Of a DNA stretch of 33,520 nucleotides, positions 1 through 33,520 are shown piece by piece. Position numbers and translations under genes: made by a program. The notes beneath the pieces are model-generated. The model saw only the letters and a list, made by a program, of their open reading frames with translations. It did no database searches and was not told the origin of the DNA. Source of the DNA: Verrucomicrobiota bacterium (GTDB taxonomy: Bacteria > Verrucomicrobiota > Verrucomicrobiia > Limisphaerales > SIBE01); contig JAIPJX010000044.1 of assembly GCA_021733945.1 (NCBI GenBank), positions 1 to 33,520 of the forward strand, read 5' to 3'. The stretch's first letter is position 1. Each line of letters begins with the position of its first letter.

Positions 1-880
1 CCCCGTCCAGATAAAGGCCAAGCCGATGCTTCCGTCCCGTTCGCCCGTCGCCCTCTTTCTTGATTTCAAACACACCGCTCAACCGGTCGAGCAACCCCGC
101 CGGATCAAGTCCGTTCAGGTCTCGCAACGCCCGGTTGTAGGCCAGGATCTGCATCTGGTCGTGGGGAAAAATCACGCTCAGGAACCACCCACTCCCTCCC
201 GCTCCCCCGCGTGTCTGGAAAACCCGCGCCGCCGCCGCGCTCCGATGATGGCCATCGGCGATGTACAAAAACGGGATCTGCCGAAACTCAGATTCGATAC
301 GTTCCAGAGTCTCGGACGGCTCGATCAACCACGCCGTGTGTCGCACACCATCCGCCGCCACGAAATCCACCGACGGAGTTCCTGAAGTCCCTGAGCTGAA
401 AATTTCCCGAAGCCCCTCCGAAATGCGACACGTCAGAAAGACGGGTCCCGTTTGAGCATCCAACGATTCAATGTGCCGCACCCGGTCATCCTCTTTCTCG
501 GGCCGGGTGAATTCGTGTTTCTTGATGATCCCGTCAAGATACTCCTGGCAACTCGTCACCGCGACGAGGCCCGTTTGGCTGTGCGTACCCATCACCTGGC
601 GGTAGAGATAAAACCCAGGCGTCGGATCCTGTTGGAGAGCCCCTTTGCTGATCAATTGCTCCAGGTTCTCCCTTCCTTTCCGATAAACCTCTGGCGCATA
701 AGGGTCCGTCTCCACCGGCAAATCGATCTCCGGCTTGCTGACATGCAAAAAGCTCAACTCGTTTCCGTCCGCCACCTGCCGGGCCTCCGCGGAAGACATG
801 ACGTCGTAGGGTAGCTCACAGACCCGGGCTGCGAGTTCCGGTTTGGGGCGCAACGCGCAAAAAGGTTTAACCAATGCCAT
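1..880 (-). CDS. DUF1015 family protein, 3' end cut by window edge
   Basis: Reading the minus strand from an ATG at 880 gives an open frame with no stop down to base 1, so only about the first 293 residues are present. The translation begins MALVKPFCALRPKPELAARV and carries the block HEFTRPEKEDDRVRHIESLD (about residue 120), then IADGHHRSAAAARVF and FPHDQMQILAYNRAL. These match the conserved blocks of the DUF1015 family (HExT..K..DR, DGHHR, YNR). The family occurs in many bacteria, often near serine or glycolytic genes, and its biochemical role is not established. An AAGG lies about 12 bases before the start. The C-terminal third is outside the window, so neither its length nor its neighbour on that side can be judged. 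Confidence 0.85.
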   Translation of the reverse strand, partial: MALVKPFCALRPKPELAARVCELPYDVMSSAEARQVADGNELSFLHVSKPEIDLPVETDPYAPEVYRKGRENLEQLISKGALQQDPTPGFYLYRQVMGTHSQTGLVAVTSCQEYLDGIIKKHEFTRPEKEDDRVRHIESLDAQTGPVFLTCRISEGLREIFSSGTSGTPSVDFVAADGVRHTAWLIEPSETLERIESEFRQIPFLYIADGHHRSAAAARVFQTRGGAGGSGWFLSVIFPHDQMQILAYNRALRDLNGLDPAGLLDRLSGVFEIKKEGDGRTGRKHRLGLYLDG

Positions 881-932
881 AAATCGTGCGGGCACCTTAA
901 ATACCGAATCCCCACTTGGCACGCCAAAAAAC

Positions 933-1049
933 CTGAAAAACAACGAACCTGTCCCCTTGTTCTCCAAATAAAGGGACAGGCTTATTGTCTCCCCGTTTTC
1001 CGTTCCCCCTAACAAAAAGAAACAAAGGGACAGGCTCGTTGTTTTTCAG
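933..1049. repeat. REP-like array: 29-bp imperfect inverted repeat with a third internal copy
   Basis: Bases 933-961 and 1021-1049 are inverted copies of each other (27 of 29 positions agree). Both hold the core GCCTGTCCC or its A variant, followed by a T-rich tail. A third copy, in the inverted orientation, lies at 968-988. A fourth is at 2107-2127 on the far side of the transposase gene. This stretch and its surroundings fill the 355-bp gap 882-1236, where I see no convincing gene. Repeats flanking a RAYT gene are the usual substrate of that transposase, so this is probably the cognate REP family. Confidence 0.75.
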
Positions 1050-1236
1050 ACACTGGAAGAGAGAACAATCTCGATCTGAAGGCGATTTAAGAACGAAAAC
1101 GGCAACTTGGGGGGCGTCGCGGAGACGACTCCGGAGGATCAGCCATGATTCCTGGGACTGCCGAAATCCCTCATCATTCACCAAAACCTCGATCGGCCCG
1201 TTTCGAGGTCCCTGAAACCGAGTCCCTAGATCTGAC

Positions 1237-2049
1237 TCAACCGACCACCGACACCCGCAGATCTCTCAATGTGAACAATCCCTTGAAAGGCAGATGACGC
1301 ATCGGCCGGGCACCGGTGGTTCGCCGTGGACCGAATCGATCGCGAAATGTCTGAAAAACACCTTCAACAAAAACCCTCGCCCCCAGCACGGCCCCATCCT
1401 TCATGTAACGAATCTTCAACCTCAGAGCATCCGATTCACTCAACTCACCGTTTGTCCTCCAGATTTCCCGGACCTTTTCAACAGGAATGCCGGGCTTCCC
1501 TTCTGAACCATCACCAACCCCTTTCGTGAAGAGTGCCTCCCGGTATTTGCCCACGACCCGACGCCATTCCCCACCCTCCGCGCCCGTGAAACTTGCGATT
1601 CCGGCGATCGCCATGGCATTGCCCGCCGCCGCCTCGGCATAGCCGCAGAACCGGTAATCCGAGGGATCCAGCACCAATCCGGCCCGCACCGGATTCAGGT
1701 CGATGTAAGCCGCAACGGTTTGCACAACTTCGGGTCGATCCTCCACGAGCACGTTTCGGAAGCGCTCCGACCAAAGAGTACCGAACCGTTTGTGTTTCTT
1801 GTTATACCAGACGGTGAACGTCTGTTTGAGCTCTTTCATGAACACCGATACGTTATTCATGTGAAAATGGTTGGACATGAGACAGTAGGTCACGATCTCC
1901 ACACCGCAGAACGCCGCCTGGCGGCGCATCATCCCGCGGAGGGCATCCTTCTCCGGATCCCGCGCCAAAAGAAACTCGCCGGCAACGATACGAGAGATGC
2001 AGTGCTGGACGGAAGATGCCTGTGAGAGGGTAAACCTGGGTCTTCGCAT
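1237..2049 (-). CDS. REP-associated tyrosine transposase (RAYT, Y1/HUH family), internally deleted
   Basis: A 270-residue protein of the Y1_Tnp/RAYT family, single-strand nucleases that act on REP palindromes. The HUH motif is visible as YCLMSNHFH (residues 55-63) and the block AYIDLNPVRAGLV (about 114-126) holds the likely catalytic tyrosine Y115. KRFGTLWSERF (about 87-97) and a C-terminal DGAVLGARVFVEGVF block are typical of the long Verrucomicrobial-type RAYTs. In such proteins the HUH motif is normally followed by a linker of some 60-70 residues before the helix FMKELKQ. Here NHFH runs straight into MNNVSVFMKELKQ (junction near base 1860), so the gene looks like an in-frame internal deletion. 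Four GCCTGTCCC repeats flank it. Start ATG at 2049. Confidence 0.85.
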   Translation of the reverse strand: MRRPRFTLSQASSVQHCISRIVAGEFLLARDPEKDALRGMMRRQAAFCGVEIVTYCLMSNHFHMNNVSVFMKELKQTFTVWYNKKHKRFGTLWSERFRNVLVEDRPEVVQTVAAYIDLNPVRAGLVLDPSDYRFCGYAEAAAGNAMAIAGIASFTGAEGGEWRRVVGKYREALFTKGVGDGSEGKPGIPVEKVREIWRTNGELSESDALRLKIRYMKDGAVLGARVFVEGVFQTFRDRFGPRRTTGARPMRHLPFKGLFTLRDLRVSVVG

Positions 2050-2106
2050 GGGCGGCTCCTTGAAACGTGGGGGGCAAGATCGTCCGGGATCGGGCAGAGG
2101 TCAACT

Positions 2107-2127
2107 ATTTTGAGCCTGTCCCTTTGT
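2107..2127 (+). repeat. REP-like repeat copy on the 5' side of the RAYT gene
   Basis: The segment GAGCCTGTCCCTTTGTTT (2112-2129) is the same core as in the copies at 933-1049, in the same orientation as the one at 933-961. It lies about 60 bases upstream of the transposase start. With the downstream copies it brackets the gene. Confidence 0.7.
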
Positions 2128-2175
2128 TTGGATTGCGGTTCCGGGCGGGATGGTTATGGTTGGAAGAGTATACTT

Positions 2176-2712
2176 ATGAAGATCGAAGCTCTGCACCTTC
2201 ACATGCGGGTAAGGCATCCCCAGTACGGCGTCGGCACCGTGAAAAAGATCCAGTCTCACGCCACCGAGATTCAGTTCGAGGAGGGGCTCAAAACCATCGC
2301 CCCGGAAACCAGCGGACTCGAACCAGCCGAACCCCAGGCCGCACTCACCGGTCTGGAGATTCCGCTGGACCAACTGATCGATCAGACGACTCAAGCAATC
2401 CTGAAATCGCTGGGTTTCGAGAAACCAGACGCGGTGGTGGAGGAACTCGGCGCACGATGGCACCGGGGTCGCGTCACGTTGCACCCTGCGGACCCATCGC
2501 TCCAAAGCAAGGAAGTGCCTCTGGAAACGTTTTTTCACAAGATCGTGATGATGCGCAACAATCTCCGGGTGCTGGAACAGAAGATCAACAGCAACCCGCA
2601 ACTGACGGACGCCGACAAAGTGGAACTGCAGCAGTATGTCTCGCGCTGCCATGGCTCCATGACGACCTTCAACATTCTCTTCAAGAACAAACACGACCAG
2701 TTTGGATCCTGA
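2176..2712 (+). CDS. conserved hypothetical protein with UvrD/PcrA-type Tudor-like N-terminus
   Basis: A soluble protein of 178 residues from the ATG at 2176 (GGAAGAG lies 8-14 bases upstream). An in-frame upstream ATG at 2110 falls inside the REP-like repeat and is less likely. Residues 9-40, with MRVRHPQYGVGTVKKI followed by a short strand and EGLKTI, look like the Tudor/SH3-like fold at the C-terminus of UvrD/PcrA helicases (RVRHPKFGxGTV). The rest is helical, with a C-terminal half containing FFHKIVMMRNNLRVLEQKIN. I recognise no enzyme motif. It stops 2 bases before cutA and is probably co-transcribed with it. Function unknown; a nucleic-acid or polymerase contact is only a guess from the N-terminal fold. 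Confidence 0.7.
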   Translation: MKIEALHLHMRVRHPQYGVGTVKKIQSHATEIQFEEGLKTIAPETSGLEPAEPQAALTGLEIPLDQLIDQTTQAILKSLGFEKPDAVVEELGARWHRGRVTLHPADPSLQSKEVPLETFFHKIVMMRNNLRVLEQKINSNPQLTDADKVELQQYVSRCHGSMTTFNILFKNKHDQFGS

Positions 2713-2714
2713 TC

Positions 2715-3056
2715 ATGACCGTTCGTTCCAAGCACGTGGTTGTAATGGTTACAGCCCCGAATCTCCGGACCGCACGGAAACTCGCAGGGAAGGCGCTTGA
2801 GGCCCGGGTGGCCGCATGCGCCAATCTGGTGCCGGGGATAGAGTCCCATTATTGGTGGCAGAAGAAATTGGAGCGGAGTTCCGAGGTATTGATCGTCTTC
2901 AAAACACGCTCCGGGCTGGCGAAGCGATTGGAACGGGTGGTTCTTGAGCATCATCCCTACGACACACCTGAAGTCATCTTCCTCCCCGTGCAGGGCGGGA
3001 ATCAACAGTATCTGAACTGGATCGATTCGAGCACGGAAGCCCCGCCGCCGGCTTGA
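2715..3056 (+). CDS. cutA: CutA1 divalent-cation tolerance protein
   Basis: A 113-residue protein of the CutA1 family, small trimeric proteins with a PII-like ferredoxin fold linked to copper and divalent-cation tolerance, though their exact role is unsettled. The hallmarks are visible: VMVTAPNLRTARKLA at the start, ARVAACANLVPGIESHYWWQ (about 30-49), then HPYDTPEVIFLPVQGGNQQYLNWI near the end. Length is normal for the family. The ATG at 2715 follows the stop of the upstream gene by 2 bases. The DHPS-like gene begins 19 bases after its stop, which suggests a three-gene transcript. Confidence 0.93.
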   Translation: MTVRSKHVVVMVTAPNLRTARKLAGKALEARVAACANLVPGIESHYWWQKKLERSSEVLIVFKTRSGLAKRLERVVLEHHPYDTPEVIFLPVQGGNQQYLNWIDSSTEAPPPA

Positions 3057-3075
3057 AGTCTGGAATACCGAACCC

Positions 3076-4005
3076 ATGCTACTTCTGGAGCACCTCTCCG
3101 ATCTGTATCTCAATTACGGGGACAGTCTCGTCCACCCGGTGCGCGGGTTCGCCCTTGGCGGTGAGTCTTTCGATTTTCAAAAAGGCCCCACGCTCATGGG
3201 AGTCATCAATCTGTCCCCGGATTCGTGGTATCGTGAAAGCGTCTGTCTCAGCCCGGACCGAGCGATCGAACGAGGCATCGTGTTGCATTCGCAGGGGGCG
3301 CGAATTTTGGATCTGGGTGCGGAATCGACCCTGGCCCACGCGTCGCTGGCTGATCAGACCGAGCAGATCCAGAAACTCACGCCCGTGATTCAGGGGCTGC
3401 GTCGCGCCGGCATCCCTGTTTCGGTCGAAACCTACCTGGCTCCGGTGGCCCGCGCCTGCCTGCAGGCGGGGGCGAACATTCTAAACCTGACAGGATTGGC
3501 ACAGATCGAGGAAATCTATCCGATGGCGGCTGAGACCGGTGCAGGCATTATTCTGTGCTATGTCCAGGGGGAAACAGCGCGGGCCGTCAACGACTTCGAA
3601 TTTCCGACCGACCCGATCGGGACCCTGTATGAGTATTTTGCAAGGGAATGCGAGCGAGCGAACCGATTCGGCGTCCACAAATTGATCCTCGACCCGGGGC
3701 TGGGGTTTTATTATCGAAACCTGACAGACGGCCCCACCCGGGTCCGATACCAGATGGACGCTTTTCTCAACTCGTTCCGACTGCGTCCGCTCGGTTTTCC
3801 CATCTGCAACGCCCTGCCCCACGCATTTGAGTTTTTTGGGGAGGAAGTCAGGAGTGCGGAACCGTTTTTCGCCAGCCTGGCGGCTTTGGGAGGCACCCAC
3901 CTGTTTCGCACGCACGAGGTATCGAGGGTAAAAGCCGTGCTCGACACACTGGACGCCTACGAACCACCTGGGCGGCAGAGAAAAACACCCTCCTCGCCCG
4001 ACTGA
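3076..4005 (+). CDS. dihydropteroate synthase-like pterin-binding protein, divergent
   Basis: A 309-residue TIM-barrel-type protein related to dihydropteroate synthase (FolP), which joins pterin pyrophosphate and p-aminobenzoate in folate synthesis. Family blocks are recognisable: MGVINLSPDSW (41-51, cf. NVTPDSF), ARILDLGAEST (75-85, cf. IDVGGESTRPG), VSVETY (115-120), NILNLTG (134-140), LILDPGLGF (203-211) and LFRTHEV (276-282, cf. RVHDV). The pterin-side Asp206, Asn137, Arg278 and His280 appear kept. The SRK motif, which carries a key lysine in true FolP, is replaced by CNALPH (about 244-249), and RPG of loop 2 is replaced by LAHA. A standard folP role is therefore doubtful. Its last 49 bases overlap the methyltransferase gene on the other strand. 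Confidence 0.75.
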   Translation: MLLLEHLSDLYLNYGDSLVHPVRGFALGGESFDFQKGPTLMGVINLSPDSWYRESVCLSPDRAIERGIVLHSQGARILDLGAESTLAHASLADQTEQIQKLTPVIQGLRRAGIPVSVETYLAPVARACLQAGANILNLTGLAQIEEIYPMAAETGAGIILCYVQGETARAVNDFEFPTDPIGTLYEYFARECERANRFGVHKLILDPGLGFYYRNLTDGPTRVRYQMDAFLNSFRLRPLGFPICNALPHAFEFFGEEVRSAEPFFASLAALGGTHLFRTHEVSRVKAVLDTLDAYEPPGRQRKTPSSPD

Positions 4006-5036
4006 ACCACCCATTCCCCGACAAGCTCGAGATGCGATTCCCGAAGGAGACACCGCAAACCCTCGGGAGTGTATCGATAGGAAAAGAACAGACGCCATCT
4101 CTCCCCACTGGGAAAAAGGAATTCCTCTCCTTCAATTTCCAGTCGGCGCGGTTGGTTGAGGGTGAACCGGGCAACGATTCGTCGGAGATCCGGGACGGCC
4201 GGAGATACCTCGACAACGAAGTCCAAATCTCCGTCGGATGCTTCAAAGCCGAGATCCAACAGGAAAGTCATCAGCCAGCGGCGGGTCTCAAGATTATCGT
4301 ATTGGGCACGGATCCGGTGTAATCCGTTGCACACATCCTGTTCCGTCGCGAGATTTGCGCTCAACAGGAGAAGGTCCGCTGGCCCAAGAACGCCATGAAA
4401 CAGACCCATGGCCTGCTCCGGTTCCAGATTCGGCAGCATTCCGAAAAAGCTGATCACACGCGTTGATGCCGCAGAAGGATCCACCCCCAACAATTCGCCG
4501 AGGTTCCCGATCCCACCCAGATCACATAACGCGGGAATACACGGCAAGGGAGGCACTTCGTTCCGCGCCCGTTCGTATGCCGTGAGAACCAGGGGCAAAC
4601 TGGAGTCACTCGGGAAATAGTCGACCGGGCGCCCCGTTGACCGAAGCCGCCGAAGCATGAGGATATCCTTTTCGCCACTTCCGCACCCGAGGCCATGCCA
4701 TTCAACCGGAGACCGGGGTGACAGCAGCTCGTTGACAGCGCGTGCCGCCGCGTCGTAGATCACCCGGCATTCGGGATCGTTGATCCACGGAGAGTGCTTT
4801 TGATGCACCGCCAACCACCGGCTTGCCTGCTTGATCGAATCATAATGAAGCCGTCCCTTGATAAAGCGGTCCCGAATGGAACCGAGAAGATCAGGTCCCA
4901 ACCGGGAAGGAAACAGCGAGGGATGAACTTTCAGGCCGACAAGGGGTGGCATAGAGTTGAAATGTTTGAGCGGATCGCCCGGTTCCGTGTCATGGACTTG
5001 AGACAAACGCCCGTTCGAACACAGAACCGATCGCAT
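3957..5036 (-). CDS. SAM-dependent methyltransferase, EgtD/Methyltransf_33-like
   Basis: About 359 residues from an ATG at 5036. A TTG at 5045 or an ATG at 4952 are possible alternatives, and none has a clear ribosome site. The Rossmann-type SAM motif is GLGCGSGEKD (about 115-124), followed by VDYFPSDSSLPLVLTAYERA (about 138-157) as the acidic strand-2 region. The later strand VISFFGMLPNLEPEQAMGLF resembles the 'F.GS.IGN' part of histidine-specific methyltransferases such as EgtD. The C-terminus has FFSYRYTPEGLRCLL. I infer a small-molecule methyltransferase of the EgtD-like group. No egtB partner is visible and the substrate is unknown. The 3' end overlaps the DHPS-like gene by 49 bp, convergently; the 5' end faces the UVR gene across about 36 bp. 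Confidence 0.6.
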   Translation of the reverse strand: MRSVLCSNGRLSQVHDTEPGDPLKHFNSMPPLVGLKVHPSLFPSRLGPDLLGSIRDRFIKGRLHYDSIKQASRWLAVHQKHSPWINDPECRVIYDAAARAVNELLSPRSPVEWHGLGCGSGEKDILMLRRLRSTGRPVDYFPSDSSLPLVLTAYERARNEVPPLPCIPALCDLGGIGNLGELLGVDPSAASTRVISFFGMLPNLEPEQAMGLFHGVLGPADLLLLSANLATEQDVCNGLHRIRAQYDNLETRRWLMTFLLDLGFEASDGDLDFVVEVSPAVPDLRRIVARFTLNQPRRLEIEGEEFLFPSGERWRLFFSYRYTPEGLRCLLRESHLELVGEWVVQSGEEGVFLCRPGGS

Positions 5037-5072
5037 TGACTTCAAAACGATCCATGGACATAGTGCCTTAGC

Positions 5073-5834
5073 ATGAAATTTGACATATCATCTCTGTTGG
5101 CGGATTGGGAGTACCGTCCCGGACAGATTGATGTGAGGCGCTTTGTCGGTAAGGACAAGATTGAAAAGATTCAGCTCCGCATTGATCTGGGAGTTTTGCA
5201 GATGAATGCAGAAGGTCGGCCGGACGGCAAACAACCGTACGGGCATGAATCTCTGTTGGAGCATTACGAATCCAGGCTGGCGGACCATATTTCCAAACAC
5301 GGCGGCAGCGATGAAGAGTTTGCCCTGAATGCGGAGGATTGTGCCCGCATATTCCACGAATCGATTCAGTATCATCACCGGTATATCTGCCTGTTCCAGC
5401 TCAAGGATTTCGACGACGTGCTGCGGGATACCGAACGAAACCTTGAAGTGTTCGAATTCGTGGAAGAATACGCGGAATCGGACGAGTTGTCATTCTCCAT
5501 GCAACAGTTTCGTCCCCAGCTTCTGATGATCCAAACCCGGGCGCGAGCGTCCATCGCGCTTGAAGAGGGGGATTATGTGCAGGCCATGGAACTGACCCGC
5601 GAGGGCATCGAGGAGATTCGCGACTTTTTCAGGGAGCACGACCGTTTTGAGATGGCTGAGCAGAGCGGCGAAATCAAGTCGCTCGAACAATGGCTGGAGG
5701 AGCTTAACGACGAACGGCCTCTCACCAAGAAGGAAGCCCTTGAAAAAGCTCTGAGCGACGCGCTCCAGCGGGAGGATTACGAAAAAGCCGCACATGTGCG
5801 CGACACGCTGAAAAGCCTGAAGGAATCCTCCTGA
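5073..5834 (+). CDS. UVR-motif (UvrB/UvrC-type) conserved hypothetical protein
   Basis: A soluble, strongly acidic protein of 253 residues. The last 35 residues (KKEALEKALSDALQREDYEK and following AAHVRDTLKSL) form a clear UVR motif, the helical hairpin by which UvrB and UvrC bind each other and which also occurs in McsA/ClpC-type regulators. Residues 1-60 hold MKFDISSLLADWEYRPGQID and a predicted strand-rich region. The central part (about 85-205) is helical and TPR-like, with repeated acidic helices (FQLKDFDDVLRDTERNLEVF, ALEEGDYVQAMELTREGIEE). No catalytic motif is seen. It stands alone between divergent and convergent neighbours. A role as a protein-protein adaptor is plausible but not shown. 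Confidence 0.75.
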   Translation: MKFDISSLLADWEYRPGQIDVRRFVGKDKIEKIQLRIDLGVLQMNAEGRPDGKQPYGHESLLEHYESRLADHISKHGGSDEEFALNAEDCARIFHESIQYHHRYICLFQLKDFDDVLRDTERNLEVFEFVEEYAESDELSFSMQQFRPQLLMIQTRARASIALEEGDYVQAMELTREGIEEIRDFFREHDRFEMAEQSGEIKSLEQWLEELNDERPLTKKEALEKALSDALQREDYEKAAHVRDTLKSLKESS

Positions 5835-5856
5835 CCCACGGCTGGAGGAACCCAGT

Positions 5857-6282
5857 TCACGACTGGGGAAACACCTGATAAAGCAGCAGGTAAATCACCA
5901 CTCCGGTCACTGAAACATACATCCAGATCGGCCACGTCCAACGGGCGATCTTCCGATGCCCCTTGAAGTCGGTTTTGACGGCGCGCCAGAGAGTTGTCAG
6001 GACCAGCGGCACCACCGCGACTGCCAGCACGGTGTGCGTGAGCAGGATTCCCAGATAAACTGGCCTGAACCAGGGCGGATTCTGGAAAACGGTTCGCCCG
6101 GCAAAATAGTGGTAAACGAGGTAACAAACCAGGAACACGGCCGAGGTGATCGTGGCGGCGACCATGCAGTTCCGATGAGCGATGCGGTTGTTGCGCCGGA
6201 TGAACCAGTAACCCAGGGCGAGGAACACGGCACTCAGGGAATTCAGGCAGGCGTTTATTGCGGGGAGATCTGAAAGATTCAT
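5857..6282 (-). CDS. DUF420 membrane protein (CtaM/YozB-like), oxidase-assembly type
   Basis: 141 residues with four predicted transmembrane helices. DUF420-family features are visible: LNSLSAVFLALGYWFIRRN, AHRNCMVAATITSAVFLVCY, then ILLTHTVLAVAVVPLVLTTL and a final segment WTWPIWMYVSVTGVVIYLLL. The conserved histidines in AHRN, YHYF and LTHT are typical. Members of this family (for example CtaM in Staphylococcus) are needed for maturation of aa3-type heme-copper oxidases. The ATG overlaps the stop of the SCO gene (ATGA), so the two are translationally coupled. It is the last gene of the oxidase locus. A 6-bp hairpin sits at its 3' end, without a T-run. Confidence 0.85.
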   Translation of the reverse strand: MNLSDLPAINACLNSLSAVFLALGYWFIRRNNRIAHRNCMVAATITSAVFLVCYLVYHYFAGRTVFQNPPWFRPVYLGILLTHTVLAVAVVPLVLTTLWRAVKTDFKGHRKIARWTWPIWMYVSVTGVVIYLLLYQVFPQS

Positions 6283-6917
6283 AATCCGCTCTCCATCTGC
6301 AGTTTTCGAACCGCCTCCACTGTCTTTTGTTCCGCCTGGGGCTCCATGCCCTCAATCGCGGCGCGCAGGCGTCCCTGCTGATCCACGACCACAAACAAGG
6401 TGCTATGGATAAAGAGATCGTTGGGGTCCTCTTGTTGTCCCGCCTCCTTTTGAATCGCCGTGAGCTTCAATCCGTCCACTGCCAACCGGGCAATCTCCAC
6501 CTTGGAACCCGTTAGCAACCACCATTCGTCAGGATCCACATCGAACTTTTTGCCGTATCGTTCCAGCACTTCGGGAGTATCAAAACCGGGATCGGTGGTC
6601 AGGGAAATAAACATCACGGAACCATCTCCATCCAAGGCATCCTGCAAAGCTCGCATGTTCCGGGTCATCTGAGGACACGGCCCGGCGCACCGCGTGAAGA
6701 TGATGTCCGCGATCCAGATCTTTCCACGGAGGTCCTCCATGGTAACAACCTTGTTAATCTGATTCGTGAGGGTGAAATCAGCTACCTTGGAATAGATCGG
6801 CAGGGCGGTGGACTCGACCTCGATCTGCTGCACGCGCCACGCCAGGAAGATCGCTCCCAAAGTCAGGGCGATGAGTACCAGGCCAACCCAAACACCCCGA
6901 AAAGCGGATCTAGCCAT
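6279..6917 (-). CDS. SCO1/SenC family copper chaperone
   Basis: A 212-residue thioredoxin-like protein anchored by one N-terminal membrane helix (about residues 9-27). It has the copper-binding CxxxCP motif at C77-C81 (TRCAGPCPQMTRNM) and the third ligand His171 in LFIHSTLFVVV, as expected for SCO proteins that deliver copper to the CuA centre of oxidase subunit II. VADFTLTNQ (46-54) is the usual start of the fold. It lies between coxB and the DUF420 gene, and the 99 bases before it contain no gene. Length is normal. Start ATG at 6917. Confidence 0.95.
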   Translation of the reverse strand: MARSAFRGVWVGLVLIALTLGAIFLAWRVQQIEVESTALPIYSKVADFTLTNQINKVVTMEDLRGKIWIADIIFTRCAGPCPQMTRNMRALQDALDGDGSVMFISLTTDPGFDTPEVLERYGKKFDVDPDEWWLLTGSKVEIARLAVDGLKLTAIQKEAGQQEDPNDLFIHSTLFVVVDQQGRLRAAIEGMEPQAEQKTVEAVRKLQMESGL

Positions 6918-7016
6918 GCGATTGAACCGACAGATCGAAGGTAAAAATGCGGCAAGGCAATGTTTCAGAACCGCTCAACACGGGCCGAACGCCACCCGAC
7001 TGAACCGAGTCAACGA

Positions 7017-7799
7017 TCACTCGAAGCTCGTGGCTGTGGTTCCCCCGCCGCCCTGCGAGGCTTCCCAGGCGTCGAATTCGGCCTGGCTGAGAACCGTCAG
7101 GAATCCGCCCGACATGGTGTAGTGACCGGTACCGCAGAGCTGCGCACAGTTGATCTGATAACGCCCTTCCTTGATCGGTTTAAACCAGAGCGGGATGTTC
7201 ATTCCAGGAATGGCATCCTGACAGACCCGAAGCGCGATCACCTTGAACGAGTGGATGACATCCATGGAACTCAAGTGAACGACCACCGGCTTGTTGACCA
7301 CGACTTTGAGATCGTTATAGACCTTGATGTCGTCCTTGCCGTTCTCGTCGTCGGGCACATCGCCCCACTTGTTGTCGAGGCTGATTCGTTTGGCATCCTG
7401 CCGTCCGAACACTCCATCCTTGCCGGGGTACCGGGCGTTCCAGCCAAACTGTTGGGCGATCACCCGCATGACCGTCGATTCATTTTCGGCGGGGACTTTA
7501 TCAACCATCTGGGACCAGAGCGGAATGGCCAGACCGAAGAGAAGAACCATTTCCACCACCGCCACAGCGACCTCAATGTAGCTGGAAGCGTGGCTCTTGA
7601 CGCCTTGGTAGCTCGCCTTCGGATTCTTCGATTTGCGGAACCTCACCAACACATAACCGAAAAACAGGATCCACCCGACAAACAGCGCAGCCATCAGCCA
7701 GTGCATCACCACGACCAGGTAGTCCACCTTGTGCCCGTGCTCGGAAGCCAGAATCGGCATCCCCATCACCGCTCGCCAAAAATCAACAAAACCATCCAT
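7017..7799 (-). CDS. coxB: cytochrome c oxidase subunit II
   Basis: 260 residues from the ATG at 7799; a TTG two codons upstream would overlap the preceding gene. Two transmembrane helices (about 28-50 and 72-95) precede a periplasmic cupredoxin domain. The CuA site is complete: CAQLCGTGHYTM with C218, C222, H226 and M229, and the upstream histidine in DVIHSFKV. QFGWNARYPG is the aromatic region that accepts electrons from cytochrome c. There is no fused cytochrome c domain after CuA, so the oxidase needs a separate electron donor. It is unusual for subunit II to come after I, III and IV in the operon. The loop VFGRQDAKRISLDNKWGDVP before the CuA strands is longer than in mitochondrial-type proteins. 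Confidence 0.96.
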   Translation of the reverse strand: MDGFVDFWRAVMGMPILASEHGHKVDYLVVVMHWLMAALFVGWILFFGYVLVRFRKSKNPKASYQGVKSHASSYIEVAVAVVEMVLLFGLAIPLWSQMVDKVPAENESTVMRVIAQQFGWNARYPGKDGVFGRQDAKRISLDNKWGDVPDDENGKDDIKVYNDLKVVVNKPVVVHLSSMDVIHSFKVIALRVCQDAIPGMNIPLWFKPIKEGRYQINCAQLCGTGHYTMSGGFLTVLSQAEFDAWEASQGGGGTTATSFE

Positions 7800-7801
7800 G
7801 A

Positions 7802-8068
7802 TCAAACCTTGCTAGTTGGGTCGGTATCGGCTGACGAAGAATCCATCTCCGCCACAGCCGCCGAACGTTTTCCAAGAAACACAAAAAAAGCGCCAATGCC
7901 GCTCAAGACACAAGCGACAATCACAATCATCGAGAACACACCCCACCGTGCGCCCTGCCCGAGCGCCGAATTGGGATCACCGAAACAGACGGAACACGCC
8001 AGCGAGGAAGTCCGACCCAGCGCCAGCAGACAGGCCACCAAACCAAGTTTTCCCAGAACCCGTGTCAT
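7802..8068 (-). CDS. small Cys-containing membrane protein of the oxidase locus
   Basis: 88 residues: a signal peptide (about 1-24), then the dicysteine C25-S-V-C28-FGDP, a short linker GQGARWGVF, and one transmembrane helix (about 44-66) ending in GKR. The C-terminal tail is acidic. The Cys immediately after the signal peptide could be lipidated (SLAC) or could bind metal together with C28. Its start overlaps the stop of the preceding gene (ATGA) and its stop lies 2 bases before coxB, so it is firmly inside the operon. I do not recognise a named family. A role in oxidase assembly or metal delivery is inferred from position only. Confidence 0.8.
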   Translation of the reverse strand: MTRVLGKLGLVACLLALGRTSSLACSVCFGDPNSALGQGARWGVFSMIVIVACVLSGIGAFFVFLGKRSAAVAEMDSSSADTDPTSKV

Positions 8069-8274
8069 AGGTAACCCACGGTCTTGAGTTTCTTGAGAAA
8101 ATAACGCCCGTAAACAATCAGCCCGACACCGGAAGCGACGGACAGGGCCGCCATGGTCAGATTGGTGGGAGAGGCGCCTTCCGAGAGATACTCGCGCAAG
8201 GCCCAGGCACCGAACCCGAACGACAAAAGGGTCGAGGCAGTGATGAAAACGATATGGAATGCCTTGAGTGACAT
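8065..8274 (-). CDS. small two-helix membrane protein of the oxidase locus
   Basis: 69 residues from the ATG at 8274, which lies 4 bases after the coxD stop. Longer upstream in-frame readings would overlap coxD. It has two predicted helices (about residues 5-22 FHIVFITASTLLSFGFGAWA and 34-56) with a basic C-terminus (RYFLKKLKTVGYL). No enzyme motif is present. It overlaps the next gene by ATGA. Small membrane proteins of this kind are often found next to caa3/aa3 oxidase genes and may be accessory subunits, but I cannot assign a specific family. Confidence 0.75.
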   Translation of the reverse strand: MSLKAFHIVFITASTLLSFGFGAWALREYLSEGASPTNLTMAALSVASGVGLIVYGRYFLKKLKTVGYL

Positions 8275-8278
8275 GGGA

Positions 8279-8653
8279 TCAATGCGACGCGGGAGGGTGC
8301 GCCGCTGGCGCATGCTGAGCCGCCGCAATGCTCGCCCCCAGATAGACCGTTCCTGGAGGGGCTTGTCCATGCGCCCAGACCGTCAGATACATGAGCACAC
8401 TGAAAAAGAACGCCGTGGAACCCAGAATTCCATAAATCATTTTGCGCTCAGACATCAGATGCATGAAATATCCGGCCACAAGGAAGGCCTTCACACTGGC
8501 TATGAGCATCGCGAGCGCCACCGTCATGGCCACGCTGGGAATATCGATGTAGTAGGCTCCGACCGTGACGGCGGTTCCCACAATCAACGCGCCGAAAACC
8601 AACAGGTAACGGCGGACCGATGCCTTAATTTCGTGAGGAGAATGTCCACTCAT
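8279..8653 (-). CDS. coxD: cytochrome c oxidase subunit IV-type protein
   Basis: 124 residues with three predicted transmembrane helices. The pattern MSGHSPHEIKASVRRYLLVF, then ALAMLIASVKAFLVAGYFMH and a third helix FFFSVLMYLTVWAHG, is that of the prokaryotic subunit IV family (COX4_pro/CyoD-like), in which the lysine and the FMHL element of the second helix are conserved. The C-terminal tail is rich in Ala, Pro and His (APAAHPPASH), an unusual ending that could bind metal. It lies 14 bases after coxC and 4 bases before the next small gene. Confidence 0.85.
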   Translation of the reverse strand: MSGHSPHEIKASVRRYLLVFGALIVGTAVTVGAYYIDIPSVAMTVALAMLIASVKAFLVAGYFMHLMSERKMIYGILGSTAFFFSVLMYLTVWAHGQAPPGTVYLGASIAAAQHAPAAHPPASH

Positions 8654-8667
8654 AAGTCTTTAGATAA

Positions 8668-9438
8668 TTACAGCAAATAAAGAACTGGGAAGAGAAAAAT
8701 CCAAACCAAGTCAACAAAATGCCAGAACAAGCCCGAAATCTCGATCCGGTTCGTGAACCGCTCGGGATCCGTCTTCCACATCCGACTGCCCGGACCCCAA
8801 AGATAAGCAATCACGGCAGCCCCGCCAATGACGTGCAGTGCGTGCAGCGCGGTCAGCGTGAAATAAATGGCCAGGTAGGTATTGTGCCAGGGACCATAAT
8901 TTTCCATCTTGCGGATCTGGGCCGCCTCAATCCGCATCTCCTCCCGGTGCTCGCCGTGATGATCGCCGGCGGTCCCCTCCCCTTCGTGAAACACCGCAAC
9001 GTGTTTGAGGGTGATGTGAGTATCGCTTTTTTCGACCAGATGCCCGTCAGCAACCATTCCGTCCGTCATGATCACCTCGTAGTGGGTGAACTTGTCGTAA
9101 TATTCGTAGGACTTGATGCAGACGAACAGCATCGCACAAACCAGGGTAATGCCCTGAAACATTTTGAACCGGTTAAACTGGTTGAGCTTCAGGGACGCCC
9201 ACGCCATCACAACCGTGATACTTGAGGTAATCAGCACGAGTGTATTGACCGTGCCGATGGGAATATTGAGCAACCCATGGGGCCACGCACCGGGTGCCGC
9301 CCCAATCCTCAGGAGGATATAGGATGAGAACAGCGCGCCGAAGAGCATGACTTCGGAGGCCAGGAACAGCCAGATTCCGAGCTTCGCGTTATACAGACCC
9401 GTATCCGGCCGGGGTTGAACTACGTAAGGAATTTCCAT
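8668..9438 (-). CDS. coxC: cytochrome c oxidase subunit III with a large soluble insertion
   Basis: 256 residues. The N-terminus (NAKLGIWLFLASEVMLFGAL) and the C-terminal half (LTALHALHVIGG, then EISGLFWHFVDLVWIFLFPV) are diagnostic of subunit III of the heme-copper oxidases. Five helices are predicted, the short bacterial form. Between the helix ending SYEYYDKF and the helix YLAIYFTLTALHALHV there is an extra hydrophilic stretch of about 65 residues (roughly 118-182), rich in charged residues and His (GDHHGEHREEMR). This is not present in the usual subunit III and should face the periplasm or cytoplasm as one loop. It lies between coxA and coxD with short gaps (29 and 14 bases). Confidence 0.95.
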   Translation of the reverse strand: MEIPYVVQPRPDTGLYNAKLGIWLFLASEVMLFGALFSSYILLRIGAAPGAWPHGLLNIPIGTVNTLVLITSSITVVMAWASLKLNQFNRFKMFQGITLVCAMLFVCIKSYEYYDKFTHYEVIMTDGMVADGHLVEKSDTHITLKHVAVFHEGEGTAGDHHGEHREEMRIEAAQIRKMENYGPWHNTYLAIYFTLTALHALHVIGGAAVIAYLWGPGSRMWKTDPERFTNRIEISGLFWHFVDLVWIFLFPVLYLL

Positions 9439-9467
9439 GAATGAAAAGGGTTGTTTCAGTTAAAGCC

Positions 9468-11279
9468 TCAGCGCATCGGTTCGTTCTGGGGCGCAAAATC
9501 CTTGGATTGCCCGGGAGCACTGTACTCGTAGGGTCCGTGATAGACCTTCATAGCCGTCGCAAAATTTCCGTGCGGCGGCGGCGTCGGGGTCTGCCATTCC
9601 AGCGTCGTCGCATCCCACGGATTATCGGACGTGACCTTCTTGCCATGGGTAATGCTCCAGAAAAAATTGATGATGAATGGAATCTGCGAGACACCGAGCA
9701 GCCAGGCGGCATGGGAGATGCCGACGTTCATCCCGATCATCGTGTCACTCAATCCGCCAATCGCATCGTTTCCGACCTTCGCGAGCGAGTAGTTCACTCC
9801 GCCGTCAACCATGCGGCGCAGCATGCCCGCCATGCCCTGGGCGAACATTGGCTGGAAGATGAGATTCATGAACACCAGCGAGGTCCAAAAATGCACCTTC
9901 CCCCAAAACTCGCTCATAAAACGGCCTGTGGCCTTGGGATACCAGTAGTAAATCCCCGCCATCAATCCAAAAATGGTTCCAGGCGCCACCACGTAATGGA
10001 AATGCGCGATCACATAATACGTGTCGTGCAGGTGAATATCGCTGTAGTTCAAACCGAGCGGCAATCCCGTCAACCCCCCGATTCCGAACATCGGTAGAAA
10101 TCCGAGCGCGAAGAGCATCGGCGTGTTGATTCGAATGGACCCACCCCACAGGGAGATCAACAGACAGGTGAGGATCACCACGGACGGAATTGAAATGATC
10201 ATCGTGGTGGTCTGGAAGAACGTACTGATGGCCGTGCCCATGCCGGTCAAATACATGTGATGGGCCCATACGATGAACGAGAGGAACCCGATCGCGAGGG
10301 ACGCGTAAACCAGCGACTTGTAACCCCAGAGCGGTTTGCGGGTGTTGTTCGCGACGACCTCAGCCACAATACCCAACGCCGGAAGGATCAACACGTAGAC
10401 CTCCGGATGCCCAAGAAACCAAAACAGATGCTGCCAAAGCAGCGGACTTCCTCCGCCGCTCACATTGGCGAGGTTTCCGCCAATTGCGAGGCCAGTGGGA
10501 AGAAAGAAACTCGTGTGCGCCACCTTGTCCATCAACTGCATGACCGCGGCAGCTTCCAGGGGAGGAAACGCGAGAAGGAGCAGGAACGCCGTTACAAACT
10601 GGGCCCAGACGAAAAACGGCAACCGCATCCAGGTCATGCCCGGCGCACGCAACTGAATGATGGTGGCGATGAAATTGACAGCCCCCAGGAGCGAGGAAGT
10701 AATCAGGAACACCATTCCGAGAATCCAGAAGGTCTGACCATCGGTCGGAATCGACGTGGCCAGCGGGGAGTAGGAGGTCCAACCGGCCTGGGCGGCACCG
10801 CCCGGAATAAAGAAACTGACCATCATGACCACGCCACCAACCACAAAGCATTGGTAACTGACCATGTTGATGCGTGGGAACGCCATATCGACCGCCCCAA
10901 TCTGAAGCGGCACCACATAATTCCCGAAAGCCGCAAAGGCCAGCGGCACGACGGCCAAAAACACCATGATGGTTCCGTGCATTGCCCCGAACGAATTGTA
11001 AAGATCGGAGGACATCACGCCCCCCGAAGCCACATCCCCGAGGACCTTCTCAAGAATCGGTCCCATAACCGGAATCGGATGCCCCGGATAGGCGATCTGC
11101 CACCGCATCATCATCATCAAGAAGAAACCAAACAGCAGGAAAATCAGCGATGTAACGCCGTACTGGATTCCGATGACCTTGTGGTCGGTGGAGAAAACGT
11201 AGGCGCGCCAGAACCCCGGCTCTTCATGGTGAGCGTCGTGGGCCTCCGTATGGCCTGTCTGGGATGTCGTTGACTGCAT
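9468..11279 (-). CDS. coxA: cytochrome c oxidase subunit I
   Basis: 603 residues with twelve or more helices; this is the catalytic subunit with heme a and the heme a3-CuB centre. Visible ligands and motifs include GAMHGTIMVF (heme a His), LGHPEVYVLILPALG (CuB His with the cross-linked Tyr and the HPE glutamate), WAHHMYLTGM (CuB His pair) and HDTYYVIAHFHYVV (heme a3 and heme a His). The HPEVY form with its preceding helix indicates an A-type oxidase. A His-rich soluble N-terminus (HTEAHDAHHEE) precedes the first helix. The 131 bases upstream, before ctaB, have no gene and could hold a separate promoter. Confidence 0.98.
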   Translation of the reverse strand: MQSTTSQTGHTEAHDAHHEEPGFWRAYVFSTDHKVIGIQYGVTSLIFLLFGFFLMMMMRWQIAYPGHPIPVMGPILEKVLGDVASGGVMSSDLYNSFGAMHGTIMVFLAVVPLAFAAFGNYVVPLQIGAVDMAFPRINMVSYQCFVVGGVVMMVSFFIPGGAAQAGWTSYSPLATSIPTDGQTFWILGMVFLITSSLLGAVNFIATIIQLRAPGMTWMRLPFFVWAQFVTAFLLLLAFPPLEAAAVMQLMDKVAHTSFFLPTGLAIGGNLANVSGGGSPLLWQHLFWFLGHPEVYVLILPALGIVAEVVANNTRKPLWGYKSLVYASLAIGFLSFIVWAHHMYLTGMGTAISTFFQTTTMIISIPSVVILTCLLISLWGGSIRINTPMLFALGFLPMFGIGGLTGLPLGLNYSDIHLHDTYYVIAHFHYVVAPGTIFGLMAGIYYWYPKATGRFMSEFWGKVHFWTSLVFMNLIFQPMFAQGMAGMLRRMVDGGVNYSLAKVGNDAIGGLSDTMIGMNVGISHAAWLLGVSQIPFIINFFWSITHGKKVTSDNPWDATTLEWQTPTPPPHGNFATAMKVYHGPYEYSAPGQSKDFAPQNEPMR

Positions 11280-11410
11280 GATGATTTTGATTTCTGTTCG
11301 TTCGATTCAACGCCACGGCGCACTTGCATCCGCCCTCAGCATTTCGGCGCGTTAGTAAACTTTGAGCAAGGACCTCTGTCAACGGCAGAACCAGAGACTC
11401 GGTCATTTTT

Positions 11411-12313
11411 TTATCCGATTTTGTCAAAAACCATTACTCCCAAAAGGATCGGGAGGTAGATGATGGACATAAAAAAGAGCTGCCTGGCCCTGCAATGGGT
11501 CAGATCCTGCCAAAACCGAAACGCGAAGCCCAGGAATGCCGCGCCCATAAGGAGCGAAACGACCAGGTACAGCGTCCCGGATAAACCCAGGAGAAACGGT
11601 CCGACGCTCACGGCCAAAAGTCCGACACTGTGCACGAGCGCCTGGCGTCCCGTGCGTATTCCCGAGGGATCGACCACGGGAAGCATTCTGAATCCCGCAT
11701 TCGCGTACTCCTCGCGATAAATCCAGGCGATCGCGAAAAAATGAGGCAACTGCCAGAGAAACAGGATTACAAACAGAGCCCACCCCCCCGCCGACACTTC
11801 ACCCCGGGCCGCCGTCCATCCCATCAACGGAGGCAAGCCCCCAGCCAGGGCTCCCACCACCGTGTTCAAGGGGCTGATGCGTTTCAACGGCGTGTAAACA
11901 AAGAGATAACTCAGCAGGGTAATCAGGCCCAGCAGGCAGGTAATGAGGTTCACAGCCAGAGCCAGCCAAATCAAACCGACCCCGGCGCAAACCAGTCCAA
12001 AGAACCGCGCCGACTCCGGTGATAAGCGCCCTGAGGGCAATGGCCGGGATTCCGTGCGCACCATTCGCAAATCGTGATCCTTTTCGATCACCTGGTTCAG
12101 CGCGGCCGACCCGGCGGCCACCAGCGCCGTGCCAACGATGGCACTGAACATCAACACCAGGTTTGGCGAACCGGGGGACCCCATGTAAAAGCCCACCAGC
12201 GTTGTAAAAAGAACCAACGCCGTCAATCGGGCCTTCGCGAGCTCAAGGAATATCCCAATGCCCAGTCGGTCCCCCGTGTGCGCGGCGGTGAGCGGAGGAA
12301 CCGATGCTTTCAT
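11411..12313 (-). CDS. ctaB: protoheme IX farnesyltransferase (heme O synthase)
   Basis: 300 residues from the ATG at 12313. A longer in-frame reading upstream overlaps ctaA and is rejected. It is a UbiA-type prenyltransferase with about eight helices. The first Asp motif is NQVIEKDHDLRMVRTESRPL (about 93-112; NxxxDxxxD-like), followed by PSGRLS, and the second acidic region lies at IYREEYANAGFRMLP (about 213-227), after the family-typical WQLPHFFAIAW. The enzyme farnesylates heme B to heme O, the first step toward heme A. It is 8 bases downstream of ctaA, whose product makes heme A from heme O. Confidence 0.95.
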   Translation of the reverse strand: MKASVPPLTAAHTGDRLGIGIFLELAKARLTALVLFTTLVGFYMGSPGSPNLVLMFSAIVGTALVAAGSAALNQVIEKDHDLRMVRTESRPLPSGRLSPESARFFGLVCAGVGLIWLALAVNLITCLLGLITLLSYLFVYTPLKRISPLNTVVGALAGGLPPLMGWTAARGEVSAGGWALFVILFLWQLPHFFAIAWIYREEYANAGFRMLPVVDPSGIRTGRQALVHSVGLLAVSVGPFLLGLSGTLYLVVSLLMGAAFLGFAFRFWQDLTHCRARQLFFMSIIYLPILLGVMVFDKIG

Positions 12314-12321
12314 CTTCGGGA

Positions 12322-13389
12322 TCACAGGGTGTTGGCTGCCAGGTTCTCTCCATTGATCTTCACTCCGACGTTCCGGACGAATGGCGCCCGGGATGAACCG
12401 ATTCGGGCCAAAACACCGGACCGGGCGGAGAGCACACCGGTCAGGGACGCAGCGACGAGACCGGTCGCCCCCAGCAACACGTGGACCGTGGCCACATCGG
12501 CAGCTTTGTTGCTCCAGACGGTCCAGGCACCAAAACCGGCCTGGATCACCATCAGAACCAGCAATCCCATCGCATATCGCCGGACGGGCGCGGTGCCCAT
12601 GACGGACCGTCGGGTGCGCCACGCCAGAGCGACCACCACGGAGAGCGCCGTCAGAGCTCCGAGACGATGGGTCATGTGCAGGTGGATATGGGAGGCCCGG
12701 ATCGGGTTGGGCTCCAGGGGATCGATGCGTTCGCGATTAATTTTTTCGAGAAACACCTCGTCTGTCGAGGGCCAAAGCTGCCCGTAGGCGAGTGGAAAAT
12801 CAGGGACCGCCAACCCCGCATGCTGATGCCTCATCGAGGCTCCCAATACGAGTTGTGTGAAGATCAATCCGGTCGCAATCCAAATGAGGGACACCGTGGC
12901 ACCAGGCACGGACCAACCGGTAAACCGAACAGGTTCCCAGGCGCGCGATGTCACCAGTGCGATGAAACACAGCAGGACCAGAAAAACATGGGCAAGCGCC
13001 GCGTGAAAAATTCCCAACTGATCAATCATCAATTTGACCCGCAGACCTCCCAGAATGCCCTGCAACACGACTGCCAGGAACGCCGCCACCCCCAGCCATC
13101 GCAGCCAGCGTCGGTCTTCGGTGAGCCAGAGCCAGATCGCCAGAATGGTGGTCAACAACCCGACAAACGAAGCGAGCAACCGATGGGAATGCTCGTAAAG
13201 GATGCCACCGATCCATTGGGACGGTGGGAACAGAAACATGTTGTATCCGTAGGTGGTCGGCCAATCGGGCACGGCCATTCCGGCCTCATGACTGGTGACC
13301 AGGCCACCAAGGCCGATCAGGAACCACGTCGCAACCGCTGAGAAGATTGCGAAACGATTCAACCAACGGTTCTTCCTGAATTCACCCAT
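12322..13389 (-). CDS. ctaA: heme A synthase (COX15/CtaA)
   Basis: About 355 residues from the ATG at 13389; a TTG 18 codons earlier is possible but gives a basic, Cys-containing extension without support. Eight helices are predicted in two four-helix halves. The histidine sites are present: YEHSHRLLASFVG and GIFHAALAHVFLV in the first half, HIHLHMTHRLGALTAL and VHVLLGATGL in the second. The start GGLVTSHEAGMAVPDWPTTY and the repeat HAGLAVPDFPLAYGQLWP are family signatures. The enzyme oxidises the methyl group of heme O to the formyl of heme A. It sits between the cupredoxin-like gene and ctaB. Confidence 0.95.
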   Translation of the reverse strand: MGEFRKNRWLNRFAIFSAVATWFLIGLGGLVTSHEAGMAVPDWPTTYGYNMFLFPPSQWIGGILYEHSHRLLASFVGLLTTILAIWLWLTEDRRWLRWLGVAAFLAVVLQGILGGLRVKLMIDQLGIFHAALAHVFLVLLCFIALVTSRAWEPVRFTGWSVPGATVSLIWIATGLIFTQLVLGASMRHQHAGLAVPDFPLAYGQLWPSTDEVFLEKINRERIDPLEPNPIRASHIHLHMTHRLGALTALSVVVALAWRTRRSVMGTAPVRRYAMGLLVLMVIQAGFGAWTVWSNKAADVATVHVLLGATGLVAASLTGVLSARSGVLARIGSSRAPFVRNVGVKINGENLAANTL

Positions 13390-13463
13390 TCGGAGACTAA
13401 CGAAATGCCGCTGCAACAATCTGCCACAGCGGCATACGAACAATTGACTTCGGACTCAACGCT

Positions 13464-14195
13464 TTAGTTGGCGGGCACTTCGATCGTAAAATCGGCCTTT
13501 GCCCCGTCCGCCCCCACCTTGACGGTCTGGGTGATTCCGGTTCCGCGCGGGTGCGTCTTGCGATGCACCGCTTCCACCACGTATTCACCCGGAGGAACGT
13601 TGGCAATCTTGAAACTGCCGTCCTCGGCGGACACTGCGAAATAGGGGTGATCCACCACGCCGGCATAAGCAAACATCCAGGGATGCACATCGCATTTGAA
13701 GCGGAGAAACACTTCAGGATGTTCGAATGTATATTCGTAATCCTTCGATCCGGCCATCTGCGCCTTGTTCGACTCCTTGTTGCCGCTCTTGGCACCGGGG
13801 GTCACATGCACATTGTGCATCAACGGATCCGAGTTCTTCACGTTCAAGGTCTGACCTGTCTGCAAACCGAACACGTAGGGAAGGTATTCACAGCCTTTCT
13901 GATCAACGTGCACAGCGCCGGTTGCCGCCGGGATCGTTTTGCCTTCCAACCCCGATTTGATGAACACAAAGGTGTCCGCCAATCCCCCGCTGGAATCGGC
14001 CAAATAAAACCGCGTCGTGGTCACTGGCTTGCCCGCAAAGAGCTTTCCGCAGAAAGGATCGTTCGCAATCGGCAGGTCCTTCTCTGCCGGAGCTGAGCCT
14101 TTCAGAGAAATTTTCCCGGTGATATCACCAGCGTAATTGGTTGAAACTGAAGCTATTGCGACAGCCGACAGAGCAAGCAAGATCGTTTTTCTCAT
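13464..14195 (-). CDS. exported cupredoxin-like protein heading the oxidase locus
   Basis: 243 residues with a signal peptide (about 1-22). The middle (about 115-185) is cupredoxin-like with all four type-1 copper ligands in order: H127 (in PLMHNVHVTP), then C168, H171 and M174 in RFKCDVHPWMFAYAG. The C-terminal part (DGSFKIANVPPGEYVVEAVH and after) resembles a carboxypeptidase-regulatory-like beta domain. Early cysteines (C49, C102) may form a disulfide. Position at the head of the cytochrome oxidase genes suggests it carries electrons or copper to the oxidase, but that is inference. The gap to ctaA is 74 bases. A CRP-like palindrome lies 72 bases upstream of its start. Confidence 0.85.
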   Translation of the reverse strand: MRKTILLALSAVAIASVSTNYAGDITGKISLKGSAPAEKDLPIANDPFCGKLFAGKPVTTTRFYLADSSGGLADTFVFIKSGLEGKTIPAATGAVHVDQKGCEYLPYVFGLQTGQTLNVKNSDPLMHNVHVTPGAKSGNKESNKAQMAGSKDYEYTFEHPEVFLRFKCDVHPWMFAYAGVVDHPYFAVSAEDGSFKIANVPPGEYVVEAVHRKTHPRGTGITQTVKVGADGAKADFTIEVPAN

Positions 14196-14231
14196 AAGAT
14201 GTTTTCCGGATTCCAGTTAACAATGAACCAA

Positions 14232-14260
14232 ACGCTATCACCGTGATTTTGGGCCTGCAA
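14232..14260 (-). promoter_or_regulatory. possible sigma-70-type promoter for the cupredoxin/oxidase genes
   Basis: On the minus strand TTGCAG (14260-14255) is followed after 17 bases by TAGCGT (14237-14232). Matches to consensus are only fair (four and three of six). It lies 37 bases before the cupredoxin start and downstream of the TGTGA palindrome, a plausible but weak arrangement. Confidence 0.3.
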
Positions 14261-14267
14261 GTGATTT

Positions 14268-14283
14268 TGTGAAATCTTTCACA
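14268..14283. promoter_or_regulatory. CRP/FNR-family-like palindrome TGTGA-N6-TCACA
   Basis: The sequence TGTGAAATCTTTCACA is a perfect inverted repeat around a central TC, and extends by one T and one A to 18 bases (14267-14284). It matches the half-sites and spacing of the E. coli CRP box exactly. It lies in the gap between ribH (ending at 14299) and the oxidase-locus start at 14195. The sequence match is direct; that a CRP-family regulator binds here is inference. Confidence 0.5.
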
Positions 14284-14298
14284 AGCTTTCGAATCGCT

Positions 14299-14775
14299 TT
14301 ACCCTTTAATCAGAGCACGAATCGTGCGCGCCATTCGAATCGCTGTCTGCGCAGCCTCGGCGCCGCGATTGTATTGACGGCCCAGGCACCGGACCCGGGC
14401 CTGTTCTTCGTTTTCGAACAGCAGCACCTCGTGAATCACCGGCATGCCCCGGTCGACCTGGATCCGCGCAAGGGCCCACGTGACCGCATCCGCAATCGCC
14501 TGGGCATGGGTCGTCTCACCCCGCAGGATCACTCCCAGGCACAGAATCGCGGAGACCCCCGGATCCCGCATCTCCGCAAGGCGGGAAACCACCACCGGAA
14601 TCTCAAAAGCCCCAGGCACTCGAACAACCTGCACCGTGGCGGCACCCGCCTCACGCAGCGTTGCCCGCGCCTGACGCAGCATGCCGTCCACATAACGCCG
14701 GTTGTATTCCGACGCGACGATTGCAAAACGTTCGGTCGCTGCCGAGGACTGACTGCGGCGGGTGGGTTTCAACAT
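14299..14775 (-). CDS. ribH: 6,7-dimethyl-8-ribityllumazine synthase
   Basis: 158 residues. The enzyme condenses ribitylaminouracil and 3,4-dihydroxybutanone phosphate to lumazine, the penultimate step of riboflavin synthesis, and assembles as pentamers or 60-mers. Motifs: FAIVASEYNRRYVDGML (substrate Asn/Tyr region), VPGAFEIPVV, LGVILRGETTHAQAI (with the RGETxH element) and EEQARVRCLGRQYNRGAEAA. The usual 'GVLT..T' strand is replaced by HEVLLFENEEQA, a mild departure. Length is normal. It follows ribBA after 11 bases and ends in a gap of about 100 bases before the oxidase locus. Confidence 0.95.
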   Translation of the reverse strand: MLKPTRRSQSSAATERFAIVASEYNRRYVDGMLRQARATLREAGAATVQVVRVPGAFEIPVVVSRLAEMRDPGVSAILCLGVILRGETTHAQAIADAVTWALARIQVDRGMPVIHEVLLFENEEQARVRCLGRQYNRGAEAAQTAIRMARTIRALIKG

Positions 14776-14786
14776 GGCGGAGAAGC

Positions 14787-16004
14787 TTAAATGAGGTGCC
14801 CGAGTTTTTTCCGTTTCGTTGTTAAGTATTTCCGGTTGTGCTTGTTAGGCTTAATCCGAATCGGCACCTGCTCCACAACCTCCAGTCCGTAACCTTCCAA
14901 TCCGACAATCTTTTTCGGATTATTGGTCAAAAGCCGGATCGTTCGAATGCCCAGATCGGCCAGAATCTGAGCTCCCACACCGTACTCCCGGAGATCCATC
15001 GGGTAACCGAGTTTCAAATTGGCCTGCACCGTGTCGTATCCCTGCTCCTGGAGTTTGTACGCCCGGATCTTGGATTCCAACCCGATCCCCCGCCCTTCCT
15101 GGCGCATGTAGACGACCACACCACGTCCCTCCTTCGCGATCAGACGCATGGTTTCATCAAGCTGCGATCCGCAGTCGCATCGTTTCGAGCCAAACACGTC
15201 GCCGGTCAGACATTCGCTGTGCACCCGCACCAGAACATCCCGCCCCTGCTCCACATCCCCTTTCACCAGTGCCAGATGCTGTTGCCCGTCAATCTTGGAC
15301 CGGTAAAGGTGCAACATAAAATCGCCGTGATCGGTCGGCATTTTCACGACTTCGATCCGCTCCACCAACTTTTCGCGGGTGCGCCGGAATTCGATGAGCG
15401 ATTCGATGGTGCCGATCTTCAGCTTAAATCGTTTGGCAAACCGCTGCATTTCGGGCAACCGCGCCATCGACCCATCCTCGCTCATGATCTCGCAGATCAC
15501 AGCCACCGGACGTCTCCCGGCCAGACGTGCGAGGTCCACGGCCGCTTCGGTATGCCCGGCCCGCTGAAGCACCCCGCCCGGCTTGCATCGAAGCGGGAAA
15601 ACATGTCCCGGCTGGACCAAATCACTCGGAACAGCCGTCGGATCCGCCAGGGTGCGAAGGGTCCGGGCCCGATCAGCGGCGCTGATGCCGGTGGTAATGC
15701 CAGTGGCGGAATCGACACTCACCTGAAAATCAGTCCGAAACGAATCCCGGTTGTGGACCACCATCTGCTCGATTCCAAGTTGCCTCAGTCGTTCGGAAGT
15801 CGTTGGAGCGCAGATCAATCCCCTTCCGTGCTTGGCCATGAAATTAATCGCCTCCGGGGTAGCCGCCTCGGCAGCCATGATCAGGTCCCCTTCGTTCTCA
15901 CGGTCGGCGTCATCGACCAGGATCACCATCTTGCATTTACCGACATCTTCCAGGATCGATTCGATTGAATCAAAGCGGGGCTTCTTGGCGGCAGCTGGCC
16001 TCAT
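14787..16004 (-). CDS. ribBA: bifunctional riboflavin protein RibBA (DHBP synthase / GTP cyclohydrolase II)
   Basis: 405 residues from the ATG at 16004; a GTG one codon earlier is the longer reading. The N-terminal half is 3,4-dihydroxy-2-butanone 4-phosphate synthase: [17 protein letters not shown] (about 30-46) with the acidic metal ligands, and [13 protein letters not shown] with the catalytic His. The C-terminal half is GTP cyclohydrolase [22 protein letters not shown] (zinc cysteines in [15 protein letters not shown]), then [11 protein letters not shown] and [13 protein letters not shown]. Both halves look complete. The lysine-rich tail ([19 protein letters not shown]) is common. I saw no FMN riboswitch in the 175 bases upstream. 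Confidence 0.96.
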
Positions 16005-16182
16005 CACAATAAAAGGAAAAGTCCCAATCGTTGGTCACGACCGCGACGTGGTAAAATCAAATCGAGTCAAAGTGAGGCAAGCCCGAGGCCGGAAGGGTGA
16101 TCAGCGCAATTCGTTTCATCTCATTTCCTTACGTGCTGGGGCCTGAGGCCGTCAAGGCAATTGACCGCATTCCTGGCAATTG

Positions 16183-16800
16183 TCATTTTGAAAGCGATTT
16201 GCTGATAATCACTTCCTTGACAACGTTTGAACCCAACACCTCGTTGCTCAGACTAATGATTTCTTCACGAACCCCCCGCCGAAAGTTCAGGGCCTGAACT
16301 TCCTTGATGGTTTTGGAGGAAATCAAATTGGTGACTCGATCGTAATAACTGACCGGCGCGTTCAGCTCAAGCGCCTGCTTCACGGTGGCATTGATCTTCT
16401 GGATCAGAAGATCCGTGTCCTCCGCCGTCACATAAAGCTGGAAAACCGCGTGATGTGCCGAATCCTTGTCGGCCAGAGTCACCACTATTTCCGCAAGCCG
16501 GTTCCGTTTCATCACAATGTCGTTCGTGGCAACCACACGCGGCACGGCCCCACTCTTGGCGTCCCCTTCGAGGAAATGCAGCAATCCGGGCACAACAGGC
16601 ACCGCCAAATTGGCGGGTGCATCGTACATTTTCTTCGGTTTGATTACCTCTGGAACCTTGCTGGCCGCCGCTTTCTTGTCCATCTCCCCCAGAATGAACC
16701 AGGCCGCCAACGGCATGAGGATCGCCATGAGCAAGACGGGAACGAATGCAGGGACCGCGCCAGCATTGGTTCGGGTGTTGAAAGGGCCAAGAGATGCCAT
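16183..16800 (-). CDS. membrane-anchored FliL-like hypothetical protein
   Basis: 205 residues with one N-terminal transmembrane helix (about residues 15-37, AVPAFVPVLLMAILMPLAAWF), a linker, and a soluble C-terminal domain of about 120 residues. The end, RREEIISLSNEVLG-like helix followed by VVKEVIISKSLSK, resembles the C-terminus of FliL-type proteins (helix with N-x-L followed by a V..V strand). Overall identity cannot be judged here. It is divergent from mreB, with 117 bases between them, and lies upstream of ribBA on the same strand. No flagellar gene is in the window. The function is unknown. Confidence 0.6.
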   Translation of the reverse strand: MASLGPFNTRTNAGAVPAFVPVLLMAILMPLAAWFILGEMDKKAAASKVPEVIKPKKMYDAPANLAVPVVPGLLHFLEGDAKSGAVPRVVATNDIVMKRNRLAEIVVTLADKDSAHHAVFQLYVTAEDTDLLIQKINATVKQALELNAPVSYYDRVTNLISSKTIKEVQALNFRRGVREEIISLSNEVLGSNVVKEVIISKSLSK

Positions 16801-16864
16801 GGCGAAAACTTATCGCATCTGCCACCGGTTGCAAGACCGGGCTGCACCAACCCATAAATGGATC

Positions 16865-16894
16865 TTGACCTTGCGGGTTGCCGATCCCTAATGT
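16865..16894 (+). promoter_or_regulatory. possible promoter of the mre-rod operon
   Basis: TTGACC at 16865-16870 and TAATGT at 16889-16894, 18 bases apart, lie 24 bases before the mreB start. The -35 hexamer agrees well with consensus, the -10 only partly. It is the best candidate in the 117-base gap between the divergent genes. Confidence 0.35.
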
Positions 16895-16917
16895 TCGACC
16901 GTGTTTAGGCACGTTTC

Positions 16918-17946
16918 ATGTTAGCGCAACTTAAAGGCCTGTTTTCCAATGACATTGGGATTGATCTAGGAACAGCCAATTCCCTCGTCTATGTACGAGA
17001 CCGCGGGATTGTGTTGCGCGAACCCTCTGTCGTCGCCATTCAGGCGGGCACCACCAATGTTCTGGCAGTCGGAGACGAAGCCAAACGAATGTTGGGACGG
17101 ACTCCGGGCAACATTGTCGCCATCCGACCGATGAAGGACGGCGTGATTGCCGATTTTGAAATCACGGAGGCCATGCTCCGGCATTTTATCCAGAAGGTCC
17201 ACAATCGCAAACTGATCGCTCCGCGCGTCGTGGTCGCCGTCCCCTCCGGCATCACAGAGGTGGAAAAACGGGCGGTCAAAGACTCCGCCACCCACGCCGG
17301 AGCCCGTGAGGTTTACCTGATTGAACAACCAATGGCCTCGGCCATTGGAGTCGGACTCCCGGTGCATGAACCCGCCGGGAACATGATTGTGGATATCGGC
17401 GGCGGCACCTGTGAGATTGCCATCATCTCCCTCGCCGGAATCGTTTTCAGCCGCAGCCTCCGGGTGGGCGGAGATGAATTTGACGAGACCATCATTGGTC
17501 ACATGAAGCGGGCTTATAATTTAATGATTGGCGAACGCACGGCGGAAGAAATCAAAATCCGTATCGGCTCAGCGTTTCCCCTCGAGCAGGAACTTTCGAT
17601 GGATGTCAAAGGGCGCGATCTGAGCGCCGGACTTCCCAAGACGCTCACAGTTCGCTCTGAAGAGATTCGCGAAGCGCTCAAGGAACCCCTTACCAGTATT
17701 TTAGAGTCCATACGCATCACCCTGGAACGGTGCCCTCCCGAATTGTCATCCGATCTGGTTGACCGCGGCATTGTCATTGCCGGCGGTGGCGCGCTGCTGC
17801 GCGGCATTGACCGTCTGGTGGCTGAAGAGACCGGGCTTCCCGTCCATGTGGCGGATGATCCGCTCACGGCGGTTGCCGAAGGCACCGGCCGGGTCTTGCA
17901 GGAACTCTCATTTCTCAAACGGGTAGCCTTCACAAGCCGGGTATAA
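16918..17946 (+). CDS. mreB: rod-shape-determining actin homologue MreB
   Basis: 342 residues, the usual length. MreB is a bacterial actin that polymerises under the inner membrane and directs lateral wall synthesis. Nucleotide-binding blocks are present: [20 protein letters not shown] (phosphate 1), [19 protein letters not shown] (phosphate 2) and [18 protein letters not shown] (adenosine). [22 protein letters not shown] and [16 protein letters not shown] are MreB signatures. The N-terminus MLAQLKGLF is amphipathic and probably contacts the membrane. The gene is the first of a six-gene operon, with mreC starting 41 bases after its stop. Confidence 0.98.
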
Positions 17947-17987
17947 AGATTCCAGCGTTCGCCCGTGTCGGAAGATCGGGTGAAACC

Positions 17988-18809
17988 ATGTTGAAAAGGC
18001 CTTACTTAATTGCCTTCACCTCAGTCCTGCTGGTGGTGCTGTCAGGGTTTTGCCTTCCGCGCAACACCACCTCGCAGATCAAGCTGGCGCTGCGAGACTT
18101 CTTCCTGCCCATCCTGGGTCTGGTGCACTCCACGGAAACGGTCCTCTCCAAAGGGCGGGATTCCATCATCCCCAGATCGGTCCTCCTGAGCCGGATGCGC
18201 GAACTTCTGGCTCAAAACCAGGAACTCACGCTCCACATGATGCAGTCGACCCAGCTCTGGCAGGAGAATCAACGCCTGCGTGAAGCCCTCGATTGGGCGC
18301 CCAAATCCCCCTGGACCCTGAAACCCGCCAACGTCATCCTCCGCGATCCCGCCAGCTGGTGGCGCACCATTCAGATCGACCTGGGCACGATGGACGGGGT
18401 GCGCACCAACATGCCGGTACTCACGGACGCCGGACTGATTGGAAAAATCGAGCAGGTGGGCCGACGCAGCTCCCTGGTCCTCCTGATCGGGGACCCCCAG
18501 TGCCCCGTCTCAGCAAGCGTCAAAAAAAACAGCACCAGCGAACTCGCCGCCTACGGCATGATCAAGGGCTCCTCCGCTCACATCCTCGATCCGTCCCTCG
18601 TGCGACTGACCATGGTCGACCGGCAGACCCGCGTGGAACCGGGGGATGCGGTGGAGACCAGCGGCCTGGGGCCGGTGTTCCCAAAGGGCATTCCGATCGG
18701 CCGGATCATCGACACGAACACCGCCAACTTCGGACCATTATACGAAGCTCAGATCACCCTGGCGGCAAACCTGCGCAAACTCGAATCGGTCTGGGTTCTC
18801 TTCCCATGA
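17988..18809 (+). CDS. mreC: rod-shape-determining protein MreC
   Basis: 273 residues: one N-terminal transmembrane helix (about 4-22), a coiled coil (about 60-95, MRELLAQNQELTLHMMQSTQ and on), and a periplasmic double beta-barrel. Family segments include VILRDPASWWRTIQIDLGTM, NMPVLTDAGLIGKI, RSSLVLLIGDPQCPVSA and GDAVETSGLGPVFPKGIPIG. MreC scaffolds PBP2 and RodA in the elongasome. Its stop overlaps the mreD start (ATGATG), so the genes are translationally coupled. Confidence 0.95.
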   Translation: MLKRPYLIAFTSVLLVVLSGFCLPRNTTSQIKLALRDFFLPILGLVHSTETVLSKGRDSIIPRSVLLSRMRELLAQNQELTLHMMQSTQLWQENQRLREALDWAPKSPWTLKPANVILRDPASWWRTIQIDLGTMDGVRTNMPVLTDAGLIGKIEQVGRRSSLVLLIGDPQCPVSASVKKNSTSELAAYGMIKGSSAHILDPSLVRLTMVDRQTRVEPGDAVETSGLGPVFPKGIPIGRIIDTNTANFGPLYEAQITLAANLRKLESVWVLFP

Positions 18810-19363
18810 TGCGCTGGAATCTCAATTCAATGCCGCTTTACGCCGCCGCCTACCTGGCGGTTTTCGTGGCTGCCTACCCGAATGGCTTCCGGAGCACCCT
18901 CGGCACCCAAATCGACCTGCTGCCCCCGCTCGTTGTCTACTGCGCGCTTCAAAGCAAATGGACGACCCTCGCCGGCATCACGATTTTCGGAGGGTACCTG
19001 TTCGATTCCCTCTCCGCCAATCCGCTCGGCCTGACCACCGCCTCGCTCTTTGTATCCGGCTGCGTGATCCGGGTGAATCGCGAAACCATCCTGCGAGACC
19101 AGACGTTCGCCCAGCTCGTCATCGGTTTCATGGCCTCCCTGGCGACTCCCCTCGTGTCGCTCCTGCTCCTGTGGCTTCTGGGACGCCCCCCTCTCACGGG
19201 TTTCGGATCAATCTGGCAGCTGGTATCGACCGCCCTCCTCGGAGCTCTGGCCACACCGGTGCTCTTCGGAACCTTCGAACGGATCAAACGCAAACTCAAC
19301 TTTCGTCCCGTCCCGGAATCGAGCTTCCGGGCGGATCGCGAAATCAAACGGAGGCGGGCCTGA
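18806..19363 (+). CDS. mreD: rod-shape-determining protein MreD
   Basis: 185 residues from the ATG at 18806, which overlaps the mreC stop; the next codon (18809) is also ATG. It is an integral membrane protein with five to six helices. The block GTQIDLLPPLVVYCALQSKW and the helix FGGYLFDSLSANPLGLTTAS (D-x-x-x-x-x-P-L-G) are typical of MreD. The C-terminal tail is basic (ERIKRKLNFRPV, then EIKRRRA). It is a membrane partner of MreC in wall elongation. The mrdA start is 3 bases after its stop, with GGAGGCGGG as a good ribosome site within its last codons. Confidence 0.85.
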   Translation: MMRWNLNSMPLYAAAYLAVFVAAYPNGFRSTLGTQIDLLPPLVVYCALQSKWTTLAGITIFGGYLFDSLSANPLGLTTASLFVSGCVIRVNRETILRDQTFAQLVIGFMASLATPLVSLLLLWLLGRPPLTGFGSIWQLVSTALLGALATPVLFGTFERIKRKLNFRPVPESSFRADREIKRRRA

Positions 19364-19366
19364 GTC

Positions 19367-21316
19367 ATGTTTGTTTTTGAGAAACTCAAACAAAGCGACC
19401 ACCGCCTCCAGGCGCTGGCCATCACGGTCTTCGTCGGCCTGCTCCTTCTGCTCGGCCGCCTCTGGCACCTGCAGATCATCTCCGCCAAAACCTATCGGGA
19501 GTTTCTCGAGAACCAGACGTTTCGAACGGTCCGCATCCCCGCCGTCCGGGGGAAAATTCTGGATCGCAACCAAATCCCGCTGGCGGACAACCGGCCGACC
19601 TACAATCTCAATCTCTATCTCGAAGAGCTCCAGCCACAGTTCTACTTCGAATACACCAACAGCATCAAACCGGCCTTCACCAACCAGAATCCAAACGTCC
19701 ATCTGACCCGGAAAACAATCAGCGACCTGGAGCGACAGGCCCGTTACAGCGCCGTCAGCAACCTTCTCTTCACGGTCAGCCAATCGCTCGACCACCCAAA
19801 GCTCCTGATCGAAAAACGCTTTCACCAGCATTACGATCAGAAACGATCCCTCCCACTGACCCTTCTGGAGGACCTCTCCTTCGAAGAAGCCGCACGCCTT
19901 TTGGAACCGGGTTCCCTGGATTCCAGCGTCGACATTGAAGTGGAACCGATACGGGTGTACCCCCACGGCACCACCGCTTCCCATCTCATCGGGCATCTCC
20001 GACGCGAACGCCAGCAGGACGAATCCGAAGAGTTTAACTACCGCTTCTGGGTGCCCGGATACGAGGGGGTCAAAGGCATCGAACTGGCCTTCGACCGTGA
20101 ACTGCGCGGCAGACCCGGTGTCAAAACCGTCCTGGTCAACAGCAAACAATATCGGGAATCGGAAGAACTGCTCGAACCACCGGTGTCCGGCAAGAATGTC
20201 GTTCTCACCATCGACGTCGAGATCCAGCAGGCGGCCGAAGAGGCTCTCCGCAACAACGGGGCCGACTCCCGGGGTGCCATCGTGGTCATGCACTGCCAGA
20301 CGGGCGACATCATCGCCCTGGCTTCCGCCCCGGGTTTTGACCCGAACAAATTCGTTCAGGGCTTCACCCTTGAAGAGTGGGCCAATGCCCGCATGAACGA
20401 TCCCGAGATCAAACCCATGGTCAACCGCGCCGCCTACGGCGAATACCTTCCCGGTTCGGTGTTCAAAATCGTGGTCGGCCTCGCAAGCCTCCAGGACGGA
20501 CTCGACCCGGAGGAAAACTTCTATAGTACAGGCCGGTTTCACCTCAATTCCCGCAGCTCATGGGGCGACACGGCCAAGGCCGGCAATTTCAATTTCCGAA
20601 CAGCGTTCGCATTTTCGAGCAACCCGTATTTCCAGAGGAACGGCCTCGAAGTCGGCCCCCGGAAGATCATCGCCATGGCACGCCAGCTCGGGCTCGGCTC
20701 TCCAACCGGCCTGACGCGGGGTCAGGAAGCCGGCGGTTACCTGCCAAACGACAAGGACCTCAAGAAAAGCGACGGTGGCCAGTGGATGGACGGTGACACC
20801 GCGAATCTGTCCATCGGCCAGGGTGACATCACGGTCACTCCCGTGCAGATGGCGGTGCTGACGGCGGCAGTCGCCAACGGAGGCAAGGTCCTGAAACCCA
20901 GGCTCGTGATTTCCGTCCAATCCCAAAACACCGACGAAACGGAAAGCCCGGTCCTTTTCCCAGCCCCTGTCGTTGCCCACCAGCTCGATGTACATCCGGA
21001 CCACTTGGCGACCGTTCGCGACGCGATGCTCGCCGATGTGCATTTCTACGACAAAAGCCGCGGCCGCTGGGGCACCGGCCGCTCAGCCTACATCCCCAAC
21101 TATCAGGTTTGCGGTAAAACCGGCACTGCTCAGAAATACGTCAAAAGCACCAAATACCTGATCACCTGGTTTGTCTCGTTCGCTCCCTACGAAAACCCGG
21201 AATACGCCGTGGTGGCGGTGGTGGAAGGCGGCAACGGGGGAGGCACCACCTGCGCCCCCATGGCTCGCGCGGTTTACCAGGCCATCCTCAAGAAGGAACA
21301 CAAACGCGCGGGATAA
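19367..21316 (+). CDS. mrdA: penicillin-binding protein 2 (elongation transpeptidase)
   Basis: 649 residues with one N-terminal membrane helix (about 20-37), a PBP dimerisation domain starting RIPAVRGKILDRNQIPLADN, and a C-terminal transpeptidase domain. The three active-site motifs are present: S364-V-F-K in YLPGSVFKIV, S417-S-N419 in AFSSNPYF, and K584-T-G in VCGKTGTAQKY. VYPHGTTASHLIGHLRRE is the PBP2-type pedestal region. The enzyme crosslinks lateral wall peptidoglycan together with RodA, encoded next (16 bases downstream). Length is normal. Confidence 0.97.
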   Translation: MFVFEKLKQSDHRLQALAITVFVGLLLLLGRLWHLQIISAKTYREFLENQTFRTVRIPAVRGKILDRNQIPLADNRPTYNLNLYLEELQPQFYFEYTNSIKPAFTNQNPNVHLTRKTISDLERQARYSAVSNLLFTVSQSLDHPKLLIEKRFHQHYDQKRSLPLTLLEDLSFEEAARLLEPGSLDSSVDIEVEPIRVYPHGTTASHLIGHLRRERQQDESEEFNYRFWVPGYEGVKGIELAFDRELRGRPGVKTVLVNSKQYRESEELLEPPVSGKNVVLTIDVEIQQAAEEALRNNGADSRGAIVVMHCQTGDIIALASAPGFDPNKFVQGFTLEEWANARMNDPEIKPMVNRAAYGEYLPGSVFKIVVGLASLQDGLDPEENFYSTGRFHLNSRSSWGDTAKAGNFNFRTAFAFSSNPYFQRNGLEVGPRKIIAMARQLGLGSPTGLTRGQEAGGYLPNDKDLKKSDGGQWMDGDTANLSIGQGDITVTPVQMAVLTAAVANGGKVLKPRLVISVQSQNTDETESPVLFPAPVVAHQLDVHPDHLATVRDAMLADVHFYDKSRGRWGTGRSAYIPNYQVCGKTGTAQKYVKSTKYLITWFVSFAPYENPEYAVVAVVEGGNGGGTTCAPMARAVYQAILKKEHKRAG

Positions 21317-21332
21317 ACCAACCCCGACGACC

Positions 21333-22583
21333 ATGCTGAACGCAACTCTCACCCCGCGCGAATCCCGAGTCGACTGGCCCATGTGGCTGGCGATTCTGGG
21401 ATTGATGCTGGTGGGCACCGCCTTCATCTACAGCGCCACGTCGACTCGGGGCGACCTCGGCGTCTGGCAACGATTCCAGGAGTCGTCCTTGCTCGAGTTC
21501 TTCTCCTGGCTGCTTCGGCAGTTTTATACCCGGCAACTGATCGCTTTCGCGCTCGGGCTCGGCGCGGCCGGTGCCATCTGCCTGGTGGATTATCACACGC
21601 TTGCCCGCTGGTCGCTCGTGGTGTACTGCGCCGGCATCCTGCTGCTGATCATGGTCCTGACCCCCGGAATTGGCTCGGTCCGATTCGGCGCACGGCGCTG
21701 GATCGATCTGGGTTTCCTGAATTTCCAACCGTCTGAATTCGCCAAACTCGCGTTCCTGCTCCTGCTGGCCAACTTCCTGAGCCGGCCGCTGGAGGAGCTC
21801 AAGGAGCCCCGCATTTTCTTCAAATCACTGGCCCTGATGGCACTGCCGTTCGTTCTGATCCTCAAGGAACCGGACCTGGGATCCGCGCTGACTTTGATTC
21901 CGGTCGGGTTGACCATCATGTTTGTCGCCGGTGCTCCGGCCCGATATCTCAAAGGTCTGGCTCTCGGAGGAGCGATCCTCGTCACATTTGTCGTCGTGGA
22001 CGTCCTGGTGATGCCGCCTCAATGGCGCTTCATTCCCCTCGCCCAATACCAACGCGAGCGGATCCTGGTCTATTTCGGTGCCAGCTTCGCAGATCCGGAT
22101 TCCCCGGCGGCCGAACAACGCCGCGCCCGGGAACGCCAGCGGGCGAAGACCTACAACATTGAGCAGGCCATGATTTCGGTCGGCTCCGGGGGGCTCGCCG
22201 GCAAGGGATGGCGCGAAGGCACTCAGAATACACTGGGCTACCTCCCCCGCGGAGTGGCTCACAACGATTTCATTTTCTCGGTGATCGCCGAAGAGTCCGG
22301 GTTCACGGGCAGTCTCGTGGTTCTCTCTCTCTACGGGGTGATTCTTTTCAGTGGTCTCAGAATCGCCAGCCAGGCTCGCGACCGCCTCGGCCGATTGATC
22401 GCCTCGGGCATCGTCGCACTTTTTTTCAGTCACATATTCATCAACATCGGAATGAACATCCGCCTCATGCCGGTCACGGGCAGCCAATTGCCCCTCCTGA
22501 GTTATGGAGGGACTTCGGTCCTGTGCACCCTGATTGCCGCGGGCGTTTTGCAGAACATCTATATTTACAGAAAGTCTTTATAA
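21333..22583 (+). CDS. rodA: rod-shape peptidoglycan glycosyltransferase RodA
   Basis: 416 residues from the ATG at 21333, with ten or so helices (SEDS family). Conserved parts include FGARRWIDLGFLNFQPSEFA (with the R-W-I and QPSE elements), LILKEPDLGSALTLIPVGL, AHNDFIFSVIAEESGFTGSL and the terminal MRLMPVTG-like stretch NIRLMPVTGSQLPLLSYGG. RodA polymerises glycan strands and partners PBP2. A long extracytoplasmic loop (about 215-290, with ERQRAKTYNIEQAMISVGSG) is normal for the group. It is followed by the RNase E/G gene after 3 bases. Confidence 0.95.
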   Translation: MLNATLTPRESRVDWPMWLAILGLMLVGTAFIYSATSTRGDLGVWQRFQESSLLEFFSWLLRQFYTRQLIAFALGLGAAGAICLVDYHTLARWSLVVYCAGILLLIMVLTPGIGSVRFGARRWIDLGFLNFQPSEFAKLAFLLLLANFLSRPLEELKEPRIFFKSLALMALPFVLILKEPDLGSALTLIPVGLTIMFVAGAPARYLKGLALGGAILVTFVVVDVLVMPPQWRFIPLAQYQRERILVYFGASFADPDSPAAEQRRARERQRAKTYNIEQAMISVGSGGLAGKGWREGTQNTLGYLPRGVAHNDFIFSVIAEESGFTGSLVVLSLYGVILFSGLRIASQARDRLGRLIASGIVALFFSHIFINIGMNIRLMPVTGSQLPLLSYGGTSVLCTLIAAGVLQNIYIYRKSL

Positions 22584-22586
22584 ACT

Positions 22587-24587
22587 ATGAGTGAGAGAAA
22601 ATTTTCCAAACAGCGCCGCGGAGCCATGCGCTTCCGCCCAAGCGGGGGCCTGGGCGCCGGTAGTGCCAAAGCCGATCAAGCCGCCTCCCTGGCCCGTGCG
22701 ATCGCACTAACCGATCTGCCGGTCGAGGAACCGCTGTTTGATCTGGCAAAACACGAACGTGAAATCGAACGTTCGGAGAACATCGCCGCCGGCCTTCCGC
22801 CGGAAACGAAAACCGAAGCCCCGCCTTCCACCCGCAAGGGAGGTCGCTCCCGACGCGGCGGCGGTTCCCGAACCACTCCATCGGGCGGTAGCAAACAGGT
22901 CCCCGAACCGCCTCAGCCCGCGTTCAAGCCCGTGACACTCGCCGAACCCGCTCCGCAAAACATCGTCGAATCGATTCGCGCCGCGGCCACCAAGGTGATG
23001 AAAAAGGTCAGACGCATGATCCAGCCGAAGACGAGCATGCACAAAGAGGTGATCATCAATGCCGAATCCCTCGAAATCCGGGTCGCCGTGGTCGAGGAAG
23101 GCAAACTCGAAGAGTTCACCATTGAACGCACCAGCGACGAACGCCTCGTCGGCAGCATCTTCAAGGGCAAGGTCCGAAACCTGGAGGACGCCCTCAAAGC
23201 CGCATTTGTCGATATCGGGTTCGAGAAGAACGCCTTCCTTCATTACTGGGACATTGTTCCGGCCGGATTCGACAACGCCGTCGAAGTGGTGGAGCGGGAA
23301 ACGCCCAAGAAACGCGACAAACCACGGATCACTCAAAAGGACATCCCACGCCTCTACCCGCCAGGCGCGGAAATCATCGTCCAGGTCACCAAGGGCCCCA
23401 TCGGAACCAAGGGCCCCCGAGTCACCACCAACCTCGCTCTGCCCGGACGCTACCTGGTCCTGCTGCCAAACTCCGATCAAAGTGGCGTGTCCCGCAAGAT
23501 CGAAGCACCCGAGGAACGACAGCGCCTCAAGAAAATCCTGCGTGGCCTGAGCATTCCGGACGGCATGGGGGTCATCATCCGCACGGTCGGCGAAGGCCAG
23601 CAATCGCGCTATTTTGTACGCGATCTCGCGCTCCTGCTCGAGGAATGGAAAGAGGTGCAGGAAAAGATCAACAAACAACCGATCGCCACCTGTGTCTTTC
23701 AGGAACCGGATCTCGTCGAACGTACGGTGCGCGACTTCCTCACCGAAGATGTGGAGAGAATCGTTGTCGACAACCCGAAGGAAGCCGACCGCATCCGCGA
23801 GATGATCGGCCGCATCTCCAAACGTTCGGTTCAGAAGCTCAAACATTACAGCGACTCCCAGCCGATCTTTGATCGGTTCAACGTCACCCGGCAGCTCGAA
23901 GCCGCCTTCTCCCGTCAGGTCCATCTCAAGAGCGGCGGCTACATCGTGATCGACGAAACCGAGGCTCTGGTGGCCATCGACGTCAACACCGGCCGACACA
24001 AGGGCGGCGGCAAGGATCAGGACTCCACCATCTGCAGGGTCAACCTCGAGGCGGCCGAAGAGATCACCCGCCAACTGCGGCTCCGCAACATGGGCGGACT
24101 GATCGTCCTGGATTTCATCGACATGAAATCCCGCCGCGACCAGCAATCGGTCTATCAGAAGGTCAAGGAAGGCCTGCGCCGCGACCGGGCCAAAACCCAC
24201 GTGCTGCCAATCTCCCAGCTCGGACTCATGGAGATGACGCGCCAACGTCATTCCGAGAGCGTCCGGGCTGCCGTGTACGACGATTGCCCCTATTGCAAGG
24301 GCCGCGGCAAGGTCAAGAGCACACTCACCATGAGCGTCGAAATCCAGCGGCGCCTGAGCGAAATCCTCAAGAAACGCCAGCGTGACGAATCGGATTTCCA
24401 ACTTCGAATCGTTGTCAACCCGACCGTGCTGGATCGACTCCGCACAGAGGATGAGAAACTCCTGATCGAAATGGAGAAACGATACTTCGGCAAACTCTCC
24501 TTCCGTGCCGACCCCGGCCTGCACGCCGAACAGTTCAAGATCGTAAACGTTTCCTCAAACGAAGAAATCGCCAACGTGGGCGGTTAA
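22587..24587 (+). CDS. ribonuclease E/G family endoribonuclease with long N-terminal extension
   Basis: 666 residues. The first about 150 residues are low in order and basic (STRKGGRSRRGGGSRTTPS around 82-100), an extension missing from E. coli RNase G. An S1 domain follows (about 170-290, with VGSIFKGKVRNLEDALKAAF). The catalytic magnesium aspartates lie in VAIDVNTGRHKGG (D465) and IVLDFIDMKSRRDQ (D509/D512). The zinc-link cysteines are C567 and C570 in CPYCKGRGKVKS. It should cut single-stranded RNA in 5S/16S processing and mRNA decay. Start ATG at 22587 follows rodA by 3 bases, so it may be co-transcribed with the shape genes. It ends just before a strong terminator. Confidence 0.93.
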   Translation: MSERKFSKQRRGAMRFRPSGGLGAGSAKADQAASLARAIALTDLPVEEPLFDLAKHEREIERSENIAAGLPPETKTEAPPSTRKGGRSRRGGGSRTTPSGGSKQVPEPPQPAFKPVTLAEPAPQNIVESIRAAATKVMKKVRRMIQPKTSMHKEVIINAESLEIRVAVVEEGKLEEFTIERTSDERLVGSIFKGKVRNLEDALKAAFVDIGFEKNAFLHYWDIVPAGFDNAVEVVERETPKKRDKPRITQKDIPRLYPPGAEIIVQVTKGPIGTKGPRVTTNLALPGRYLVLLPNSDQSGVSRKIEAPEERQRLKKILRGLSIPDGMGVIIRTVGEGQQSRYFVRDLALLLEEWKEVQEKINKQPIATCVFQEPDLVERTVRDFLTEDVERIVVDNPKEADRIREMIGRISKRSVQKLKHYSDSQPIFDRFNVTRQLEAAFSRQVHLKSGGYIVIDETEALVAIDVNTGRHKGGGKDQDSTICRVNLEAAEEITRQLRLRNMGGLIVLDFIDMKSRRDQQSVYQKVKEGLRRDRAKTHVLPISQLGLMEMTRQRHSESVRAAVYDDCPYCKGRGKVKSTLTMSVEIQRRLSEILKKRQRDESDFQLRIVVNPTVLDRLRTEDEKLLIEMEKRYFGKLSFRADPGLHAEQFKIVNVSSNEEIANVGG

Positions 24588-24610
24588 CCCGCGACACCGT
24601 TCCAATTCAG

Positions 24611-24648
24611 GGCACACCTCGGCTCCGGCCAGGGTGTGCCTTTTTTTT
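24611..24648 (+). terminator. intrinsic terminator of the mre-rod-rne operon
   Basis: GGCACACC (24611-24618) pairs perfectly with GGTGTGCC (24633-24640) and is followed at once by eight T (24641-24648). It starts 23 bases after the RNase E/G stop. Confidence 0.9.
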
Positions 24649-24671
24649 CCGCCCCAACCTCCGGGTTCAAG

Positions 24672-26807
24672 CTACCGCGGCAACGCGAAGGCCAGATAGG
24701 AATCGCCACTGCGGGTGCGGATCTTTCCGCCACCACAGGCAATGACGACGTATTGCCTGCCGCCCGTCGCATAGACAGCCGGAGTTGCGTAACCCGCTGC
24801 CGGCAGTCTAAACTTCCAGAGCTCCCGCCCCGTCTCCCGATCGAACGCACGGAGATGCTCGTCGCGACTCGCGGCGATGAACACCAACCCACCCGCCGTA
24901 ACAACGGGACCACCGTAATTCTCGGTACCGGTCTGAGGCACTCCCCGCTTCGTGAGCTCGGGCCATTCACCCAGCGGAACCCGCCATCGGTACTCGCCGG
25001 TGTTCAGATCAATCGCGTTCAGCGTTCCCCACGGAGGTTTGATGGCAGGAAACCCGTTTGTATCCTCCCAGCGGTTGTAACCCGTGGTTGTGTAAGGCCC
25101 AACCCCAAGAACATCCAAACCCGCTCCCGTTCCCTGCCGCAGCGCCCCCTCGGTCGGAGACTCCGTGACGTCCCCGAACAAATGATCCGCCACAGCCCTT
25201 TTCTGCGGGTCGCTCAGGAACGCAAACGAAGGCATGACTCCCTTGCCCGTCTCCAGCAACGTCAGCACATCCGGTTTCTTCAAACGTTCCTCCACACCCA
25301 CGAGCGAAGGCACGTTTTGAGCCACGTTCCCCTTCCGATCCATCCCGTGGCAGGCCGCACAAATCTGTGTAAAAATCGCTTCTCCACCCACCAACGGCGT
25401 CGCCCCCTGTTGTTTGCTCGGCACCATGGTGAGAATCCACGGCATCTCGTTCGCATTTACATACAGAATTCCGCCCGGATCCGCCGCCGCTCCGCCCCAC
25501 TCGGCTCCACCATCAAAACCCGGCAGAATGATGGTGCCTTCGGCGCTCGGCGGCATAAACGGCGCATGGGGCCGGATCCCGACGAACCGATCCAACACCT
25601 CCCGGTGTGCTTCCGGAGAAATGTCGGTGATCTCCTCGTAACTGAACAACTGCCGCGCAAACGGTGCCGGTTTGCGCGGAATCGGCTGTGTCGGCCACGC
25701 CGATTCCCCCTGCAAATCCGACATCGGCACGGCCACTTCATCGATCGGAAACAGAGGTTTGCCTGTCTCCCGCTCAAAGACAAAGACGTGCCCCGATTTG
25801 GTCACCTGCGCGACCGCATCGATTCGCCGACCCTCGTGGACCACCGTCACCAGATTGGGAGGTGCGGGCAGATCCCGATCCCACAGATCGTGGTGCACGA
25901 ACTGAAAATGCCAAACCCGGCGGCCTGTCCTTGCATCCAGCGCAATCAGGCAATTCGCAAACAGATTCTCGCCAAGCCGGTTGCCTCCCCAGAAATCAAA
26001 TGCGGCGGAACCGGTCGGGCAAAACACCAGCCCTCTGGATTCGTCCAGCGCGAAGCCCGTCCAGACATTGACGCCGCCGACATATTCATGGGCGTTGGGA
26101 GGCCACGTCTCATAGCCAAACTCACCCGGTTGCGGGATCGTGTTGAATCTCCAGACAATCCGACCCGTTCGGACATCGTAGGCACGGATATGCCCGGGTC
26201 CCGCGGGAGCAGGCCCTTCCCCGAGTCGCATCCCCAGAATCAACAGATCGCCAAAAAGCACCCCCGGCGTATTCGCCTGAAGCGACATCCCGGCCACATC
26301 CCGCCCCAGCCCCTCCTTCAGATCCACGGATCCGTCGCGACCAAACCCCGCAACGCGTTTTCCGGTGATCGCATCGATCGAATGAAGAAAATGGTCGTTC
26401 GCAAAAAGAATCCGCTGTTCCGCACCATCGGTCCAGTAGACCAATCCACGGTTGACGCCCCCCTTGGAAATGCCCGGCTCCCCTGCCGGGTCGAACCGCC
26501 AGAGCTCCTGCCCTGTCGCCGCGTTCAAAGCAAACAACTGCAGGTCCGGACTGGTCCCGAACAACACCCCACCCACGATCAAGGGATTGCACTGGATCTG
26601 CGATCGGTTCTGCGGGTCCGCCCCCCCGGACTCGAACTTCCAGGCAAGTTCCAGTTGGGACACATTGGCGGGGGTGATCTCCCTGAGCGTGGAAAACTGA
26701 CTGCTGGTCCTGTCACCCAGGTAGTGGCTCCAGTCCGAATCGGCCGCAGTCGCGCCGATGGTGGTCGCGGCTGCGACGGCAGCCATCCAAAAGCCTCTTG
26801 GAATCAT
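24672..26807 (-). CDS. exported PQQ-type dehydrogenase with embedded cytochrome c domain
   Basis: 711 residues from the ATG at 26807, which opens a good signal peptide (MIPRGFWMAAVAAATTIGAT). The body is an eight-bladed quinoprotein propeller: repeats such as ALNAATGQELWRFDP, YDVRTGRIVWRFNT and LDARTGRRVWHFQFVHHDLW. The segment QFVHHDLWDRDLPAPPNLVT is typical of membrane quinoprotein glucose-dehydrogenase relatives. A heme c motif CAACHG (C483-H487) with likely axial Met in GVMPSFAF (about 535) lies inside the propeller, since further blades (LNAIDLNTGEYRWRVPL, FDRETGRELWKFRLP) follow it. The substrate is unknown; sugars or alcohols are likely. Electrons would pass via the heme to periplasmic carriers. 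It converges with the rne terminator. Confidence 0.9.
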   Translation of the reverse strand: MIPRGFWMAAVAAATTIGATAADSDWSHYLGDRTSSQFSTLREITPANVSQLELAWKFESGGADPQNRSQIQCNPLIVGGVLFGTSPDLQLFALNAATGQELWRFDPAGEPGISKGGVNRGLVYWTDGAEQRILFANDHFLHSIDAITGKRVAGFGRDGSVDLKEGLGRDVAGMSLQANTPGVLFGDLLILGMRLGEGPAPAGPGHIRAYDVRTGRIVWRFNTIPQPGEFGYETWPPNAHEYVGGVNVWTGFALDESRGLVFCPTGSAAFDFWGGNRLGENLFANCLIALDARTGRRVWHFQFVHHDLWDRDLPAPPNLVTVVHEGRRIDAVAQVTKSGHVFVFERETGKPLFPIDEVAVPMSDLQGESAWPTQPIPRKPAPFARQLFSYEEITDISPEAHREVLDRFVGIRPHAPFMPPSAEGTIILPGFDGGAEWGGAAADPGGILYVNANEMPWILTMVPSKQQGATPLVGGEAIFTQICAACHGMDRKGNVAQNVPSLVGVEERLKKPDVLTLLETGKGVMPSFAFLSDPQKRAVADHLFGDVTESPTEGALRQGTGAGLDVLGVGPYTTTGYNRWEDTNGFPAIKPPWGTLNAIDLNTGEYRWRVPLGEWPELTKRGVPQTGTENYGGPVVTAGGLVFIAASRDEHLRAFDRETGRELWKFRLPAAGYATPAVYATGGRQYVVIACGGGKIRTRSGDSYLAFALPR

Positions 26808-26882
26808 GCACCGACCATAATCAGCACCCACTGGCCGCGCAATCGCCTTCTAAACGTGCCCTATGAGCAGCCTGTATAAAAA

Positions 26883-26970
26883 GGAGGAGCCGAGGTAAGA
26901 AGGCTCACTTTTCAACTGCCGAACCGGGCGATTTCCAGAGCAGTTGGAGCCTCGTCACCTCGGCACCTCC
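26883..26970. repeat. nested hairpin element (interspersed-repeat candidate)
   Basis: The outer arms 26883-26906 and 26947-26970 are an imperfect inverted repeat (20 of 24 positions). Inside them CAACTGC (26913-26919) pairs with GCAGTTG (26940-26946), so the whole 88 bases folds as one long hairpin. The arms hold GCCGAGGT/ACCTCGGC. It is in the 261-bp gap between the dehydrogenase gene and the lipoprotein gene, where I see no coding frame. It has the look of a dispersed palindromic element, not of a terminator, because there is no T-run. Confidence 0.65.
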
Positions 26971-27068
26971 TATGGGAGTTTCCAGACAGACTGCCAAGGA
27001 GGGTGCCCCCCGCCTCAGCTCGTCATTCACGGACCAGGCCATTGAGGCCCGAATCCGATTGTTGGAGG

Positions 27069-27341
27069 TTATTTCTTCGCAGGAGCGATCTTCGCGAGAT
27101 GTTTGGACGGATCCTTCTTGAAGGCGTCCAAGCAGTCGTCGCAGCACAGTTTAACCTCCTGCCCTTCGTGCACGAAAACAACGGGATCCCCGTGGAAATC
27201 CTCGCCCGAAACGATGCACGTCGCCAAAGGATACGGCTTGGCCGCCGCCGCATGATGGTCGTGGTGAACGCTGACGCATCCGACAAATAAAAGGCTGCCG
27301 CCGATGGACAACAAGCTGAGAGTTTTTGCAATTCTGTTCAT
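27069..27341 (-). CDS. Cys-rich lipoprotein, YHS/TRASH-like metal-binding type
   Basis: 90 residues with a lipoprotein signal peptide (SLLFVGC, lipidated C22), then a His-rich spacer (HHDHH, 27-31... in VSVHHDHHAAAA). The domain that follows has C42 in PLATCIVSGEDF and the trio C66, C67, C70 in EVKLCCDDCLDAFKKDP. The pattern C-x(n)-F....V..C...C...F...P..H is that of TRASH/YHS-type metal-binding modules seen in copper and heavy-metal sensors and chaperones. The lysine-rich C-terminus would be in the periplasm. It is a single gene; the next gene upstream is terminated by the hairpin at 27365-27403. The metal and role are not known. Confidence 0.75.
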   Translation of the reverse strand: MNRIAKTLSLLSIGGSLLFVGCVSVHHDHHAAAAKPYPLATCIVSGEDFHGDPVVFVHEGQEVKLCCDDCLDAFKKDPSKHLAKIAPAKK

Positions 27342-27364
27342 AATAATTTTCTGGTCGTTGACTT

Positions 27365-27403
27365 AAAAAACCCGGACCCGCTCGCACGAAGCTGGTCCGG
27401 GTT
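27365..27403 (-). terminator. intrinsic terminator of the secreted-protein gene
   Basis: On the minus strand a perfect 10-bp stem (27394-27403 with 27369-27378, AACCCGGACC/GGTCCGGGTT) has a 15-base loop and runs straight into a T-run (27370-27365). It lies 25 bases after the stop at 27428. Confidence 0.92.
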
Positions 27404-27427
27404 GTGATTCAAAGAAACAACTGCAGG

Positions 27428-29083
27428 TTACCGCCGAACCCGCAGGAACATGCCGGCACCGGAAGGCGTGATGCTATGGGGAGATGTGGCACCTGCCACT
27501 GCGCTCCACGGTCCGGTGATGCTGGTGGCGGATTCAAGCGTCCCGCCGCCGTCCCAGGCGACCGAAATGGCCGCCCCCTGTCGTTTGGCACTCAACGTAG
27601 CGGGGCTTCCTCCCTTGTTCGCTGTCACACGAACATTGTCGATGGCCCAAAACCCTTCAAACTGATCCGGGTCTCCGCCCTGCGTATGGAACCGGAAGAT
27701 CACGTTCGCAGCACCGGCCGCAGCGGGCACTTCGAGGTAGTGATGCATGAAATACGAAGCTTCCGTGCGGTCGGAAAGCGCTTCCTGATAGGTCAGGATC
27801 CGGCTGAAGTTGGCTCCTCCATCCACGCTGACATACACTTCATACATGCTGGATGCGTTGCCATGAAGCCACTCGGAATCGAAATCCAGGAACACCCCGG
27901 TCGCACCGCTCAAGTCGAGGGACGGCGTATCCAGGTTCGCGGATTCCTCAATCGAAAGTCCTTCCTGCCACAGGGCGTAATCCCCACCCGCAAGCATCAT
28001 GAGAAACCGTCCGTCGATCATCGCGTTCGGATGGAAAAACTCCACCAGATCCGGAAACGCCTCGAAATCCGCGTTGCTCATGCGTTTCATCGCTTCATCA
28101 GACACGTCATAGAGCGGACGGTACTCGGCGACGGCCTTGAGAAGGTCCACATTGAGAGGCCCACCGAGCTGACTGCTTTGTTTCAACCAGCCGCTTGCGC
28201 CCTTGAGCGGTTCCGTTCCCCATTTCTGGGTCATGGTCGGAGTGTTTTTCCAGGTGGCCGGAATTCCCGCTTTAAAATCCTCGGTCAACACAACGTCGGT
28301 TCCCATCGGGGCCGCATTGTTGTCGATCACCAGATTGTCCAAGGCAATCCACCAGGCATCCGCCGGTTCGAAGTAGCGAACCCGAAACCGGACGTCGGGT
28401 TTGTTGTTCGCTTCGGCAGGCAGCTTGAGGTGAACCCGGCCATGCAGACCGCTCCAGCTCTTGGTCTGTGACGCGCTTCCCAACACCGGATATCCTCCCG
28501 TGGCGGCACCCCCTTCGTAATTGGGATCGTTGTTCAGGTAGTAGTTGTAGCCCTTGATCGGACGCTGCGGCTCGGCCGTCTGCCAAACCGGCAACCAGGT
28601 CTTGCCGGCGTCAACCGACACCGCAAAATCAACGACGCACTCCCCGTTGTTGTTGTTGTCAATCTCCGCGTCCACATGCACCCAGGCTTCCTTGCTGCCC
28701 GTGGTGTTGAAGCTCGGGGTGGTTGCCCAGAATTCCGACATCGAGCCGATGTTATCGGAGCCACCACCCGCGTCGGAGTCCGACAACAGATATCGTCCGG
28801 TCGATTGGGTGCCGTCCGCCGTGGGCGGAAACAGATACACAGCCCCATCGGCATTTACAAAATCCCCGCCCGGTTCGGACCGAAGGTACGGGGGCGCGAC
28901 ATGAAAATCGGTTCCCTCCTCCAACGCGAACTCGTTCTTGCCGAGATCCCAGCCTTTGGCGACCAGAGATTCCGATGTTTCCGCATCGAAGTTTTCCGAT
29001 AGATAAACCTGTGCACTCACGGAGGTGGCCGCAACCGCGACGAGACCCGCAAGTGCGGTCCTGAGTTTTGCTGCATGAATCAT
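27428..29083 (-). CDS. large secreted hypothetical protein with C-terminal 'GPW' module
   Basis: 551 residues from the ATG at 29083 (signal peptide MIHAAKLRTALAGLVAVAAT...SAQ). Two similar beta-rich halves can be seen, each with a jelly-roll/MAM-like look: the first around FWATTPSFNTTGSKEAWVHV and VVDFAVSVDAGKTWLPVWQT, the second around DLSGATGVFLDFDSEWLHGN and YEVYVSVDGGANFSRILTYQ. Each is closed by FEGFWAIDNVRV or WWIALDNLVIDNN elements. The C-terminus (about 500-551) is a short module ending TSITGPWSAVAGATSPHSIT then MFLRVRR, a form I associate with many exported Verrucomicrobial proteins. No catalytic residues are apparent. Function is unknown; carbohydrate or surface binding is a guess. 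Confidence 0.8.
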   Translation of the reverse strand: MIHAAKLRTALAGLVAVAATSVSAQVYLSENFDAETSESLVAKGWDLGKNEFALEEGTDFHVAPPYLRSEPGGDFVNADGAVYLFPPTADGTQSTGRYLLSDSDAGGGSDNIGSMSEFWATTPSFNTTGSKEAWVHVDAEIDNNNNGECVVDFAVSVDAGKTWLPVWQTAEPQRPIKGYNYYLNNDPNYEGGAATGGYPVLGSASQTKSWSGLHGRVHLKLPAEANNKPDVRFRVRYFEPADAWWIALDNLVIDNNAAPMGTDVVLTEDFKAGIPATWKNTPTMTQKWGTEPLKGASGWLKQSSQLGGPLNVDLLKAVAEYRPLYDVSDEAMKRMSNADFEAFPDLVEFFHPNAMIDGRFLMMLAGGDYALWQEGLSIEESANLDTPSLDLSGATGVFLDFDSEWLHGNASSMYEVYVSVDGGANFSRILTYQEALSDRTEASYFMHHYLEVPAAAGAANVIFRFHTQGGDPDQFEGFWAIDNVRVTANKGGSPATLSAKRQGAAISVAWDGGGTLESATSITGPWSAVAGATSPHSITPSGAGMFLRVRR

Positions 29084-29284
29084 AGCTTTTAAGAGTAGTC
29101 GTTTTAAGAATAGTGTCAGTGAACCAACCGAATCCGTGACACAAGAAGATAAGGTTCCAAAGGCTCGGATCAAGAAGATTCGAAGCCTTCACAGAATCGT
29201 AACCCGGCCGTCACACGACCCGAAATCGCGAACCGGTCCGGAGAAGCACTTGACCCCGGACGGCCTCCCTGAGACAAATCAACC

Positions 29285-30661
29285 ATGAAACTCGTCCCCT
29301 TGCTCGCTTGCGGCTTCTGTCTCCTGCCCCCAAGCGCCTTCGCGGCCGCCCACACCCTGCATACCTTCCAGAAACTCCACCTCGAGAAGTATTACTGGAG
29401 CGAAGGCGCCACTTTCGGCGACCTGAACCGGGACGGTCTTCCGGATGCCATCTCGGGTCCGTATTGGTGGGAAGCCCCCACGTTTGCCAAACGGCATGAG
29501 ATTTATCCCCCCGCAACCACTTTCACGGTCACCGACGAGCACGGAACCGCGCAAACTCTGCCGGGCTTTGAGGGCGCGTTCGGGAAGAAGAACGCCTATT
29601 CGGGCGACAACTTCTTTTCGTTCGTTCACGATTTCAATGCCGACGGATGGAACGATGTGCTCACCTACGGGCTGCCCGGCACACCCGCCTATTTGTATTT
29701 GAACCCGCAGGGAGCTTCAGGCCATTGGAGCCGGCACCAGGTCTTTGACGCGGTGGACAATGAATCCCCCACCTTTTCCGATCTGACCGGGGACGGCAAA
29801 CCCGAGATCATTGCCAACTCCGGGGGCAACTTCGGGTATGCGTCTCCCGACTGGTCACACCCGACCGCCAAATGGACCTTCACCCCGGTTTCGAACGGCG
29901 GTGCCTGGGGCCAGTACACCCATGGGTTGGGCTTTGGAGACATCAACCACGACGGCAAACCCGATCTTCTGGACAAGGGCGGATGGTGGGAGCACCCGTC
30001 CGATTTGACCACCCCCTGGCGCCGACATCCCGCCGGTTTCAGCCCGGGTGGCGGCGCGCAGATGTACGCCTACGACGTGAACGGGGACGGACGGAACGAC
30101 CTCATCACCAGCATGGCCGCTCACGGATACGGATTGGCATGGTATGAACAGCTCGCCGACAGCACCCCCGAGGGCCATGCGCAGTTCCGCCCGCATGTCT
30201 TTATGAACAAGGACGCCGCCGAGAACCGTTACGGGGTGGCCTTCTCCCAACTCCATGCCGTCGAACTCGCCGATGTGGACGGGGACGGTTTGAAGGACAT
30301 CATCACCGGCAAATGCTTCTGGGCCCATGGTCCCACCGGTGACCCTGACCCGAATTCGCCGGCTGTCCTGTACTGGTTCCAGCTCACCCGGGCATCCGAC
30401 GGCACCGTTGACTGGATCCCGCACCTGATCGACGACGATTCCGGAGTTGGCCGCCAGATCGGTGTTGCCGACGCGAACGGCGATGGTCTACCCGATTTCA
30501 TCATCGGAAATAAAAAGGGCACGTTTGTGTTTCTCCACCAGACCCGCACGGTCGGCGAGCCGGAGTGGCGCGCAGCTCAACCGAAAATCCTGCATGCCAC
30601 CGCGGGCGACAAGCAACTCCGCCCCGAGGAGGTCATCCGGCGCACCGGTTCCCCGCGTTGA
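29285..30661 (+). CDS. exported FG-GAP/VCBS-repeat protein
   Basis: 458 residues with a clean signal peptide (about 1-21, ending AFA-AA). The body is a beta-propeller built of FG-GAP/VCBS repeats with calcium-binding loops: GDLNRDGLPDAISG, HDFNADGWNDVLTY, SDLTGDGKPEIIAN, GDINHDGKPDLLDK, YDVNGDGRNDLITS, ADVDGDGLKDIITG and ADANGDGLPDFIIG, seven in total. Such proteins usually bind sugars or proteins outside the cytoplasm. The 101 bases before the ATG (29184-29284) and the gap to the divergent secreted gene hold no gene. It converges with ychJ. A hairpin at 30699-30714 lies between them. Confidence 0.9.
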   Translation: MKLVPLLACGFCLLPPSAFAAAHTLHTFQKLHLEKYYWSEGATFGDLNRDGLPDAISGPYWWEAPTFAKRHEIYPPATTFTVTDEHGTAQTLPGFEGAFGKKNAYSGDNFFSFVHDFNADGWNDVLTYGLPGTPAYLYLNPQGASGHWSRHQVFDAVDNESPTFSDLTGDGKPEIIANSGGNFGYASPDWSHPTAKWTFTPVSNGGAWGQYTHGLGFGDINHDGKPDLLDKGGWWEHPSDLTTPWRRHPAGFSPGGGAQMYAYDVNGDGRNDLITSMAAHGYGLAWYEQLADSTPEGHAQFRPHVFMNKDAAENRYGVAFSQLHAVELADVDGDGLKDIITGKCFWAHGPTGDPDPNSPAVLYWFQLTRASDGTVDWIPHLIDDDSGVGRQIGVADANGDGLPDFIIGNKKGTFVFLHQTRTVGEPEWRAAQPKILHATAGDKQLRPEEVIRRTGSPR

Positions 30662-30698
30662 AGCAGCCGGTTCCTTCCCGTTGCCGACACTCACACGC

Positions 30699-30714
30699 CG
30701 CCCCGAAAGGGGCG
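30699..30714. terminator. GNRA-loop hairpin between convergent genes
   Basis: CGCCCC-GAAA-GGGGCG is a perfect 6-bp stem with a GAAA loop, placed between the stop of the FG-GAP gene (30661) and the stop of ychJ (30729). No T-run follows on either strand, so its terminator role is uncertain. Confidence 0.35.
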
Positions 30715-30728
30715 TTCGGTTCTCCGCT

Positions 30729-31157
30729 TCACCCCTTGTCGTCGAGGTATTTCCAAACCCCCTTAAATCGTTTGAAGCGCGAGTGTTCGTGCAGCTCCAT
30801 CGGCTCACCGTTCACGAAATAATTGGCAATGAATTCGACCTTGCCGGTCTTATCCTCCCTGCCTCCCTTGGAGACATTCAGAATCGTCAGGTAACTCCAG
30901 TTCACCTGGTAAATCACTTTCGTCAGCTCCTGCTTCAGGCCGGGTTCCCGGGTCTCGGGATGCGTCGTATTCACCAGATAATCGACCTGTCTAAAAAAAT
31001 AAGCGCTGAACCTCGAACGCATCAACTGCTCGGCGGTCTCCGGCTTCACCTTGCCATGGTGCAGCGGCATGCAGCAGGTCCCGTAGGTCAATCGACTCTT
31101 GCATGGGCACAACGACTCCTCCCGTTCGGGTGAAACACTGGCTGTTTTCTTAATCAT
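30729..31157 (-). CDS. ychJ: YchJ-family SEC-C motif protein
   Basis: 142 residues from the ATG at 31157; a longer in-frame reading upstream codes a low-complexity Gly/Ala-rich stretch and is rejected. The N-terminal SEC-C zinc motif is CPCKSRLTYGTCCMPLHHGK (about 17-36), followed by the family block ETAEQLMRSRFSAYFFRQVD and NTTHPETREP. The rest is an NTF2-like beta/alpha fold. E. coli YchJ is a UPF0225 protein of unknown function. The glycine usually found in CPCGSG is Lys here (CPCKSR). It stands alone on the minus strand. Confidence 0.9.
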   Translation of the reverse strand: MIKKTASVSPEREESLCPCKSRLTYGTCCMPLHHGKVKPETAEQLMRSRFSAYFFRQVDYLVNTTHPETREPGLKQELTKVIYQVNWSYLTILNVSKGGREDKTGKVEFIANYFVNGEPMELHEHSRFKRFKGVWKYLDDKG

Positions 31158-31194
31158 GGTAAAACTTTCTGGCAATCCCGTTGCACCGTCGAGT

Positions 31195-31287
31195 GCGGCG
31201 GCACCGACGCCGCTTTGCGCCTCACCAACCCACCCTTTCCCGTCCCCACAAGCACCGCACCCAACCAAAACGAGGTCGCCGCTTTGC
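31195..31287. repeat. GC-rich palindromic repeat segment upstream of ychJ
   Basis: GCGGCG (31195-31200) and CGCCGC (31208-31213) form a short inverted repeat. The 11-base unit CGCCGCTTTGC occurs at 31208-31218 and again at 31277-31287. The stretch 31158-31449 has no believable gene: open frames on both strands are low in complexity and lack homologous motifs. This may be a remnant of a dispersed palindromic family. Confidence 0.35.
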
Positions 31288-31449
31288 TCCGCCCTCGCAC
31301 CCACAACACCCTCGATGGTCCGAATCCGTGTCACCGGATCCACCGTGGACTGCGGGCCCAAACGCGATGATTCCCGATTCCTGCCGCCATTGCAATCTTC
31401 GCGAAATCAAAACCACCCGCCGCCCCGGTCCACTTCGCCAACCAACCGG

Positions 31450-32637
31450 CTAAAAGGGCATCCGTCCCGCACCCAAGACTCTGTCCACCATCCAGGCAGC
31501 TGCAACCAACACGATCCCCGCGGACCCAACCGTGCACAGTCCCGTGCGATAGAACCACGAACGACGAAAGACGTAGGCCAGTGGCAGAAATACAGCCACA
31601 ATCGCAAGTTGCCCCGCCTCCACGCCGATGTTGAAACCGACCAGAGCCCGCGCCAGGGATGCGGGTGGCAATCCAAGTTCCTGAAGCACTGTCGCGAATC
31701 CAAAGCCGTGCACCAAACCGAATCCGAAGGCGACCAACCAGGCGCGTCCCCGAAAGAACGGAACCAGATTGTTGCCCGCGGCCACCGCCACCGAAAGTGC
31801 AATGACCGCCTCCACGGGACGGGACGGCAGACGCACCCATCCAACGGATGCGATTGTAAGCGTCACCGAATGCGCCACCGTAAAAGCCGTGACAATCTTG
31901 AGCACATCCAGAAACGCCTGTCGAAACGCCTGCACGCCACTCCAACGCCCGCCCTCCCGCACCAAGACCGACGGCAGCAGCAACGCCAGGAGAAACAGCA
32001 CATGGTCGATCCCCTTCCAGATATGCCACAAGCCTTCTGTGGTAAACTCGAGGAACTGCCTCCATCGATCCGGCTTCGCCAACTCAAACCGTTGCGCCCG
32101 CTGATCGACGTTCAGGATCCCGGTCTCCTCTCCAGCCGGGCTTTGCAGCATGTAAATGCAGCGGTGTTGCGGATCCTGATCCAGAATCGCACTGTATTCC
32201 ATCTCGACCGAATACACCTCCATCGGACTGATCACGTTGAATTCGATAACCGCATACGGACCGTCAACAAAGAGCCGAACCGAACGGTTGGTCACCGAAA
32301 GCGAACGGGGAATGTCGTTGACCTTGAACTTGAGATGCTGCTGAACGTAGGTGTCTACCAGCTCCGGATCGGCTGCCAATCCGTCCCACGTGGCTGATTG
32401 ATCCGCCCCGGGCGCGAGCGTCATCACATGAGCCAGATCCCGCACGGCGATGTCCCAGTGGGCACCCAGAGTTCGCCCCTCAAGGGTAACCGCAAGGTAA
32501 CTTTCGCTGAATTGATGAGCCTGGAATTCAGGCGAAGCAGAAAGAATGAAAGAGAGGAAAAGAAGCCTTCGGAAGAAGGCCCGGAAAACACCGAAAAACG
32601 CCAAACCACCTGCAACCTGTCGTGACCCGGCCTTCAT
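31450..32637 (-). CDS. HupE/UreJ-family membrane protein with extracytoplasmic N-terminal domain
   Basis: 395 residues from the ATG at 32637, which opens a signal-peptide-like stretch (FFRRLLFLSFILSASPEFQA). About 190 residues of beta-rich soluble domain follow, with NRSVRLFVDGPYAVIEFNVI. After that a membrane part of about six helices begins TTEGLWHIWKGIDHVLFLLA, the G-x-x-H-I-x-x-G-x-D-H-x-L-F motif of HupE/UreJ type 2 proteins. Later parts include FTVAHSVTLTIASVG, VHGFGFATVLQELGLP and GFNIGVEAGQLAIVAVFLPL. Relatives are proposed Ni2+/Co2+ permeases or metal-binding membrane proteins, but this two-domain version is poorly characterised. It is 85 bases downstream of a second, shorter HupE gene on the same strand. 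Confidence 0.85.
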   Translation of the reverse strand: MKAGSRQVAGGLAFFGVFRAFFRRLLFLSFILSASPEFQAHQFSESYLAVTLEGRTLGAHWDIAVRDLAHVMTLAPGADQSATWDGLAADPELVDTYVQQHLKFKVNDIPRSLSVTNRSVRLFVDGPYAVIEFNVISPMEVYSVEMEYSAILDQDPQHRCIYMLQSPAGEETGILNVDQRAQRFELAKPDRWRQFLEFTTEGLWHIWKGIDHVLFLLALLLPSVLVREGGRWSGVQAFRQAFLDVLKIVTAFTVAHSVTLTIASVGWVRLPSRPVEAVIALSVAVAAGNNLVPFFRGRAWLVAFGFGLVHGFGFATVLQELGLPPASLARALVGFNIGVEAGQLAIVAVFLPLAYVFRRSWFYRTGLCTVGSAGIVLVAAAWMVDRVLGAGRMPF

Positions 32638-32713
32638 CCAATGACAACGGTGCCACCACTCTTCGTGTCGCACGACCGGATTCTCACCGATCGTGCGCGG
32701 GAAAACCCCGGCC

Positions 32714-32733
32714 CCCTGCTGACTACAGCAGGG
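32714..32733 (-). terminator. hairpin at the end of the short hupE gene
   Basis: CCCTGCTG-ACTA-CAGCAGGG is a perfect 8-bp stem with a 4-base loop that contains the TAG stop of the upstream gene. The T-run that follows on the minus strand (four T about 10 bases further) is weak, so it may attenuate transcription or only stabilise the mRNA end. Confidence 0.35.
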
Positions 32734-33328
32734 AAAGTCCAAGCATCAGACCACAAGCGGCAATGCCGCCACCGGCAAGTCGGATCCATTGATGACGCGC
32801 CAGCGCGCGGGCACCAAGTCCAAGAGCCAGGCCAACGCCATGCAGTGCCGCGGTCGATGCCACCATACCAACCAGAACAGAAGAACCCGCAGTCGCGAGT
32901 TCCGTGCCGTGCGCGTGGCCATGGAACAACGCCAACGCACCGACCAAGGCAGCGGTAACGCCGACACCCGCCGCCCGCGCCGAGACCAACAATCCACCCA
33001 GAACCAAAACGGAAAGCAGTATCATCGGTTCAACCAACGGCAAGGCCATTCCAGCTCCGCCCGCGACCGCACCAACGCTCATCACACCCACGAAGACCGC
33101 AGGCAGAATCCATAATGCCCGACCGCCAATCTGCGCGCCCAGCAACCCCACAGCCACCATGGCGAGCAAATGGTCCATGCCCTGCAGGGGATGCGCCAAC
33201 CCGGCCCCCAGACCACCGACGGCTCCCGGGAGCACATGGCCCTGCACTGCCGACGGTGCCAGGCAAAGCGTGCCGAAAAGCAGTCCCGCCATTGAAGGTT
33301 GCCAACGCATCGAAGAAATCGTTTTCAT
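32723..33328 (-). CDS. hupE: HupE/UreJ-family nickel/cobalt permease
   Basis: 201 residues from the ATG at 33328, with a signal-peptide-like start (AGLLFGTLCLAPSAVQG) and about six helices. The signature HPLQGMDHLLAMVAVGLLGA (about 45-64; H-P-x-x-G-x-D-H-x-x-A-M) and the later LFHGHAHGTEL are diagnostic of HupE/UreJ, small Ni2+ or Co2+ transporters tied to hydrogenase or urease maturation. A third His pair TAALHGVGLALG is also present. No hydrogenase, urease or B12 gene lies in the window, so the metal partner is unknown. It is followed by the longer HupE-type gene, giving a tandem pair. The last 192 bases of the window hold no gene that I can support. Confidence 0.9.
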   Translation of the reverse strand: MKTISSMRWQPSMAGLLFGTLCLAPSAVQGHVLPGAVGGLGAGLAHPLQGMDHLLAMVAVGLLGAQIGGRALWILPAVFVGVMSVGAVAGGAGMALPLVEPMILLSVLVLGGLLVSARAAGVGVTAALVGALALFHGHAHGTELATAGSSVLVGMVASTAALHGVGLALGLGARALARHQWIRLAGGGIAACGLMLGLSLL

Positions 33329-33520
33329 AATCCCCAATTGTTCGCTTTTGGCGGCTGTTGTCAAGGCTCTGGAATGCCCATCAGCGATTCCGCATGATGG
33401 GATGGATTTCTGGTTTGAGTGCGGATTTTCATTTTGAACCGGTGCGGGTTACCGCTGAACCTCGGGACCTGTTCTCCTGATTTGGGGTAGCTTCGCCGCC
33501 GAACGCGTCAGATGCAGTCC

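Follow-up and report, generated by a model that had tools for sequence, protein, structure and literature searches.

Whether a relative of dihydropteroate synthase (DHPS) that lacks the SRK motif still serves folate synthesis, or has been recruited for another pterin reaction, is the question raised by a 33,520-nucleotide stretch of DNA of a Verrucomicrobiota bacterium from the order Limisphaerales (hereafter the window). A preliminary description, made from the sequence alone, had proposed that the encoded protein binds a pterin and joins it to a partner other than p-aminobenzoate (pABA), or that it acts like methyltetrahydrofolate methyltransferases (MeTr).

The DHPS-like protein matches the Pfam Pterin_bind profile (E = 3.2e-32) and, against TIGR01496, the NCBIfam equivalog model for DHPS, it reaches 118.4 bits, under the cut-off of 162.6. 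The best matches in a sequence search of the PDB were all DHPS. An AF2 model built with 42 sequences (mean pLDDT 88.5, pTM 0.88) superposes on DHPS structures with Z of 27-30 and 2.0-2.8 Å over 240-266 residues, the top match being 3tyz (Z 30.4, 2.4 Å, 266 residues), and all 50 of the 50 matches listed in two fold searches were DHPS, no MeTr structure being among them. Comparison of the Symploca and Moorena genes revealed differences mainly at third codon positions (25/8/81 across the three positions), which indicates purifying selection on an intact gene. A decayed folP or pseudogene was ruled out by the unbroken ORF, the invariant motifs and the dominance of third-position changes, and a phage origin by viral contigs that hold no relative of the gene.

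Residue conservation was computed over 42 DHPS-like sequences from Limisphaerales and Cyanobacteriota, and the gene and its motifs are located in the window as follows.

3076..4005, plus strand: DHPS-like protein, an ORF of 309 aa uninterrupted by stops (Pterin_bind match, AF2 fold, own clade).
3208..3243, plus strand: altered loop 1, NLSPDSWYRESV, residues 45-56 (NVTPDSFSDGG in FolP); N45, S47, S50 and WYRESV invariant (n = 42).
3316..3342, plus strand: altered loop 2, GAESTLAHA, residues 81-89, without RPG; G81, A82, E83 and L86 invariant, S84 and T85 nearly so (n = 42).
3427..3435, plus strand: ETY, residues 118-120, replacing the D-T of the FolP pterin site (42/42 and alignment).
3484..3495, plus strand: NLTG, residues 137-140, N137 being the pterin-site Asn; N137 and T139 in 42/42.
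3691..3723, plus strand: DPGLGFYYRNL, residues 206-216, with pterin-site D206 and F211 kept, then a clade-specific insertion of ~8-10 residues (conservation, alignment).
3805..3828, plus strand: CNALPHAF, residues 244-251, at the SRK region, followed by a ~5-residue deletion; C244, A246-L247-P248-H249 and F251 invariant (n = 42).
3907..3921, plus strand: RTHEV, residues 278-282, with the pyrophosphate-binding R and H kept (42/42).

The ORF and the 42-sequence conservation agree with the motif assignment of the preliminary description: the pterin-pocket blocks are kept (N45-LSPDSW, D79-LGAEST, LD206PGLGF and R278-T-H280), the SRK region reads CNALPH and loop 2 has lost RPG. N137, D206, N45, R278 and H280 are invariant in the 42 sequences; from their counterparts in FolP structures, we take N137, D206 and F211 to form the pterin site and N45, R278 and H280 the pyrophosphate site. 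What is shared with FolP (TIGR01496; E. coli, B. anthracis, Thermus), namely the TIM barrel (Z ~30), the loop 1 N, the pterin-site N and D and the pyrophosphate R and H, implies use of a pterin. Unlike FolP, the protein has neither the SRK lysine nor RPG, carries E118 at the D position of the DT motif in 42/42 sequences and an invariant SWYRESV in loop 1, and reads STLA instead of STRP in loop 2 (LAHA at the RPG position, with L86 invariant). The clade is further distinguished from FolP by a ~25-residue N-terminal extension, the insertion past DPGxGF, the ~5-residue deletion past the SRK position and the score under the family cut-off. As the same residues are invariant in 42 relatives, these alterations are due neither to chance nor to sequencing error. 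Judged from the sequences, the pABA side of the pocket is rebuilt alike in Verrucomicrobiota and Cyanobacteriota, and the pterin and pyrophosphate sites are kept.

In FolP, the SRK lysine touches both the pterin and pABA. None of the alignments tried places a lysine there, and the 42 sequences have no conserved lysine column near this site in the sequence. The occupant of the lysine position is read at the level of sequence from alignments that disagree by up to six residues: an alignment anchored on LGxP places P248-H249-A250 at the S-R-K of FolP, and a gapless HMM alignment places C244 at the lysine. Because this contact includes the pterin in FolP, loss of the lysine could impair catalysis.

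Phylogenetic trees were built from the DHPS-like proteins, canonical FolP and, to represent MeTr enzymes, the pterin domains of MetH. In the maximum-likelihood tree (LG+C20), the DHPS-like paralogs form one clade apart from FolP (99/95, 98% of bootstrap trees), which is retained when Roseibium and FolP from other phyla are added (98/100), and the MetH pterin domains lie far from both on a 100/100 branch. The distinct clade that the preliminary description had named as support for a new function was thus recovered, and the DHPS-like proteins make up a new DHPS subfamily whose second substrate has probably changed.

A scan of genome contigs returned 388 relatives of the protein, 80 of which were listed. 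The gene occurs in 83 of 97 genomes of Limisphaerales relatives, including that of the window, and six further carriers belong to a different family of the class that includes Limisphaerales (f65, Methylacidiphilaceae-like, the name being inferred). Cyanobacterial carriers among the listed relatives include Moorena, Symploca, Brasilonema, Zarconia and Prochloron; across the phylum the distribution is sporadic (3 of 244 sampled genomes). A full-length relative, 41.5% identical, is carried by a plasmid of Roseibium porphyridii. Four public MAG records labelled Akkermansia muciniphila or Klebsiella pneumoniae (L059, L068, L076 and L103) carry a Limisphaerales-type gene, and these organism names therefore look wrong.

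Canonical FolP was detected alongside the DHPS-like protein in all 11 cyanobacteria (9/9 and 2/2), in all six Methylacidiphilaceae-like genomes, several of them single-contig, and in 75 of the 83 Limisphaerales carriers. The genome of the window is no exception: besides MetH, it holds a canonical folP fragment at a contig edge (G000:C161:5-397, with GASRKSFIG and RTHDV), which is the separate folP that the preliminary description had suggested looking for. In the other eight Limisphaerales carriers, canonical folP was undetected, five showing MetH and the paralog only and three the paralog only; as these are MAGs of 56-97% completeness, absence of folP is not established. Taken with its divergent sequence, this coexistence indicates that the DHPS-like protein is probably not the folate enzyme.

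On the opposite strand, the DHPS-like gene faces a putative methyltransferase.

3957..4952, minus strand: EgtD-like (Methyltransf_33) SAM methyltransferase, convergent with the DHPS-like gene (PF10017, E = 2.2e-12).

The EgtD-like ORF starts at 5045 (TTG), and its homology begins near 4949. The same convergent pair is found in ~23 distinct Limisphaerales loci, mostly less than 500 bp apart, and the methyltransferase gene is also present in eight cyanobacterial DHPS-like clusters. Outside Limisphaerales, it occurs in 8 of 8 carriers of the DHPS-like gene vs 0 of 13 non-carriers; inside the order, such strict co-occurrence is absent (49 of 83 carriers vs 6 of 14 non-carriers). In EgtD, the histidine N-alpha-methyltransferase, residue E282 holds the imidazole. 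Its EgtD-like relative shares the Methyltransf_33 family, the S284 position and the N of the GNF-like motif, but aligns an F with E282, and the cut-off of the TIGR03438 model (290.9 bits) is missed by the protein of the window (29 bits) as by the EgtD-like proteins in general (29-74 bits). This replacement and these scores suggest that the substrate is probably not histidine; a non-histidine amino acid or the pterin conjugate itself would be a plausible methyl acceptor.

Searches for a pathway-specific SDR in Limisphaerales gave generic SDR scores (~150-195 bits), none over the TmpR cut-off. The sole HPPK gene of one Limisphaerales genome adjoins the DHPS-like gene on the same contig (G019:C136:1081-3281). 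In the window, a CutA-like ORF, recognized by eye (2700-3056, plus strand), stops 20 bp short of the DHPS-like gene, and a similar ORF occupies the same position in several Limisphaerales loci; given this spacing and the recurring arrangement, both may share a transcript. Just upstream lies an ORF resembling a REP-associated tyrosine transposase (1240-2049, minus strand, by eye). The remainder includes ordinary content, such as a cytochrome c oxidase/SCO-type block (5857-13443, minus strand, by eye) and a RibBA gene (14787-16007, minus strand), and, farther along, genes for MreB, MreC, a penicillin-binding protein, RodA/FtsW and RNase E/G.

In cyanobacteria, nearly every locus places the DHPS-like gene no more than a few kb from genes for the EgtD-like protein, a NUDIX hydrolase, HPPK and an SDR; some loci add FolB and PTPS, and the gene order varies. 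In one locus (G541:C9), NUDIX, HPPK, SDR, EgtD-like, FolB and PTPS genes are all found with the DHPS-like gene inside ~7 kb. The cluster SDR scores 375.7 against the TmpR pteridine/dihydrofolate reductase model (cut-off 325). A second HPPK in these clusters had been considered and was dropped, the cluster HPPK being the sole one found in most cyanobacterial carrier genomes; folate synthesis and a new branch would thus share the pyrophosphate of 6-hydroxymethyl-dihydropterin (DHPPP). The HPPK loci of three non-carrier genomes from the cyanobacterial sample contain none of the cluster neighbours. Some cyanobacterial clusters also encode a MurL-like protein and a thioredoxin-reductase-like flavoprotein in which a CxxC pair is missing (L095:8909-10396 and L095:10383-11381).

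In Methylacidiphilaceae-like genomes, a TmpR-like SDR gene stands between the EgtD-like gene, which is transcribed divergently from it, and the gene for riboflavin synthase (L165, L166, L168; G361, G104, G168), and the DHPS-like gene lies 11-34 kb from this locus. The genome of Methylacidiphilum infernorum was reported to encode FolP and no FolA (Methylacidiphilum infernorum genome, PMC2474590), and the SDR of this family is thus a candidate dihydrofolate reductase in its place. The SDR is consequently a weaker mark of a separate pathway, since it could act as dihydrofolate reductase where FolA is missing, and this is the main caveat to such a reading. On the Roseibium plasmid, folB, the DHPS-like gene and a FolM-type SDR gene stand in a row (L206:11507-13663, NZ_CP120864.1), and the SDR carries TGAGKRLG, which fits TGX3RXG, a motif described as characteristic of PTR1 and FolM (PMC1971073). 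This set directly follows hydroxyproline/proline-racemase catabolic genes.

From these observations, we infer a substrate, a reaction, a product and an order of steps. As in folate synthesis, GTP-derived dihydroneopterin would be converted to 6-hydroxymethyl-dihydropterin and, by HPPK, to DHPPP. The DHPS-like enzyme would hold DHPPP through N137, D206 and F211 in the pterin pocket and N45, R278 and H280 in the pyrophosphate site, release pyrophosphate and join the pterin methylene to a nucleophile X instead of pABA, yielding dihydropterin-CH2-X. X would fit the rebuilt pocket, formed by the WYRE of loop 1, L86, the PHA stretch and the inserted YYxNLxD...R...Q segment. Reduction of the conjugate to its tetrahydro form would follow, by a pteridine reductase whose gene is nearby in other lineages, and the EgtD-like enzyme would act as an N-methyltransferase on the conjugate or on the partner, for which a non-histidine amino acid is plausible. 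Such a conjugation scheme best fits the kept pterin and pyrophosphate sites, the rebuilt second pocket and the nearby HPPK, FolB, NUDIX, reductase and methyltransferase genes. We thus hold it probable that the protein is a diverged DHPS paralog working in a second, non-folate pterin branch, in which DHPPP is joined to a nucleophile other than pABA. The pterin site with another partner put forward in the preliminary description is, in this respect, supported by the separate folP, the distinct clade and the pterin-pathway clusters found elsewhere, the change of partner itself being probable. The lost lysine, the D-to-E exchange at the pterin site, the missing tie to the EgtD-like gene in Limisphaerales, the failure of the searches in that order to find a pathway-specific SDR, the possible role of the SDR as dihydrofolate reductase and the eight MAGs without a detected folP all speak against this second branch.

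The same lysine and D-to-E changes might instead point to an enzyme which conjugates nothing, but hydrolyses DHPPP or retains a dihydropterin, as a hydrolase, a regulator or a pterin-binding protein steering flux at the HPPK branch point. A precedent is FolP2 of Mycobacterium leprae, a FolP paralog which did not complement folP, in a 2007 comparative study of folate genes that asked whether the duplicate folP or folK genes of some organisms serve different reactions (PMC1971073). We find such a role unlikely, as the rebuilt pocket is full of invariant charged and aromatic residues, which suggest a specific second ligand, and a reductase and a methyltransferase are also encoded in the clusters. 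To a comparable degree, it seems improbable that the protein is a second, unusual DHPS still forming dihydropteroate from pABA, the role of the lysine being taken by a residue such as H249, either as a redundant or as a sulfonamide-tolerant isozyme. The DHPS fold is the same, the pyrophosphate site is kept, canonical folP went undetected in the eight MAGs, and the Sul enzymes are DHPS paralogs which keep the reaction. However, neither of the two loops nor the SRK region retains its FolP form, and the replacements are fixed throughout the 42 sequences; complete genomes retain canonical FolP alongside, and the linkage is to an EgtD-like methyltransferase, not to pab genes. Mycobacterial FolP2 and Sul1-Sul4 are likewise DHPS-fold paralogs coexisting with FolP; yet Sul enzymes keep the pABA reaction, unlike the function proposed here, the Sul1-Sul4 models give 47-66 bits vs cut-offs of 475-600, and the FolP2 structure 2vp8 matches at just 61 bits.

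That the protein is a methyl-transferring enzyme in the manner of MetH or AcsE, with a reduced pterin or folate as its ligand, appears very improbable. MeTr enzymes are pterin-binding TIM barrels not known to carry SRK, MetH and AcsE belong to the same Pterin_bind superfamily, and the neighbouring gene encodes a SAM-type methyltransferase. MetH and AcsE, however, are not known to have the pyrophosphate-site R and H, which are kept here (R278, H280) together with N45; the structures listed in the fold searches were all DHPS, the protein groups beside FolP and far from MetH, and no gene for a corrinoid protein was noticed adjoining the DHPS-like gene. The methyltransferase-like action considered in the preliminary description is accordingly not supported. 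The archaeal DHPS-like family TIGR00284 (H4MPT-type) also shares the Pterin_bind superfamily, and its model gives 10.5 bits vs a cut-off of 256.65.

A literature search covering few subscription papers and no bioRxiv preprints found no published account of the DHPS-like clade or its clusters. With a normal folP retained and frequent linkage to pterin genes, the DHPS-like gene probably makes an undescribed pterin compound. We would give about even chances to the broader proposal that Verrucomicrobiota, some Cyanobacteriota and some Alphaproteobacteria have in common an undescribed pathway whose product, a pterin cofactor or metabolite, would combine 6-hydroxymethyl-dihydropterin with a partner other than pABA, perhaps an N-methylated amino acid, giving a folate analogue from a re-tooled DHPS. 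To our knowledge, conjugation of pterins through the 6-methylene has been described only for folates and methanopterin-type cofactors, and a further branch, if true, would add a class of cofactor or metabolite. Hundreds of genes annotated as dihydropteroate synthase in these phyla, judging from the relatives in the scan, would then be misnamed, and the family would offer a natural experiment on how the target of sulfa drugs can switch its second substrate.
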